Source of the DNA: Gammaproteobacteria bacterium
Lineage (GTDB): Bacteria; Pseudomonadota; Gammaproteobacteria; JAADGQ01
Assembly (NCBI GenBank): GCA_021648145.1
Contig: JAKITI010000010.1
Location: 1 to 64,000 of the forward strand
Length of the DNA: 64,000 bases
Direction of reading: 5' to 3'
Shown one piece after another: positions 1 to 64,000 of this stretch. A program made the translations under genes and the position numbers. The notes under the pieces are model-generated. The model was not told the origin of the DNA, ran no database searches, and saw nothing but the letters and a program-made list of their open reading frames with translations. Every line of letters begins with the position of its first letter. Position 1 is the stretch's first letter.

Positions 1-123
1 AACAGCAAGATTCAGGCAGCCAAAAGGAGGGCTAGAGGCTATCGAAATATTGAAAACTTCATTAATATGATCTACTTTTTATGTGGAAAACTGAAATTCT
101 CCTCTCCACTCGATCTGGCATAG
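1..123 (+). pseudogene. ISL3-type transposase, C-terminal remnant
   Basis: Frame 1 is open from the window edge to a TAG at 121-123 and encodes 40 residues. These include AAKRRARGYRN followed by FINMIYFLCGKLKF, which resembles the C-terminal end of ISL3-family (DDE) transposases. The start lies outside the window, so I cannot tell whether the upstream part is intact. The last few residues do not look like a normal transposase end, and a tyrosine-recombinase tail begins in another frame at about 114. No terminal inverted repeat of an IS follows the stop. The likeliest reading is a truncated IS joined to other mobile DNA. Confidence 0.6.
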
Positions 124-224
124 ACCCTCTTTTAGGGCACACAGATATTCGAACAACCAGAATGTACGTTAAAACGGATGTGGAGCGTATTAGGAAATTA
201 TTATTGCAAGTGGGCGCAGGATAA
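114..224 (+). pseudogene. Tyrosine recombinase (integrase) C-terminal remnant
   Basis: In a frame different from the transposase tail, 114-224 encodes a 36-residue tail. It contains SGID followed directly by PLLGHTDIRTTRMY and ends in a TAA at 222-224. LLGH-D-I-TT-Y is the signature of the catalytic end of tyrosine recombinases: the His of LGH and the nucleophilic Tyr. The residues normally found between SGID and LLGH are partly missing, and the rest of the protein is absent. This is a dead fragment. It lies about 380 bases beyond the 3' end of tRNA-Leu, where island integrases often sit. Confidence 0.55.
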
Positions 225-276
225 GATATTCACAACTCAAGGTGTTTGTAGCCTTCTGGCTGGGAGGGTGGATACG

Positions 277-468
277 CAGGGCAATCGGGGTTAAATAAAT
301 TTAAAATCAATGAGTTACATGTTGAGGCATGAAATAATGTCTGCATTTGGTTATATTTCCAACTAATTCTGACCATAATTCTCCAAAACTTGATATAAGT
401 TCTGGTTTATTGTAAATGTCAAGCTCATAACTCATTGATAGTTTGTAAATTTAAGCCCGATTGCCCTG
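277..468. mobile_element. MITE-like element with 41-bp terminal inverted repeats
   Basis: A 192-bp element begins CAGGGCAATCGGG and ends with its complement CCCGATTGCCCTG. The two ends match over about 41 bases: 13 identical, one mismatch, TTAAAT, a 9-base divergent block, then ATCAATGAGTTA. It is flanked by a perfect 10-base direct repeat GGTGGATACG (267-276 and 469-478), which looks like a target-site duplication. The interior has no convincing ORF. Long TIRs, a 10-bp duplication and no transposase fit a non-autonomous IS derivative; the duplication length suits IS4-type elements, but the family is inferred only. Confidence 0.75.
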
Positions 469-478
469 GGTGGATACG

Positions 479-607
479 GGATTTAGGTATTATTATATTT
501 TGATTTGTGCTATATAATGATTTCTTTCAACAATATCAATAGAGAGTGTAACTGAAATTTTAACATATTTTGAAAGGGGATTGGTCTGTGTCTCTTTATA
601 ATATTAA
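479..607. other. Intergenic stretch between MITE and tRNA-Leu
   Basis: AT-rich DNA with no supported gene. It would receive readthrough from the minus-strand tRNA-Leu. I see no convincing hairpin plus T-run terminator here. Confidence 0.5.
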
Positions 608-694
608 TGGTGCCGAGAGAGAGAATCGAACTCTCACTCCCGCGTGGGAACCGGATTTTGAATCCGGCGCGTCTACCAGTTCCGCCACCTCGGC
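608..694 (-). tRNA. tRNA-Leu (CAA)
   Basis: Read on the minus strand this folds as an 87-nt class II tRNA. The acceptor GCCGAGG pairs with TCTCGGC (one G-T pair), the discriminator is A, and CCA is encoded at 608-610. The anticodon loop TTCAAAA gives anticodon CAA, decoding UUG. A long variable arm and the T-loop GTTCGATTC are present. It follows tRNA-Thr by 24 bases on the same strand and probably shares its promoter. Its 3' end faces the integrase, MITE and transposase remnants. Confidence 0.95.
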
Positions 695-718
695 ATCAAA
701 CATTTACATGCAAAAAAA

Positions 719-794
719 TGGAGCTGGCGATAAGAATCGAACTTACGACCGGCTGATTACAAATCAGCTGCTCTACCAACTGAGCTACGCCAGC
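719..794 (-). tRNA. tRNA-Thr (TGT)
   Basis: A 76-nt tRNA on the minus strand. The acceptor GCTGGCG pairs with CGCCAGC, and CCA is encoded at 719-721. The anticodon loop TTTGTAA gives UGU, decoding ACA. The D-arm TAGCTCAGTTGGTAGAGCA and the T-loop GTTCGATTC are typical. It is first in a two-tRNA unit followed by tRNA-Leu. Confidence 0.95.
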
Positions 795-823
795 TTATTT
801 AAGCTTCCCCGAAGAGAATGCGC

Positions 824-852
824 ATTCTATTTGCTCTCTATCTTAAAAGCAA
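824..852 (-). promoter_or_regulatory. Sigma-70 promoter of the tRNA-Thr/tRNA-Leu unit
   Basis: On the minus strand, TTGCTT (847-852) and TAGAAT (824-829) are separated by exactly 17 bases. A GC-rich discriminator (GCGCA) follows, and transcription would start about 22 bases before tRNA-Thr. The spacing and discriminator resemble stable-RNA promoters. The -10 box is part of a 14-bp palindrome at 815-828. Confidence 0.65.
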
Positions 853-856
853 TACT

Positions 857-1621
857 TTATTTACAGTTTATGACTTGTTTTTTAATTTCTGGGGATTTTT
901 TAAAGAGGCGTGCCCATTCAGGTGACAAACGATCTGTTTTATCGATATCATAAGCATTGAGCCAGTATTGATCGCTATCACGGTAACGATCTGCTATTTT
1001 CACACTGAACCCCTTTTGAGTCATCGCTTTCTGATGCCTCTTTGCACCACTCTGTATTGAAAACACCCCGAGAGAAATGGCATTTTCATATTCGCCTTGA
1101 CGAATAATAGCGCTATCATTGATATTTTGCATTTTTAGCCCTTGCAACATCTCACGCGCTTCTGCTTTAGAAGGCAAAGGTGGAATATATACGCGGTAAC
1201 CGATATGAACAGGCTCACTAATAGTACGTTGATTCACTTTAATTCCCAAGTACATCAATTCATTCATCACTTTTTTTGCTTTATTTTTCTCTGCAAAAGG
1301 CCCCAGTTTGTAACACATATTTTGATCAGCGACCAATACATCATTATTAACAGGCAGGGAAGTATCAGAATAAATAACAACCTCTTTTATTTTTGAAGTG
1401 ATTGTGTCTGAGGCCGTTTCACTGCTTTTACTACTCTCTTGATTGATTTCACCTTGCTGACTGGCCTTGGCTTTATCTGCTTCACTCAAAAGCACCAAGC
1501 TTTGAGTGCTATCACTGATAGTCTGAGACTGTCTCATCACCTGATCATCAGAAGTACCAAGTTGCCACCACAAAAAAAACAGCACATTTATCACTAATAA
1601 AACTAAAAATAACCGCTTCAT
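857..1621 (-). CDS. SPOR-domain inner-membrane protein
   Basis: A 254-residue protein with a short cytoplasmic start, one membrane anchor (about residues 3-20, rich in L, V and F, ending at WWQLG) and a low-complexity Ser/Glu/Ala periplasmic linker. A C-terminal region has the repeated sequence pattern of SPOR domains (peptidoglycan-binding fold that recognises denuded glycan at division sites). I start at the ATG at 1621, preceded by AGAGG, rather than at an in-frame TTG at 1639 directly after the birA stop. It lies 18 bases downstream of birA and is probably cotranscribed with it. In several gammaproteobacteria a type III pantothenate kinase gene (coaX) separates birA from a SPOR gene; it is absent here. 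The function is inferred from family only. Confidence 0.75.
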   Translation of the reverse strand: MKRLFLVLLVINVLFFLWWQLGTSDDQVMRQSQTISDSTQSLVLLSEADKAKASQQGEINQESSKSSETASDTITSKIKEVVIYSDTSLPVNNDVLVADQNMCYKLGPFAEKNKAKKVMNELMYLGIKVNQRTISEPVHIGYRVYIPPLPSKAEAREMLQGLKMQNINDSAIIRQGEYENAISLGVFSIQSGAKRHQKAMTQKGFSVKIADRYRDSDQYWLNAYDIDKTDRLSPEWARLFKKSPEIKKQVINCK

Positions 1622-1639
1622 ATAACCTCTAGAGACCAA

Positions 1640-2614
1640 TCAACAAGTTCTTAAACTCACTTCACCACTTTGATAAAAACCAGTTTTACCCTCTGATTCA
1701 AAGACTAATGCGCCCGTCTCATCCACACCTCGTGATATACCATAAATATTCTTGTCATATATATTCAACACAGCTGCAGAGCCATTCATCATATCCATAG
1801 ATCTCCAACGCTCCAAAAAAGATGACAAACCAGAGCTTTGATACAACAAAACCGTTTCTATCAATTTTTCTAATAAAATCGAAGCAAGTTGATTACGTGA
1901 CACCGTTTTACCCAGAGCTGTTTCCAGATCAACCCATGCTTGATCTATTTCATCCGCAGAATGTTCAGGCATCCGTATATTCAGACCCACCCCAATCACA
2001 ACATCGCTGACACCAACCACCTCTCCTGTGACTTCCAATAATATACCGGCTAACTTCCTCTCTTTCCATAAAATATCATTGGGCCACTTAACCGAAATAC
2101 CTTTCAACCCGACTGACCGCAAAGCATCAGCCACAGCGACAGCAATGGCTAAACTTAGACCACCCAACTGTACCGGACTGAGTGAAAACTGCCAATACAA
2201 AGATAAGTATAGATTAGATGCAAACGGTGATATCCATTGACGACCACGCCGACCTCGACCCGCACTTTGAAATTCAGCCAAGCAAACCGAACCACTTTCA
2301 ATGGACTCTTGCTGCACCTGCAACATTAAGTAGCTATTTGTGGAATCAATTTCAGAATGTATTTCAACAGAAGAAAGGAAAAGGCGTAAGTCAGGGCAAA
2401 CCCCAACCATAATACGCTTTTGGTCTAATAATTCTATAGGGTTCTCAAGACGATAACCCTTCCCTGGCACAGCATAAAAATGAACCCCCCAACACTGAGT
2501 CAGTATTTTTAAATGTTTCCATACCGCAGCGCGACTTATACCTAAAGCTTCACCCAATGCCTCACCCGAGTGAAAAGAGCCATCAGATAAAATAGACAGA
2601 AGCCGAAGCCGCAT
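1640..2614 (-). CDS. birA: Bifunctional biotin--protein ligase / biotin operon repressor BirA
   Basis: A 324-residue BirA. An N-terminal winged helix-turn-helix (about residues 1-65, including SRAAVWKHL) binds the biotin operator. The central catalytic domain has the biotinoyl-AMP loop GRGRRGRQW and the KWPNDI motif, and a small C-terminal SH3-like domain follows. It activates biotin with ATP and transfers it to the carboxyl-carrier subunit of acetyl-CoA carboxylase. The length and both motifs match the bifunctional class I/II enzyme, so it probably also represses biotin synthesis genes, none of which are in this window. It is 12 bases downstream of fabB, so ligase and fatty-acid genes may share a transcript. 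Confidence 0.95.
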   Translation of the reverse strand: MRLRLLSILSDGSFHSGEALGEALGISRAAVWKHLKILTQCWGVHFYAVPGKGYRLENPIELLDQKRIMVGVCPDLRLFLSSVEIHSEIDSTNSYLMLQVQQESIESGSVCLAEFQSAGRGRRGRQWISPFASNLYLSLYWQFSLSPVQLGGLSLAIAVAVADALRSVGLKGISVKWPNDILWKERKLAGILLEVTGEVVGVSDVVIGVGLNIRMPEHSADEIDQAWVDLETALGKTVSRNQLASILLEKLIETVLLYQSSGLSSFLERWRSMDMMNGSAAVLNIYDKNIYGISRGVDETGALVFESEGKTGFYQSGEVSLRTC

Positions 2615-2626
2615 AAAATAATATAA

Positions 2627-3844
2627 TTAATCTTTATAGCGCTGAAACACCAAACTTGCATTGGTTCCACCGAAACCAAAGCTGTTTGACAATACCGTAT
2701 TTAAATTTGCATTATTGATACGCACCCGTACCACATTAATACCTGCTGCTCCTTCATCCAGGTTTTTGATGTTAGCTGAAGCCGCAATAAAATTATTCTC
2801 CATCATCAATAAACTATAGATGGCTTCATTGACACCTGCCGCACCCAAGGAGTGACCTGTCAAAGATTTTGTGGAAGAAACCGCAGGTGTTTTATCGCCA
2901 AATTGTGCTTTAATAGCCTCCAGCTCTCGGATATCACCTGCAGGCGTACTTGTACCGTGGGCATTAATGTAGTCAATCGAACCGTCAACAGTAGCCAGTG
3001 CTTGTGCCATGCAGCGCACCGCCCCTTCGCCCGAAGGTTGCACCATATCGTAGCCATCAGAAGTCGCACCATAGCCGACTAATTCTGCATATATTTTAGC
3101 GCCACGACGCTTAGCGTGCTCAAGCTCCTCAACCACCAAAGTACCACCGCCACCAGAAATAACAAAGCCATCACGATCAGCATCATAGGCACGTGAGGCT
3201 GATTCAGGATTATCATTATACTTGGAAGAGAGTGCCCCCATAGCATCGAACATCATGGAGCCTTCCCAGCCCAACTCTTCACCGCCTCCGGCAAAAACCA
3301 AGTCTTGCTTGCCAAGTTGGATCTGCTCCATCGCATTGCCAATACAATGGGCGCTGGTAGAGCAGGCCGAACTAATGGAGTAATTTACGCCCTTGATTTT
3401 AAAGGCTGTGGCCAGAGTGGCTGAAGTAGTGCTACCCATGGTTTTAGTTACCATGTAGGGGCCAATGCGACGAACACCCTTACTACGCAGGATATCGGCG
3501 GCTGCAACAATATTGGCGTGAGAAGCACCACCAGAACCCATGATCAAGCCCGTACGCGGATTTGAAACCTGCTCTTCAGACAACCCAGCATCTTCGATAG
3601 CCTGCCGCATAGCAATGTAGTTATACGCAGCAGCATCCCCCATAAAGCGTAGTATTTTACGATCAATTAAAGCTTTCGTGTCACAATTCAATGAACCATG
3701 AACATGAGAACGAAAACCCAGATCAGCATATTCCTGGCAAAATTCAATACCAGAACGCCCCGCTTTCAGCGACTCTGTCACCTCTTGTTTATTATTGCCA
3801 ATACTAGAAACAACACCTAAACCGGTAATTACTACGCGCTTCAC
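2627..3844 (-). CDS. fabB: 3-oxoacyl-ACP synthase I FabB
   Basis: A 405-residue ketoacyl synthase. The Cys-His-His triad is visible: Cys161 in SSACSTSAH, His near 296 in [11 protein letters not shown] and His near 331 in TGHSLGAAG. It elongates cis-3-decenoyl-ACP made by FabA and is therefore needed for unsaturated fatty acids. The GTG start at 3844 is preceded by AGAGGAA. The gene lies 27 bases downstream of fabA on the same strand, the usual gammaproteobacterial fabA-fabB pair. Length and sequence match FabB rather than FabF. Confidence 0.96.
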
Positions 3845-3871
3845 TAGGAATTCCTCTTAAATTTAGACTTT

Positions 3872-4381
3872 TTATTCTGTAGACGTAAACAGACCTACAC
3901 GAAGATCTTTTGCAGTATAAATCACACTTCCATCCACTTCCATTTCAGCATCAGCGACGCCCATAACCAATCTGCGCATAATTACACGCTTTATGTTAAT
4001 TTTATAGGTCACTAATTTATTCTCGGGTTTCACCTGCCCAGTAAATTTCACTTCACCCGAACCCAAAGCGCGCCCACGTCCAAGACCCCCTTTCCAACCG
4101 AGGTAGAAACCGACCAGCTGCCACATTGCATCCAATCCTAAACATCCTGGCATGACAGGATCTCCGGGAAAATGACAATCAAAAAACCATAAGTCTGGCT
4201 TTATATCGAGCTCTGCTATCAACTCACCTTTACCATGCTCACCGCCACTTTCCGAGACCTTAATAATGCGATCAAGCATCAACATAGGAGGCGCAGGCAA
4301 TAGTGCGTTGCCAGGACCAAAAATCTCACCTCGTCCACATTGCAATAATTCTTCGTATGTATAACTTTCTTGTTTTTCCAT
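3872..4381 (-). CDS. fabA: 3-hydroxydecanoyl-ACP dehydratase/isomerase FabA
   Basis: A 169-residue hot-dog fold enzyme. The catalytic His70 ([12 protein letters not shown]) and Asp84 (LGLDAMWQL) fall at the same positions as in the E. coli enzyme. It dehydrates 3-hydroxydecanoyl-ACP and isomerises trans-2- to cis-3-decenoyl-ACP, the branch point to unsaturated fatty acids. It is the first gene of a minus-strand fabA-fabB-birA-SPOR run and is divergent from the bepA-like gene. I did not recognise a FadR or FabR operator in the short upstream gap. Confidence 0.97.
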
Positions 4382-4490
4382 TGTCTTATGTCAATTAATT
4401 AAGAGGAAAATGTAGAATTTAATAATTTCACACATCATAATAATTTTAGCGCCGAAGTCTATCATACTCACTTTAAACTTGCCGAACACC

Positions 4491-5966
4491 ATGGAACCTA
4501 TTATTTTGCCTTTAATAGCCTACAAAACACAATGGATACTTTACCTGCTACTTGTTATTTTTTGCTCGCAGAATACAGCCTATGCAAACTCCATTGACCT
4601 ACCCGATATTGGATTGAGTGCAAATAATATCATGACACCCCAGGAAGAACGTAAAATCGGGGAGTCATTTATGCGCCATTTACGCCGTTCAATCAAAATA
4701 ATTGATGATCCAGAAATCAGCGAATATATTAACATGCTCGGTTATCAGTTGGTTGCAAACAGTGATTCTCCCACAGAAAAATATACGTTCTTCATCATCG
4801 AAGATCCCAGCATTAATGCCTTTGCCGCCCCTGGCGGTTACATAGGAATCAATTCAGGATTATTATTAGCCACACAATCTGAAAGTGAGCTTGCCGCAGT
4901 ACTCGCGCATGAAATTGCTCACATCACGCAGCGTCACCTAATACGATCTTTGGAAAAAAGAGGCCAAATGAACCTTGCTACTGTCGCTGCCATTATTGCA
5001 GCGATTGCGCTTAGCAGCCAGGATGGCCAAGCAAGCCAAGCCGTATTAATGTCCACCATCGCGGGCCAGGCACAAGCACAGATAAATTTTACTCGAGTGC
5101 ATGAAAAAGAGGCCGACCGTGTCGGGATGCCTCTATTGGCACGCGCGGGATTTGATCCACGCAGTATGCCTCTATTTTTTGAACGACTGCATCAAGCCAG
5201 CCGTTATTACGAAAACAGTGCGCCAGCATTCCTGCAGACACACCCAGTCACACTTGATCGTATTACAGATTCACGTAACCGCGCAGTGCAATACCCTAAA
5301 ATAACTAAAAACAAGAGCCACATGTACGCTACGATGCGCAACAAACTCTATATCGTGACTCATGCTGACCCCAAACAAGCAATCGACTACTTCCAGGCAG
5401 CGCTAAAAGAGAAACCAACAGATGAAAATCACTATGGGTACGCCCTGGCACTACGGTCTAATGGTCAATACACTGATTCGCGTGCCGAACTCAAAAAATT
5501 AATAGAAAAAGAGCCGCATCGCATCAGTTACCTCATAGCACTTGCACAGACCGAGAATATAGAAAAGAAAACCAACAAAGCACTTCAAATATACAAAACA
5601 GCTCTTGATTTTTCTCCTCACAACCACCCTCTGACTATTTATTATAGCAAGGTGCTACTGCAATCAGGCCAAAGTAAACAAGCACGCAAAATTTTATACG
5701 AACACGCAAAACGACACCCCAACGACCCTCTCATTTATAAATTACTTGCACGCGCTGAAAGCGAAACTGGACTTTTAACAGAGGCTCACCAATCACTCGC
5801 AACTTTTTTTCACCTGAGTGGAGAGACCCTAGAATCAATCAGACACCTTGAAATCGCATTCAAACTCACCTCAACAGCTGATATCTATCAACGCCTTCGT
5901 ATCGAAAACCGCTTGAAAGAGTTGAAAAAAGAGGTGAAAATCGAAAAAGAACACAAAGAGCATTAA
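4491..5966 (+). CDS. bepA: BepA-type M48 metalloprotease with TPR domain
   Basis: A 491-residue periplasmic protein. It has a signal peptide (hydrophobic stretch ending near AYANS), an M48 catalytic domain with zinc motif HEIAH at about residues 140-144 and a downstream glutamate ligand in HEKEADR, then a C-terminal half of tetratricopeptide-like helical repeats. In E. coli BepA degrades or chaperones stalled LptD and BamA at the outer membrane. Domain order and length match BepA. I start at the ATG at 4491 rather than the in-frame TTG at 4479. A second M48 gene lies 1.8 kb downstream on the other strand. pyrE follows after a 57-base gap. Confidence 0.88.
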   Translation: MEPIILPLIAYKTQWILYLLLVIFCSQNTAYANSIDLPDIGLSANNIMTPQEERKIGESFMRHLRRSIKIIDDPEISEYINMLGYQLVANSDSPTEKYTFFIIEDPSINAFAAPGGYIGINSGLLLATQSESELAAVLAHEIAHITQRHLIRSLEKRGQMNLATVAAIIAAIALSSQDGQASQAVLMSTIAGQAQAQINFTRVHEKEADRVGMPLLARAGFDPRSMPLFFERLHQASRYYENSAPAFLQTHPVTLDRITDSRNRAVQYPKITKNKSHMYATMRNKLYIVTHADPKQAIDYFQAALKEKPTDENHYGYALALRSNGQYTDSRAELKKLIEKEPHRISYLIALAQTENIEKKTNKALQIYKTALDFSPHNHPLTIYYSKVLLQSGQSKQARKILYEHAKRHPNDPLIYKLLARAESETGLLTEAHQSLATFFHLSGETLESIRHLEIAFKLTSTADIYQRLRIENRLKELKKEVKIEKEHKEH

Positions 5967-6023
5967 TAAATGCGATAAAATACGACTTAATTGATTACCA
6001 AGTTCAGGAAACAAGCTACCCTC

Positions 6024-6665
6024 ATGCAAGATTACAAAAAAGAGTTCATTGATTTTGCGATTAGCACAAAAGTGCTCTGTTTTGGTCAATTTGAACTCAA
6101 GTCTGGCCGTATCAGCCCTTACTTTTTCAACAGTGGCCTGTTCGACAGCGGAGCAGCCATCGCACGTTTAGGTCGTTACTATGCTGCTGCTATTGAAGAT
6201 TCAAACATTGATTATGACCAGCTTTTTGGCCCTGCCTACAAAGGCATTCCTCTCGCGGTCACTACAGCCTGTGCACTTGCAGACTATCACCACAAAGACA
6301 TCGCTTATTCGTTTAACCGAAAAGAAGCCAAAAACCATGGTGAAGGGGGCACAATTGTGGGCGCACCACTCGCAAAAAAGGTATTAATTATTGATGATGT
6401 CATTTCAGCCGGTACTTCAGTGCGTGAATCTGTTGATATTATTAGTGCGGCAAATGCTCAAACTGCTGGTGTGATCATCGCACTGGACCGTCAGGAACGC
6501 GGCCAAGGCGACACCTCAGCGATTCAGGAAGTTGAAAAGAGCTTCAACATCAAAGTCGCCAATATTATTAATCTCAGCGACCTGATTGAATATCTATCTG
6601 CCCAATCTGAAATGAAACAAGCCTTGAAAAATATTTGTAACTACCAAAAACAATATGGTATTTGA
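6024..6665 (+). CDS. pyrE: Orotate phosphoribosyltransferase PyrE
   Basis: A 213-residue enzyme, the same length as E. coli PyrE. It joins orotate to PRPP to give orotidine monophosphate in pyrimidine synthesis. Visible motifs are [14 protein letters not shown] near the N-terminus, FGPAYKGIP, the flexible-loop [13 protein letters not shown] and the PRPP-binding [13 protein letters not shown]. The ATG at 6024 has AGGAAA upstream and gives the canonical N-terminus; an upstream TTG would add 11 residues with no match. Its stop overlaps the TTG start of the following glycosyltransferase. Confidence 0.96.
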
Positions 6666-7756
6666 GCATCCTAAATTCACAGCAAGGCACTTTTACAGTT
6701 TCAATCATTATCCCAACATTAAATGAGATAAAGACGTTACCTTATTTAATTAAATCACTCGCAAAGCAAAAAGGAATAACATTTGAAGTTGTCGTCGCAG
6801 ACGGCGGCAGCCATGATGAAACATTGCAATGGTGCAAACAACAAACCTTTCCATTTCCACTTCGAGCGATCAAAACTCCAAGTGGTCGATCCCGCCAAAT
6901 GAATGCGGCTGCGCATAAGTCGTACGGAGAAGAGTTGCTATTCCTTCATGCAGACTCTGTGATTACAGACAATGACCTATTGGCGCGAGCATATGTTTGT
7001 ATGAAGCAACACCGCAAAAAAAGTTTCCCCAATAATACCGCAGGTCACTTTCCTTTAAAGTTCATACGCACTCAGCATGAATCTTCAACTACAATTGGCG
7101 CATATTATTTTTTTGAAGCGAAAACCAGCCTCAACCGCCTGGATTGCATCAATGGTGATCAAGGCATGTGGCTATCACGCACTTATTTTAAAAAAACAGG
7201 AGGGTTTAACGAAACCCTCCCTTATATGGAAGATGCCCGACTTGCACGGATCATTTTTAAAACCGGCCACTGGATTACACTCCCAGGCTCGCTAGAAACA
7301 TCTGCACGACGATTTGAAAGCGAAGGATTCAAACCACGCCAAATATTAAATGCCCTACTTTGTAATTTTGATACCATAGGAATGACAAGTTTTTTTGGTG
7401 CCGCTGCAAATGCTTATAAAAGCCAAAACCATACAAAGCGACTCGACCTCAAGCCCTTTTTTATCATTGCACACCAAAAAACGTTTGAACAAGGCTTAAA
7501 AAAAGCGGCTATCTATTGGTATAAAACAGGCCAATATATCGCAGATAATGCATGGCAACTTGCCTTTATTTTCGACTGTAAAAATAATCGAAAAAAAAAC
7601 ATAGAGCCCCATAGTATCCATCACCCCATACTCAATTTTTATGACAAATGGTTGGCTCCCATTATTACATCACCATTTGGAGTCATTCCCACCACACTTC
7701 TGGCACTTATTTGGTTTTATAGCTCGATTTTTTTTGGTAGGGTCGGAAAAGCATAA
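6662..7756 (+). CDS. Family 2 glycosyltransferase of the TIGR04283 (arsenosugar-associated) type
   Basis: A 364-residue protein with a GT-A fold start (SIIIPTLNE), the nucleotide-sugar metal motif LFLHADS, then GDQGMWLSR and [11 protein letters not shown]. This combination is typical of the glycosyltransferase family annotated as TIGR04283. The C-terminus carries an extra roughly 120 residues with a hydrophobic segment near the end ([20 protein letters not shown]), so it may be membrane attached. The TTG start at 6662 overlaps the pyrE stop by four bases, which implies translational coupling. The usual TIGR04282 partner is not next to it. The substrate is unknown; the arsenosugar link is a family label, not shown here. 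Confidence 0.7.
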
Positions 7757-7795
7757 CTCTCTGCTTCGCCATGGAATGTAAGATAAATTCACAAA

Positions 7796-8593
7796 TTATT
7801 TGTACTTTTCATACTCTGCCATCGCTTGTGGCATTAACGACTGAATTTGTGATATGCGATTTTCATCCAGTGGATGTGTGCTCAAAAACTCAGGTTGGCT
7901 CTGACCATTTTTATAATTAAAATCACGAAAACGCTGCCAAAACTTTACCGCTTCACGAGGATCATAACCCGCTCTAGCCATATAAATCAGCCCCATCTGA
8001 TCTGCTTCCAGCTCTTGTTTACGTGAATGAGGCAATGCCACCCCTACTTTGGAACTCACGCCATAAGCACTCATGATTAACCCTTGCGTTGCAGCAGACT
8101 GCGTTTGCATCGCTGTTTGAAGTATTTGCCCTCCCAATTGCAACACCAACCCCTGAGAAACACGCTCTGCCCCATGACGAGCCACAGCATGAGCCACTTC
8201 ATGAGCAATCACCGTGGCCATGCCGACCTCATTCAGAGTGATAGGTAATATGCCACTGTAAATACCGACTTTGCCACCTGGCAAGCAGTAGGCATTGGGC
8301 ACATCAGGTGAATCAAACAATACAAACTCCCACTGTGCATTTGGCAACTCTGCGACAGCGGAAATACGTTTTCCAACCGCCTGAATCATACTGTTTTTTG
8401 CAGCATCTTTTGAAATCGGTGTTGAGGCCTTTTGTTTTTCAAACTCACTCAAACCCATCTGAATCTCTTGCGACGGACTGACCAAAAGAAGCTGCGAACG
8501 CCCCGTTTCCGCGACCGTTGTACAACCAAAAACAACCCCGCACAACACCCCTGTAAAAGAAATTTTTATGATTTTTATTGTTACTTTAGCCAC
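7796..8593 (-). CDS. M48 family metalloprotease lipoprotein (LoiP-like)
   Basis: About 265 residues with a lipobox (GVVFGC) after a short hydrophobic start, placing it as a lipoprotein. The M48 catalytic motif HEVAH lies in a hydrophobic helix, and a third zinc ligand is likely in KQELEADQMG. It lacks the TPR half of the BepA-type protein nearby, resembling the small LoiP/YcaL proteases that help outer-membrane protein quality control. I start at the GTG at 8593 because AAGGG lies about 9 bases upstream; a TTG at 8629 or 8599 cannot be excluded. It lies downstream of the metA-type gene on the same strand. Confidence 0.8.
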   Translation of the reverse strand: MAKVTIKIIKISFTGVLCGVVFGCTTVAETGRSQLLLVSPSQEIQMGLSEFEKQKASTPISKDAAKNSMIQAVGKRISAVAELPNAQWEFVLFDSPDVPNAYCLPGGKVGIYSGILPITLNEVGMATVIAHEVAHAVARHGAERVSQGLVLQLGGQILQTAMQTQSAATQGLIMSAYGVSSKVGVALPHSRKQELEADQMGLIYMARAGYDPREAVKFWQRFRDFNYKNGQSQPEFLSTHPLDENRISQIQSLMPQAMAEYEKYK

Positions 8594-8651
8594 AGCCAAT
8601 AACCCTTGCTCTCTACACGGACAGCTCAATATAATAACCTGTGAACGCCCT

Positions 8652-9695
8652 TTAGTCTTGATTATTTTTCAAGATAATTTGATGTTCCTGATTTGTAATT
8701 TGATACACCTTTCCTAACCAGTTATTGATTACAGCTTTGGCTGAATCTCGCCAGGTATTATCAAGGCATGGAATAATCTCTGCTTCAGGGAATTCAGGTG
8801 CTACTTGCCCACTATTTTTTGCAGAGACAAGTAAATTTTCATACCTCACAAGAATATCCTTCGCCTCTGGTGTGAAATAATTTTCTGGATAAACAGGGTA
8901 CTCTTCCCGCATGCCTGAAAAAAACAGCACACACTCCCTTTTGTACTCTTTAAGCAGACTGATCATATCGTACTCAGGGTGCCCTTGAAGATAGACTACA
9001 CTAATAAAATCTTCACTGACCGCCAGATGTACACCTGCGTCATCACTTTTAATCAGAACACGCAACCCCGCTTTCTCAAAATCATCGCTGAAAATTTCAT
9101 TGTAACGTGAATGAGGAAGATTCAGCCGCGTATTGATATTGCTGACTAATGGATGCCAACGCTCAATCACCCTATGCGAAAAAACACCCCATTTCTTCTG
9201 GGGTAAACGAGTACGTTGAATACCATATTCATACTGAACTAAAGCATGTGTTGCCAGACAAGAGCAAAGAATTGAAGCAACATTTTTTTGTGCCCAATTA
9301 AAGACTTCGGTTAAAGGCTCCCAAAAATCTTCCTGCTCCAATTTAGGTTGCGTGACATTTGCACCACTGATAATTAAAGCATCCAGCCCTTGCTCTTGAA
9401 TCTTGGAAAAGCTCTCATAATATTTATCAATATGCACTCGCCCTTTTTCGCCTCGTGGCACACCATCAATGCTAAAGGGATGAATATAGAATTGTACAAT
9501 TTGATTACATGACCCAATTAGGCGAAAAAATTGGCGCTCAGTCGCTTCTAATGCCGCATCTGGCATCATATTTAAAAAGCCGATATGTAACTCTCGAATG
9601 TCTTGATGCTGAGCCACTTCATATGAAATGACTTGATGCCCTTCCTGACGCAACCGTGTATAGGTTGGCAGCCCTGAATGTGCAACAAGAGCCAT
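8652..9695 (-). CDS. metA: Homoserine O-acyltransferase, MetA-type
   Basis: A 347-residue MetA-fold acyltransferase that activates homoserine for methionine synthesis. Recognisable blocks are HIGFLNMMPDAALEATERQF, the nucleophile region CSCLATHA (Cys146 is the likely acyl acceptor), RWGVFSHR-like and LQGHPEYD (His dyad). The residue that in classic MetA separates succinyl-CoA (Gly) from acetyl-CoA (Glu) use is Thr115 here (GANVT), so the acyl donor is uncertain. The start at 9695 is one base past the stop of the upstream P-loop gene, implying tight coupling. No SAM riboswitch is visible. Confidence 0.88.
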   Translation of the reverse strand: MALVAHSGLPTYTRLRQEGHQVISYEVAQHQDIRELHIGFLNMMPDAALEATERQFFRLIGSCNQIVQFYIHPFSIDGVPRGEKGRVHIDKYYESFSKIQEQGLDALIISGANVTQPKLEQEDFWEPLTEVFNWAQKNVASILCSCLATHALVQYEYGIQRTRLPQKKWGVFSHRVIERWHPLVSNINTRLNLPHSRYNEIFSDDFEKAGLRVLIKSDDAGVHLAVSEDFISVVYLQGHPEYDMISLLKEYKRECVLFFSGMREEYPVYPENYFTPEAKDILVRYENLLVSAKNSGQVAPEFPEAEIIPCLDNTWRDSAKAVINNWLGKVYQITNQEHQIILKNNQD

Positions 9696-9696
9696 G

Positions 9697-10548
9697 TTAT
9701 TTTGATTCCTGACGTGCGATGGTTTGAGCCACCATTTCTAAAAAATCAGCCTCACTTGTCACTTGAGCCACCTCAGCAACATCAACGGTGTAACCATAGC
9801 GGTCGGCAATATTCTGGTAGCGCGGCAGTCGTGATTGAAACAGTTTGGGAAAAATCCAGTTTACAAATTCATCAGGAGGAATTTCACTTTCATGGATGTA
9901 GCCATACTGCTCCATATACACTGGAAGTTGCTCATCCAGAAATGCTTCTCGATAATAGAGTGGCTTCGGAGATTTTTTGGCGCGCTCAATTAGCAAGTGT
10001 TCTAATGTTTTATCTGTTCTGAGATAAAGAATAAGTGTATTTTCTGCCAATGATTCCAGAACACTTTCATTATCCAATTCACACACACTGCCTCCCGCGT
10101 CATTCAAAAAGCAGTCATAGCCATAAATCTCTTTGGCTTTACAGATAAAATCAGGAACATCCAGCATGGAAAAAATTTCTGCCTGCCGATGCAATTTCTG
10201 CCGACGTTTAAATTCAGCAAGAGTCAGCCCACCCTTTTCAGGATTACCCAATTTACCAAGAAATGTAGAGACTGGCGCAAGATTTTCAACTGTAATATTG
10301 TTACAAATATAGATAGAGTCTGAGCGCAACAAGTCGCGCAAAAAAGGCACTTCCATCGCCTGACGTTTAATATTATCTAATATAGGCTCTTCCAAATACT
10401 TAGTACCAATGCGATAATCCCCTGAAAAATGAAACCAGTGGTCATTAGGCAGTTTACTTGACAGGCGTGTTTTACCTACCCCCGACATCCCTAGCAGAGT
10501 GATTCGTTTATCCGTCCACTCCATGAATGTTTTTGCAGACATTCTCAT
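9697..10548 (-). CDS. P-loop NTPase coupled to metA
   Basis: A 283-residue protein with one clear Walker A motif, GMSGVGKT, near residue 20. Its fold looks like a small kinase-like P-loop protein: an acidic YDCFLNDAGGS segment could act as a Walker B-like or substrate region. The C-terminal part is helical. There is no signal peptide or membrane segment. It ends one base before the metA-type gene on the same strand, so it is probably translated with it. I do not recognise a named family. The pairing suggests a role linked to methionine or homoserine metabolism, but that is inference. Confidence 0.6.
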   Translation of the reverse strand: MRMSAKTFMEWTDKRITLLGMSGVGKTRLSSKLPNDHWFHFSGDYRIGTKYLEEPILDNIKRQAMEVPFLRDLLRSDSIYICNNITVENLAPVSTFLGKLGNPEKGGLTLAEFKRRQKLHRQAEIFSMLDVPDFICKAKEIYGYDCFLNDAGGSVCELDNESVLESLAENTLILYLRTDKTLEHLLIERAKKSPKPLYYREAFLDEQLPVYMEQYGYIHESEIPPDEFVNWIFPKLFQSRLPRYQNIADRYGYTVDVAEVAQVTSEADFLEMVAQTIARQESK

Positions 10549-10668
10549 TAAACCAAAACCTTTATAACTTCTTGAGACAAGTAACCGATAATACCTTTAA
10601 GACTAAGTATATGAGGGAAATGGTATCACACTCCCTCATGCAACCGAAAAACATTGTAACGGAATAAG

Positions 10669-11343
10669 ATGAATAACAATCCGGCCATAAAACGCTTCGA
10701 AAAAAATTTGATTGGAACAGATTATGTGGTGGGCGACATTCACGGTGAGTTTGTCCAACTTGTTGAGGGGTTGCGCGCGCTAAAATTTAACACCCGATTT
10801 GATCGAGTATTCTCTGTCGGTGATTTAGTTGATCGGGGCGCTAACTCTCCTGCAGCACTCCAGTGGTTTGACCAACCCTGGTTCCACCCTGTTCTAGGCA
10901 ATCATGAAGATATGCTTTTACAGTCATTCAATGATGAAAAGATGCTGCGTTTAATGCTTGATAATGGCGGTGAGTGGTGGCTACAAGCAGATCAAAAAAT
11001 GCGATACCAATTTCAACGTGCGTTATATAAACTACCTGTTGTGATTGAAATAGAAACCCAGAACGGAGTTGTAGGAATCGTACATGCGGATGTTCCATCC
11101 AGAATGAACTGGGGAAGCTTCGTGTCCAGATTAAAAACTGGTGATAAAAAAGTACGTGAAATTGCTTTATGGAGCCGTATCAGATCGACCAGTATACTCA
11201 GTAAATCCATTGATGGTATTACAAAAGTTTATTGTGGGCACACTATTGTCGATGAGCCCAAGATGATTAAAAATATGCATTTCATGGATACTGGAGCCTA
11301 CAAAAAAAATGGTAAGCTCTCAATATTAGCGATCAATAAATAA
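10669..11343 (+). CDS. PPP-family metallophosphatase (serine/threonine phosphatase, PrpA/PrpB-like)
   Basis: A 224-residue phosphatase. The three metal-binding signatures of the PPP family are in order: GDIHG (about residue 23), GDLVDRG (about 51) and GNHED (about 80), with later His residues in IVHAD and YCGHTI. It resembles bacterial PrpA/PrpB phosphatases, which act on phosphoproteins and are similar to lambda phosphatase. It is cytoplasmic, with no signal peptide. It is divergent from the P-loop/metA unit and convergent with the large HtrA-like gene, with 6 bases between stops. The substrate is unknown. Confidence 0.85.
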   Translation: MNNNPAIKRFEKNLIGTDYVVGDIHGEFVQLVEGLRALKFNTRFDRVFSVGDLVDRGANSPAALQWFDQPWFHPVLGNHEDMLLQSFNDEKMLRLMLDNGGEWWLQADQKMRYQFQRALYKLPVVIEIETQNGVVGIVHADVPSRMNWGSFVSRLKTGDKKVREIALWSRIRSTSILSKSIDGITKVYCGHTIVDEPKMIKNMHFMDTGAYKKNGKLSILAINK

Positions 11344-11349
11344 TTAAGG

Positions 11350-14166
11350 TTAAAGAGTGTATCGTCTCCAACCGTCTTCCTGAGTCCACTTCAATTCATA
11401 TGTGGGCCAATAATTTAAGTCCAGCTTCAATGTCACTATATTCTCCCGCCCATTCAGATCAACAACCTTCAAACGAACTGAGTCACGATGCTTTTTTGTT
11501 TGTACCACAGACAAAAAGGCATCAAGATCCGGTACAGCGACACCATCAACATTAAGAATGCGCAAACTCCCAGCCAAACCAAAATGATTTGCAGGGCTTC
11601 CCCACCACGTCCAGGCAATATACACTCCGTCTGCGTCATATCCTCGCTGCGCTGCAATAGATCGGTGCGGAGCCTGAAGTAATGCGCCTGACCAACCCAC
11701 CACACGATCAGTGCCCATTCCACTTAATGAAACAGTGGGCACCTTTAATATCTGCTCTTTTCCTCGGCGCAATATAGTGACATCAATTATTTCTTTATCT
11801 CTGACCGCTTTCTCAACGTCACGAAAATTAGTCACAGGTGTACCATTGAGTGCGAGCAACAGATCCCCTTCAGTCAAAAGCCCAGCGGCAGGTGAACCGG
11901 CAACCAAGCGTGTAATCAGTAGCACCTCTCTACGCGCAGTATTGTGCGCTTCCAGCATGGTTACCCATTCGTTAGGCAACCCACGCTTGCGAGCTTCTGA
12001 AAGAGGCAACAGATAAAGCTCAACTTCTAACGAGCGCACTTTTGATGCAGGTGATTGACTCACCACATCAATAAGTTCCATCACCAACTCAGAAGGAATA
12101 CCACGCATCACGCTATTGATTTTTTTACCCGTCTGATAAGCAAAATTTGCCCATAGCGCAATAATTTTTCCATCTTCATTGGCCAATACAGCACCCACGC
12201 TATTGACACTGTTTGTAAGCGCTGCAACCTCAATATTTGTATCACGAAACCAAGGCACAGAAGGCACTGGAAAAATCGCCGCATCAACCGACCGGATTGT
12301 TGTACTTTGAACCGTTAGTTGATGATTGCCCTTCAAACCCACTTGCCACACCCGATCCCCCTGCTTTAATGGTTGATTAACAAACTCAGCACTTTTAACA
12401 GGCGTATCGCCAATTAAGGCAGGGTCATATGAGACAACCGCCATATTATGAAAAGGATGAACAAATTCAACTTTTCCAGGCACTTCCAAAGAGCCTGCAA
12501 ATGTAATATTTACATTGCCTAAAAAAGTGGGCACTGTATTTTGATCAACAACAATGAGCCCTTTTGTCGCGTCCAGCACAACACCTGTGCCAATATAACG
12601 AGAGTCGCGGACACCATCTATCCGAAATGGCATTTCGAACGTCACAATAGCTAATGAAGGTGCAATCGCTCTCGCTTTGGGGTCATCCACCTCGGTAAAC
12701 TGTGTTGAAGCAGGCTTTAATGGCCTCACTTTGGGGCCTTCTGCTAATGCTCTACAAGGCCAATAGCCTGATTTATCATCACGTTCACATGCTTTTACAG
12801 GAAACCAGCGACGATCCATGGAAATCACCGCCACCATTTCATGATTGGGATTACCTAAATTAAAAAAACGTATTGAGGCTTGATCGCCATCCGCCAACGT
12901 TGCAAGCACGGCTTTTAGATCATCTAAATTTCGAATGGGTTGATCATTCATAGAGGTGATCACGACACCGCGCACAACAGATTCATTACCCAGAACATAA
13001 CCTGAACTTGCGATATAAACACCTTCAACAGGAACATGATAGTTACGTGCTTGCTGATATGAGAGATCATGCAGCAAGCCACCCCCAAATGTAATATAGG
13101 ACGCTGGGGTTATCGCATGTAAGTCAGCTACTTTTAAAGTCACGCTCAATAACGTTCCGGCGCGTTCAATATCAAATACAACCTGATCACCGACAGAATT
13201 ATCCAGCAGTTCGGCTAAAGGTGGAAAGCTCGTCATTAACTGGCCATTAGCTTTCAGGAGGATATCACCCGGCATAAACAAGCCATCAGCGACCCCCTTT
13301 CTGATCACCTGATTTACAACCAGCATTCCAATACCTTTTGGGTGAGCATCACGAACCAATGTTTCAGATTCATGACTCAACCCTAATCGACGCAGCTCTT
13401 CATAAGGTTGGTGCCAAAATATTGTTTGCAATGTGCCTCTACTCACTGGCTGGTCAGCTTGAATTAATTTCAAAGCTCTTGTGATTCGATCAAGCGGTAA
13501 AAAAAAGCTCGCTGCATTTTTAAGATTAGCGCCTGCACTCAATGCAATCACATCCCCCGACATATCCACTACAGGCGAGCCAGACGCTCCGCCACTGATG
13601 CTGGAAGCGGCCTGCATATAAAAAGTATTAAAGTCGTTATAGCTGCCTTGGCCATAATTAGGTGCTCGGCGATCAAGACGTGCCAATGTTCCTGAAAGAA
13701 TCGATAAGTGTTCTCCCCCATCATTACCGATGACACGTATATCTTTACCAACAACTGCAGCATCAGGATTGAGTTTTAGCTCAACAGGATTATTAAATGA
13801 AAGCTCTGCTGGATCGTATTGAAAAAAACCAAAATCATGCACAGGATCTCGGTAAATGGGTTTCAAATCCACCTCTTCGTGATTCAAAAACATCCCCACC
13901 GCCATCACGGGACCAGGTTGAACCACATGGCGATTCGTTAAAATAATGCCACGTTTAGCATCAACAACAAATCCGGTGGCCTGTTGAGAGCTGTTCCTGC
14001 TGGTGTCAAAGGGGCGCGCACTGTCCACCTTCAATGAGATCACAGATTCTGAAACCCGATCAACGATCGTCTCCCAACTTACTTTATCGACTGCGAAAGT
14101 ATTGACACAAAACAAGAACGCAAAAATTCCCAGAAAAACCTGGCTGAGCCGGTTTGATGTATTCAT
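11350..14166 (-). CDS. Nma111-like HtrA serine protease with degenerate second protease domain
   Basis: A 938-residue secreted protein with a signal peptide ending near residue 25. The first trypsin-like domain has an intact triad: His80 (LTNRHVV), Asp111 (PVHDFGFF) and Ser195 (GGASGSPV). It is followed by PDZ-like regions. A second trypsin-like domain (about 515-700) lacks the triad: the His position reads DQNTVP and no GxSGxP is present. A final PDZ pair follows. LDRRAPNYG, YNDFNTFYMQAA and SRGTLQTIF match blocks I recall from the fungal nuclear HtrA-like protease Nma111/Ynm3, which has the same double-protease layout. It lies 2 bases downstream of der on the same strand. The function in bacteria is unknown; periplasmic quality control is likely. 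Confidence 0.8.
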   Translation of the reverse strand: MNTSNRLSQVFLGIFAFLFCVNTFAVDKVSWETIVDRVSESVISLKVDSARPFDTSRNSSQQATGFVVDAKRGIILTNRHVVQPGPVMAVGMFLNHEEVDLKPIYRDPVHDFGFFQYDPAELSFNNPVELKLNPDAAVVGKDIRVIGNDGGEHLSILSGTLARLDRRAPNYGQGSYNDFNTFYMQAASSISGGASGSPVVDMSGDVIALSAGANLKNAASFFLPLDRITRALKLIQADQPVSRGTLQTIFWHQPYEELRRLGLSHESETLVRDAHPKGIGMLVVNQVIRKGVADGLFMPGDILLKANGQLMTSFPPLAELLDNSVGDQVVFDIERAGTLLSVTLKVADLHAITPASYITFGGGLLHDLSYQQARNYHVPVEGVYIASSGYVLGNESVVRGVVITSMNDQPIRNLDDLKAVLATLADGDQASIRFFNLGNPNHEMVAVISMDRRWFPVKACERDDKSGYWPCRALAEGPKVRPLKPASTQFTEVDDPKARAIAPSLAIVTFEMPFRIDGVRDSRYIGTGVVLDATKGLIVVDQNTVPTFLGNVNITFAGSLEVPGKVEFVHPFHNMAVVSYDPALIGDTPVKSAEFVNQPLKQGDRVWQVGLKGNHQLTVQSTTIRSVDAAIFPVPSVPWFRDTNIEVAALTNSVNSVGAVLANEDGKIIALWANFAYQTGKKINSVMRGIPSELVMELIDVVSQSPASKVRSLEVELYLLPLSEARKRGLPNEWVTMLEAHNTARREVLLITRLVAGSPAAGLLTEGDLLLALNGTPVTNFRDVEKAVRDKEIIDVTILRRGKEQILKVPTVSLSGMGTDRVVGWSGALLQAPHRSIAAQRGYDADGVYIAWTWWGSPANHFGLAGSLRILNVDGVAVPDLDAFLSVVQTKKHRDSVRLKVVDLNGRENIVTLKLDLNYWPTYELKWTQEDGWRRYTL

Positions 14167-14168
14167 TA

Positions 14169-15596
14169 TTAACGTCCTGATTTTTTTCGATTTAGCTTTG
14201 TTCTGACATTTTTTTCAGAATTTGAACGACTCTTTCTTTTTTGTCTGGGTGTCACCAAATTAGGTTTTTTATCAGAATCACTGGCATAAGGGTTTTTACT
14301 GCTTTTGAACTGAAAACGAACCGGAGTGCCTTCCAGTCTTAACACTTTCGTAAATGTGTTCTCCAAAAAGCGTTTGTAAGAATCCGGTAGTGATTTTGTC
14401 TGGTTGCCATGCACAATAAACAGAGGTGGATTTTTTCCGCCTTGATGCGCATAACGCAGCTTTATACGTCGACCATGAACCAGTGGCGGTTGATTTTGAT
14501 CAACCACATCTTCGAGAATTTGCGTTAAACGTGGTGTCGGCACCTTGATCATTGCTGAGCGATATGCTTTTTGTGCAAACTTGAACAGATCACCGACCCC
14601 CGTACCATGCAGTGCTGAAATAAAATGAATTCTGGCAAAACCAACAAATGACAGTTTAAAGTCCAGCATTCGTTTGATCTCTTTACGCTTTTCAGAACTC
14701 AGGCCATCCCACTTATTAACAGCAATAATCAATGCACGACCACTTTCCAGCACATAACCAAGCAACCGGGCATCCTGATCACTCACCTCTTTATGTGCAT
14801 CCAGAACCAATATGACCACATTAGATTCTTCAATGGCTTTAAGTGTTTTGATGACGCTGAATTTTTCCAGCATATCATTCACTTTACTGCGCCTTCGCAC
14901 CCCTGCGGTATCAATCAAGGTATATTTTTGCTCACCACGTACAAACGGAATAAAAATACTGTCTCGTGTTGTACCAGGTTTGTCGTAAACCACCACGCGA
15001 TCTTCGCCCAGCATACGATTAACCAAGGTTGATTTACCCACATTCGGGCGACCAATAATTCCTAGCTTAATGCCACGATCGACTTTATTATCATCACCCT
15101 CTTCTTCAGGAAAGAGTTTAAACACTTCATCAAGAAGATCTTGAACACCCTCGCCATGTGCTGATGAAATTGCGATAGATTCACCCAGGCCAAGCGCTTG
15201 AAATTCAGCTGATACAATATCGTCGTTGAGCCTTTCAGTTTTATTGACAACCAAAAACAGCGGTTTACTTAAACAACGTAACCGTTCAGCCAGCACCTCA
15301 TCAATGGTGGAAAGCCCTTCTCGACCATCCACCAGAAAAAAAACAGCATCCGCCTCCTCAGCAGCCATCCAGGATTGCTCGGCCATGACAACATCAATCC
15401 CCCTGTTTTTTTCTGAGAGGCCACCTGTATCAATGACAGAATAAGGGCGATCTCCCAAACGTCCTTTCCCGTAAATACGGTCGCGTGTCAGACCAGGCTG
15501 GTTTGCCACCAATGCATCACGTGTGCGGGTTAAACGATTAAAAAGTGTTGATTTACCCACATTAGGGCGGCCGACCAAGGCAAAAACAGGGTTCAT
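14169..15596 (-). CDS. der: GTPase Der (EngA)
   Basis: A 475-residue ribosome-assembly GTPase with two tandem G domains. Each has a [10 protein letters not shown]-loop (about residues 8 and 185), DTGG or DTAG G3, and NKTE or NKWD G4 motifs. A KH-like C-terminal domain and a basic Lys/Arg/Ser-rich tail (last 45 residues) follow. Der acts in maturation of the 50S subunit. It follows bamB after 88 bases in the conserved hisS-yfgM-bamB-der order and precedes the Nma111-like gene by 2 bases. Confidence 0.97.
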
Positions 15597-15684
15597 ATAC
15601 TCAGCAATGTCATAAAATGTGAAAAGTTAATATGAATCATTTTTTCAGAAATAAAGTGTAGTTATTGAACATAATAATTTCCGT

Positions 15685-16839
15685 TTAATCAGCTAAACGC
15701 AATGCAGTGAGCGTACCACTCTTGCCAACGATATAAAGCACTCCATCAGCCACAACAGGGTCACCGAAAATACCTGACTTATCAACCCGGTAACGAGAAA
15801 AAAAGGATCCTTCCTTTTGTGACAACAAGTGTATGTAACCTTCGTAATCCGAGACAACAACATAATCATCCAAAATAACGGGGGCACTTAATTGACGGCC
15901 ATGTAACTTTTCCTGTCGCCATAATGAAGCTCCTCCTCTTTGACTCAATGCCCACAGATGGCTTTGTTCATCAGTGATAAAAAGCTGCGTCTCATTGATC
16001 GCCATATTTTTAAAAGTAGAGATATTATGTGCCCAAAGAACTGCACCGCTGAACTGACCGACCGCCGCCACACGGCCTTGAAAGGTTGCAACATAAATGA
16101 CTTCTGAACCCAGCAGCGGAGCACTATCAATATCGACCATACGTTCCAACTCTGACCGCCCCTCTGGAATCGCGATCGTTGCCTCCCATAGAATTTCCCC
16201 ATCTTTTTGAGACACTGCAAGCATTTTACCATTAGCAAAACCGGCATATACATTGGCTTCATCGACAAGCAGCGGACTCTCACCACGCAATGACAATACG
16301 GGTACTTTTTGACTGATCGCCCAATGCTGCTTACCATTCGCAGCGTCCAAAGCAAATAGTTTACTATCACTTGTACGAGTGAATACCTGCCCTTTCGATT
16401 CAACAGGAGGCGATAACACTTCACTCGACAACATGCTTCGCCAAACTTCTTCCCCGTTGTTTCTATTGAGCGCCAACAACTCTCCATGATGTGATCCTAA
16501 TAATAAAAGATCATCTGAATAACCGACACCTGCCGAGAGCTCTACACCGGTATTAACACTCCATAGCTTTTCACCACTGTTTTGATCAAGTGCTATGACA
16601 CGTCCTTCACCGTCACCAAAATAGATATGTCCATCAGCCACCCGCAATGTTAATGGGTCTGTGGTTGTCGCAATCTCTCCATCCTTGTGAACCCACATCA
16701 CCTCAAGCTGAACAACAGGGTCAAACGGAGTGAGTTCAGCAGGAGGATCAACACGACTTTTATTGGAACTACATGCACTCAGCAATAGCACTAATAAAAC
16801 AGTGATACAGCATCGTTTTACTTGACCGCTGACTATCAA
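15685..16839 (-). CDS. bamB: Outer-membrane assembly lipoprotein BamB
   Basis: A 384-residue lipoprotein with lipobox LLSACSS near residue 20. The remainder is an eight-bladed beta-propeller built from repeated PQQ-like strands (repeats of W-x-G or LDA-xxG-xxxW such as LDQNSGEKLW, LNRNNGEEVW and LDAANGKQHW). BamB is an accessory subunit of the BAM complex that inserts beta-barrel proteins. The TTG start has AGGAGA about 7 bases upstream and overlaps the yfgM stop, implying translational coupling. Length and context match BamB. Confidence 0.95.
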   Translation of the reverse strand: MIVSGQVKRCCITVLLVLLLSACSSNKSRVDPPAELTPFDPVVQLEVMWVHKDGEIATTTDPLTLRVADGHIYFGDGEGRVIALDQNSGEKLWSVNTGVELSAGVGYSDDLLLLGSHHGELLALNRNNGEEVWRSMLSSEVLSPPVESKGQVFTRTSDSKLFALDAANGKQHWAISQKVPVLSLRGESPLLVDEANVYAGFANGKMLAVSQKDGEILWEATIAIPEGRSELERMVDIDSAPLLGSEVIYVATFQGRVAAVGQFSGAVLWAHNISTFKNMAINETQLFITDEQSHLWALSQRGGASLWRQEKLHGRQLSAPVILDDYVVVSDYEGYIHLLSQKEGSFFSRYRVDKSGIFGDPVVADGVLYIVGKSGTLTALRLAD

Positions 16840-17474
16840 GAGTTATCTCCTGACCCTAAATCATCCAGTTTCATCTGTAAAAATGGACTGCTCGATAAAC
16901 TTTCACCTTCTGCAAGTGCTTTTTTGTAGGCCGTACGTGCTAATTCAATTTTTCCTGTCGCAATATAGATGTCACCCTTCAACTCATCATAGTCCGCTGT
17001 AAAGCTTTCAGTATTACTGACCTTCTCAAGCAGCAGCAATGCATCTTCATTTTTATCAGTAGCAATAAGTAAGCGTGCCAGACGCAACCGAACAAGGTGT
17101 TGCATGCCAATATCATCACTACGATCTAATGCCCATTGCAGTTGTATTTGAGCCGCCTCAAGATCATTTTTATTTACGTTAGCTTTAGCCGCTGCCATGG
17201 CTGCCAATATCGCATAGGGTGAATCGGCATAATCACTTTTCAAACGTTCTACACGTTCAAGTACGATATCATTCTCTTCTTCAGCCAGCGTCGTCATCAA
17301 TTGCTGGTAAGCCATTGATGCAGACTCTTGTTGATTGCGGCTATGATCCGACCACATATTCCAGCCAACAAGTGCAGCCACACCGATGGCAAGTCCAAAA
17401 ATAATGGCCGTACCGTTTTCGTTCCACCATCTTTTGATTGCTTCAACTTGCTCTTGCTCAGTTTCGTTACTCAC
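16836..17474 (-). CDS. yfgM: YfgM family inner-membrane TPR protein
   Basis: A 212-residue protein with a short cytoplasmic N-terminus, a transmembrane segment (about residues 18-38, AIIFGLAIGVAALVGW) and a periplasmic tetratricopeptide-like domain. In E. coli YfgM associates with the SecYEG translocon and PpiD and helps hand secreted proteins to periplasmic chaperones. The GTG start is at 17474 with GGAGAAG upstream. It lies between hisS and bamB and overlaps bamB by four bases. Confidence 0.9.
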   Translation of the reverse strand: MSNETEQEQVEAIKRWWNENGTAIIFGLAIGVAALVGWNMWSDHSRNQQESASMAYQQLMTTLAEEENDIVLERVERLKSDYADSPYAILAAMAAAKANVNKNDLEAAQIQLQWALDRSDDIGMQHLVRLRLARLLIATDKNEDALLLLEKVSNTESFTADYDELKGDIYIATGKIELARTAYKKALAEGESLSSSPFLQMKLDDLGSGDNS

Positions 17475-17510
17475 GACTCTTCTCCAAATTCAATAACTTA
17501 AAATATGTTT

Positions 17511-18770
17511 TTAATTAAAAACATCAGGGTTTAACTCAGACCATTTAATCGTTCGTTGAGGACGATCTTCTCGCAGGTATTTCAGCCCAACAACCCTTTT
17601 CTCAATCTCATCATCACCCAAAACCAATGCAATGCGTGCTCCGCATTTATCCGCTTTTTTAAATTGTCTTTTAAAACTACCTCCCCCACAATTCACTCTT
17701 AATGTAAGGCGGGGCGAGGCATCTCTCAACTGTTCTGCGATTAATAGTCCTTGCTTAGTTGCGCCATCTCCCATCAATACCATGTAGACATCCACAGAGG
17801 CTATCTTTGTTTGGCCAGACTCTTCAAGCAAAGCGATCAAACGCTCTATACCCATGGCAAAACCAACGGCGGGTGTTGCTTTACCACCGAGTTGCTCAAC
17901 CAGCCCATCATAGCGTCCGCCCGCACACACGGTACCTTGCGCTCCTAAACGAGTCGTGACCCATTCAAAAACTGTTTTCCCATAATAGTCCAGCCCTCGA
18001 ACCAGACGTGGATTCACTGTATAACTAATTCCAGCACCATTTAAAAACTCTTTTAACTGATCAAAGTGCAAAGTTGATTCACTATCAAGAAAATCAGATA
18101 ATTTAGGAGCCGCTTCTATTAAGCTTTGCATCTCTCGATTTTTACTATCGAGAATACGTAACGGGTTTGACTCCAAGCGTCGTAAGCTATCATCATCCAG
18201 TTGATCTAAATGATCTTTAAAGTAAGTTACTAAGTAGTCACGATATCTGTTTCGCGAGGTCGATGTCCCTAATGAATTAATTTGTAATTCCAGGTCATTC
18301 AAACCCAATTCACGCCACAAACGCGCTGTCATCATAATCAATTCAGCATCAATATCGGGGCCATGCATACCAAATGTTTCAACACCAATTTGATAAAACT
18401 GGCGATACCGCCCTTTCTGTGGCCGCTCATAACGAAACATCGGCCCCATATACCACAACCGTCGTACTTCATTGTGCAGCAAACCATTCTCCAGACAGGC
18501 ACGCACACAACCTGCTGTCCCTTCAGGCCGCAATGTCAGACTATCTCCATTACGATCATCAAAGGTATACATCTCTTTCTCTACAATGTCAGTCACTTCA
18601 CCGATGGTGCGCTTGAACAGGTCTGTTTTTTCAAGAATAGGAAAGCGAATTTCGTCATACGAGTAAGCACAAAGTATACGCCGCATAGACTTTTCTAAAC
18701 GTTGCCAACTCGGTGTTTGAGCAGGCAAAATATCGTGCATTCCACGCACAGCTTGAACCGTCTTTGACAT
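17511..18770 (-). CDS. hisS: Histidyl-tRNA synthetase HisS
   Basis: A 419-residue class II synthetase. Motif 2 ([16 protein letters not shown]), motif 1 and the His-A and His-B signatures ([28 protein letters not shown]) are visible, and a C-terminal anticodon-binding domain follows. It charges tRNA-His. I start at the ATG at 18770 ([13 protein letters not shown]), which is the canonical N-terminus; the reading frame is open 53 codons further upstream, but that extension lies in a probably non-coding stretch. First gene of hisS-yfgM-bamB-der. Confidence 0.96.
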
Positions 18771-19055
18771 AAACCTTAAAATTCGTGAGCCAAAAAATTC
18801 TGAATTATACCCTAGGAGGCTGTCTGAGAATAGAAGCAGTCTTGTCCAAATATGAAATGAGCCGTGCGACACGAAGTTACACGAAAGAGGCGCGGACGAA
18901 ATGCATGATATCGTTCTTACAACCACCAATTACTCAATGGCTGCTTTGCGGTACTACCGAGTGAGTGGGCAATTCCTCGGACTGGACCCCTTGTGAAGGA
19001 AAGGGGTCAATCTTATTTTACAATATACAAAGCACTTTCTATCAGCTCTCCATTA
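18771..19055. other. Intergenic region with possible mobile-element debris
   Basis: This 285-base gap separates hisS and the EamA gene, both on the minus strand. It holds the motif GAGGCTGTCTGAGAA (18816-18830), which resembles the ends of some IS5-type elements. A 35-codon plus-strand ORF (18857-18964) begins [15 protein letters not shown], weakly like the start of small IS transposase subunits. A hairpin lies at 18985-19008. None of these is strong alone. Confidence 0.35.
18985..19008. repeat. Perfect 8-bp inverted repeat (hairpin)
   Basis: GACCCCTT (18985-18992) and AAGGGGTC (19001-19008) pair over an 8-base loop. It lies 47 bases beyond the stop of the EamA gene, which could make it a transcript-end structure. 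No good T-run follows on the minus strand, so rho-independent termination is not supported. Confidence 0.4.
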
Positions 19056-19934
19056 CTACTTATAACGTAACAAAAAAGTATCCCCCCACTGATGCACTAC
19101 CAACCCTAGTAAAATCATCACGGTGCCCAATATGATCGTCAAATTAACGATCTCGTTATTTACCAGAGCGCCCAGTACCAGTGCAAAAACTGGTGTAATC
19201 AAAGTAATCATTGAAATACTGGGCGTACTCAAGTGCTTCAACAAATAATAAAACAAGACAAACCCAAACACTGAACCAATGACACCTAAATAGAGGATCG
19301 AAGCAAGCGCACGATCCGGTATTTCCACAGGCCAGCTCACTCCTGTTGCAACCGCTGTCAGTAAATACAGCGGAACAGCAACGATCAATCCACCGGCAAC
19401 AACACTCAAAGGTGGAATGTCAACATGAGTACGTTTAATTAAAACCATACTTAGACTGTGTAAAACAGTCGATAAAAATACGGCCAACACACCTTTCCAT
19501 GCTTCTGGATTACTTGGCATACGAGGATCAAACACGATAATTAGCCCCAGCACTCCAATCACCATGCCCACTATTTTTCCAACACGCCAAACATCCTCCT
19601 TTAAGAGCAACGCTGAAATAAGCGCGGTGACCATAGGCATTGCTCCATAAATGACAGCAACCAAGCCCGATGAAATAAACTGTGCGCCCCAATAAACACA
19701 AATCATGGCACCAAACGTGCCTACGCTTGAGAGCAGGTAAACCTGGCGTGCGGCTGGATGCCATGGAAAACGTACACGCCACAAAGCGATGATCGCCAAA
19801 CAAAGCACCAATGAAATGACCATGCGTGCAGAAACCCCAAAAAGGTAACCCACTTCCATACTGCTCCATTGAATGGCCAACGGTGTTGTTGACCAGATTA
19901 GAACAACGCCGAAATAAGCGGCTGGCACAGACAT
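19056..19934 (-). CDS. EamA/DMT-superfamily transporter
   Basis: A 292-residue, very hydrophobic protein with about ten transmembrane segments in two similar halves, as in the EamA (drug/metabolite transporter) family. N-terminal residues such as LIWSTTPLAIQW are typical. It is monocistronic, with its own upstream region after the pepA terminator. The substrate cannot be read from the sequence; family members export amino acids, nucleosides or other small metabolites. Confidence 0.85.
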   Translation of the reverse strand: MSVPAAYFGVVLIWSTTPLAIQWSSMEVGYLFGVSARMVISLVLCLAIIALWRVRFPWHPAARQVYLLSSVGTFGAMICVYWGAQFISSGLVAVIYGAMPMVTALISALLLKEDVWRVGKIVGMVIGVLGLIIVFDPRMPSNPEAWKGVLAVFLSTVLHSLSMVLIKRTHVDIPPLSVVAGGLIVAVPLYLLTAVATGVSWPVEIPDRALASILYLGVIGSVFGFVLFYYLLKHLSTPSISMITLITPVFALVLGALVNNEIVNLTIILGTVMILLGLVVHQWGDTFLLRYK

Positions 19935-19976
19935 TTTTTTTCTCCTCTTGAATATAATTTAGTTTTTCAAACAGCC

Positions 19977-20013
19977 AAAAAAAAGCCGCGGATAGTGACA
20001 TCTGCGGCTTTTT
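19977..20013 (-). terminator. Rho-independent terminator
   Basis: AAAAAGCCGC (19980-19989) pairs with GCGGCTTTTT (20004-20013); a GAT/ATC inner extension adds stem length around the loop AGTGAC. On the minus strand a run of seven Ts follows the hairpin. It closes the minus-strand transcript(s) from pepA or from the small RNA candidate just upstream. T-runs on both sides allow bidirectional action. Confidence 0.85.
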
Positions 20014-20206
20014 AAAAATGAATTTTTAGGAACTGATTTTTACGACACTTTCATTTTCTCCAAGCACACAGCGACACATTTTCGTAGCACGGCGACACGC
20101 CATGCTCGAATCATCACAATGTAGTTTTTAAAAGTGTGTTTATTCATCGTAATCGTAAAAATTAGTTAAATTTCAGAATCAATAATTTGAACTGACTATC
20201 GACCAA
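19980..20206 (-). ncRNA. Candidate small RNA between pepA and the EamA gene
   Basis: Just past the pepA stop the minus strand has TTGACA (20207-20212) with a weak -10 (CAAATT, 17-base spacing). A strong 8-bp hairpin with a 3-base loop lies at 20087-20105 (GCATGGCG with CGCCGTGC, one G-U pair). The unit ends in the terminator at 19977-20013, so a transcript of roughly 170-200 nt with defined ends is plausible. Inside it a 35-codon ORF (20040-20147, MNKHTFKN...) has no Shine-Dalgarno sequence. It could instead be just a long pepA 3' UTR. Confidence 0.4.
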
Positions 20207-20220
20207 TGTCAATAGAATTT

Positions 20221-21717
20221 TTAATTTTCAGCACACAGATCAATTAAATATTGCATCAGCATCGGCACAGGGCGACCTGTCGCGCCTTTTTTCTCACCAC
20301 TTTTCCAAGCCGTTCCTGCAATATCCAAGTGTGCCCAATGGTATTTTTTGGTAAACCTGGAAAGAAAGCAAGCCGCTGTAATAGTACCCGCATAACGCCC
20401 ACCAATATTTGCAATATCAGCAAATGGACTTTTCAGCTGCTCTTGGTACTCCTCCCCCATAGGCAGTTCCCATGCGCGATCCCCTGAAGTTTTACCTGCG
20501 TTCAATAAGTCATTGATCAAAGGGTTATGATTGCCCAGAAGCCCACTGATATGATGCCCCAGCGAGACAACACAAGCGCCCGTTAAGGTCGCAATATCAA
20601 TCACAACTGAAGGGTTAAGGCGCTCACAGTATGTCAACGCATCACACAAAATCAAACGCCCCTCAGCATCAGTATTGAGAACTTCAATTGTTGTGCCCGA
20701 CATACTGGTCACAATATCCCCTGGCCTCGTAGCATGGGCACTCGGCATATTTTCAACCGCCGGCACAACGCCCACAACGTTCAAGGGCAAACCAACTTCA
20801 GCCACAGCGGATAACACGCCTAATACGCTAGCGGCTCCGCACATGTCATATTTCATCTCATCCATCGCAGCGGAAGGTTTAATCGAAATACCTCCCGAAT
20901 CGAAAGTCACACCTTTACCCACCAATACAACGGGAGCATCCCCTTTTTTACCACCACTATAATTCATCACAATAAACTTAGGTGATAAAGCAGAGCCTTT
21001 TGACACGGACAATAGCGACCCCATTTTGAGCGCTTCCATCTGCTCTTGTTCTAATACTTCAGTCTGAATAGATGGGTGCGTTTCAGCTAATTTAAGAGCT
21101 TGCTCTGCCAGATATTCAGGGGTACAGATATTTCCCGGGAAATTCCCCAGATCTTTAGCCAGGTCAACCCCTTTAGCAATAGCAAGCCCCTCTTTTACTG
21201 CTTGTTCAGAATGAGCCAAGTCACGACGACTGGGTACGGACAGAATCAATTTACGAAGAGGGCGACGATCTGTTTTTTTCTCACTTTTAAGGTAATCAAA
21301 ACGATATAGTGCGCCCCAAGCAGCTTCAACGGCTTGACGAATCTTCCAATGAGTATCGCGCCCTTTCACATTGAGTTCAGTTAAATAGTTGGTGACTTCC
21401 ATTGCACCAATTTCATTCAATACGACGGTTGTTTTTGCAATCAGTTTTCGATAGACCGCATCATTGAAGTCACGTTCACGACCACAACCAACCAGTAAAA
21501 CCCGTTCACATAATGTATTGGGCACATTATGCAGCAGTAAAGTGTGACCAAACTTTCCTTCAAGATCACCCCTGCGAATAATACTTGAGAGAAAACCACC
21601 CGAGATTTGATCAATCTGCTCAGCAGATGCACACATACGGCGAGGCTCAAAAATACCGACGACAACACACGCGGTGCGCTGTTTTTCGGGGTGACCACTT
21701 TTTATTGAAAATTCCAT
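20221..21717 (-). CDS. pepA: Leucyl aminopeptidase PepA
   Basis: A 498-residue M17 family cytosolic aminopeptidase. The di-zinc catalytic core is visible as [15 protein letters not shown], the active-site signature [10 protein letters not shown], and upstream KYDMCGA. It removes N-terminal residues from peptides in peptide turnover; in E. coli the same protein also binds DNA. It is monocistronic and divergent from lptF, a common gammaproteobacterial arrangement (pepA next to lptF-lptG). Confidence 0.96.
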
Positions 21718-21867
21718 TATTTAAATCCTAACCCATCGTAATGCTGTTAAAATATAGTTTATGGCGCTGTAGTGTACCCATGGTATGTGAGAAATCACAG
21801 CGTTAATAACGATACTTTATTAATATTGTTCAAAAAAAACAAATAATCTATATACGAATTTAAAACA

Positions 21868-22956
21868 TTGATACTCAATCGCTATATTATTAAGGAAGTA
21901 CTCTTCACTCTGACAGCGGTCACTTCTGTTTTATTGCTGTTTTTTATTAGTGATAGCTTGGTGCGTTCACTCGCCAAAGCGGCAGCCGGTATATTGCCGA
22001 GTGATATTGTTGTGCAGTTATTAATGCTTTATATCACAGATACCATTGAAGTATTGCTACCTATTTCGCTCTATTTATCCGTCTTGCTTGCATTAGGCCG
22101 CTTCTATCAAGATAACGAAATGACAGCACTTGAAGCCTGTGGCGTGAGCACTCTACAAATATCTAAAAGTATTTTCTGGTTTGCACTCTTTGTTGCGCTG
22201 CTGACCGCAACATTCTCCTTTTATATTGCACCTTGGGCAGAACGCGGCATTTCACAGCTAAAAAATACAAGTGATACATCCACTCAACTCAGAGCAATTA
22301 TTCCGGGCCAATTTAAAGAGCTGTCGGGCTGGGCACTTTACGTTGAAAAAATTGAACCCAGCACCAGTCAACTGAAAAATATTTTTGTAGAAGGTACGCA
22401 TGAAGGTCAACTGCAAATATTGGCCGCCCAGTCAGCCCACGAGCGTACCCTGAAAAAAAGTGGTGACCAGTTTTTAGTTCTGGAGTCAGGTTATCAATAT
22501 GCAGGGGTACCCGGCACTACTGAATTTACAGTGACAAAATTTCAGGAGCACGGCATACGTATTCATCAAAAAAATGACCCTCCTCCTAATCACAGCTACT
22601 CGACTAAAACTCCCTTTGAGCTACTGGCCATCAATAATCCGCGTTCCATCGCTGAATTACAATGGCGTATTTCCATCCCTTTATCGACATTATTACTCGC
22701 CCTGCTCGCTATTCCACTCAGTCGTACAACTCCGCGTCAAGGTAAATATTCAAAATTAGTGGTTGGTATTTTACTGTTTATTGTTTACAGCAATCTATTG
22801 GTCGTTGCGAAAAGCTGGGTTGAAAAAGGGGATGTTTCTGTCTGGATTGGCCTGTGGTGGGTGCATGGCCTCGTCATATTACTCATCACAATCCTATTTA
22901 TAAAACAAAACAGCCCCACTTTTCTGAAAATCAGATTCAAGCATCCATCCAAATGA
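21868..22956 (+). CDS. lptF: LPS export ABC permease LptF
   Basis: A 362-residue inner-membrane permease of the LptB2FG complex, which extracts lipopolysaccharide from the inner membrane and drives it to the LptA bridge. Segments near residues 8-30, 55-75, 100-120 and three at the C-terminal end are transmembrane, with a periplasmic beta-jellyroll domain between. The TTG start at 21868 gives the canonical N-terminus (MILNRYIIKEV, like E. coli MIIIRYLVRET). It is divergent from pepA and followed by lptG after 13 bases. Confidence 0.94.
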   Translation: MILNRYIIKEVLFTLTAVTSVLLLFFISDSLVRSLAKAAAGILPSDIVVQLLMLYITDTIEVLLPISLYLSVLLALGRFYQDNEMTALEACGVSTLQISKSIFWFALFVALLTATFSFYIAPWAERGISQLKNTSDTSTQLRAIIPGQFKELSGWALYVEKIEPSTSQLKNIFVEGTHEGQLQILAAQSAHERTLKKSGDQFLVLESGYQYAGVPGTTEFTVTKFQEHGIRIHQKNDPPPNHSYSTKTPFELLAINNPRSIAELQWRISIPLSTLLLALLAIPLSRTTPRQGKYSKLVVGILLFIVYSNLLVVAKSWVEKGDVSVWIGLWWVHGLVILLITILFIKQNSPTFLKIRFKHPSK

Positions 22957-22969
22957 AAGTACCGGTATC

Positions 22970-24034
22970 ATGAAAATATTAGATATATATATTGGTAAAG
23001 CAGTCATCCTGAATGTTTCTATGGTCTTGATGGTGTTACTTTCACTCTTTGGTTTGATTGGTTTTATGCGAGAGCTGGAAGATATCGGAAAAGGCAGTTA
23101 TGAAATCCAGCATGCTGGATTGTTTATCTTTATGTCACTCCCCGGCATTGCTTACATGCTTTTTCCAATGGCAACACTTTTAGGCAGTATTATTGGGTTA
23201 GGTGGAATGGCCAACAATAGTGAACTCATTGTCATCCGAGCCGCTGGGGTATCAATTAAACAAATTGTATTTTCTGTGCTTAAAGTCGGTCTGTTGCTCA
23301 TGATTTTAGCCACAATAATTGGCGAATTTCTCGCACCTATGAGCGAACGCTATGCCATGAACATGCGCACTACAGCTTTGGGAGAGCGTGTCACTACCAA
23401 TAACGCCAATAACTTTTGGGCTAAAGATGGGCAGACTTTTATCAAAATCAACAATGTTTTCCCCGATGGTGATTTAAGTGGTATACATATTTATAAATTT
23501 AATAACCATCATCAACTTCAAACCATCACTCAAGCTAAAAGTGCAAGTTATATAAATCAGGAGTGGTTATTAAAAGATATAAAAGTCAGCACATTGACAA
23601 AGCATGGAGTGATTGCCCATAAAAAAACACAAACTGAGTGGAAATCACTGCTTAACCCGCAACTGCTCAGCATTGTAACCGTCAATCCAGAAAATCTATC
23701 CGCAACAGGAATTTATAACTATGTAAGTTACCTGAAAAAAAATGGGCTGGATGCCGAACGCTACCAACTCGCTCTTTGGAAAAAAGCAGCTGCGCCACTT
23801 AATACGGGTGTCATGCTCCTCCTTTCCATTCCGTTTATTTTTGCTTCATTACGCACCGTTAGTATCGGTCAACGCATTCTTTTTGGTGCGCTTGTTGGCT
23901 TGGGCTTTCACCTATTTGGTCAAATATTCAGTTATGCAGGATTACTCAACCACTACCCTCCCGTCATCAGTGCACTTCTGCCGACACTGCTCTTTTTTAT
24001 TTTATCTATAACCCTGCTGAGGCGAATGCGTTAA
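22970..24034 (+). CDS. lptG: LPS export ABC permease LptG
   Basis: A 354-residue partner of LptF in the LptB2FG transporter. It begins MKILDIYIGKAV, has an early membrane helix, a second and third around residues 55-75 and 100-120, a periplasmic domain and three C-terminal helices. Residues near the N-terminal helix are those that in E. coli line the lipopolysaccharide-binding cavity. Operon with lptF. The ATPase LptB is not in the window. Confidence 0.94.
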   Translation: MKILDIYIGKAVILNVSMVLMVLLSLFGLIGFMRELEDIGKGSYEIQHAGLFIFMSLPGIAYMLFPMATLLGSIIGLGGMANNSELIVIRAAGVSIKQIVFSVLKVGLLLMILATIIGEFLAPMSERYAMNMRTTALGERVTTNNANNFWAKDGQTFIKINNVFPDGDLSGIHIYKFNNHHQLQTITQAKSASYINQEWLLKDIKVSTLTKHGVIAHKKTQTEWKSLLNPQLLSIVTVNPENLSATGIYNYVSYLKKNGLDAERYQLALWKKAAAPLNTGVMLLLSIPFIFASLRTVSIGQRILFGALVGLGFHLFGQIFSYAGLLNHYPPVISALLPTLLFFILSITLLRRMR

Positions 24035-24105
24035 AGCCTGATTATTTCCGTGTCGATACATCGGGTTAATAACACTTGAAATAACTTATATAAAGAGAAC
24101 CACGG

Positions 24106-26475
24106 ATGGATACCACAATCGCTGAGCCACCACCTGTACAACCGTGCGTTGATTCAGAATATGACGACCTCAGCCTTCTTAATGGAGAGGCCGCAATGTT
24201 CCATCTATTAGATGGAAATAAAACCATCGGTCTTTTTGAATCAATGGATAGCAAAACTGGTACCATTCTGGTTGCAAACCGAGATAGCCATACCCCACAA
24301 AAAATTTCACTAAAAAATATCAGGGTCATTCAATATTCACGACTGTTCCATCAAACCACTGACAACCCGTCAGACTTCAATAAAAAAAAATTCAAGTTAA
24401 AATTTTTAGATAACATTAAACTTCAGGGAACCGCTGTTGGGCTCATTGCTTGCCAATATGGGTTGTTATTGCTACAAAGCGAAGGAGCAAACCAATATCG
24501 TTATATTTTTGCCCCTTTTGATGCCTTGATGAACTGTAGGATGGATGAAAAAACCGTCTACTCCAACGCCAAACACGACCAACTGCAAGAAGAGACTTCC
24601 AGTTCAGAAGAAGACCAACAGCCCGTTGATGAAGTCACATCATCAATAGAGCTGGAATACGCACTCAAACACCAAAACTCACAACCCAATTTAAGATTGG
24701 GGGAAGTATTAATTAATGATGAATTGATTACAGAGCAGCAACTCGAAGAAATTCTTGAATTTCAAAAGCAAGATAGCAGTGGGATGCCATTAGGCGAACT
24801 TCTGGTTGATAAAGGTATTTTAACTCAAGAAGCAGTTCAAACCGCGCTTGCAAAAAAGCTAGGCATTCCCTTTGTTAATCTCAGGAAGTACGAAATCAGC
24901 CCCAAGGTAATCAATCTTGTTCCTAAAAAACTGATTAAACGTTATCGGGTCATTCCTCTTGCGATTTATAATGGCAAACTCGTTATCGCACTTGAAAATC
25001 CAATCAATCTTAAAACATCTGCAATTGATGCGCTCAGTTTTCACACTAATATGCTGGTGGAAAGTGTCATGTCGACCGCCACAGACATTGACTGGGCCAC
25101 GAACTATTACTATGACACCCAAGGGCTGGGCAGCGAGTTCAGTGATGCCTTAACTGAAGACCTTATTTTAGATGATGACGATGATGACTACCTGGAAGAG
25201 TCTGCAATCGAATCTGATATTGAAGATAATATTGTCGTCAAACTGATGAATAAAATAGTAATTGATGCATACCAGCAAGGTGCATCTGATATTCACATCG
25301 AACCTTATCCTGGCAATAAAAAAACAATCATTCGATTTCGCCGTGATGGCACACTATCCTCATATCTCGAACTGCCGGCTCAATATCGTCAAGCACTGAT
25401 TTCCAGACTGAAAATCATGTCCAACCTTGATATTTCCGAGAGGCGAAAACCACAGGATGGAAAAATAAATTTTAAAAAATATGGCCCTCTTGATATTGAA
25501 TTGCGTGTTGCTACTCTACCGACAGCTGGAGGAGTTGAAGATGTCGTACTCAGAATATTAGCCAAAGGGGGCGCCGTTGCTGTCGATAAACTTGGGCTGA
25601 GCGAGCGAAACAAAGAAAAAGTCATTGCCAATATCGAAAAACCTTATGGCATGTTTCTTGTTTGCGGCCCAACGGGTTCAGGTAAAACGACCACACTGCA
25701 TGCACTGCTTGCCCATCTAAATACCGTAGAACGAAAAATATGGACTGCTGAAGATCCTGTAGAAATCACTCAAAAAGGGCTACGTCAGGTACAAGTACAA
25801 CCCAAAATTAATTTCACCTTTGCCGCAGCTATGCGGGCTTTTTTACGTGCAGACCCTGACATTATTATGGTCGGTGAGATGCGTGATAAAGAGACTGCAG
25901 GGACGGGTATTGAAGCTTCGTTGACAGGCCATTTACTTTTCTCAACCTTGCATACAAATAGTGCCCCTGAAAGCATCATCCGATTACTGGATATGGGCAT
26001 GGATCCCTTTAATTTTTCAGATGCCCTGCTCGGAATTCTTGCCCAGCGACTGGCAAAAACACTTTGTAGTCATTGTAAAGAAGAGTATACATGTAGTGAT
26101 CATGAGTTGATGGGGCTTGCTCATGAATATTGTGATGAGCTTATTAGCGAAGATACAGATGCAGAAAAAATTTATGCTGAAATATTAAAAGAGTGGCATG
26201 AAATATATGCAAATGACGAAAATAAAATAACCCTGTGTAAGCCTGTGGGATGCGAAAAATGCAATAACACCGGATACAGCGGACGGCTCGCTCTTCATGA
26301 ATTTCTGGAGGCATCAGATGAAATTAAACGACTTATTCTCGAACGCTCTCGTGTTCAGGTTATACTCCAAGCCGCCCTTGCTGCAGGGATGCGAACCCTA
26401 AAGCAAGATGGCATTGAAAAGGTCATGCAAGGGTTTACTGATATGGTACAGATACGAGCCGTTTGTATTAAATAA
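24106..26475 (+). CDS. GspE/PilB-family secretion or pilus ATPase with extra N-terminal domain
   Basis: A 789-residue ATPase. About the first 170 residues form an extra domain with small beta-rich repeats. An MshEN/T2SSE-N domain follows (about 190-330, LRLGEVLI and PLGELLVDKGIL). The ATPase core is at about 370-660: Walker A GPTGSGKTTT, an Asp box and Walker B DPDIIMVGEMRD, and a His box LLFSTLHTN. A zinc-finger-like set (CSHCKEEY and CEKCNNTGYSGR) lies near the C-terminus. Motifs match type II secretion or type IV pilus extension ATPases. No pilin, GspF or other system gene is nearby, so it is an orphan here. The first domain may bind a regulator, but this is inference. Confidence 0.85.
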   Translation: MDTTIAEPPPVQPCVDSEYDDLSLLNGEAAMFHLLDGNKTIGLFESMDSKTGTILVANRDSHTPQKISLKNIRVIQYSRLFHQTTDNPSDFNKKKFKLKFLDNIKLQGTAVGLIACQYGLLLLQSEGANQYRYIFAPFDALMNCRMDEKTVYSNAKHDQLQEETSSSEEDQQPVDEVTSSIELEYALKHQNSQPNLRLGEVLINDELITEQQLEEILEFQKQDSSGMPLGELLVDKGILTQEAVQTALAKKLGIPFVNLRKYEISPKVINLVPKKLIKRYRVIPLAIYNGKLVIALENPINLKTSAIDALSFHTNMLVESVMSTATDIDWATNYYYDTQGLGSEFSDALTEDLILDDDDDDYLEESAIESDIEDNIVVKLMNKIVIDAYQQGASDIHIEPYPGNKKTIIRFRRDGTLSSYLELPAQYRQALISRLKIMSNLDISERRKPQDGKINFKKYGPLDIELRVATLPTAGGVEDVVLRILAKGGAVAVDKLGLSERNKEKVIANIEKPYGMFLVCGPTGSGKTTTLHALLAHLNTVERKIWTAEDPVEITQKGLRQVQVQPKINFTFAAAMRAFLRADPDIIMVGEMRDKETAGTGIEASLTGHLLFSTLHTNSAPESIIRLLDMGMDPFNFSDALLGILAQRLAKTLCSHCKEEYTCSDHELMGLAHEYCDELISEDTDAEKIYAEILKEWHEIYANDENKITLCKPVGCEKCNNTGYSGRLALHEFLEASDEIKRLILERSRVQVILQAALAAGMRTLKQDGIEKVMQGFTDMVQIRAVCIK

Positions 26476-26506
26476 TAGAGACAAGGCAAAGCATGCCTTG
26501 TCTCTA
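26476..26506. terminator. Bidirectional terminator overlapping the bamC stop
   Basis: TAGAGACAAGGC (26476-26487) pairs perfectly with GCCTTGTCTCTA (26495-26506) over a 7-base loop. It lies between the convergent GspE-like gene and bamC, and the right arm contains the bamC stop codon. A T-rich tail follows on the minus strand; the plus-strand tail (CTTTAATT) is weaker. Confidence 0.8.
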
Positions 26507-27004
26507 CTTTAATTCAGCATGTATTTTCGACAATACCTGATAGGCCTCAGCAGAGTGATCACGCTGGTTTTTTGAGCCAATCATTGTGACTAATATTTTT
26601 ACACCCCGATCTTCTACACTCAACTGTTTCGAAGTACCTTGTAATTGCAAGGTATATAAGCCTTTTGCCTTGCTTTCATTTTTTATCGAAAACCCCTGTG
26701 CTTTCAGAACATCTCCAATCAACAGCCAAGCGGTCGCATAATCCAGATTCAGTACCATAATCAACCCACCATCTCGCTCCCAGATCAGAGCAGATTTTCC
26801 AGCGGAAACATCATCTGTTTGTGTTGTCATTTCCACACCATCAGCCACTTCAGGAGCCATTAGATTGGGTGGAATTTCGAGCGGGGGTAACGTACGCGCA
26901 TCTTTATAAAGTGTTTTATCAACAGAGCTGCATGCTGATAACAAAATCAGACTCAGGCTCAAAGCAACTGTTTGCAAATAAAACCACTTTTTATTACTGT
27001 TCAT
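26504..27004 (-). CDS. bamC: Outer-membrane assembly lipoprotein BamC
   Basis: A 166-residue lipoprotein with lipobox LLSACSS. An unstructured N-terminal region (the part of BamC that binds BamD) contains PPLEIPPNL, a conserved block of this family. A single helix-grip domain follows; the E. coli protein is about 344 residues with two such domains, so this is a short form. The ATG at 27004 has GGAG six bases upstream; an in-frame TTG at 27010 is the alternative. It overlaps the dapA stop by 11 bases, the conserved dapA-bamC pair. Confidence 0.85.
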   Translation of the reverse strand: MNSNKKWFYLQTVALSLSLILLSACSSVDKTLYKDARTLPPLEIPPNLMAPEVADGVEMTTQTDDVSAGKSALIWERDGGLIMVLNLDYATAWLLIGDVLKAQGFSIKNESKAKGLYTLQLQGTSKQLSVEDRGVKILVTMIGSKNQRDHSAEAYQVLSKIHAELK

Positions 27005-27878
27005 AATCAACTCCAGACTGGATCAATGCTTGATGAATTGTTGCGTGATATTGTTCAGATAGAACAGTCATCGGTAAACGAATACCTTCTGTAATCAGTC
27101 CCATTTCATATAAGGCCCATTTCACTGGAATCGGGTTTGATTCAACAAACAAATCACGGTGCAATGCCCCTAAACGCTCATTAAGCAAACGTGCAGCAGA
27201 GCGATTGCCTTGTAATGCAAAACCACACATTTCATGCATCAATTTTGGAGCCACGTTAGCCGTCACTGAGATGACACCTTTAGCACCACCCAGCATCAAC
27301 TCCATTGCAGTGGCATCATCACCACTATAGATATCCAGAGCCTGGCCACAACGCGCCAAAATATCACGGCTTCGTTCAATATCTCCCGTCGCTTCCTTGA
27401 TACCAATAATATTTGGAATTACTGATAACCGTTCTACTGTTTCAGGCAACAGATCACATGCAGTGCGCCCCGGCACATTATAGAGAATTTGTGGTATCGC
27501 CGCTGCCTCAGCGACCTCTTTATAATGCAGAAACAAACCTTCTTGAGTAGGTTTATTATAATAGGGTGTGACTAATAAGCAGGCATCCGCCCCCACCTTC
27601 ATCGCACCAATCGTTAGTTCAATGGCTTCCTGAGTTGCATTAGAACCCGTACCGGCAATCACTGGAATACGTCCATTGACCTTCGTTACAACATCACGAA
27701 TGACTTCGCAATGCTCTTTTATTCCAAAAGTTGCAGACTCTCCCGTAGTCCCCATCGCAACAATCGCATCCGTTCCTTGTTCGATATGATACTCAATCAA
27801 CTCATCTAATGCCGTTCGATCCAGTGTTCCATCAGGGAACATTGGTGTCACCAGCGCAACCATACTGCCATGAAACAT
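26994..27878 (-). CDS. dapA: 4-hydroxy-tetrahydrodipicolinate synthase DapA
   Basis: A 294-residue aldolase-fold enzyme that condenses pyruvate with aspartate semialdehyde, the first step of the diaminopimelate/lysine branch. The Schiff-base lysine lies in GIKEATGD (about residue 161), with Tyr in ILYNVPGRT and the TTGE motif near residue 44. The start is at 27878 ATG. It is cotranscribed with and overlaps bamC. The upstream 216 bases contain no lysine riboswitch that I can recognise. Confidence 0.97.
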   Translation of the reverse strand: MFHGSMVALVTPMFPDGTLDRTALDELIEYHIEQGTDAIVAMGTTGESATFGIKEHCEVIRDVVTKVNGRIPVIAGTGSNATQEAIELTIGAMKVGADACLLVTPYYNKPTQEGLFLHYKEVAEAAAIPQILYNVPGRTACDLLPETVERLSVIPNIIGIKEATGDIERSRDILARCGQALDIYSGDDATAMELMLGGAKGVISVTANVAPKLMHEMCGFALQGNRSAARLLNERLGALHRDLFVESNPIPVKWALYEMGLITEGIRLPMTVLSEQYHATIHQALIQSGVDYEQ

Positions 27879-28094
27879 ATTTTATATTCTCCCCATTCAA
27901 TTCAACCGCTCATGGTACTTGTGACATTCACGGATAACAAGGTATTAACTCGTATTTATCACAGCACCCTCTGGAATAGATCCTTATACTAACAAGACCT
28001 TTACACGAAAAATATTTTTCCTACAAAGGTTTCTAACTCTATTTGTGATGGTATGATCAAGCACATTATATTTTAAAACGATCACTAAAATAAA

Positions 28095-29177
28095 ATGCAA
28101 AATGTTATTAACCGCTGGATCAGTAAATACTTATCCGACCCTGAAGCGATCTTCCTCGGGTTATTGCTCATCATTGGTTTTGGCATTGTTATCTTCATTG
28201 GAGATATGCTGGCGCCCTTGCTGATTAGCATCGTACTGGCTTATTTTCTGGAAGGGCTGATAAAGGTTCTGGAAAAACACAAAATCTCACGTATGAGTGC
28301 AATACTTCTGACCTACATTCCGTCATTCGTTTTTTTGGCATTTTTATTCCTTGCTGTACTGCCCATGCTATTAAGCCAAATCAATCAATTAGCCCAAGCA
28401 TTACCCGACATGATCCTCAAAGGCCAGGATGCTCTGCTCAAACTGCCAGAACTTTACCCTGAGTTTGTATCGCAGCAACAGATTTCCGAACTTCTGAAAA
28501 CAATTAAAACATTCGCCGGCTCTTTCGCTCAAAACCTGCTCTCCATGTCACTTTCATCAATTGCCGTTATATTCACTATTCTTATTTATCTCATTCTTAT
28601 CCCTGTACTGGTTTTCTTTTTACTTAAAGATAAAGAACAAATTATAGACTGGTTTCAAGGGTTTTTACCCCAAAAACGCCTAGTCGCGACTCAAGTCTGG
28701 CATGAGATGGATCAACAGATCGGAAACTATGTACGTGGCAAATTTCTGGAGATCATTGTTGTTGGCGTCACCACTTATATTGCTTTTGCTCTTATGGGCT
28801 TAAACTTTTCGGTACTTTTAGCCTCATTAGTTGGGTTATCGGTCATCATTCCTTATATTGGTGCAGTTGCTGTCACGTTTCCTGTGGTATTAATTGCCTA
28901 CTTTCAATGGGGATGGAGCTCTGAACTAGCCTATTTGGTTACAATCTACCTGATCATTCAAGGTTTGGATGGAAACGTACTAGTTCCCCTGCTCTTCTCT
29001 GAAGCGGTTAATTTGCACCCAGTCGCCATCATTGTTGCAGTACTATTTTTTGGTGGGATCTGGGGGGTATGGGGTGTGTTTTTTGCAATTCCGTTAGCAA
29101 CATTAGTAAAAGCCGTTATTAATGCCTGGCCTAGAACAGATGTTGAATGCGAAAATAGAGAGCTGCCTAAACCATAA
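28095..29177 (+). CDS. AI-2E family (PerM-like) transporter
   Basis: A 360-residue membrane protein with about eight transmembrane segments, clustered at residues 17-75, 150-180 and 210-335, and a conserved Pro/Gly-rich end. It belongs to the AI-2E transporter family (UPF0118), which includes PerM/YfgO and TqsA. The substrate is unknown and the family name alone does not show quorum-signal export. It is divergent from dapA and overlaps the convergent holB stop by 11 bases. Confidence 0.85.
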   Translation: MQNVINRWISKYLSDPEAIFLGLLLIIGFGIVIFIGDMLAPLLISIVLAYFLEGLIKVLEKHKISRMSAILLTYIPSFVFLAFLFLAVLPMLLSQINQLAQALPDMILKGQDALLKLPELYPEFVSQQQISELLKTIKTFAGSFAQNLLSMSLSSIAVIFTILIYLILIPVLVFFLLKDKEQIIDWFQGFLPQKRLVATQVWHEMDQQIGNYVRGKFLEIIVVGVTTYIAFALMGLNFSVLLASLVGLSVIIPYIGAVAVTFPVVLIAYFQWGWSSELAYLVTIYLIIQGLDGNVLVPLLFSEAVNLHPVAIIVAVLFFGGIWGVWGVFFAIPLATLVKAVINAWPRTDVECENRELPKP

Positions 29178-30183
29178 CAATCGGTATACGACGATGCGTC
29201 CAAAAAATGAGTAGATCTTCCAGCAACATCTGCGGATTACATGATGTTTCACAAAGACGTATCGTTTCACAGAGCTGGTCATAAAATCTGAATAGAGGCT
29301 TCAAATCCCATAAGTGTGCTACCTTTTCCAATCGACCACGAACGTCTGAATTTACGATATTGGATAGATTTTCACTGCTTTTCAAGCGCAATAAGTCTTC
29401 CACCCAGCGTCGTAACCAGTAGAGAGAATCACTCATACCCACCTTTAACCATGCTTCAGCGATAGACACTGGATCATTTTGGCCTCTAATCAACCCTTCA
29501 AGGTCACTCAACATTTTATCTCGATGTTTCAAAAGGTCATTATCTGCTAATTTCTTAGCCTCAAATGGTGCACCATCAGCCAGTGAAAGCAATAATTCCA
29601 AGTGATCTTTCGGTGAGTCAATATGTGTTTTCAACCACTGAACGCCCACATCCATCGTGGGTTTATGAAGCACAATATTCTGACAACGGCTGCGAATTGT
29701 AGCCGGTAACATTGCAGGACGGCTCGTCACTAAAACCAATAACGAATGCGCCGGAGGTTCTTCCAATGTTTTGAGCAGACTGTTTGATGAAGCAATATTC
29801 ATCTGCTCTGCCGGTGAAATCACAGCCACTTTATTGCCACTTAATTGTGCTTTAAGTAACACATACTGATTAAGTGCTCTGATCTGATCAATACTAATCA
29901 CTTTCCCTGTTTCAACAGGGTTTATATTTTTAACATCCGGATGACTTCCAGCTTCAATTAATTGGCAACTCCGGCACTGCTGACAGGCAAACCCATTTTT
30001 ATTGAGTGCATCACAACATACGGCTTTCATCAGCACCTGAGCCAATCGTTGTTTGCCAATGCCTTTCTGGCCACTCAAAAGCAATGCATGCGGTAATGTT
30101 CCGCTGCGCTGGCGCTGAATCAGATTGTTAAATGAAGGCATTAACCAGGAAGGAAGCTCGCCAGGATAGTCTCCGGCACTCAT
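29167..30183 (-). CDS. holB: DNA polymerase III delta' subunit HolB
   Basis: A 338-residue clamp-loader subunit. It has an AAA+ fold with a P-loop GQKGIGKQ (about residues 41-48), the zinc-binding cysteine set CCDALN..CQQCRSCQ (about 71-93), and a C-terminal region. Delta' contributes the stator of the clamp loader that loads the beta sliding clamp. It overlaps the tmk stop by four bases and ends 11 bases inside the convergent permease gene. Confidence 0.92.
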   Translation of the reverse strand: MSAGDYPGELPSWLMPSFNNLIQRQRSGTLPHALLLSGQKGIGKQRLAQVLMKAVCCDALNKNGFACQQCRSCQLIEAGSHPDVKNINPVETGKVISIDQIRALNQYVLLKAQLSGNKVAVISPAEQMNIASSNSLLKTLEEPPAHSLLVLVTSRPAMLPATIRSRCQNIVLHKPTMDVGVQWLKTHIDSPKDHLELLLSLADGAPFEAKKLADNDLLKHRDKMLSDLEGLIRGQNDPVSIAEAWLKVGMSDSLYWLRRWVEDLLRLKSSENLSNIVNSDVRGRLEKVAHLWDLKPLFRFYDQLCETIRLCETSCNPQMLLEDLLIFWTHRRIPIVMV

Positions 30184-30800
30184 TTAAAAAAGTTATCCAG
30201 ACAGGTTTTAATTTGGGATTGTACTTTTTTTAATGGGCATGTTGCATCAATCACACGGAAGCGCTGTGGCAGTTTTTTTGCTCGTTCAAGATAAGTATTA
30301 CGCACACGTTCAAAAAAATCAGACTTCTCTTTTTCAAAACGATCCAGCTCGCCTCGTTTGCCAACGCGTTGCAAGCCTAACGATACAGGCGCATCCAATA
30401 ACAGAGTCAGCTCAGGACGGAAATCCCCTTGCACCCAATTTTCCAGCTGAGCAATTCGCTCCATTGAAATACCACGCCCTCCACCCTGATAAGCATAAGT
30501 CGCATCGGTGAAACGATCAGAAATAACCCACTCACCGCGCTTTAGTGCGGGGTGAATCACTTTATGCAAGTGCTCGGCTCGCGCTGCAAACATCAACAGT
30601 AATTCAGCATCATCCGCCATATCATCTTGCCGATGACTCAAAAGCAGCTCTCTCACCTGTTCAGCCAGTTTTGAGCCACCCGGCTCACGAGTCACAGTGA
30701 CTTTTAGCTGCTTAGCTTTCAGGTACTCCTGAATAAAATTAATATTGGTGGTCTTCCCCACCCCTTCGCTGCCTTCAATCGTAATAAAATGACCCGACAT
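30180..30800 (-). CDS. tmk: Thymidylate kinase Tmk
   Basis: A 206-residue kinase that phosphorylates dTMP to dTDP. The P-loop EGSEGVGKTT (about residue 9), the TREPGG motif, DRFTDATYAYQGGGRG and the LID region are visible. The ATG at 30800 is the likely start; a TTG three bases upstream is possible. It overlaps holB by four bases and follows mltG by 15 bases. Confidence 0.95.
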   Translation of the reverse strand: MSGHFITIEGSEGVGKTTNINFIQEYLKAKQLKVTVTREPGGSKLAEQVRELLLSHRQDDMADDAELLLMFAARAEHLHKVIHPALKRGEWVISDRFTDATYAYQGGGRGISMERIAQLENWVQGDFRPELTLLLDAPVSLGLQRVGKRGELDRFEKEKSDFFERVRNTYLERAKKLPQRFRVIDATCPLKKVQSQIKTCLDNFFK

Positions 30801-30815
30801 CAATATGGATTCCTG

Positions 30816-31820
30816 CTATCTTTTTAATTGGTATTGAGTGACGGCTTTGTTGTGCTCTTCCAGTGTTTCTGAAAAATAGTGTGAACCATCACCTTTGGAT
30901 ACAAAATAAAGTGTTTTTCCTTTCAGAGGATGCATCACCGCATCAATCGCTGCACCGCCAGGCAGTGCAATTGGAGTTGGAGGCAATGCCGGGATGCGAT
31001 AGGTATTATAAGACGTATGCTCAAGCAAGTCGCGCCGCCTGATATTTCCATCGTAACGATCGCCCATTCCATAAATCACAGTAGGATCTGTTTGCAAACG
31101 CATTTTTTTATTTAATCGACGAATAAATACACCGGCTATTTGTCCTTGCTCACTCCTTAGCCCCGTCTCTTTCTCTACGATTGAAGCCAAAATTAATGCT
31201 TCATAACTATTTTTCAATGGTAAGTTTTTTTCACGCGTTGACCACGACTCTTCAAGGTATTTTTGCATCATTCTGTATGACCTTCGCAAAATATCAACAT
31301 CACTCATGCCGCGTGTAAAATGATAAGTATCGGGATAAAAACGCCCTTCGGGATGTTCACCCGTTCGACCTATTTCGGTCATAATCTGCTCATCTGTCTT
31401 ACCCATTAAATGATGAACCAGATTTTCGTTCGCATGAATAGCAGACAGTGCTTGACGAAAGGTCAGCCCTTCTATCAGTGTAACTCCATAATGAATCACC
31501 TTTCCATCGACAATTTGTCTTAAAAATTGTGGTGGAGTCGTACCGGCTACAACCTCATACTCTCCCGTTTTAATTTGATGAGCAACACCCTGCCAACGAG
31601 CCAATGCAATAAAATAGTATGGGTGAGAGATCAGTTCCAATTCGACCAGAGAATTGGCCACTTGCTTTATATTGGCACCGGGTTTCAGTTCATATGAGAT
31701 GTTATCAAGAGAAATTTTTAGAGGTGTTTCATAAAACTTTTTAAAATCAATGGCAAGAACTGCTAGTGCAACCCCTAATAATACAACAATAAACAGTATG
31801 AACTTGGATAGAATTTTCAC
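30816..31820 (-). CDS. mltG: Endolytic murein transglycosylase MltG
   Basis: A 334-residue membrane-anchored (helix at about residues 4-24) lytic transglycosylase. It has a LysM-like region and the YceG catalytic domain; the catalytic glutamate lies in ASIVEKETG (about residue 214). It cuts nascent glycan strands and so helps end peptidoglycan polymerisation. The GTG start at 31820 overlaps the pabC stop (GTGA), a translational coupling signature. The pabC-mltG-tmk-holB order is conserved in gammaproteobacteria. Confidence 0.94.
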   Translation of the reverse strand: MKILSKFILFIVVLLGVALAVLAIDFKKFYETPLKISLDNISYELKPGANIKQVANSLVELELISHPYYFIALARWQGVAHQIKTGEYEVVAGTTPPQFLRQIVDGKVIHYGVTLIEGLTFRQALSAIHANENLVHHLMGKTDEQIMTEIGRTGEHPEGRFYPDTYHFTRGMSDVDILRRSYRMMQKYLEESWSTREKNLPLKNSYEALILASIVEKETGLRSEQGQIAGVFIRRLNKKMRLQTDPTVIYGMGDRYDGNIRRRDLLEHTSYNTYRIPALPPTPIALPGGAAIDAVMHPLKGKTLYFVSKGDGSHYFSETLEEHNKAVTQYQLKR

Positions 31821-32653
31821 AGATCAATGCCACTATGTGCTAATTGTTGCTCTAAAGAGACCATCAGTTTTTTTGTTAAAAAAAACTTGGAATAAATTAT
31901 TTGCCCTGCTGATTTTACAGGCCAGATACCAATAATGCTATTACATAAAAATAGTTCATCAGCCTTCTTTAAAACTTCTTGGCTGACCGCAGCAACATGA
32001 ACCTGAAGACCTGATTTTTTTGCAATATTAATAATTGCACCACGCATCACACCTTCAACACCGCACATGGATAAATCAGGTGTTATTAACTGGTTATTTT
32101 TAACGACAAACAGATTTGTTCGCGTACCTTCAATCACGTTACCTTGTTGGTCAAGCATCAACCCTTCTTGCACTTCGGGTTCACACCACTCACGACTGGC
32201 CATCACTTGCTCGAGACGGTTTAGATGCTTTATGCCCGCCAGCACAGGATTACTTCCTAAACCTGTTTTGCATAACTCAACATGAACACCTTCCTGCCAA
32301 TAAGAATCAGAAAAAGAAGGCCAGGGGTAGTGCAATAAAATTCGTGTAACAGAGGGAGTCTCTGGAGAATGGTAACCACGCCCACCCACGCCTCGGGTCA
32401 GTATGATTTTGAGTATTGCCTGGCTATTATTAGCATCATCAGAAAGCAGACGGGCTGCTTCGGCATGGAGTAATTCTGGGTCAATCGCAGGCAAGCTAAG
32501 ACGTTCACAGCCTTCAAGAAAACGCTGCATATGTTGATGCCACAACTGTAATTTACCATTTTTTACCGCAATGGTTTCAAACAAACCATCGCCATAATGA
32601 AGCCCTCGATCCAAAGAGCTTATGGCATTCGCTTCAACACCGTTGATCAACAT
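31817..32653 (-). CDS. pabC: Aminodeoxychorismate lyase PabC
   Basis: A 278-residue PLP enzyme (branched-chain aminotransferase fold type IV) that releases pyruvate from 4-amino-4-deoxychorismate to give p-aminobenzoate for folate. The PLP lysine is in GIKHLNRL (about residue 140), and EGTRTNLF is the other family motif. It is the first gene of pabC-mltG-tmk-holB. The fabF and acpP genes that precede it in many relatives are absent; truB lies upstream instead. Confidence 0.92.
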   Translation of the reverse strand: MLINGVEANAISSLDRGLHYGDGLFETIAVKNGKLQLWHQHMQRFLEGCERLSLPAIDPELLHAEAARLLSDDANNSQAILKIILTRGVGGRGYHSPETPSVTRILLHYPWPSFSDSYWQEGVHVELCKTGLGSNPVLAGIKHLNRLEQVMASREWCEPEVQEGLMLDQQGNVIEGTRTNLFVVKNNQLITPDLSMCGVEGVMRGAIINIAKKSGLQVHVAAVSQEVLKKADELFLCNSIIGIWPVKSAGQIIYSKFFLTKKLMVSLEQQLAHSGIDL

Positions 32654-32696
32654 ATTTAAAATAGAGCAATTCTAAAAGTGTTGAGTATACTGTTTA

Positions 32697-33614
32697 TTAA
32701 TTAAACAATCTCTTAGATGCAATTTTCCCGTCATCTTGCATCAATCCCAAACCTAGAAAGCAGTCGTCTTCAGCATAGAGCCTGATCAAACCTTCCGTAG
32801 GTGAATTAGGAACAAAAACAGGCTGTCCTTGGCGCAGCTGCAACACTGTTGCAGGTGAAAGATTAAGCATCGGCCATTGTGAAACACCGTGGTCGATAGG
32901 TAATAATAGTGCGTCCAGAGCTTCAAAATCGCCACTCTCTTTTATCTCTCCAAGAGTCTCTAGAGAGTACATATTGCCATCAAAAGGCCCAACTTTTAGG
33001 CGACGTAAATAGGTGACATGTCCACCACCACAACCTAATGCGGCGCTGATATCTTCCGCCAGTGTTCGCACATAAGTTCCTTTAGAGCAGTGAACATCAA
33101 GCTCTAATGAATCACCTTCAAAACTTAACAGCTCTAATGAAATAATATTCAGCGTACGCGCTTCACGCTCCACTTCAATACCTTGACGAGCAAGCTTATA
33201 AAGTGGCTGCCCTTTTTGTTTGAGTGCCGAGTACATTGGAGGGATTTGCTGGATTTCACCCGTAAAATCATTCAAAATTTTTTTAAGTAATGAGTCACTG
33301 ATTTCGGGCACAGGCCAACGCTCTATTACTTCACCTTCAGCATCACCTGATGCTGTTTTTTCACCCAACTTGATCACCACACGATAATACTTGTCTGAAT
33401 CCAGCAAAAATTGGGAAATTTTTGTTGCTTCACCAAAGCAAAGAGGCAACATACCACTGGCTAATGGATCAAGACTGCCGGTATGACCTGCTTTTTGAGC
33501 ACCATATAAATTTTTAGCACTCTGCAGTGCTGCATTTGATGAGACACCTAACGGCTTGTCACAAAGAAGAATACCATTCACTTTCCGACCTTTGGCTCTT
33601 CGGCGCTGGCTCAC
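32697..33614 (-). CDS. truB: tRNA pseudouridine-55 synthase TruB
   Basis: A 305-residue enzyme that makes the T-loop pseudouridine-55 in tRNA. The catalytic aspartate is in GSLDPLASGMLP (about residue 48), and a C-terminal PUA-like domain binds RNA. The GTG start overlaps the rbfA stop by four bases. Downstream, pabC replaces the usual rpsO-pnp. Confidence 0.95.
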   Translation of the reverse strand: MSQRRRAKGRKVNGILLCDKPLGVSSNAALQSAKNLYGAQKAGHTGSLDPLASGMLPLCFGEATKISQFLLDSDKYYRVVIKLGEKTASGDAEGEVIERWPVPEISDSLLKKILNDFTGEIQQIPPMYSALKQKGQPLYKLARQGIEVEREARTLNIISLELLSFEGDSLELDVHCSKGTYVRTLAEDISAALGCGGGHVTYLRRLKVGPFDGNMYSLETLGEIKESGDFEALDALLLPIDHGVSQWPMLNLSPATVLQLRQGQPVFVPNSPTEGLIRLYAEDDCFLGLGLMQDDGKIASKRLFN

Positions 33615-33997
33615 TTTTTTTCCTCACCACTGTTCGGTGATGAATTTTCCAGATCCATCGCCTGATCAATCAATGCAGACAATTTAACACCTCGTTCAAT
33701 GCTGACATCATAGAAAAAACGCAACTCTGGCACATGTCTCATTGTAATATTTTTTGCCAGCTCACTGCGCAAAAAACCTGATGTTTTATTAAGTATTTCA
33801 ATGCGATCTTTAATCTCACCTTCACCACCGAGTAGCGTCACAAATACTTTTGCGATACTCAATTTTCGAGACACATCAACGGCGGAAACAGTCACCATAC
33901 CTAAACGTGGGTCTTTGATTTCACGAGGAATAACTTGAGAAAGAACACGTTGAATCTGTTCTTCGACACGCTGAGAACGCGTATATTCTTTTGGCAT
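33611..33997 (-). CDS. rbfA: Ribosome-binding factor A
   Basis: A 128-residue KH-fold protein that binds the 30S subunit near helix 1 of 16S rRNA during maturation and cold adaptation. Typical blocks are RVEEQIQRVLSQVI near the start and DPRLGMVTVSAVDVS. It overlaps truB at GTGA. The strong hairpin at 34031-34059 separates it from infB. Confidence 0.95.
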   Translation of the reverse strand: MPKEYTRSQRVEEQIQRVLSQVIPREIKDPRLGMVTVSAVDVSRKLSIAKVFVTLLGGEGEIKDRIEILNKTSGFLRSELAKNITMRHVPELRFFYDVSIERGVKLSALIDQAMDLENSSPNSGEEKK

Positions 33998-34030
33998 TGT
34001 TGAGCTACAATTTTATATGAAATAATAAAA

Positions 34031-34059
34031 AATTCCTGCACAAAAAATGTGCAGGAATT
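34031..34059 (-). terminator. Rho-independent terminator between infB and rbfA
   Basis: AATTCCTGCAC (34031-34041) pairs perfectly with GTGCAGGAATT (34049-34059) over a 7-base loop. On the minus strand TTTTTTATTATTT follows. It lies 28 bases past the infB stop, so most nusA-infB transcripts probably end here, with rbfA-truB reached by readthrough or by another promoter. Confidence 0.85.
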
Positions 34060-34087
34060 ATATGAGATATTTTTAATTTAAAGGGTG

Positions 34088-36832
34088 CTATCCGTCAAAT
34101 GTACGAGCAACTTCTATCTGCTCAAATACTTCAATAACATCACCACTTTGAACATCATTATAATTCTTCACGGCAATGCCACATTCAGTACCTGCACGAA
34201 CTTCATTGACATCATCTTTAAAGCGGCGTAACGATTCAAGCTCACCTTCATAAATAACAACGTTATCACGTAATACACGAATCGGATTGTTTTTCTTAAC
34301 GACACCATCAACAACCAGACAACCTGCAACCGCACCAAACTTGGGAGAGCGGAAAACATCCCGAACTTCTGCGTTACCAACAATTTGCTCACGCACTTCA
34401 GGCGTTAACATACCTGATATTGCCATCTTCACGTCATCAATTACGTCATAAATCACACTGTAATAACGTAAACTAATGTCATTCTCTTCAACTAATCGTT
34501 TTGCTGAAGCATCAGCACGCACGTTAAAGCCAATCAAAATTGCTTTTGATGCAACAGCCAGATTGACATCTGACTCATTGATTCCACCCACACCATCGGC
34601 CACAATATTTACTTTAACTTCTTCATGGATCAGCTTAGTTAAAGATTGAGTCAATGCTTCAGCGCTTCCTTGAACGTCTGTTTTAATCAGAAGATTCAAG
34701 ACCTGAACTTCACCCGCTTTACCAAAACTGTTATAAATCTCATCCAGCTTGGCTGACTGCTGACGAGCGAGCCGTGCATCACGCTGTTTGTGTTGGCGTT
34801 GCTCTGCAATTTCACGGATTTTACGTTCATCTTCCAGCACAATCATGTCGTCACCTGCATTGGGTGCACCGGAAAGACCAAGAATAACAACTGGAATTGA
34901 AGGCCCTGCTTTTTTGACCACTTTACCATTCGCATCAAGCATTGCACGCACCCGACCAAACTCTTGGCCAGATAACACCATATCACCACGCTTTAAGGTG
35001 CCTGCTTGAACCAATACAGTCGCTACTGGGCCGCGCCCTTTATCAAGGGCAGATTCAATAACAATGCCACGAGCAGGTGCATCCTTAACAGCGCTCAATT
35101 CAAGCATTTCAGCCTGCATAGAAATGCCATCTAGTAATTCATCAACACCATCACCTTTTAAGGCAGAAACATTAACAAACATGGTGTCACCACCCCATGA
35201 CTCGGGAATGACATCTTTTGCTGCCAAGTCAGACATAACACGTTCTGGATCAGCATCAGGTTTATCAATTTTATTAACTGCAACAATGAGCGTTACTTCA
35301 GCAGCACGTGCATGTTGAATCGCCTCCAGTGTCTGAGGCATTAAACTGTCATCAGCAGCCACCACAAGCACAACAATATCGGTCACTTTTGCGCCACGAG
35401 CACGCATTGCAGTAAATGCCGCATGCCCTGGGGTATCAAGAAAAGTAATATTTCCCTTGTTGGTTTCAACATTATAAGCACCGATATGCTGAGTAATGCC
35501 GCCAGCTTCACTTGAAGCCACCCGAGTACGACGGATGTAGTCAAGCAGCGTTGTTTTACCATGATCGACATGCCCCATAATGGTGACAACAGGTGCACGA
35601 ACGACTTTCTCACCTTCCAGTGCTTCAATCTGAGCGATGGACTCTTCCAATGCATCCGATTGTGTTGCTTTCGCTTTATGCCCCATCTCTTCGACAACCA
35701 AAGTCGCCGTATCCTGGTCAAGCATCTGGTTAATCGTTACCATACTGCCCATTTTCATCATGGTCTTGATAACTTCAGCTGCTTTCACTGCCATTCGCCC
35801 AGCCAACTCAGCGACTGTAATGGTTTCAGGAATGCTCACATCACGAACAACAGGAGCCGTTGGCTTTTCAAAACCATGCAAAGCATTTTCATCTTTAACT
35901 ATTGCTCGCCCAGCAGAACCTTTAACTTTTCTCTTACGTCGTCCAGATTTACCTGTCGCTACATGAAGCTCTGAACGCCCATATCTAGAGCCCGCTTTCT
36001 CTTTATTTTTATTACGGAACTGCGTTGGTTTTTTGTCCGCTGTTTCGGCAGGTCTGGTTCGTGGCTTGTCGTTTCCCCCTGCTTGTTTTTCTTGAATTTT
36101 TTCAGCTGCTTTTTTAGCTTTCTCTGCCTCTTGTTTTACCTTTTCTTCAGCTGCCCGCTTTATCTTATCAGCCGCACGCAGCTTTCTTTCCTCTACTTCA
36201 TTTATCTTAGCTTTTTGCGCATATTTTAATCTTTCACTTTCCAAGCGTACTTTTTCACGCATGGTTAAAGGTGCTTTTTTCTTTTCTATTTTTTCAGGAA
36301 CAGGAGTTGTTTCAGGTTTTGGCTCAACAACCTTATCCGCTTCAACTAAAGCTTTTTCAACTTTAGGTTGCACTTCAACTTTTTGTGCAGTCTCTATTTT
36401 AGATTTTGACTCAGTAAGAGCCTCTGTGACTTCTTCCTGTTTTTCTTTTATTTCAGGCTTGGGTGGAGGAGGGTTAGGAATTAAAGGCGCTTTCGATTTT
36501 GGTATCGTTTTACTTTCAACCGGGAGTTCTTCACGTTTAATATAAGTACGTTTTTTACGCACTTCAACGCTCACTGAGTTTGTCTTTCCTTGTGAGTTTT
36601 TTTGCTTTAAAGAGTCTTGGGTTTTACGACGCAGTGTGATTTTCTTACCACTTAAACTCTTTTTCTGGCCATGACTACCACGTAAAAACTCCAACAATTT
36701 CTGTTTTTCTTCATCAGAAATCATATCGTTTTCAACTTTTTCAGGTAAACCTGCTTCGCCGAGCTGCGTGAGTAAACGAGCGACGGGGATACCTACAATA
36801 TCCGCAAACTGCTTTACTTTAACTTCAGACAT
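34088..36832 (-). CDS. infB: Translation initiation factor IF-2
   Basis: A 914-residue IF-2. It has an N-terminal helix-rich region with long Lys/Glu/Ala-rich repeats (about 60-340), then the GTPase domain with [12 protein letters not shown] (about residue 420), DTPGHAAF and NKIDKPDAD, and C-terminal beta-barrel and fMet-tRNA-binding domains. It delivers initiator tRNA-fMet to the 30S subunit. It is downstream of nusA with a 28-base gap and upstream of the terminator. tRNA-fMet genes lie at the head of the same block. Confidence 0.97.
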
Positions 36833-36860
36833 TTTTATTCAGTCCCCACCTTACAAATCG

Positions 36861-38354
36861 CTATTCTTCGCTAAACCAAGGCGCACGCGCCGCCATTATC
36901 AAATCAGCAGCTTGCTTTTCATCCATACTCTCAATATCTATCAGATCATCCACAGACAATTCTGCCAGATCTTCCTGAGTGGACACACCGCTTCCTGCCA
37001 ATGTATAAGCCAACGCCTCATTCATACCATCCAGTGCCAAAAGATCAGCAGCTGGTGGTGTTTCATTCACTTTTTCTTCCGCAGTAATCGCCAATGTAAT
37101 CATTGCATCACGCGCACGATTACGCAGTTCTTCTACGATTTCTTCATCAAACTCTTCTATTTTCAACATTTCATCTATGGGTACATAGGCGACTTCATCT
37201 ATGGATGAAAAGCCTTCTTGAACAAGTGTTAATGCAATTTCTTCATCAACATCAAGTTGCTCCATAAAGACCGTTTGAATTTTGTCAGACTCCACTTCCG
37301 TTTTTTCTTCTGCTTGATCTTCGGTCATTACATTCAACTCCCACCCAGTCAACTGACTGGCCAGGCGAATATTCTGCCCCCCACGCCCAATCGCCTGTGA
37401 AAGGTTGTCTTCCGCAACGGCAACATCCATGCATTGTTTATCTTCATCAACAACGATAGAGACAACTTCAGCGGGTGACATCGCATTAATCACATATTGT
37501 GCAGGGTTATCATCCCACAGGATTATATCAACACGCTCACCATTGAGTTCATTAGAAACCGCTTGAACACGTGCCCCCCGCATACCAATGCACGCACCGA
37601 CTGGATCAATGCGAGGATCATTGGTTTTTACTGCAATTTTTGCACGCAAGCCCGGATCACGCGCCGCGCCGATAATTTCAATCATCTCGTCGCCGACTTC
37701 AGGAACTTCCAACTTAAACAGTTCAATAACAAGCTCTGGCACCGTCCGACTCACAACTAATTGTGGGCCACGGCCTTCAGCATTAACCCCTGTTAAAAGG
37801 CCTCTTAGCCGATCACCAGGGCGCACTGACTCACGCAAGATTAACTCTTCACGGGCAACAAAAGCTTCCGCCCCTTCACCAAGATCAAGAATAACATTAC
37901 CACGGCTGGTACGTTTAACTGTACCAGAGACCATTTCTCCAATACGATTTTCAAACTTCTCAATCACTTGTGCGCGTTCTGCTTCTCTTACTTTTTGCAC
38001 AATAACTTGTTTAGCAGTTTGCGCTGCAATCCTGCCAAAAGCAACAGACTCAATGGGCTCTTCAATAAAATCACCTACGGCAATTTCAGGGTCTTTTTTC
38101 AGTGCTGTTTGTAATAAAATTTGCCGAATTGATGATTCAAACATTTCATCTTCATCATCCATTACTTCCCAACAACGAAATGATTCACTCTCACCCGTCA
38201 TGCGATCTACGCTGACACGTACATTAATATCTTCCTTGTAACGTTTTTTAGTGGCTGTCGCAAGTGCTACTTCTATCGCTTCAAAAATAATTTCTTTCGC
38301 TACGCCCCTTTCATGGGATACCACATCGACTACAGCCAGAATTTCTTTGTTCAT
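36861..38354 (-). CDS. nusA: Transcription elongation/termination factor NusA
   Basis: A 497-residue NusA. The N-terminal RNA-polymerase-binding domain (begins [12 protein letters not shown]), S1 domain (about 135-200), two KH domains (about 205-340, with [10 protein letters not shown] and [12 protein letters not shown]) and two acidic C-terminal repeats are all present; the latter are typical of gammaproteobacteria. It modulates pausing, termination and antitermination. The ATG at 38354 is used; a TTG two codons upstream is less likely. It sits between rimP and infB. Confidence 0.97.
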
Positions 38355-38398
38355 TGCCAAACCTCGATTAAGAATCAGTAATAACTGGTCAAACCCAG

Positions 38399-38860
38399 TT
38401 AAACTTCAGCGACCAAACGTGCTTTTTGAATCTGTGCAAACGGCAGATCAACTTCCTCGCCATCTTGCAAAATTCTAACTTCACCCCCACTTATACCCAG
38501 CAATTTTCCTCTGTATTTACGTCGGCCATCAATCATTGGTGTTTCAAGCTGAATACGCACATCACTTCCAATAAATCGTTCAAAGTGCGCTTCAGTGAAA
38601 AGTGGGCGATCAAGACCTGGTGAAGATATCTCTAAATGGTAAAAGCCAGGAATGGGATCTTCCACATCCAACAGCGTACTCACCTGCTCACTCACCCGCT
38701 GACAATCTTTAACAACAATACCTTGTTCCGTATCTATATATATACGTAATACAGAAGTACCATCATGCGGGAAATATTCAATACCCACAAGCTCATAACC
38801 CATTGTTTCAACAACAGGAACAATCAAGTCATACAATTTTTGCTGTGGTTTTATATACAT
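38399..38860 (-). CDS. rimP: Ribosome maturation factor RimP
   Basis: A 153-residue protein needed for 30S maturation, acting before ribosomal proteins S7, S9 and S19 enter. It has an N-terminal alpha/beta domain and a C-terminal small beta-barrel. [10 protein letters not shown] and [12 protein letters not shown] are family blocks. It is the first protein gene of the rimP-nusA-infB block. An intrinsic-terminator-like hairpin ends 18 bases before its ATG. Confidence 0.95.
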
Positions 38861-38877
38861 GACTCTCTAAACAAAAA

Positions 38878-38895
38878 ATGGGCCATAAGGCCCAT
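38878..38895 (-). terminator. Hairpin with T-run in the rimP leader
   Basis: ATGGGCC (38878-38884) pairs with GGCCCAT (38889-38895) over a 4-base loop; on the minus strand TTTTTTG follows. It lies just upstream of rimP and could end tRNA-fMet readthrough or act as an attenuator for the rimP-nusA-infB block. NusA is a transcription-termination factor, so autoregulation here is attractive but only inferred. Confidence 0.7.
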
Positions 38896-38916
38896 CTTAA
38901 AAACTCATAATAAAAA

Positions 38917-38935
38917 GCCTCGATAAAATCGAGGC
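38917..38935 (-). terminator. Terminator of tRNA-fMet copy 1
   Basis: GCCTCGAT (38917-38924) and ATCGAGGC (38928-38935) form a perfect 8-bp stem with a 3-base loop; TTTTTATTATGAGTTTTT follows on the minus strand. It lies 8 bases past the CCA end of the tRNA and ends the tRNA transcript. Confidence 0.85.
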
Positions 38936-38942
38936 ATAAACT

Positions 38943-39019
<77 letters not shown>

Positions 39020-39032
39020 TCAACTGGCGCAT

Positions 39033-39061
39033 ACAATACGAAACCAAGGTTACGATTGCAA
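39033..39061 (-). promoter_or_regulatory. Promoter of tRNA-fMet copy 1
   Basis: Minus strand: TTGCAA (39056-39061) and TATTGT (39033-39038) with 17 bases between them, then a GC-rich discriminator. Transcription would start about 6 bases before the tRNA 5' end. The same arrangement repeats upstream of copy 2. Confidence 0.7.
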
Positions 39062-39104
39062 GCTTTATTTCTAATAAATACCTTGAGTGATCAAGACTAA
39101 AATT

Positions 39105-39181
<77 letters not shown>

Positions 39182-39193
39182 TCAACGGCGCAC

Positions 39194-39222
39194 ACAATAC
39201 GAAACCACAACAACTATTGCAA
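39194..39222 (-). promoter_or_regulatory. Promoter of tRNA-fMet copy 2
   Basis: Minus strand: TTGCAA (39217-39222) and TATTGT (39194-39199) with 17 bases between them. Spacing and boxes equal those of copy 1. The GC-rich discriminator (GTGCGCC) suggests a stable-RNA promoter open to growth-rate or stringent control. Confidence 0.7.
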
Positions 39223-39241
39223 GCTTTAATTTTGTATAAAG

Positions 39242-40597
39242 CTACATTTGAGCAATGGCCTCACGCAAATGATTGACAGCCATCACCTCTAAACCTTTTA
39301 TTTTCCGCTTCGGCACATTAGCTGCAGGAACAATCGCTTTGGTAAATCCGTGTTTTACTGCTTCTTTCAAACGATCCTCCCCACCTTGAACAGGACGAAT
39401 CTCTCCAGCCAGCCCCACCTCTCCAAATACAATTAAATCTTGCGGCAAGACATAATCACGTAGACTGGAGATCGCTGCCAGCAACAGCGCCAAATCGGCA
39501 CCCGTTTCAGTCACACGCACCCCACCGACAACATTAACGAACACATCCTGATCGTACATCACCACACCACCATGGCGATGTAAAACAGCCAACAGCATCG
39601 CCAGGCGATTTTGGTCCAACCCTACTGTGACACGCCGTGGATTGCCCATATGACTTTCCGCCACGAGCACCTGCACTTCCACCAGCAGAGGTCGACTGCC
39701 TTCACGCGTTACCATAATAACGCTGCCTGATGCTTTTTCATGGCGTGATAAAAAAATAGCCGATGGATTCGTCACTTCACGCAACCCCTTTTCCGTCATG
39801 GCAAACACACCCAGCTCATTCACTGCTCCAAAACGATTTTTAATCGCTCGAATCATACGAAACTGGCTGCCTGTATCCCCTTCAAAATAGAGCACTGTAT
39901 CAACCATATGCTCCAGCACTCGTGGCCCTGCCAGCGATCCATCTTTAGTCACATGCCCCACCAGAAATATCGCTGTATTGGTTTGCTTGGCAAAACGTAC
40001 CAGCTGCGCAGCACTCTCTCTTACCTGCGCAACCGCTCCAGGAGCCGATTGCAGAACATCTGAATAGACGGTCTGAATAGAGTCAATCACCATGACATTG
40101 GGTTTTTCATGTTTGGCATGATCCAGAATACGCTCAACTCGAGTCTCACTCAGCAATCTTAAATTGGCACCATGCAAATCTAAACGTCGCGCCCTGAGCC
40201 CCACCTGCTGCAAAGACTCTTCTCCCGTAACATAAAGCGTTGAGCAGCTCTCTCCTAATGAAACTATCCCCTGCAACAGCAGCGTCGATTTACCAATCCC
40301 GGGGTCACCACCCAGCAACACCACTGACCCCATTACTAAACCACCCCCCAAAACTCGATCCAGCTCAGAAATACCCGTGGATATACGCAGAGTCTCCTCA
40401 ACTCCAACCTCATTCAACGGCTGAATCACAGATTCAGCCCCCGCGTACCCTGCAAAACGCCCACGATCATCAACCTTTTTTTTGCTTGCAATCGTTTCAC
40501 TCAAACTATTCCATGCACCGCAATCAGAGCACTGCCCTGACCATTTAGGGAATGATGTACCGCACTCGGAGCAATGATAAGCCAGTTTTTCACGCAT
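39242..40597 (-). CDS. radA: DNA repair protein RadA
   Basis: A 451-residue RecA-like protein. It has a four-Cys zinc finger at the N-terminus (CSECGTSF and CSDCGAWN), Walker A GGDPGIGKSTL, the RadA-specific KNRFG motif (about 250) and a C-terminal Lon-protease-like domain. It drives branch migration in recombination intermediates. It is monocistronic or reads into the tRNA-fMet pair, and is divergent from ttcA. Confidence 0.96.
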   Translation of the reverse strand: MREKLAYHCSECGTSFPKWSGQCSDCGAWNSLSETIASKKKVDDRGRFAGYAGAESVIQPLNEVGVEETLRISTGISELDRVLGGGLVMGSVVLLGGDPGIGKSTLLLQGIVSLGESCSTLYVTGEESLQQVGLRARRLDLHGANLRLLSETRVERILDHAKHEKPNVMVIDSIQTVYSDVLQSAPGAVAQVRESAAQLVRFAKQTNTAIFLVGHVTKDGSLAGPRVLEHMVDTVLYFEGDTGSQFRMIRAIKNRFGAVNELGVFAMTEKGLREVTNPSAIFLSRHEKASGSVIMVTREGSRPLLVEVQVLVAESHMGNPRRVTVGLDQNRLAMLLAVLHRHGGVVMYDQDVFVNVVGGVRVTETGADLALLLAAISSLRDYVLPQDLIVFGEVGLAGEIRPVQGGEDRLKEAVKHGFTKAIVPAANVPKRKIKGLEVMAVNHLREAIAQM

Positions 40598-40710
40598 CTA
40601 AACTTCTCTTCCAGATATATTATCAGTGGGATATTTACACCACATCTAAATTAAAATTGCTATAAAATGTGATTAGCTTATATCGTTGAATATGTTGAGG
40701 CCATACCACA

Positions 40711-41589
40711 TTGTCTAAAGTTGAAAAAAAACTTCTACACTACACCAGCAAAGCCATTACCGATTATGGCATGGTCCAAAAAGGTGACCGTATCATGGTT
40801 TGCTTATCCGGCGGGAAAGATTCTTATACGCTGCTGAGTGTTCTCAGCAAATTAAATAAACGTCCTCGCAACCGTTATGAAGTTTTTGCGTTCACACTTG
40901 ATCAATCTCAGCCAGGCTGGGATGATACATTGATGCGTCAATGGCTTGATGATCATAAAATTCCTCATGAAACACTCAGGCGTGACACCTACTCTATTGT
41001 TAAAGATAAAATTCCAGAAGGGAAAAACTACTGTTCGCTCTGTTCACGATTACGGCGTGGTAATATTTACCGTTACGCTGAAAAAAATGGCTTTACTAAA
41101 ATTGCCCTTGGCCACCATAGAGATGATCTGATTGAGTCCACACTGATGTCCATGATGTACGCAGGCCAGATACGCTCTATGCCTCCAAAACTCCTCACAG
41201 ATAATAAACAACATATCCTGATTCGCCCCATGGTTTACTGCCAGGAAAAAGATATTATTGAGTATGCTCAGGAGCGTAATTTCCCAATCATTCCATGCAA
41301 TCTGTGCGGCTCTCAAGATAACCTGACACGCCAGCGCGTCAAACAACTAATCGCAACCCTCAGCCAAGAAAATCCAAAAATTCCCAGTAATTTACTCAGC
41401 GCTATTGGTAATGTGCAAATTAGTCAGATGATGGACAGAAGCCTTTGGGATTTTAAAGGCCTGGATGCGGAACGAATGATATCCAGTGACTCTGAGTCTA
41501 CAGAAGAAGAGCAAGACCTATTTTCATTTCCTTCTATACACACTTCTAAGCCAATAGCCATTCAGCCTGCGAGAACAAGCGATGCCTGA
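40711..41589 (+). CDS. ttcA: tRNA 2-thiocytidine-32 synthetase TtcA
   Basis: A 292-residue PP-loop enzyme that thiolates C32 in several tRNAs using an iron-sulfur cluster. The PP-loop SGGKDS (about residue 35), the CSLC pair and a later Cys in CNLCGSQ are present. The TTG start at 40711 with TGAGG upstream gives the canonical N-terminus. The last 40 residues are acidic and Ser-rich. It overlaps argA by eight bases. Confidence 0.93.
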
Positions 41590-42904
41590 CATAATCGACC
41601 CACTTAAATTTGTATCCTGGTTTCGAGGTGCATCACCTTATATACACGCTTTTCGTGGACGTACATTTGTAATTACCTTTGACGGCGAGATGGTCGCATC
41701 AAAAGATTTCCCCAATTTTATACACGACATTGCCTTACTCAACAGCCTGGGGATCCGCCTGGTACTTGTTCATGGCGCTAGGCCTCAAATTGAACAGCGC
41801 CTCAAAGCACATCAGTCCCAAACAACTTATACAAACGGGTTGCGTATCACAGATAAAAAATCCCTACCTTTTGTTAAAGATGCTGTAGGCCGTGTTCGGC
41901 TTGAAATTGAGTCATTACTCTCTATGGGTATTGCAAACTCACCCATGGCGGGTGCTTCACTTCAAGTGATATCGGGTAATTTTGTAACCGCACAGCCACT
42001 CGGAATAAAAGATGGTGTCGATTTTCAACATACCGGTGAAGTTCGGCGTATTAACCATAAAGAAATCAATCGCCACCTGGATCATGGTGCAATTATTTTA
42101 CTTTCACCATTAGGTTATTCTCCCACAGGTGAGATATTTAACCTCACCGCCATTGAAGTCGCCACGGCTGTTGCAACATCAATTAAAGCAGAAAAACTAT
42201 TATGCCTGATCGAAAACAGAGGGATTCTTGACCATAAACAACAGCTCATTCGCCATCTGACAACAACGGAAGCAAAAAAAATATTAGCCGATCAAAAATC
42301 CCTTGATGAAGAGAGCAAGAGTGATCTAAAGCGAGCGATCAATGCGTGTCAGCGTGGTGTCCTCCGTACTCACTTGATCCATCGTCAAACAGAAGGGGCA
42401 CTGCTCCAAGAGCTGTTTACCCGAGATGGAATTGGAACACTCATCTCTAGCGATGATTACCAAAATACCCGTCAAGCGACCATTAATGATATCTGTGGCA
42501 TCCTTGAGATAATCACACCACTTGAGGAGGAAGGGTTTCTGGTGCGTCGTTCACGAGAAAAACTTGAAATGGAAATCGACCATTTCACTGTTATTGAACG
42601 CGATGGCATGATCATCGCTTGTGCAGCACTTTACCCCTATCGAGAGGAACATCTGGCTGAGTTGGCTTGCCTTGCTGTTCACCCAGACTATCAAAATATA
42701 AATCATGGTGAGACACTATTAAAACAAGTTGAGACGGAGTGTAAAAAACACGCAATCAAACAACTTTTTGTGTTGACCACACGGACATTGCACTGGTTTC
42801 AAGAGCGTGATTTCAAACCCGCTTCACTGAAAAAATTACCCACATTGAAGCAGTCACTCTATAACTACCAACGCCAATCAAAAATTCTCCTGAAAACTCT
42901 CTAA
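41582..42904 (+). CDS. argA: N-acetylglutamate synthase ArgA
   Basis: A 440-residue enzyme with an N-terminal amino-acid-kinase domain (arginine feedback site; [11 protein letters not shown] about residue 62) and a C-terminal GNAT acetyltransferase domain. It makes N-acetylglutamate from acetyl-CoA and glutamate, the first step of arginine synthesis. The two-domain layout and length match ArgA of E. coli (443 residues). The start overlaps ttcA by eight bases; the sensor kinase follows after 13 bases. Confidence 0.94.
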
Positions 42905-42917
42905 ATTGGCTTTATAA

Positions 42918-44501
42918 ATGGATTTAACCCTTAAGCATCTTTTCCCTGCACACTTAACGATACGCAAACAATTTATGCTTGTGTTTTCAATCGGTGGTGT
43001 ATTGCTGGCGATCGTTGCATCACTGATCACCGCATCTCTAGAAAGCAAACGATTTTACACTTACCTAGTGAATGAAGGCCACCAGATTACAAGCAATTTT
43101 TCCAATCAAAGTGCGCTGGCACTAGAATCTAAAAATAAACAGAGCGCCATTGATTTTACTGATGCAATTTTGGCGCTTTCAACAGTAGACCATGTTGGAA
43201 TTTACAACTCTAAAGGGGACGTATTATTAAAAAAAGGCCAACAAAGTGATTGGTACCCTGAAGAAGTTTATAAAACAACGAAGCCTCAACTTATAAAAGA
43301 AACTGAAAACAGACTTCATTTTATTAACTCCGTTTATGCGCACACCCCCTCTAAATTCGATATAAACGGCCCTCTTTTTTTAGGTGATGTACACGTTGTG
43401 ATTGGTCTATCTGCGTTACCAATCATCTGGCGCAATGCATTCGTTGAAAATATTTTCACCTCATTAGCACTTGCTCCATTTTTTCTTCTCTTATTACACA
43501 TTATTGCAAAGCATATCACCTATCCATTAAGCAAACTTTCAGAGACAATGCACAACGCTGAGTTAGGCAAAAAAAATGTACGCTCCGATATTGAAGGATC
43601 AGTCGAAGTCAAAATCATTGCTCAGACATTCAATCGCATGATGAAATCGCTGGATAATCGACAAAAAAAACTGTTAAATCAGAAAAAAATACTGTCAATA
43701 CAAGTTGCTGAGCGCACTCGAGAATTAGTTATTGCACGCAATAAAGCACTTAAAGCAACTCGTTTAAAGTCTGACTTTCTTTCGAGTATGAGCCATGAGC
43801 TAAGAACGCCAATCTGTGCCATTATTGGTTACACTGAGATATGCCTTGAAGAGCTTTCTCCCAATACAACTTCAGCTAAAGATTTACAGCGCGTATTAGC
43901 CGCTTCAGATGATCTCTTGAATCTAATCAATGACACTCTGGACCTCGCTAAAATAGAGGCGGGATACACCGAACTTCATATCAGAGAAACAGACCTTAAT
44001 AAACTTATTAACCACACAGTTGATATTGCCAGGCCTTTAACACTCAAAAACAGCAACGACCTCATATTCAGCATCAAACAACACACAACGGAAGCGCTTA
44101 ATATTGATAATGAAAAGCTTCAACAAATTATTTTGAATATATTAAGCAACGCATGCAAATTTACTCAGCACGGAAAAATCACATTAAATGCCCATCATAA
44201 AAAAGAAGCGCTTATGATCACAATTCATGACACCGGCATTGGCATGAGCGAATCCCAAATAGCCCATATATTTGATGAATTTTATCAAGCAAATATGAGT
44301 ATCACCCGCAATTATGGCGGAACAGGTTTAGGGCTCACTATCAGCCAACGCCTATGCCAGCTTATGGGCGGAAAAATTGACGTGCAGAGTGAAATCAATA
44401 AAGGCACTATGTTTACAATTTTTATTCCACTCTCTACAAACAGTACAACGATTCAGTTTTCACAAAAAACTGAAACTGAGACACAACCCTCCATTGCATG
44501 A
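42918..44501 (+). CDS. Membrane sensor histidine kinase, orphan
   Basis: A 527-residue kinase with transmembrane helices at about residues 18-40 and 178-198. A periplasmic domain of about 135 residues lies between them and resembles the CHASE8 type by its pattern. HAMP (about 199-250), a coiled coil, HisKA with phospho-acceptor His293 in SSMSHELRTP, and HATPase with N box NILSNACKFT, DTGIGMS and GTGLGL follow. No receiver domain is fused, and no response regulator gene is adjacent. It lies 13 bases after argA and ends 125 bases before parE. The signal and partner are unknown. Confidence 0.88.
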   Translation: MDLTLKHLFPAHLTIRKQFMLVFSIGGVLLAIVASLITASLESKRFYTYLVNEGHQITSNFSNQSALALESKNKQSAIDFTDAILALSTVDHVGIYNSKGDVLLKKGQQSDWYPEEVYKTTKPQLIKETENRLHFINSVYAHTPSKFDINGPLFLGDVHVVIGLSALPIIWRNAFVENIFTSLALAPFFLLLLHIIAKHITYPLSKLSETMHNAELGKKNVRSDIEGSVEVKIIAQTFNRMMKSLDNRQKKLLNQKKILSIQVAERTRELVIARNKALKATRLKSDFLSSMSHELRTPICAIIGYTEICLEELSPNTTSAKDLQRVLAASDDLLNLINDTLDLAKIEAGYTELHIRETDLNKLINHTVDIARPLTLKNSNDLIFSIKQHTTEALNIDNEKLQQIILNILSNACKFTQHGKITLNAHHKKEALMITIHDTGIGMSESQIAHIFDEFYQANMSITRNYGGTGLGLTISQRLCQLMGGKIDVQSEINKGTMFTIFIPLSTNSTTIQFSQKTETETQPSIA

Positions 44502-44626
44502 CATAAGAAGCTCACTTAACCTCGAATCTACCAAGAAAATTTTGTATACTCAGTCGCGCTATTCTCTAATAGCATTTTCGAGCATATTATTCTCTCTCTC
44601 TACTTTCTGGTTTTGGTGGTCGATTT

Positions 44627-46516
44627 ATGAGCAACTCTTATGATGCAGGTGCAATTGAAGTTCTGAGTGGGCTTGATCCAGTACGAAAACGCCCGGGCAT
44701 GTACACCGACACCACCCGCCCGAACCACCTTGCTCAGGAAATTATTGATAACAGTGTCGATGAAGCCATTGCTGGGTTTGCAAAACGCATTGATGTCACG
44801 CTTTATAAAGATCAATCGCTGGAAGTTAAAGATGATGGTCGCGGTATGCCGGTGGACATTCACCCTGAAGAAGGTGTGCCTGGTGTTGAGGTCATTCTTA
44901 GCAAGCTTCATGCGGGTGGAAAGTTTTCCAATAAAAATTATCAATTTTCTGGCGGTTTACACGGCGTTGGTATATCTGTGGTAAACGCCTTATCGAAACA
45001 ACTCGATGTATGGGTCAAGCGTGGTGGCAAAGAACATCACATGGCGTTTGAGAATGGTGATAAATCATCCGATTTAAAAACTGTTGGTACCGTTGGCAAA
45101 GCCAATACCGGTACTCGTGTGCGTTTCTGGCCTGATAGTAAATATTTCGATTCAGCCAAATTTTCTGTTCGTCGTCTAAAACACATATTACGTGCTAAAG
45201 CGGTACTTTGCCCTGGCCTGCAAGTTAATTTCTTCAATGAGCAATCAGGTGAAACTGAACAGTGGCAATATCAGGATGGCCTGCAAGATTATTTACTGGA
45301 TGCTCTGAGTCATACCGAACATCTGCCTGCCGACACCCCCTTCATCGGTGAGATGGAAAGTAAAAATGAGGCTGCGACCTGGGCCGTGGTCTGGCTGCCC
45401 GAAGGGGGCGAAGGAGTTACTGAAAGTTATGTTAACCTGATTCCCACAGCACTCGGCGGCACACATGTCAATGGTTTACGCACCGGCCTTACTGAAGCGA
45501 TCAGAGAGTTTTGTGAATTTAGAAGTTTATTGCCGCGTGGTGTAAAAATTACACCTGAAGATGTCTGGGACAAATGCAGTTACATACTTTCGATCAAGCA
45601 TTTTGACCCTCAATTCAGTGGGCAAACAAAAGAACGGCTCTCATCACGGGAGTGTGCGGCATTTGTCTCTGGCGTTGTTAAGGATACGTTTGCTTTATGG
45701 CTCAATCAACATACGGAAATTGGCGAAAAAATTGCCCAATTGGCCATTGATAATGCACAAAACCGGTTACGCGCTGGCAAGAAAGTTATACGTAAAAAAG
45801 TCACCAGCGGCCCTGCTCTACCAGGCAAACTTGCTGATTGTTCCAGCCAAGAACCAATGCGTAGTGAGCTCTTTTTAGTGGAAGGTGATTCTGCGGGCGG
45901 TTCAGCCAAACAGGCAAGAAATCGCGAATTTCAAGCCATCATGCCACTACGCGGAAAGATTCTTAATACTTGGGAAGTGGATCCATCTGTGGTGCTTGGC
46001 TCTCAAGAAGTCCATGACATCTCAATCGCCATCGGTGTTGAGCCTGGCTCTGATAAACTTGACGGTTTACGTTACGGAAAAGTTTGTATTCTTGCCGATG
46101 CAGACTCGGATGGTGCTCATATCGCCACCCTGCTCTGCGCTCTATTCTTACGCCATTTTCATAGCTTGGTCGAAGCAGGACATATTTTCATTGCAATGCC
46201 TCCCCTTTACCGAATCGATATTGGCAAAGAAGTGATGTATGCCCTTGATGACCGAGAAAAAGAGGGCTTTCTTGATCGTATTGCCGCTGAAAAACGTCGT
46301 GGAAAAGTCAATGTACAGCGATTTAAAGGGCTAGGTGAAATGAACCCGTTACAACTGCGTGAAACTACGTTAGCACCCGATACCCGCCGACTGGTTCGTC
46401 TTACCATAGCGGATGGCGATGATACTCATGCCATGCTGGATATGCTATTAGCTAAAAAGCGCTCATCTGACCGTCGCAGCTGGCTGGAAGAAAAAGGTGG
46501 GCTGGCAGAAATTTAA
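44627..46516 (+). CDS. parE: DNA topoisomerase IV subunit B ParE
   Basis: A 629-residue type IIA topoisomerase ATPase subunit. The GHKL fold (RKRPGMYTD near the N-terminus, IIDNSVDEA, DGRGMP, GGLHGVG) is followed by a transducer and the TOPRIM region (EGDSAGGSA about 418, DADSDGAHI). Length matches ParE rather than GyrB, which is longer. It decatenates sister chromosomes with ParC, whose gene is not in the window. It is convergent with recO, with a 7-base gap. Confidence 0.95.
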   Translation: MSNSYDAGAIEVLSGLDPVRKRPGMYTDTTRPNHLAQEIIDNSVDEAIAGFAKRIDVTLYKDQSLEVKDDGRGMPVDIHPEEGVPGVEVILSKLHAGGKFSNKNYQFSGGLHGVGISVVNALSKQLDVWVKRGGKEHHMAFENGDKSSDLKTVGTVGKANTGTRVRFWPDSKYFDSAKFSVRRLKHILRAKAVLCPGLQVNFFNEQSGETEQWQYQDGLQDYLLDALSHTEHLPADTPFIGEMESKNEAATWAVVWLPEGGEGVTESYVNLIPTALGGTHVNGLRTGLTEAIREFCEFRSLLPRGVKITPEDVWDKCSYILSIKHFDPQFSGQTKERLSSRECAAFVSGVVKDTFALWLNQHTEIGEKIAQLAIDNAQNRLRAGKKVIRKKVTSGPALPGKLADCSSQEPMRSELFLVEGDSAGGSAKQARNREFQAIMPLRGKILNTWEVDPSVVLGSQEVHDISIAIGVEPGSDKLDGLRYGKVCILADADSDGAHIATLLCALFLRHFHSLVEAGHIFIAMPPLYRIDIGKEVMYALDDREKEGFLDRIAAEKRRGKVNVQRFKGLGEMNPLQLRETTLAPDTRRLVRLTIADGDDTHAMLDMLLAKKRSSDRRSWLEEKGGLAEI

Positions 46517-46523
46517 ACAGCTC

Positions 46524-47258
46524 TCATTTATAAGCCCTAAAGAGCTTTCGGCTGTTCAGTGGTTTACCGCCCAGCTGTACTGAAATGGCGGCTCTCATCA
46601 GCTGTTTTACTTCTTGAAAAGACTTTGCTTCCACTAAAGTACCTTGCTCAAAATTCAATAACGTATCACCCTGTAAATAGAGCTTGTTATGTTGAGCTGA
46701 TGGCAATAAACCTTCATATAACACAGGCCCTTGGCCCAATTTATATTGATATAAACAATCCGCTTTAATCGGTAAATTTGATACGACATCATGATCCAAT
46801 ATCAAACCATAACCCAACTCTTGTAAAAGATGTTTTTCAAAATACCGTAGAGCAGACTCAATAGCAGGCTGATCTTCTGCTTTCTCTAATTCAATAAGTG
46901 CCTGAAAATAATAGCCATAAAGCTCTGGATGGGGATCAAAACGTGCAAGCAGGTAGAGCAGCATTTCATTTAGATACAGACCACTCAATAACGCTACGCC
47001 CTTGAGTTGATGTATGCCACCATTTAATTCAGCGCTATGCAGAGTCACTAATTCGCCACGCCCTCTCCAGGATAGTAACAATGGGTTGAAGGGCTGAAGC
47101 AATCCCTGGAGTCGTGATCTATTTTTTCTAACACCGCGAGCCACTAGGCAAACACGCCCATGCTCGGCACTGAAAACTTCGATTAACGCACTGGTATTAC
47201 GATAAGCTCTGAGGTGCAGCAGGTAAGCGGATTGTAATAGAACATCACTCGCCGCCAT
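46524..47258 (-). CDS. recO: DNA repair protein RecO
   Basis: A 244-residue protein of the RecFOR pathway that helps load RecA onto SSB-coated single-stranded DNA. An N-terminal OB fold (VLLQSAYLLHLRAYRNTSALIEVFS) and a helical C-terminal part are recognisable. It overlaps the era stop by 14 bases, and rnc-era-recO is the usual order. Confidence 0.9.
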   Translation of the reverse strand: MAASDVLLQSAYLLHLRAYRNTSALIEVFSAEHGRVCLVARGVRKNRSRLQGLLQPFNPLLLSWRGRGELVTLHSAELNGGIHQLKGVALLSGLYLNEMLLYLLARFDPHPELYGYYFQALIELEKAEDQPAIESALRYFEKHLLQELGYGLILDHDVVSNLPIKADCLYQYKLGQGPVLYEGLLPSAQHNKLYLQGDTLLNFEQGTLVEAKSFQEVKQLMRAAISVQLGGKPLNSRKLFRAYK

Positions 47259-48162
47259 ACCCTAAACTACGCAATGCACGCTCATCATCAGCCCAACCCT
47301 CTCTGACCTTCACCCAAAGCTGAAGGAAGACTTTTCGGTCAAACAGTTTTTCCATCTCTTTTCGAGACTGTTGCCCCACCATTTTTAACTCTTCACCACC
47401 CTGACCAATCACAATCCGCTTTTGACCTTCACGCTCAACCCAGATTACAGCATGGATATGCTGCACCTTTTTCTGCATTTTGAAACTTTCAATTTCAACA
47501 GTAAGTGAATACGGAATCTCTTGACCCAAACGACGCATCAATTTTTCTCTTACCAGTTCAGCCGCAAGAAAACGCTCACTGCGATCTGTCACCTGATCTT
47601 CTGGAAAAAAGGGCTCAGAGAAAGGTAAAAAACTATTGATCTTCTTTTCTAACGCCTCAGTATTTGTGCCTTTGCGGGCAGAAAGTGGGATGACATCAGC
47701 AAAATCCATTTTTCCAGAAACTTCTTGGATAAATGGAAGCAGCGCCTCTTTATTTTTCAGTTTATCAACTTTATTAATCACTAAAATAACAGGGACTTTA
47801 CTATCGCAAAGCATTTTCAGAACATACTCATCGGCTGCAAGCCAGCCAAAACACTCCACAATAAATACAATCACATCAACATCAGTGATGACAGCACTTG
47901 CTGATTTATTCATATAGCGATTCATCGCTCGCCCTGAGCCTTGATGCAAGCCGGGCGTATCAACATAAACCGTTTGATTTTCTGCTGTCGTTTTTACTCC
48001 AAGAATCGTGTGCCTTGTTGTTTGAGGTTTGCTTGAGGTAATACTGATTTTTTGACTTAATATATGGTTGAGCAATGTTGATTTACCCACATTTGGGCGC
48101 CCTATAATCGCAACATAACCACAACGAAAGTTCTCGGTATCGGAGCTCTCTTTATTGACCAC
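47245..48162 (-). CDS. era: GTPase Era
   Basis: A 305-residue GTPase with G1 [13 protein letters not shown]2 region, G3 DTPG, G4 NKVDKL and a C-terminal KH domain that binds the 3' end of 16S rRNA. It checks 30S maturation. I start at GTG 48162, with GGAAA upstream; the frame continues 11 codons further into rnc, but that extension lacks family similarity. It overlaps rnc by 11 bases. Confidence 0.93.
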   Translation of the reverse strand: MVNKESSDTENFRCGYVAIIGRPNVGKSTLLNHILSQKISITSSKPQTTRHTILGVKTTAENQTVYVDTPGLHQGSGRAMNRYMNKSASAVITDVDVIVFIVECFGWLAADEYVLKMLCDSKVPVILVINKVDKLKNKEALLPFIQEVSGKMDFADVIPLSARKGTNTEALEKKINSFLPFSEPFFPEDQVTDRSERFLAAELVREKLMRRLGQEIPYSLTVEIESFKMQKKVQHIHAVIWVEREGQKRIVIGQGGEELKMVGQQSRKEMEKLFDRKVFLQLWVKVREGWADDERALRSLGYGGE

Positions 48163-48850
48163 TTTCAATCGTTTCCAGTATTTTTTGAGCAGCATCCTGC
48201 TCAGCTTTACGACGACTGAAGCCAGCCCCTTGCATATTCAAATCAAGCCCACTCACATAGCAGTCAACACGAAACAGATGGTCATGTGCTTGACCATCCA
48301 CAGAAACGACGGTATATCGCGGAAGCTCCAATTTTTTTGACTGTAAATACTCTTGTAAACGAGTTTTGGGATCCTTGAGATTAACGTCTGGTGAAATAGA
48401 CTCAAGCCGACTTTTATACAGTTTTATGATCCACTGATAACAGTCTTCATACCCCCCATCAAGATAAATAGCCCCCATCACCCCTTCCAGTGCACCCGCC
48501 AAAATAGAGTTTCGACGATAACCTCCACTTTTTAACTCACCCGAGCCAAGAAGAAGATGATCACCTAATTGCAAATCTCGAGCTAATTCAGCTAAAGTTT
48601 CACCTTTCACCAAACTGGAACGCAAACGACTTAACACCCCTTCAGATGCTGTTGGAAAGCGATTATAAAGCTCAGCTGCAATCGCATACCCCAATACTGC
48701 ATCACCCAAGAATTCAAGGCGTTCATTATTTCGGCTCCCCATACTTCTGTGAGTTAATGCACACGTCAACAACTCAGGGTCACTAAACTGATATTCCAGC
48801 TTCCTGAGCAACCTGTCACGTTGTTCAGTCCGCACCAGAGATCTCAACAT
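48152..48850 (-). CDS. rnc: Ribonuclease III
   Basis: A 232-residue double-strand-specific endonuclease. The RNase III signature NERLEFLGDAVLGY (about residue 42) contains the catalytic Glu and Asp, and a C-terminal dsRBD follows. It processes rRNA precursors and many regulatory duplexes. It overlaps the DUF4845 gene by 26 bases and era by 11 bases. Confidence 0.96.
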   Translation of the reverse strand: MLRSLVRTEQRDRLLRKLEYQFSDPELLTCALTHRSMGSRNNERLEFLGDAVLGYAIAAELYNRFPTASEGVLSRLRSSLVKGETLAELARDLQLGDHLLLGSGELKSGGYRRNSILAGALEGVMGAIYLDGGYEDCYQWIIKLYKSRLESISPDVNLKDPKTRLQEYLQSKKLELPRYTVVSVDGQAHDHLFRVDCYVSGLDLNMQGAGFSRRKAEQDAAQKILETIESGQ

Positions 48851-49211
48851 TTTTATTAAAACTGGCTATTAAATCAAAATTGGCAATCATAGGAACTCGC
48901 GCCTCATAATCTACAGAAATAGTAATCAAGCCCTTTTTCTTGGTGATCGTAATATGTTCATCATTAACACGTTCAACATCATTAATATCTCGCATTCGGC
49001 GGAGTAAATTTTTCTTGATCTCCTTGAGAGACTTTTTTGATGTTTCCGGTTCCTCAGCAATACCTTCCAGTGATGAAACAACCTGAAAGTATTCCAGATA
49101 CAACGGCACAACTCGTAAAGCAATTAGCACCACACAACCAATAAAAAACAATGTAAACAACAAACTGGTCAATCCTTCGCCCGTTTGCCTGCTTTTAAAT
49201 TTATTTATCAT
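48825..49211 (-). CDS. DUF4845 single-pass membrane protein
   Basis: A 128-residue protein with one transmembrane helix (about residues 16-35) and a C-terminal domain of mixed strands and helices. The DUF4845 family occupies the lepB-rnc gap in many gammaproteobacteria, as here. Its function is not established. It overlaps rnc by 26 bases and lies 6 bases from lepB. Confidence 0.8.
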   Translation of the reverse strand: MINKFKSRQTGEGLTSLLFTLFFIGCVVLIALRVVPLYLEYFQVVSSLEGIAEEPETSKKSLKEIKKNLLRRMRDINDVERVNDEHITITKKKGLITISVDYEARVPMIANFDLIASFNKNVEISGAD

Positions 49212-49217
49212 TCCCTT

Positions 49218-50054
49218 TTACTCAATACTTTTTCCCATACGATCAAAAACGACGCCATCACCCGTTGAATTCCAACTCATCCAGATCATGAACGCCTTCC
49301 CTACTAAATTTTCTTCTGGTACAAACCCCCAGACACGACTGTCATTACTATTATCCCGATTATCCCCCATTGCAAAATAGTGACCTTCAGGCACTCGAAC
49401 CTCACCTTGAGACAATGAAGGCGCACTAGATCGAACCAAAATATCATGCTCCATATCACCTAATTGTTCGACATACTGATCAGCACCCAACATAGAAGCT
49501 CCCGCACCTGTTCCTATAAAAGCCCCCAGACTTTTTTGTTTCATGGGTTTTCCGTTGACATAGAGTGTTTTCCCATAATAACCAATCAGATCGCCCGGCA
49601 ACCCTACGACACGTTTGATGTAATCAATCGAAGGGTCGTCAGGGTAACGAAAAACAAAGACATCCCCACGCTCTGGAGAGCCCACATCAATCACTTTATT
49701 GTTAAATAAGGGTAAACGAATACCATAAGAAAATTTATTAACTAAAATAAAATCCCCAGAGTAGAGTGTTGGCATCATTGAACCCGATGGAATTCTAAAA
49801 GGCTCAACGAGAAAAGAACGGAGTATCAGTACAATCAGAATCACAGGGAAAAAAGTACGGGCATACTCTACGAGAAGAGGCTCTTTAGGGGCACTTTTAA
49901 TAGCTGAAGAAGCAGAAGTCTCATTCTGAACTCTATCTACTGTCATGTCGACGGCACCCCGCCGACGGGGTGCCCATAGCAGAGCATCAAGTGCCCAAAT
50001 AGCGCCTGATACCACTAATAAAATCAGCATAAATGCCTGAAAATCAAAACTCAT
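49218..50054 (-). CDS. lepB: Signal peptidase I LepB
   Basis: A 278-residue S26 family peptidase. Two N-terminal membrane helices (about 4-24 and 68-88) precede the catalytic serine (RIPSGSMMPTL, about residue 93) and lysine (YIKRVVGLPGD, about 147), with the GDNRDNSNDSR box near residue 240. It removes signal peptides from exported proteins. The start is directly adjacent to the lepA stop. Confidence 0.96.
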   Translation of the reverse strand: MSFDFQAFMLILLVVSGAIWALDALLWAPRRRGAVDMTVDRVQNETSASSAIKSAPKEPLLVEYARTFFPVILIVLILRSFLVEPFRIPSGSMMPTLYSGDFILVNKFSYGIRLPLFNNKVIDVGSPERGDVFVFRYPDDPSIDYIKRVVGLPGDLIGYYGKTLYVNGKPMKQKSLGAFIGTGAGASMLGADQYVEQLGDMEHDILVRSSAPSLSQGEVRVPEGHYFAMGDNRDNSNDSRVWGFVPEENLVGKAFMIWMSWNSTGDGVVFDRMGKSIE

Positions 50055-51848
50055 CTATCTCTTTCCTGTGTTCAATACTGCAAGAAAAGCCTCTTGCGGA
50101 ATCTCAACCGACCCCACCTGCTTCATCCGTTTTTTACCCGCCTTCTGTTTTTCCAGTAACTTACGTTTGCGCGAAGCATCCCCACCATAACACTTTGCTG
50201 TCACATTTTTACGCAATGCTTTGATTGTCTGGCGTGCGATAATATGCCCACCAATAGCAGCCTGTATCGCAACATCATACATTTGGCGAGGAATTAACTC
50301 TTTCAATTTTTCAGCGATTTCACGGCCTCTGGATTGTGCCAGCTCATGATGAGTAATGATCGCCAGCGCATCAACACGCTCACCATTAACCATAATATCA
50401 ACCTTGGTCAGCTTTTCAGCTTGAAATCGTACAAAATTATAATCCAGCGAGGCATAACCACGACTGACTGATTTGAGACGATCAAAGAAATCCAACACCA
50501 CTTCACTCATGGGCAACTCATAAATCACTTCAACCTGATTGCCATGATAAGAGATCTTTTTTTGTACACCGCGCTTCTCTTCACTCAGCATGATCACAGC
50601 CCCCAAATGTTCTTGAGGAACCAGGATATTAGCCTGAATAATAGGCTCTCGTATCTCTTCAATAGAGCCTGGCTCTGGTAAATCTGCAGGGTTATCGACA
50701 TAAAATGTTTCACCCGCACGATTGATCACTTCATAAACAACTGTAGGAGCCGTCGTAATCAGATCAAGATTGTATTCACGCTCCAAGCGCTCTTGCACAA
50801 TCTCCATGTGCAGCATGCCCAAAAAACCACAACGAAAACCAAAGCCGAGTGCCTGTGAAGTTTCTGGCTCGAAAAAGAGTGCCGCATCATTTAACTTGAG
50901 CTTTGCTAACGCTTCACGCAGATCTTTATATTGATCCGAACTCACAGGGAAAAGACCCGCATACACTTGTGGCTTAGCATGCTTAAAACCTGACAATGCC
51001 TCTTCAGCAGGCTCCCTTGCCGATGTAATCGTATCTCCAACAGGAGCACCATCAATATCTTTGATACCCGCAATAACAAAACCTACTTCGCCTGTACTTA
51101 ATACTGCATGATCTACCGGTTTCGGAGTAAATTTACCTACATTATCAACCTGATGAGACTGGCCTATTGACATCATCTGAATCTTTTCTTTAACCTTCAG
51201 TTGACCCTGCATAACACGCACCAAAGAGACTACGCCCAGATAGTTATCAAACCAGGAGTCAATAATGAGTGCTTTTAAAGGCCCGCCAGAGTCACCTTGC
51301 GGTGCAGGAACGCCTGCAACAATGGCTTCCAACACATCTTGAACGCCCACACCGGTTTTAGCGCTCACATTAACCGCGCCTTCACCTTCAACGCCGATAA
51401 TATCTTCAATCTCCTGAATCACCCGATCAGGCTCAGCCGTTGGTAAATCAATCTTATTTAAAACAGGAATCACTTCGAGACCTTGTTCCAGTGCGGTATA
51501 ACAGTTTGCAACAGTTTGTGCTTCAACGCCTTGAGCAGCATCCACGACTAATAGCGCACCTTCACAAGCGGCTAATGAACGTGAAACTTCATAAGAAAAG
51601 TCAACATGTCCTGGCGTATCAATAAAGTTCAGATGATAAATTTCACCACTTTCAGATTTATAGTCCAGAGAGACGCATTGTGCTTTGATAGTAATGCCTC
51701 GTTCACGCTCCAAATCCATCGAGTCAAGCACTTGTGCAGACATCTCTCGATCACTTAAACCACCACACAATTGAATAAAACGATCAGCTAAAGTGGATTT
51801 TCCATGGTCAATATGGGCAATAATAGAAAAGTTTCGAATATTATTCAT
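50055..51848 (-). CDS. lepA: Elongation factor 4 (LepA)
   Basis: A 597-residue translational GTPase. The G1 motif AHIDHGKST (about residue 12), the G3 DTPGHVDF and G4 NKIDLP are present. Domains II, III, V and a LepA-specific C-terminal domain follow. It affects ribosome stalling and initiation. It is directly upstream of lepB, the classic lepA-lepB operon. A terminator separates it from degP, so it needs its own promoter or readthrough. Confidence 0.96.
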
Positions 51849-51916
51849 TAAGTGAAATAATTCAGTATAGAGTTAATAATTTACAATTATGCAGAGTTTA
51901 ACTGATTCATAAAGCA

Positions 51917-51944
51917 AAAGCGCCCTGCATTAACAGGGCGCTTT
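51917..51944 (-). terminator. Rho-independent terminator after degP
   Basis: AAAGCGCCCTG (51917-51927) pairs perfectly with CAGGGCGCTTT (51934-51944) over a 6-base loop. On the minus strand the stem is followed by TGCTTTATG. It lies 24 bases past the degP stop and separates the sigma-E operon from lepA. Confidence 0.8.
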
Positions 51945-51968
51945 GAAAAACCATAATATTTTATAGCT

Positions 51969-53420
51969 TTATTCTTTCTCAGGAATTTTCAGTGCTAAAA
52001 AGTGAGGTCCAGAACCACGTTGCACCAACAAGGGGACAGACTTTCCTGCCGGAAGCCCATCAACTAATTTTTTGAACTGTGCAACACTCTCAATAGCAAT
52101 ATTATTAACTCTTAAAATAATATCACCTTGACGCAGACCACTTTCAGCGGCGATACCCTCTTTTACAGTTTCAACAAAAATACCTTGCTGCCCCTCTTCA
52201 AGCCGTTTTTTCTCCTCGGCTTCCAATACACGAACTACCAACCCCAGGCTTTTCACATTCGAAGTAGAGTTTGATACACCACCTGCGGCCAACTCTTCAT
52301 CTGTAGGCAGTTCACCAATAACGACTTTCAAAGTACGCTTTTTACCATTGCGGATAATTTCAACCGGCACACCTGTGTCCATTCGAGTGCGACCAACTAT
52401 AGGTGGCAAAGAAGAAGAGTCACCCACCTCATGCCCATTAAATTTCACGATAATATCGCCCACCTTAAACCCTGCTTTTTCAGAAGGACTATCCGGTAAT
52501 ACACGCGCAACTAATGCACCCATTGGCTTTTTCATATTAAAAGATTCAGCTAAATCACGAGTCACATCCTGAATCAAAACACCTAACCAACCACGACTCA
52601 CTTCACCTGTTTCTTTTAATTGATCAACAATATCCATCGCCATATCAATAGGGATCGCAAACGAAAGCCCCATAAAGCCACCAGTACGACTATAAATTTG
52701 TGAATTAATGCCCACAACCTCACCATCGAGATTAATTAATGGCCCCCCTGAGTTTCCTGGGTTAATCGCAACATCTGTTTGAATAAAAGGCACATAGTTT
52801 TCACTCGGTAAACTACGACCTTTAGCACTGACAATTCCTGCCGTAACCGAATAGTCAAACCCAAAAGGAGAGCCGATCGCTAAAACCCACTCACCGACTT
52901 TCAAACTGGATGACGAGCCAACTTTGATCACAGGAAGCTCTATATCACTCTCTATTTTTAGCAGAGCCATATCACTCTGCTTATCGGTACCAATCAGTTC
53001 AGCAATAAATTCCCGGCGATCATTGAGACGCACAACAATCTCTTCAGCATTAGTCACAACATGATTATTAGTCAATATATAACCATCTTTAGAGATAATA
53101 AACCCTGACCCGAGTGATTTTGCACCAGGATTTTCATAACCAAAACCTGGCGCACCTCTTTCATCAAAAAACCGCCGCAAAAGTTCATCGAACGGTGTTC
53201 CTTCGGGAATTTGAGGAAAGTGGTGACGCAACTCTGATGACTGCTTTACTTTTTTTTGCACCGTGCTGATATTTACCACAGCAGGACTGAGATCTTCAGC
53301 CAGCTCAGTAAAATCAGGCAAGCTACCCCCGACAGCTGTTGCTGCCACTGCACTTAACACCAATACGGCCACTGCAAACCGGACAATAAAAAAAGACTTC
53401 CACAAAACAGGTGAATTCAT
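51969..53420 (-). CDS. degP: Periplasmic serine protease DegP/MucD
   Basis: A 483-residue HtrA protease. A signal peptide (cut near residue 30), a trypsin-like domain with LTNNHVV, DMALLKIE and the catalytic serine in NPGNSGGPL, and two PDZ domains are present. It degrades misfolded envelope proteins and can act on RseA. The ATG at 53420 has GAGG six bases upstream; an in-frame TTG lies at 53432. It is the last gene of the rpoE-rseA-rseC-degP unit. Confidence 0.94.
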   Translation of the reverse strand: MNSPVLWKSFFIVRFAVAVLVLSAVAATAVGGSLPDFTELAEDLSPAVVNISTVQKKVKQSSELRHHFPQIPEGTPFDELLRRFFDERGAPGFGYENPGAKSLGSGFIISKDGYILTNNHVVTNAEEIVVRLNDRREFIAELIGTDKQSDMALLKIESDIELPVIKVGSSSSLKVGEWVLAIGSPFGFDYSVTAGIVSAKGRSLPSENYVPFIQTDVAINPGNSGGPLINLDGEVVGINSQIYSRTGGFMGLSFAIPIDMAMDIVDQLKETGEVSRGWLGVLIQDVTRDLAESFNMKKPMGALVARVLPDSPSEKAGFKVGDIIVKFNGHEVGDSSSLPPIVGRTRMDTGVPVEIIRNGKKRTLKVVIGELPTDEELAAGGVSNSTSNVKSLGLVVRVLEAEEKKRLEEGQQGIFVETVKEGIAAESGLRQGDIILRVNNIAIESVAQFKKLVDGLPAGKSVPLLVQRGSGPHFLALKIPEKE

Positions 53421-53446
53421 ACGATACCTCAAATAAAATTAAATCT

Positions 53447-53914
53447 TTAAGTGGCCAACCGTACCAGTAACGGTTGATAATGCGGATCTTTCGCTATTTT
53501 TTGTGAGTAATTTTTTAACCAAAAAAATCCAGTAAACAGCCCTGAAAAAGCAAACACAACAGAGATACCATTACGGTATTCCATAAAAAAATTTTGCCCC
53601 AAAAGGTCACCGAAAAAAGCAGCGAGTAACATCAGTAACAGAGGAATGGCATAAACAGCGAATGAACCTGCCATCAAAGCCTTTTGATCAACACTCACCA
53701 CCACTTCATCACCCACATTTGCAGCAATTACATTGATGGTTTTGACCGAAACAGATTTCGAACTCATCATTTTCGCCAAAGTCGCCGTGCCACATTCACT
53801 TTTTGCTGCACATCCATTACAGCCTGGCTTACGAGCAATCTCTACCCAAGCATAGTCTCCTTCAACTTGAGTAACCCACCCTCGTTCTTCTAGTCGTTCA
53901 CTACAGTCATCCAT
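53447..53914 (-). CDS. rseC: SoxR-reducing / sigma-E factor RseC
   Basis: A 155-residue inner-membrane protein with a cysteine-rich N-terminal cytoplasmic part (CNGCAAKSECG, about residues 33-43) and two membrane helices (about 85-120). RseC/MucC proteins positively modulate sigma-E, and paralogues help reduce SoxR. It is in the gap between rseA and degP. The RseB gene, expected between rseA and rseC, is absent. Confidence 0.88.
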   Translation of the reverse strand: MDDCSERLEERGWVTQVEGDYAWVEIARKPGCNGCAAKSECGTATLAKMMSSKSVSVKTINVIAANVGDEVVVSVDQKALMAGSFAVYAIPLLLMLLAAFFGDLLGQNFFMEYRNGISVVFAFSGLFTGFFWLKNYSQKIAKDPHYQPLLVRLAT

Positions 53915-53946
53915 GTTAATAAAGTTCCTGAATTAAAACGTGTCAG

Positions 53947-54516
53947 TTAATTTTTTTCAAAATCAACCAGATTAATTGAAGGTGACTCTCTAGGCACCAC
54001 GTAAATATCACTGCCATAGCCATTGGCAGGATATTTAAAACTGTAATCTAATTCAGATTGCCCAACGATCCAGTCGGGGTTACCTTGTTCAAATGTTTCA
54101 TGTGTTGCTTTTGGGGTCACATCTGGAGCAACAGTTGCGACTTGTGGCGATAAAACATCCATACTGCCTGGTGTATTGAAACTCCCCCACTGGAAGCCAA
54201 TGACCGTCACCGCAGCCACAGATGCGGCCAAAGCCAGCCCTGCAACAGGTTTAACAAAAGAAGGGTACACAACGACAGAAGAAGTTGGAGTCAATGCCGG
54301 TTCAGACTCTAACGCTTTAAAAATATTTGAAGTCAGTGCTTGACCGCTCTTTTCTGGAAGATTATTTCGTATTGCATCACCAATCAAATGATAACACCCC
54401 CAGTGATACCGAAGTGTTTCGTCATCCTTTAAGTCACACAGTAACCGAGCTGTTTTCTGATGGTCTAATTCACCATCCATTAACATTGAAATTTTAATCG
54501 CAGTCTGTTCCGTCAT
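53947..54516 (-). CDS. rseA: Anti-sigma-E factor RseA
   Basis: A 189-residue protein with an N-terminal cytoplasmic sigma-E-binding domain (MLMDGELD, about residues 11-18, the conserved block), a transmembrane segment (about 92-110) and a periplasmic tail. In the known pathway, DegS and RseP cut it to free RpoE. It is 30 bases downstream of rpoE. Confidence 0.92.
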   Translation of the reverse strand: MTEQTAIKISMLMDGELDHQKTARLLCDLKDDETLRYHWGCYHLIGDAIRNNLPEKSGQALTSNIFKALESEPALTPTSSVVVYPSFVKPVAGLALAASVAAVTVIGFQWGSFNTPGSMDVLSPQVATVAPDVTPKATHETFEQGNPDWIVGQSELDYSFKYPANGYGSDIYVVPRESPSINLVDFEKN

Positions 54517-54546
54517 AACAACACCTTTAACATGTTAGTTCATCTC

Positions 54547-55140
54547 TTAAAGTAAAGGTTCAAGCCTTTTTTGAATTGCATCTCGTGCTCTGAAAATTCG
54601 GGAACGCACCGTTCCAACAGGGCAATCCATTGATTGAGCAATCTCTTCATAACTAAGCCCTTCTAACTCTCTTAATGTAATCGCAGTGCGTAAATCACTG
54701 GGTAACTGATCAATTGCATTGAATACAGTCTTCTCAATTTCATCTTTAAATAACAAGCGCTCTGGCGTTGCAAACTCTTTAAGTGCAGATGCTGATTCAA
54801 ATTGCTCCGCATCTTCAGCATCAATATCAACACTCGGTGGCCGCCTACTCCGTGATATCAGATAATTTTTAGCCGTATTAACCGAAATTCGATAGAGCCA
54901 CGTATAAAAAGCACTATCACCACGAAATCCAGGCAGTGCCCGGTAGGCTTTAATAAATGCTTCTTGTGTAACATCCTGAACCTCATCACTATCACGAATA
55001 TAACGAGAAACTAACTTGGCGACTTTATGCTGGTATTTTAAAACCAAAATATCAAAAGCTTTTTTATCGCCATTTTGAACCCGTGTTACGAGCTCTTTAT
55101 CTACACTATATTCGCCCGTCCGGACTATCCCCTTTTGCAA
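54547..55140 (-). CDS. rpoE: RNA polymerase sigma factor RpoE (sigma-E/AlgU type)
   Basis: A 197-residue ECF sigma factor. Region 2 (VQNGDKKAFDIL; YQHKVAKLVSRYI; VTQEAFIKAYRAL; FRGDSAFYTWLYRI) and region 4 (LRELEGLSYEEIAQ; CPVGTVRSRIFRAR) match the RpoE/AlgU group. It directs envelope-stress and lipopolysaccharide genes. The TTG start at 55140 has AGGAAG seven bases upstream, a strong site. A sigma-E promoter precedes it (55166-55193), so the gene is autoregulated. Confidence 0.95.
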   Translation of the reverse strand: MQKGIVRTGEYSVDKELVTRVQNGDKKAFDILVLKYQHKVAKLVSRYIRDSDEVQDVTQEAFIKAYRALPGFRGDSAFYTWLYRISVNTAKNYLISRSRRPPSVDIDAEDAEQFESASALKEFATPERLLFKDEIEKTVFNAIDQLPSDLRTAITLRELEGLSYEEIAQSMDCPVGTVRSRIFRARDAIQKRLEPLL

Positions 55141-55165
55141 AATATTACTTCCTGCCGTTTCATAT

Positions 55166-55193
55166 GATAGAGCGAACCATTCAAAAAAAGTTC
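55166..55193 (-). promoter_or_regulatory. Sigma-E promoter of rpoE
   Basis: On the minus strand GAACTT (55188-55193) is followed after exactly 16 bases by TCTATC (55166-55171). This matches the known RpoE consensus GAACTT-N16-TCTRA. It lies 26 bases before the rpoE start and supports autoactivation of rpoE-rseA-rseC-degP. Confidence 0.85.
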
Positions 55194-55306
55194 ACATAAA
55201 ATGTGTGTCATTAATAATTTTTTATTCCTGAGGTGGAGCACTCACTCAGTAAGCGCTATTATCGACATTTTAAAAATGAAGATAACTCGCAACCAGTGGC
55301 TCAATT

Positions 55307-56947
55307 GTGAACAATAACGACAACAATTACCAATATGATGTCATCGTCATTGGCAGTGGCGCTGCCGGTTTAACACTGGCGCTCACTCTAGCCCCCAAGG
55401 CACGCGTTGCCCTGATCGCAAAAAAAGCTCTGACAAATACGGCAACGCTCCGCGCTCAAGGGGGCATTGCTGCTGTTTTGAATCATGATGATTCACCCGA
55501 ACTTCATGCACAGGATACGATAGATGCTGGAGTGAGCCTATGCGATGAAGAGATTGTGCGCTTTGCAGTAGAACAAGGCCCACCCAGCATTCAATGGCTC
55601 ATTGACCAGGGAGTCGCCTTTACACGCGACAGTCCAAACAATAGCCGCTACCACCTAACGCGCGAAGGTGGGCACAGTCGTCGCCGCGTCATTCACTCAG
55701 CTGATGCAACAGGTCGCGCGCTCGAGACAACACTCGCACAGTTGGCTAGCGACGAATCCAATATCGATATTTTTGAAGACCATATTGCCATTGATTTAAT
55801 TACTGGCAACAAGCTTGGCATAAAAGAAAACCGATGCTTAGGCGTTTACGTACTCAACACCAAAAACAGTCAAGTGCTTACTTTTAGCGCCAAGTCTACG
55901 GCTTTGGCTACTGGAGGAGCAGGCAAGGTTTACCTTTACACCAGTAATCCCGACATCGCGACAGGTGATGGCATCGCAATGGCATGGCGCGCGGGCTGCC
56001 GGATTGCAAATATGGAATTCATCCAGTTCCACCCGACCTGCCTGTTTCACCCTGATGCCAAATCTTTTTTAATTACTGAAGCGATACGTGGTGAAGGCGG
56101 CAAACTACTCTTGCCTGATCGCACACCCTTTATGCACAAGTTCGATTCGCGCGGCGAACTAGCTCCTCGTGATATTGTGGCGCGTGCGATTGACCATGAA
56201 ATGAAGCGTTTAGGTTCTGATTTTGTCTATCTTGATATCAGCCATAAATCGGCTGACTTTATCCTTCAACATTTCCCGACTGTTCACGCTCGCTGCCTAA
56301 AGTTTGGTTTTGACATCACATCAGAGCCCATACCTGTTGTTCCTGCTGCCCATTATATCTGCGGTGGAATTATGACTGATTTATCTGGCCGCGCTGATAT
56401 CGAAGGGCTTTATGCCATTGGTGAAACTGCATTTACAGGCATGCACGGAGCTAATCGCATGGCAAGCAACTCACTACTGGAGTGTATTGTATTCGCACGT
56501 ACTGCCAGTGAAGATATCCTGGAAAAACTTGAGATTTCATCTTCCCCCACACAACTCCCCGCATGGGATGAAAGCCAGATTTGTGACTCCGATGAACAGG
56601 TCGTGATCGCTCATGACTGGCATGAACTCAGACGTTTTATGTGGAACTACGTCGGTATAGAGCGCAGCAATAAACGCCTGCAACGCGCCAGAAATCGTAT
56701 TGAACTGCTGCAAAAAGAGATTGATGAGTATTACAGCCGTTTTCGTATCAGCTCCAACTTGATTGAACTTAGAAATTTAGCTCTGGTTGCTGAACTTATT
56801 ATTCGTTCGGCAAGTCAGCGCAAAGAGAGTCGTGGACTTCATTTTAACATTAACTATCCGACACTCGATAACACCCAGCCACCCAGCAATACTGTATTGT
56901 GCCCAAAAAACTATTTGAAAGCACCAAAATGGAGAGCCGAACCATGA
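55307..56947 (+). CDS. nadB: L-aspartate oxidase NadB
   Basis: A 546-residue flavoprotein that oxidises aspartate to iminoaspartate, the first step of NAD synthesis. It has an N-terminal FAD-binding Rossmann GSGAAGLT, the [10 protein letters not shown] active-site loop and the fumarate reductase-like FHPTCLF and [13 protein letters not shown] motifs. The GTG start is at 55307. It is divergent from rpoE, as in E. coli. Its TGA overlaps the acs ATG. Confidence 0.96.
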
Positions 56948-58908
56948 GCCACGAAATAGAATCCATTCTAAATGAAAATCGTCTGTTCCAACCCAGCCAA
57001 ACATTTTCTGAGCAAGCTCGTATTCCAGACATGGAAACACTAAAAGCACTCTATCAAAAGGCAGAAGATGATTACGAAGGTTTCTGGGCAGACCTTGCTC
57101 GCACCGAACTCAGTTGGCACAAACCTTTTCAAACAATACTCAACAGCAATAACGCCCCTCACTATCGTTGGTTTGAAGAAGGTGAGCTCAATATTTCATA
57201 TAACTGCCTGGATCGTCATCTCGAAAAAAATGGTTCTAAAAATGCGATTATTTTTGAAGATGAGCAAGGCGATACCCGTCATATCAGCTACAAAGAGCTG
57301 CATAGCGATGTCTGCCATTTTGCCAATGCACTCAAAGCACAAGATATAAAAATGGGGGATCGAGTGATCCTCTATATGCCCATGTGCCCAGAAGCTGTAA
57401 TCGCCATGCAAGCCTGTGCTCGCATTGGTGCGATTCACTCCGTTGTGTTTGGTGGATTTTCCGCACAATCACTCAATGATCGTATTAGAGACACAGGAGC
57501 CAAAGCACTCATCACCGCTGACGGTTGTTACCGTGGTGGAAAAATCATCGAGCTCAAAGCCACTTGTGATAAAGCCCTGAAAATTGGGGCTGATTCAGTC
57601 ACCACAGTGATCACACTTAAGCGCACAGGCCATGACATATCAATGACCCCATCGCGTGACATTTGGTGGCATGCGGCACTGCAAGGTGTGGATGTCTCAT
57701 GCGAACCCACCTGGGTGAACAGTGAACACCCGCTATTTTTACTCTATACATCAGGATCTACAGGCAAACCCAAAGGCATACAGCACTCAAGTGCAGGCTA
57801 CCTGCTGGGCGCACTCATGAGTACAAAATGGGTTTTTGATATTCGTGATGACGATATTTTCTGGTGCACCGCGGACGTAGGCTGGATCACGGGTCACTCC
57901 TACGTCGCTTACGGCCCATTAGCGGCAGGTGCGACGATAGTGATGTACGAAGGCGCACCCACCACCCCTAACGGGGATCGTTTTTGGGAGATGTGCGACC
58001 GTCACAAAGTCACTATTTTTTATACCGCTCCGACTGCAATTCGCACGCTCATGAAACTGGGTGATGAACTGCCCAACAAACATGACCTTTCCAGCATTCG
58101 TTTGCTCGGCACCGTAGGCGAGCCCATCAACCCAGAAGCCTGGATGTGGTATCGCAGCATCATTGGCAAAGACCAATGCCCGATTGTTGATACTTGGTGG
58201 CAAACAGAAACCGGAGCTATCATGCTGGCCCCTATTCCTGGTGCAGTCGCCACCAAACCAGGCTCATGCACTTTAGCACTGCCCGGCATTGACGCTGATA
58301 TTCTTGATGAAAAAGGCAACAGCATCACTGCATCTAATAAAGGTGGATATCTAGCGATTAAAAAACCTTGGCCCTCCATGTTGCGCACCGTCTGGGGTGA
58401 TGAACAACGTTACATCGACACCTACTGGAGTCATTTCGATGGAAAATATTATCTCGCGGGTGACAGCGCCCGCCGCGATGAAGATGGTTATTTCTGGATC
58501 ATGGGGCGCATTGATGATGTGCTGAATGTATCAGGACACCGATTAGGCACCATGGAGATTGAATCTGCACTAGTGGCTCATCCAAAAGTTGCTGAAGCCG
58601 CAGTGATTGGCAAACCCGATAAAACAACGGGCGAAGCCATTTTTGCTTTTGTTGTTTTACGTGGCAAGCGCCCTGAAGACGGTATTGACGAAACACTCAC
58701 TGGCGAGCTACGTAAATGGGTGGCACAACAGATTGGCTCCATTGCCAAACCTGCAGAAATTCGTTATGCCGACAATTTACCCAAAACCCGCTCAGGAAAA
58801 ATTATGCGCCGCCTGCTGCGAACCATTGCCAGTGGTGAAGAGATTACTCAGGATGTATCAACTCTAGAAAATGAAGCTATTTTATTACAGCTTCAAGGGA
58901 AATCTTGA
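56944..58908 (+). CDS. acs: Acetyl-CoA synthetase Acs
   Basis: A 654-residue adenylate-forming enzyme. The ATP-binding [11 protein letters not shown] (about residue 263), [10 protein letters not shown] and a C-terminal TRSGKIMRR are present; the lysine of the last is the catalytic and acetylation-regulated residue in this family. It activates acetate to acetyl-CoA. The ATG at 56944 overlaps the nadB stop (ATGA); a GTG 45 bases upstream lies inside nadB. Length matches AcsA (652 in E. coli). Confidence 0.96.
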
Positions 58909-58935
58909 TTCATCATAAAAAAGCATTCATCAAAA

Positions 58936-58957
58936 GGGCGAACACACAGGTTCGCCC
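58936..58957. repeat. REP-like palindromic hairpin
   Basis: GGGCGAAC (58936-58943) pairs with GTTCGCCC (58950-58957) over a 6-base loop ACACAG, with a CTAC tail. The shape resembles palindromic intergenic repeats (GTAGGGGCGAACC...TTCGCCC) that recur in several bacterial genomes. No T-run follows on the plus strand, so it is not a clear terminator. It lies in the acs-lolC gap. Confidence 0.5.
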
Positions 58958-58993
58958 CTACAAAAAATCAGGCATGTTTTTAAAAATTTCGGC

Positions 58994-58999
58994 TATAAT
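58994..58999 (+). promoter_or_regulatory. -10 box directly upstream of lolC
   Basis: A perfect TATAAT lies only nine bases before the lolC ATG, and no Shine-Dalgarno sequence fits between. Transcription from it would start at about the ATG itself, giving a leaderless message. The -35 region is weak. Confidence 0.5.
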
Positions 59000-59007
59000 G
59001 CCGCGCT

Positions 59008-60255
59008 ATGTTTAAACCAATCGAACTATTTATCGGCCTACGCTATACCCGCGCCAAGCGCCGAAACCATTTTATCTCCTTTATTTCACTGCTTTCCATG
59101 CTCGGTATTGCTGTCGGTGTGACGGCATTGATTACCGTGCTCTCAGTCATGAATGGCTTTGAAAAAGAGTTACGGGAACGCATTTTAGGTGTGGCATCAC
59201 ATATGACTGTCACCAGCTATGATGGTGAACTTGATAGCTGGCAAGATTTGGATCAACAGCTGGATCACTACCCCCAAATTATTGGCTCAGCTCCTTATAT
59301 TGACGGCGAAGGCATGTTAACGAATAGCCGCCATGTCGAAGGCGCAATGATTCGCGGAGTCTTACCCTCGCGAGAAGACCAAGTTTCCGAAGTTTCATCA
59401 AAAATGCTGGCGGGTTCGCTGGATAATTTAAAAGCCGGTGAGTTTGGTATCGTACTGGGTATTGAACTGGCCACTGCTCTACGCGTGACTTTAGGTGACA
59501 AAGTTGCTTTGGTAACACCGCAAGCGAACGTAACACCGGTTGGCCTTATGCCTCGCATGAAGCGCTTTACTGTGGTGGGAATTTTTAAAGTAGGCATGTA
59601 TGAGTTTGATCATGGCTTAGCCATTTTACATATTAACGATGCCGCTAAACTTTTAAAAATGACTAATAATGTCAGTGGTTTACGATTGAAACTTGATGAA
59701 ATGTTTAATGCGCCAGCATTCAATAAAACATTATCTTCTGCCCTGCCCGCCCACTATTTTGTAAGTGACTGGACTTACCGCCATGCCAATTTTTTTCGTG
59801 CAGTGCAGACCGAAAAGCTGGTCATGTTTATCATTTTACTGCTGATTGTTGCCGTCGCTGCTTTCAATATTGTTTCAACACTCGTTATGGTTGTCACTGA
59901 CAAAGAGAGTGACATTGCAATTTTACGCACCCTAGGAGCCACTCCCAGCTCCATTATGGGAATTTTCATGGTACAGGGCATACTCATTGGATTGGTCGGA
60001 ACGGCTCTCGGTATCCTGGGAGGTGTTTCATTAGCACTCAATGTAGAAACGCTTGTGCCTGCACTTGAACGCTTGTTAGATGTTGAGTTCCTCGCAGCGG
60101 ATGTTTACTACATTAGCAAACTTCCATCAGATCTGGATTGGAGTGATGTTTACCTGATTGGAACGCTCTCTTTTGTTCTCAGCGTCATCGCCACACTCTA
60201 CCCTGCCTGGCGAGCCTCCCGAACCCAGCCTGCGGAGGCTCTACGTTATGAGTGA
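59008..60255 (+). CDS. lolC: Lipoprotein-releasing ABC permease LolC/LolF
   Basis: A 415-residue permease with an N-terminal helix (about residues 20-45), a periplasmic domain and three C-terminal helices (about 270-300, 320-345, 380-400). It forms, with LolD, the LolCDE complex that releases lipoproteins to LolA. Only one permease gene precedes lolD; there is no lolE, so it may be a LolF-type protein acting as a homodimer. Its stop overlaps the lolD start. Confidence 0.9.
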
Positions 60256-60943
60256 TCGTAATATAGATCAATCTGTTTTACATTGCCGAAACTTAAGCAA
60301 AACCTTCGACGAAGGTTCGTTGAAAACCCACGTACTCAGTAATATCAACCTAACTATCAACAAAGGTGAGCGTATTGCAATCATTGGCGCATCAGGCTCA
60401 GGAAAGAGTACCTTGCTTCATCTACTGGGGGGGTTGGATACTCCTACGCAAGGTGAAGTCTGGCTTAATGGGCAAAGTTTAACAAAACTGAATACAACAC
60501 AGCGCGGCCACCTTCGTAATCAATTTTTAGGTTTTATTTATCAATTTCACCACCTTTTACCTGAGTTTACAGCGCTTGAAAATGTCTGTATGCCGCTTTT
60601 GATCAGAGGCACATCACCGCGTAAAGCGACTGAAGCGGCTGGGGCACTGCTGGAAAAAGTGGGCTTAAGCCACAGACTTAAACACAAACCAGGCGAGCTC
60701 TCAGGTGGAGAGCGTCAACGAGCTGCATTTGCTCGTGCGCTTGTAACAAAACCGCAATGTGTATTGGCCGATGAACCCACAGGAAATCTGGATACAAAAA
60801 TTGCAGGCCAAGTCTACGAACTTATGTTACAACTTAATCAAGATATGGGAACAAGCTTTCTGATCGTCACGCATGATCTGCAACTTGCAGAAAAAATGGA
60901 TCGGGTATTGGTGCTTGAAAGTGATGGTTTAAAAGAACAATAA
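60248..60943 (+). CDS. lolD: Lipoprotein-releasing ABC ATPase LolD
   Basis: A 231-residue ATPase with Walker [10 protein letters not shown] (about residue 45), the ABC signature LSGGERQR (about 148) and Walker [12 protein letters not shown] (about 166). The ATG at 60248 overlaps the lolC stop by eight bases; an in-frame ATG 90 bases upstream lies inside lolC. It energises lipoprotein release from the inner membrane. Confidence 0.95.
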
Positions 60944-60984
60944 AACAGTGACCGCCAGAACAACGGCCACCTGACTTTTACTAT

Positions 60985-61281
60985 TTATTGGGTTGTGCTA
61001 TTCGCCAATACATATTCATTCAAACTTTCAAGCTCATCACCAATGATATAAGGAAAAGCAGGCATCGAAAAACTGCCTTTAGCGATCTTATCTTTTACAG
61101 ATATATCTTTCGACAGCTCAAAATAGTGCCCCTTATCATTCACTTCATGACAAGACGCACAAGCCGCCTTGAAAATATCTTCACCACTCGCACCCACTTC
61201 AGGCTTGTAATCACTTGTTTTAGAACAGCCGGCCAATACTGCAACACCAGCAACTACTAATAATAATTTTTTCACTGTCAT
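60985..61281 (-). CDS. Small c-type cytochrome lipoprotein
   Basis: A 98-residue protein with a lipobox (VLAGCSK), a single CASCHE haem motif (about residues 41-46) and a likely axial Met in FSMPAFPY. It belongs to monohaem class I cytochrome c. It is on the same strand as and 112 bases downstream of the SoeB-SoeC-like gene, so it may serve the same electron chain, but a shared operon is only possible. The partner is unknown. Confidence 0.85.
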   Translation of the reverse strand: MTVKKLLLVVAGVAVLAGCSKTSDYKPEVGASGEDIFKAACASCHEVNDKGHYFELSKDISVKDKIAKGSFSMPAFPYIIGDELESLNEYVLANSTTQ

Positions 61282-61393
61282 ATTCCTGAATACTAAAAGC
61301 TCTGCATCCTAGCAAACTTATCAATTATTACAATAGAGAAGCTCACAAAAAATTTATACGAGCCCAAGCTGCCTAAGCGATTTCGTACGAGCA

Positions 61394-63379
61394 CTAACTA
61401 AAACTATTTTTAATGACTTGTTGTACATTTTCTTTTAATTGATTAAAACTCTTAGCCAAACCTTGCTTCTTTATCATTTGAAAATCTTCTTTTAACTCTT
61501 TTGAAGCGCGAGCTAATGCTTCTTCTTGATAATGCTCATGTGGTAATACTCCAACTTGCGGCATTTCAGCCAGGCCAGATTGCCGTGCATGCTCTTGAAA
61601 TCCACTATTACGCCAGAAAAAAGCACCGGGCATGGTGGTTGGAATGACTAACACATAAAACAGTGCACGCCCTACAAGCATCGTTGCCATAATAACTACA
61701 CCTAACAAGAGCCAAGCAGAAAAACCAACAACACCTTCACCACTGCATATCACAGCGCCTGCCAGAACGGCGAACAAGCTCACACCCAGACCCACGTTAC
61801 GTGCAATGTAAGTATTACCAAAAGTTGTGCGCTGCACCCAGTGAGAAGCTGCGGCTTCATTACCACATTTTTTGAGATAATCTGCATGAAAAAGTAGACC
61901 AATGCATTCTAGAGCCAAACCCAACACCATCAACCAAGCCATAGGTAACATAAGCTCAGAGATGCTTGATCCTTCATACAACAAAACAGCAGAAAATACC
62001 AAACCCACCCACAATGCGCCTAGCGTGAGCATGGTGCCATAGAAGCTACTCAATACTTGCCAATGATTCCAGAAAGGACGTGCTTTAATGCGATAAATAT
62101 TGTGCATTGCATACAATGCAACAGGGCCAGAAATCACCGCTAACCAACCCAATAATCCTGTAAGAAAAGAGACCATTCCTTGTGGCAACCAATTAAACAG
62201 ACCAATCGTCATTAATGTATATCCGCCCAGCATTGTATAAAAAACAGCCAAAGAGGCGACTTCACGACTCACAGGTGAATAACGCAAGTTATTAAAAGCA
62301 CGATAAAAACGATGCGGTTTACCCAGATGCATTGTTGAAATGCCCAAAGCAATGCCCTCTAATACCAGCAGCGCAACCAACATTAATTTATTCGTAGTCG
62401 GATGGCTTTCAACAGATAACATTTCCAAGCCAAACATTGGCCCTAGAAACAGTATTAAAAAAGAACCTATAACCCCTTGAGATATCAAGGTAAAAAGCAC
62501 CAGAGGATCTTCTCGTGAGCTCAGTTTTTTAAGGCTCCAATCACGTTTGATTTTTCCAGACTCCCCCTCTTTATGACGCACCCGTGTTTTGAAGTCTGCC
62601 TGCCCCGCTTCCTCTTTGACGTAACGAATTGGCGTTGTATCGGGACGTGTCATCTCTTTTGGAAGACTGCGCGTCTGCTGAAAGCGGATATTAGGGCGAG
62701 TAATTTCAGGCGTTGGAAATCCTGGAATTTCCAGTTTTGCTTGTATGCGATTTTCAGGCTTTGACTCAATGATGCCAAAATCCAGTGCCCCACCCAAACA
62801 AGCCGAAGCACAGGATGGTTTTAACCCCACTTCCAGACGATCCACACACATATTACATTTTGAAACCTGGCCTTTTTCCAGATCCAATTGCGGTGCATTA
62901 TAGGGGCATACCCAAGTGCAATAACCACAACCAAAACAGATATCAGGGTCTTGCAGAACCGCGCCGTATTCAGCATATTTAGTGTAAGCACGTGTCGGGC
63001 AGCCTTTCAAACAAACCGGATCTTCACAATGGTTACACGCCATTGAGATATTAACGCGCTGATAGGCTGGATAGGTTCCACCCTCTACATAACCGACTGA
63101 ACGAAAACTGATATGTGCCGGAAGATCATTTTTTTCGCTACACGCCGCTTCGCATGCATGACATGCAATACAGTTATCCGCAGTGAAGTGAAAGCCATGT
63201 TGCTTGTAGCGATTAGGGTTATCACCCACTTCAGCATCACCATTAATATTCAGGCTTTCACCCGCCAACTCACTTTTTTCGTCTGCGAGTTGAATGGGGG
63301 TGCCATGCTGACTTTTATCAGGAACCTCTATATTGGGAATAATCGCATAGTCCGGCTCGTTATCACGTACTTTAAACAT
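61394..63379 (-). CDS. Fused iron-sulfur and membrane-anchor subunit, SoeB-SoeC/DmsB-DmsC-like
   Basis: A 661-residue two-part protein. Residues 1-230 are a four-cluster [4Fe-4S] ferredoxin-like domain: CIACHACEAAC (70-80), CNHCEDPVCLKGC (115-127), CFGCGYCTWVC (149-159) and CNMC/CASAC (175-194). A linker (230-300) joins it to a DmsC/NrfD-type anchor of about eight helices (310-600). In typical SoeABC or DmsABC enzymes these are separate polypeptides. It lies 16 bases downstream of the catalytic subunit. Electrons probably pass between the molybdenum site and the quinone pool. Sulfite oxidation (SoeABC) is inferred, not shown. Confidence 0.8.
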   Translation of the reverse strand: MFKVRDNEPDYAIIPNIEVPDKSQHGTPIQLADEKSELAGESLNINGDAEVGDNPNRYKQHGFHFTADNCIACHACEAACSEKNDLPAHISFRSVGYVEGGTYPAYQRVNISMACNHCEDPVCLKGCPTRAYTKYAEYGAVLQDPDICFGCGYCTWVCPYNAPQLDLEKGQVSKCNMCVDRLEVGLKPSCASACLGGALDFGIIESKPENRIQAKLEIPGFPTPEITRPNIRFQQTRSLPKEMTRPDTTPIRYVKEEAGQADFKTRVRHKEGESGKIKRDWSLKKLSSREDPLVLFTLISQGVIGSFLILFLGPMFGLEMLSVESHPTTNKLMLVALLVLEGIALGISTMHLGKPHRFYRAFNNLRYSPVSREVASLAVFYTMLGGYTLMTIGLFNWLPQGMVSFLTGLLGWLAVISGPVALYAMHNIYRIKARPFWNHWQVLSSFYGTMLTLGALWVGLVFSAVLLYEGSSISELMLPMAWLMVLGLALECIGLLFHADYLKKCGNEAAASHWVQRTTFGNTYIARNVGLGVSLFAVLAGAVICSGEGVVGFSAWLLLGVVIMATMLVGRALFYVLVIPTTMPGAFFWRNSGFQEHARQSGLAEMPQVGVLPHEHYQEEALARASKELKEDFQMIKKQGLAKSFNQLKENVQQVIKNSFS

Positions 63380-63395
63380 TTTTCTACCTTAAATA

Positions 63396-64000
63396 TTAAT
63401 AAGTTCGTGCTGCAACATTACGCACAGCCGCTGCCTCTTGATCTTCAACCGCTTCAATTCTTACAGAATTTTGTTTGAATGCAGGCTGCCTTGAATAAGG
63501 ATCGAGCAACCCAAGCGTCAGACGATTAACACAGTCATGAAAGTGAAAGGGAATAAATACAGTATTGGGGGCAACACGCTGAGTTAACTGCACCAGCACC
63601 ACAGCATCACCACGTTTGCTGACAAGCCGCGCATAACTCATATGTTCTATGCCAAGTGCTTTTGCCGCATCTGGGTTCATTTCCATATACGGAGTTGGAC
63701 TGAATTTATTTTGATTGCCCACTTTTCCGGTTCGTGTACGTGTATGAAAATGTTCAACAACACGGCCACTGCTGAGCCAAAAAGGGTATTCATCATCAGG
63801 CTTTTCATTATTATCAATAAAAGCCAGTGGAATCAGTTTTGCTTTGCCATCTGCATACTGGAATTTACCATCCGTATACAAACGAGGAGCACCGACAACA
63901 GCTCCTTTAGTGCAAGGCCACTGAATGCCACACTGCTCTTCAATCATTTGATAGGTCATGCCGGAGTAGTCCAGCATTCGTCCTTTTGAAAGCTCACATA
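63396..64000 (-). CDS. Molybdopterin oxidoreductase catalytic subunit, partial (SoeA/NasA-like)
   Basis: The minus-strand frame is open to the window edge, so only the C-terminal roughly 200 residues are seen. Blocks include WPCTKGA, RLYTDGKF, YPFWLSSGRVVEHFHTRT and VFIPFHFHD with DPYSRQPAFK, which are the molybdopterin-dinucleotide-binding domain of the DMSO-reductase superfamily. It resembles SoeA or assimilatory nitrate reductase. The fused iron-sulfur/anchor gene directly downstream favours a quinone-coupled enzyme. The active-site region lies outside the window, so the substrate is undecided. Confidence 0.75.
   Translation of the reverse strand, partial: CELSKGRMLDYSGMTYQMIEEQCGIQWPCTKGAVVGAPRLYTDGKFQYADGKAKLIPLAFIDNNEKPDDEYPFWLSSGRVVEHFHTRTRTGKVGNQNKFSPTPYMEMNPDAAKALGIEHMSYARLVSKRGDAVVLVQLTQRVAPNTVFIPFHFHDCVNRLTLGLLDPYSRQPAFKQNSVRIEAVEDQEAAAVRNVAARTY

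Follow-up and report, generated by a model that had tools for sequence, protein, structure and literature searches.

The window analysed here, 64,000 nucleotides of a gammaproteobacterial genome, encodes a 938-aa HtrA-type protein with two protease/PDZ units (Table 1). The open reading frame starts with ATG and is preceded by an AGGA ribosome-binding site. Only 2 nt separate the stop codon of der from this ATG, which suggests co-transcription, and the protease gene is probably transcribed together with bamB and der in this organism. The GC content of the gene (45%, against 43% in the window) gives no sign of a recent import. A 277-aa minus-strand ORF (7796-8629) resembles the peptidase portion of BepA, a beta-barrel assembly-enhancing protease, with a score under the cut-off. 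In an 87%-identical relative (L003) an extra 776-aa ORF, absent from the window, lies between the protease and a phosphatase gene (L003:7869-10199).

Table 1 Features of the double-unit protease gene, its neighbours and the degP gene of the window
Feature	Position	Strand	Basis
Double-unit HtrA protease gene (Nma111/DEG7-type), 938 aa	11350..14166	-	ORF, Pfam, AGGA site, spacing to der
Signal peptide, residues 1-25, predicted cleavage TFA/VDK	14092..14166	-	n/h/c-region heuristic; low pLDDT at residues 21-27
Active protease domain, residues 31-236	13459..14076	-	Trypsin_2 at 63-209; structure model
Catalytic His80	13927..13929	-	H in 60/60 sequences
Catalytic Asp111	13834..13836	-	D in 60/60 sequences
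Catalytic Ser195 (GGASGSP)	13582..13584	-	S in 60/60 sequences
PDZ domain 1, residues 248-345	13132..13425	-	PDZ_6/PDZ_2; structure model
PDZ domain 2, PDZ_1 (PF12812) type, residues 349-449	12820..13122	-	PF12812 at 351-426
Cys460...Cys471 pair, predicted disulfide near joint of the two units	12754..12789	-	60/60 bacterial sequences
Degenerate protease domain, residues 496-704 (His to Asn543, Asp to Asn574, Ser loop lost)	12055..12681	-	Half-to-half alignment, residue counts, pLDDT
PDZ domain 3, residues 709-810	11737..12042	-	PDZ at 747-787; structure model
PDZ domain 4, PDZ_1-like, residues 815-930	11377..11724	-	Weak second PF12812 match at 11491-11712; structure model
der (EngA GTPase), directly upstream of protease gene	14169..15596	-	TIGR03594, 571 bits; 2-nt spacing
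bamB, outer-membrane assembly lipoprotein, upstream, same direction	15685..16839	-	TIGR03300, 405 bits
Ordinary degP/mucD (comparison only)	51969..53432	-	TIGR02037, 506 bits; no PDZ_1

Domain build and predicted export

Searches against Pfam detected Trypsin_2 (107 bits), PDZ_1 (PF12812, 99 bits in two stretches) as well as PDZ_6, PDZ_2 and PDZ. The PDZ_1 domain following the first PDZ domain exceeds its cut-off (28 bits) and is present in 27 of 27 aligned members. A profile-profile alignment of the N- and the C-terminal half extends over 428 columns (E=2.6e-49), which shows that a complete PD-PDZ-PDZ unit has been duplicated in tandem to form the protein. The triad H80/D111/S195 of the first unit is invariant in 60 bacterial sequences. 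In the second unit, none of the same sequences has His at the corresponding site, 53 carry Asn in place of the catalytic Asp, and the Ser loop has been lost. Judging by these residues, the second protease domain is dead and the first catalytic unit is intact. An AlphaFold2 model built with 27 aligned members (mean pLDDT 88.7, pTM 0.84) predicts a well-formed fold for the second protease domain, with pLDDT mostly above 90. The build given in the initial annotation, an intact protease domain and PDZ domains followed by a degenerate protease domain and further PDZ domains, was thus confirmed by Pfam, half alignment and structure prediction. In the single-chain model, pLDDT falls below 50 in stretches of the active-site loops (167-181, 187-192 and 213-220). 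A Foldseek search against the PDB matched one unit to solved structures of DegP, DegQ and Deg2/Deg9; a solved double-unit relative was not found there.

A signal peptide of the Sec type, also noticed in the initial annotation as a signal peptide, is recognised by simple n/h/c-region rules, a crude heuristic, in the 938-aa protein as in 53 of 60 sequences, and a periplasmic location of the protease is well supported. Three homologues from Alteromonadaceae (L032, L057 and L058) carry a lipobox-like motif at their start and are probably lipoproteins, not free periplasmic proteins. Both C460 and C471 are found in all 60 bacterial sequences, and in 40 of them they are the sole cysteines after the signal peptide. 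The pair is missing in the provisional Nma111 and DEG7 sequences (see below), which hold 13-15 other cysteines, and the DegP of the window has no cysteine at all. Given the oxidising periplasm, the simplest reading is that C460 and C471 probably form a disulfide. L059 and L060, two gammaproteobacterial members that have diverged strongly and share a long branch, still have the triad and the cysteine pair.

Kinship with Nma111 and DEG7

The sequences of yeast Nma111 and Arabidopsis DEG7 used in all comparisons are provisional versions and not database entries, and their similarity to the 938-aa protein could be inflated. The provisional Nma111 has 999 residues, two more than the 997 of the database entry; H121, D152 and S235 are in place and its Pfam build was checked. 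The provisional DEG7 comprises 1097 aa. In BLASTP the 938-aa protein shares 35% identity over 911 aa (566 bits) with the provisional Nma111 and 46% and 37% with the two halves of the provisional DEG7, compared with 22% over 388 aa (46 bits) for the DegP of the window. A profile made of bacterial sequences only scores about 895 bits for Nma111 and 969 bits for DEG7, again with the provisional sequences, and 63 bits for this DegP. These scores are strong evidence only if the provisional sequences are correct. The assignment to Nma111 and not to DegP, put forward from the single sequence, is supported and can be extended to DEG7. Independently of the provisional sequences, the kinship is also backed by two reports. 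PDZ1 was described in fungal but not in mammalian HtrA, and some bacterial proteins were found to be closer to yeast HtrA than to human HtrA (PMC5982838). Furthermore, DEG7 has the order PD-PDZ-PDZ-inactive PD-PDZ-PDZ, i.e. two proteases and four PDZ domains in about 1,000 aa (PMC3473262).

The window also contains an ordinary degP, as the initial annotation had noted. It exceeds the TIGR02037 cut-off of 416 bits with a score of 506, compared with 138 bits for the 938-aa protein, and adjoins rpoE and rseC. At 51969-55140 (minus strand), rpoE is followed by an unnamed ORF at the place of rseA and then by rseC and degP, an order that is also that of the Pseudomonas algU-muc cluster. Two protease/PDZ units do not fit DegP/DegQ with their single protease domain and one or two PDZ domains. 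When the family profile was run over 200 Pseudomonadota genomes, proteins of two genomes scored 1138-1403 bits and all others at most 75; this gap indicates a sharply defined family. Single-unit Pseudomonadota proteins with a weak PDZ_1 (L123-L131, 479-585 aa) were considered as pre-duplication forms and rejected, for they score DegP-like (76-91 bits). Known Nma111/DEG7 members reside in the nucleus or in plastids, compartments that bacteria lack, and the 938-aa protein has a signal peptide instead. As location is a matter of the host and not of the architecture, this marks a variant and does not serve to define the family. By its sequence, the 938-aa protein is clearly separate from DegP and best explained as a secreted double HtrA of the Nma111/DEG7 family from a bacterium.

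Distribution and descent

When one genome per species was scanned with patterns from the 938-aa protein, 41 loci were obtained, mainly in gammaproteobacteria and additionally in Deltaproteobacteria/Nannocystis. Profile searches, for which Pseudomonadota and Myxococcota were sampled, detected the family in 5 of 398 genomes of the former and in 69 of 237 genomes of the latter phylum (29% of those sampled, in overlapping draws), and in none of roughly 150 sampled Pseudomonadota genomes outside the class of the window. Hence, the family is rare in gammaproteobacteria, common in Myxococcota and centred there. IMG/VR contained no relative when scanned with the 938-aa protein and with the profile, and searches of plasmids and phages gave DegP-type matches only. 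In Myxococcota 12 of 21 loci have one neighbour family in common, and this partly shared synteny points to a long residence; by eye the shared neighbours look like housekeeping genes. Two records labelled Klebsiella pneumoniae and Rhodospirillaceae (L041 and L004) contain homologues which fall among Myxococcota and gammaproteobacteria, and their labels look wrong. One Myxococcota homologue (L081) has an in-frame TAA.

The cleaned full-length tree is composed of three groups, the gammaproteobacteria (support 99/99), the Myxococcota (86/89) and the two eukaryotes with their provisional sequences (64/57). Both eukaryotic sequences are placed outside the gammaproteobacterial clade with Myxococcota as their nearest bacterial rows, and a clade uniting these provisional sequences with the protein of the window is mildly rejected (p-AU 0.029). 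A tree of the separate halves, also with provisional eukaryotic sequences, unites all N-halves and all C-halves across the kingdoms with 100/100 each, which argues for a duplication that happened once, before the bacterial and eukaryotic members parted. Rooting on DegP gave no usable root, as the outgroup branch measures about 10 changes per column, and reciprocal rooting of the halves was contradictory, with a root within Myxococcota for the N-halves and within gammaproteobacteria for the C-halves. With DegP too far away and the halves in disagreement the root cannot be placed, and the trees indicate no direction of transfer. The phylogeny of bacterial and provisional eukaryotic homologues points to a shared duplication but gives no direction of descent; the suggestion that the bacterial protein hints at the origin of the eukaryotic one is not supported, even if the eukaryotes lie beside Myxococcota.

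These trees bear on three accounts of the resemblance. If the protein had arisen in bacteria from an ordinary DegP or DegQ by a separate duplication and fusion, its likeness to Nma111 would be convergent; both units are indeed HtrA folds with DegP/DegQ as the best solved-structure matches. However, the grouping by half and not by organism contradicts such a fusion, as do the N-half profile (at most about 93 bits for DegP proteins, 556-603 for the provisional eukaryotic N-halves) and the absence of PDZ_1 from the DegP of the window. This account is largely refuted and we give it hardly any credence. A transfer from a eukaryote to bacteria, followed by the addition of a signal peptide, would agree with the patchy spread in Pseudomonadota and the contradictory rooting, but appears rather improbable in view of the deep bacterial diversity and the frequency and partly shared synteny in Myxococcota. 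Furthermore, the bacterial sequences form two broad clades with the eukaryotic ones outside both, and both reciprocal roots fall among bacteria, though at different places. Tentatively, and with more doubt than confidence, we consider that Nma111/DEG7 may descend from an already duplicated periplasmic enzyme of a Myxococcota-like donor, with loss of the signal peptide and the disulfide on the move to nucleus, cytosol and plastid. Such a donor would conflict with the literature, in which eukaryotic HtrA is derived from Alphaproteobacteria by way of mitochondria.

Proposed function and comparison with known systems

We regard it as quite probable that the protein is an exported double HtrA of the Nma111/DEG7 family which acts in periplasmic quality control, with an oligomer assembled by the dead unit and a disulfide between the paired cysteines. 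After export, the first unit would cleave envelope proteins that are misfolded or exposed, with no need for ATP, and the PDZ domains may select or gate its substrates. The second protease domain would have given up cleavage and keep the oligomer assembled, a role reported for DEG7 of Arabidopsis. The C460/C471 disulfide would stabilise the joint between the two units. By analogy, the most likely role is that of an ATP-independent periplasmic protease/chaperone with the dead unit as its assembly or scaffold part. This draws on the trimerisation that PMC3473262, with reference to Schuhmann 2011, attributes to the inactive domain of DEG7 and that is known for the Arabidopsis protein only, and on the chaperone activity of yeast Nma111 (PMC4877387). 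The enzyme would work beside DegP. Concerning the periplasmic function not described for DegP that had been suggested initially, the location is well supported; that the role differs from that of DegP is an inference.

The probable co-transcription with bamB and der suggests a possible link with outer-membrane protein assembly, and the protein might be a dedicated protease of this process, working with the BAM complex and not in general quality control. The position of the gene behind bamB and der, so close to the latter, speaks for this specialisation. On the other hand, the arrangement was seen only in the window and in L003; a search for conserved neighbours revealed unrelated genes, both in further gammaproteobacteria and in Myxococcota, and no functional partner. 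With surroundings that change from lineage to lineage, the proximity to bamB may be a coincidence, and a dedicated assembly protease is unlikely. General periplasmic quality control is the preferred reading.

To our knowledge, Nma111/DEG7 proteins have been studied only in eukaryotes, and their origin is loosely put as mitochondrial or bacterial. In the part of the open literature that was searched, neither experiments on any bacterial double-unit member nor a paper on the bacterial double-unit family or one joining Nma111 with myxobacteria were found. Proteins of this kind are known; the bacterial branch, which is exported, probably carries a disulfide and has its centre in Myxococcota, appears to be undescribed in this literature. 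That centre and the invariant cysteine pair were not visible to the earlier reading of a single sequence. As an outgroup for the eukaryotic protein the branch makes bacteria usable to ask where the eukaryotic enzyme arose, and it offers a simpler system for a pseudoprotease as an assembly device. In addition, it gives Myxococcota and some gammaproteobacteria an envelope HtrA of a second type next to DegP.

Among the known systems, DegP/DegQ/MucD are likewise periplasmic HtrA proteases with the same catalytic fold, but consist of one unit without a dead domain, and the DegP of the window has no PDZ_1 above cut-off. The plant proteins Deg2/Deg9 share a PD with two PDZ-type domains and are structural neighbours in Foldseek; they differ by their single unit and a low identity of 13-17%. 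Arabidopsis DEG7 (clade III Deg/HtrA) has the same PD-PDZ-PDZ-inactive PD-PDZ-PDZ order, but a longer inter-unit linker, no cysteine pair in the provisional sequence and, as a stromal chloroplast protein (PMC3473262), another location. Nma111/Ynm3 of S. cerevisiae also combines two HtrA units, the first active and the second degenerate, with PDZ domains including PDZ_1. In contrast, the bacterial protein has a signal peptide and an invariant cysteine pair, which is absent from the provisional yeast sequence, and yeast Nma111 is a nuclear protein with an N-terminal NLS.
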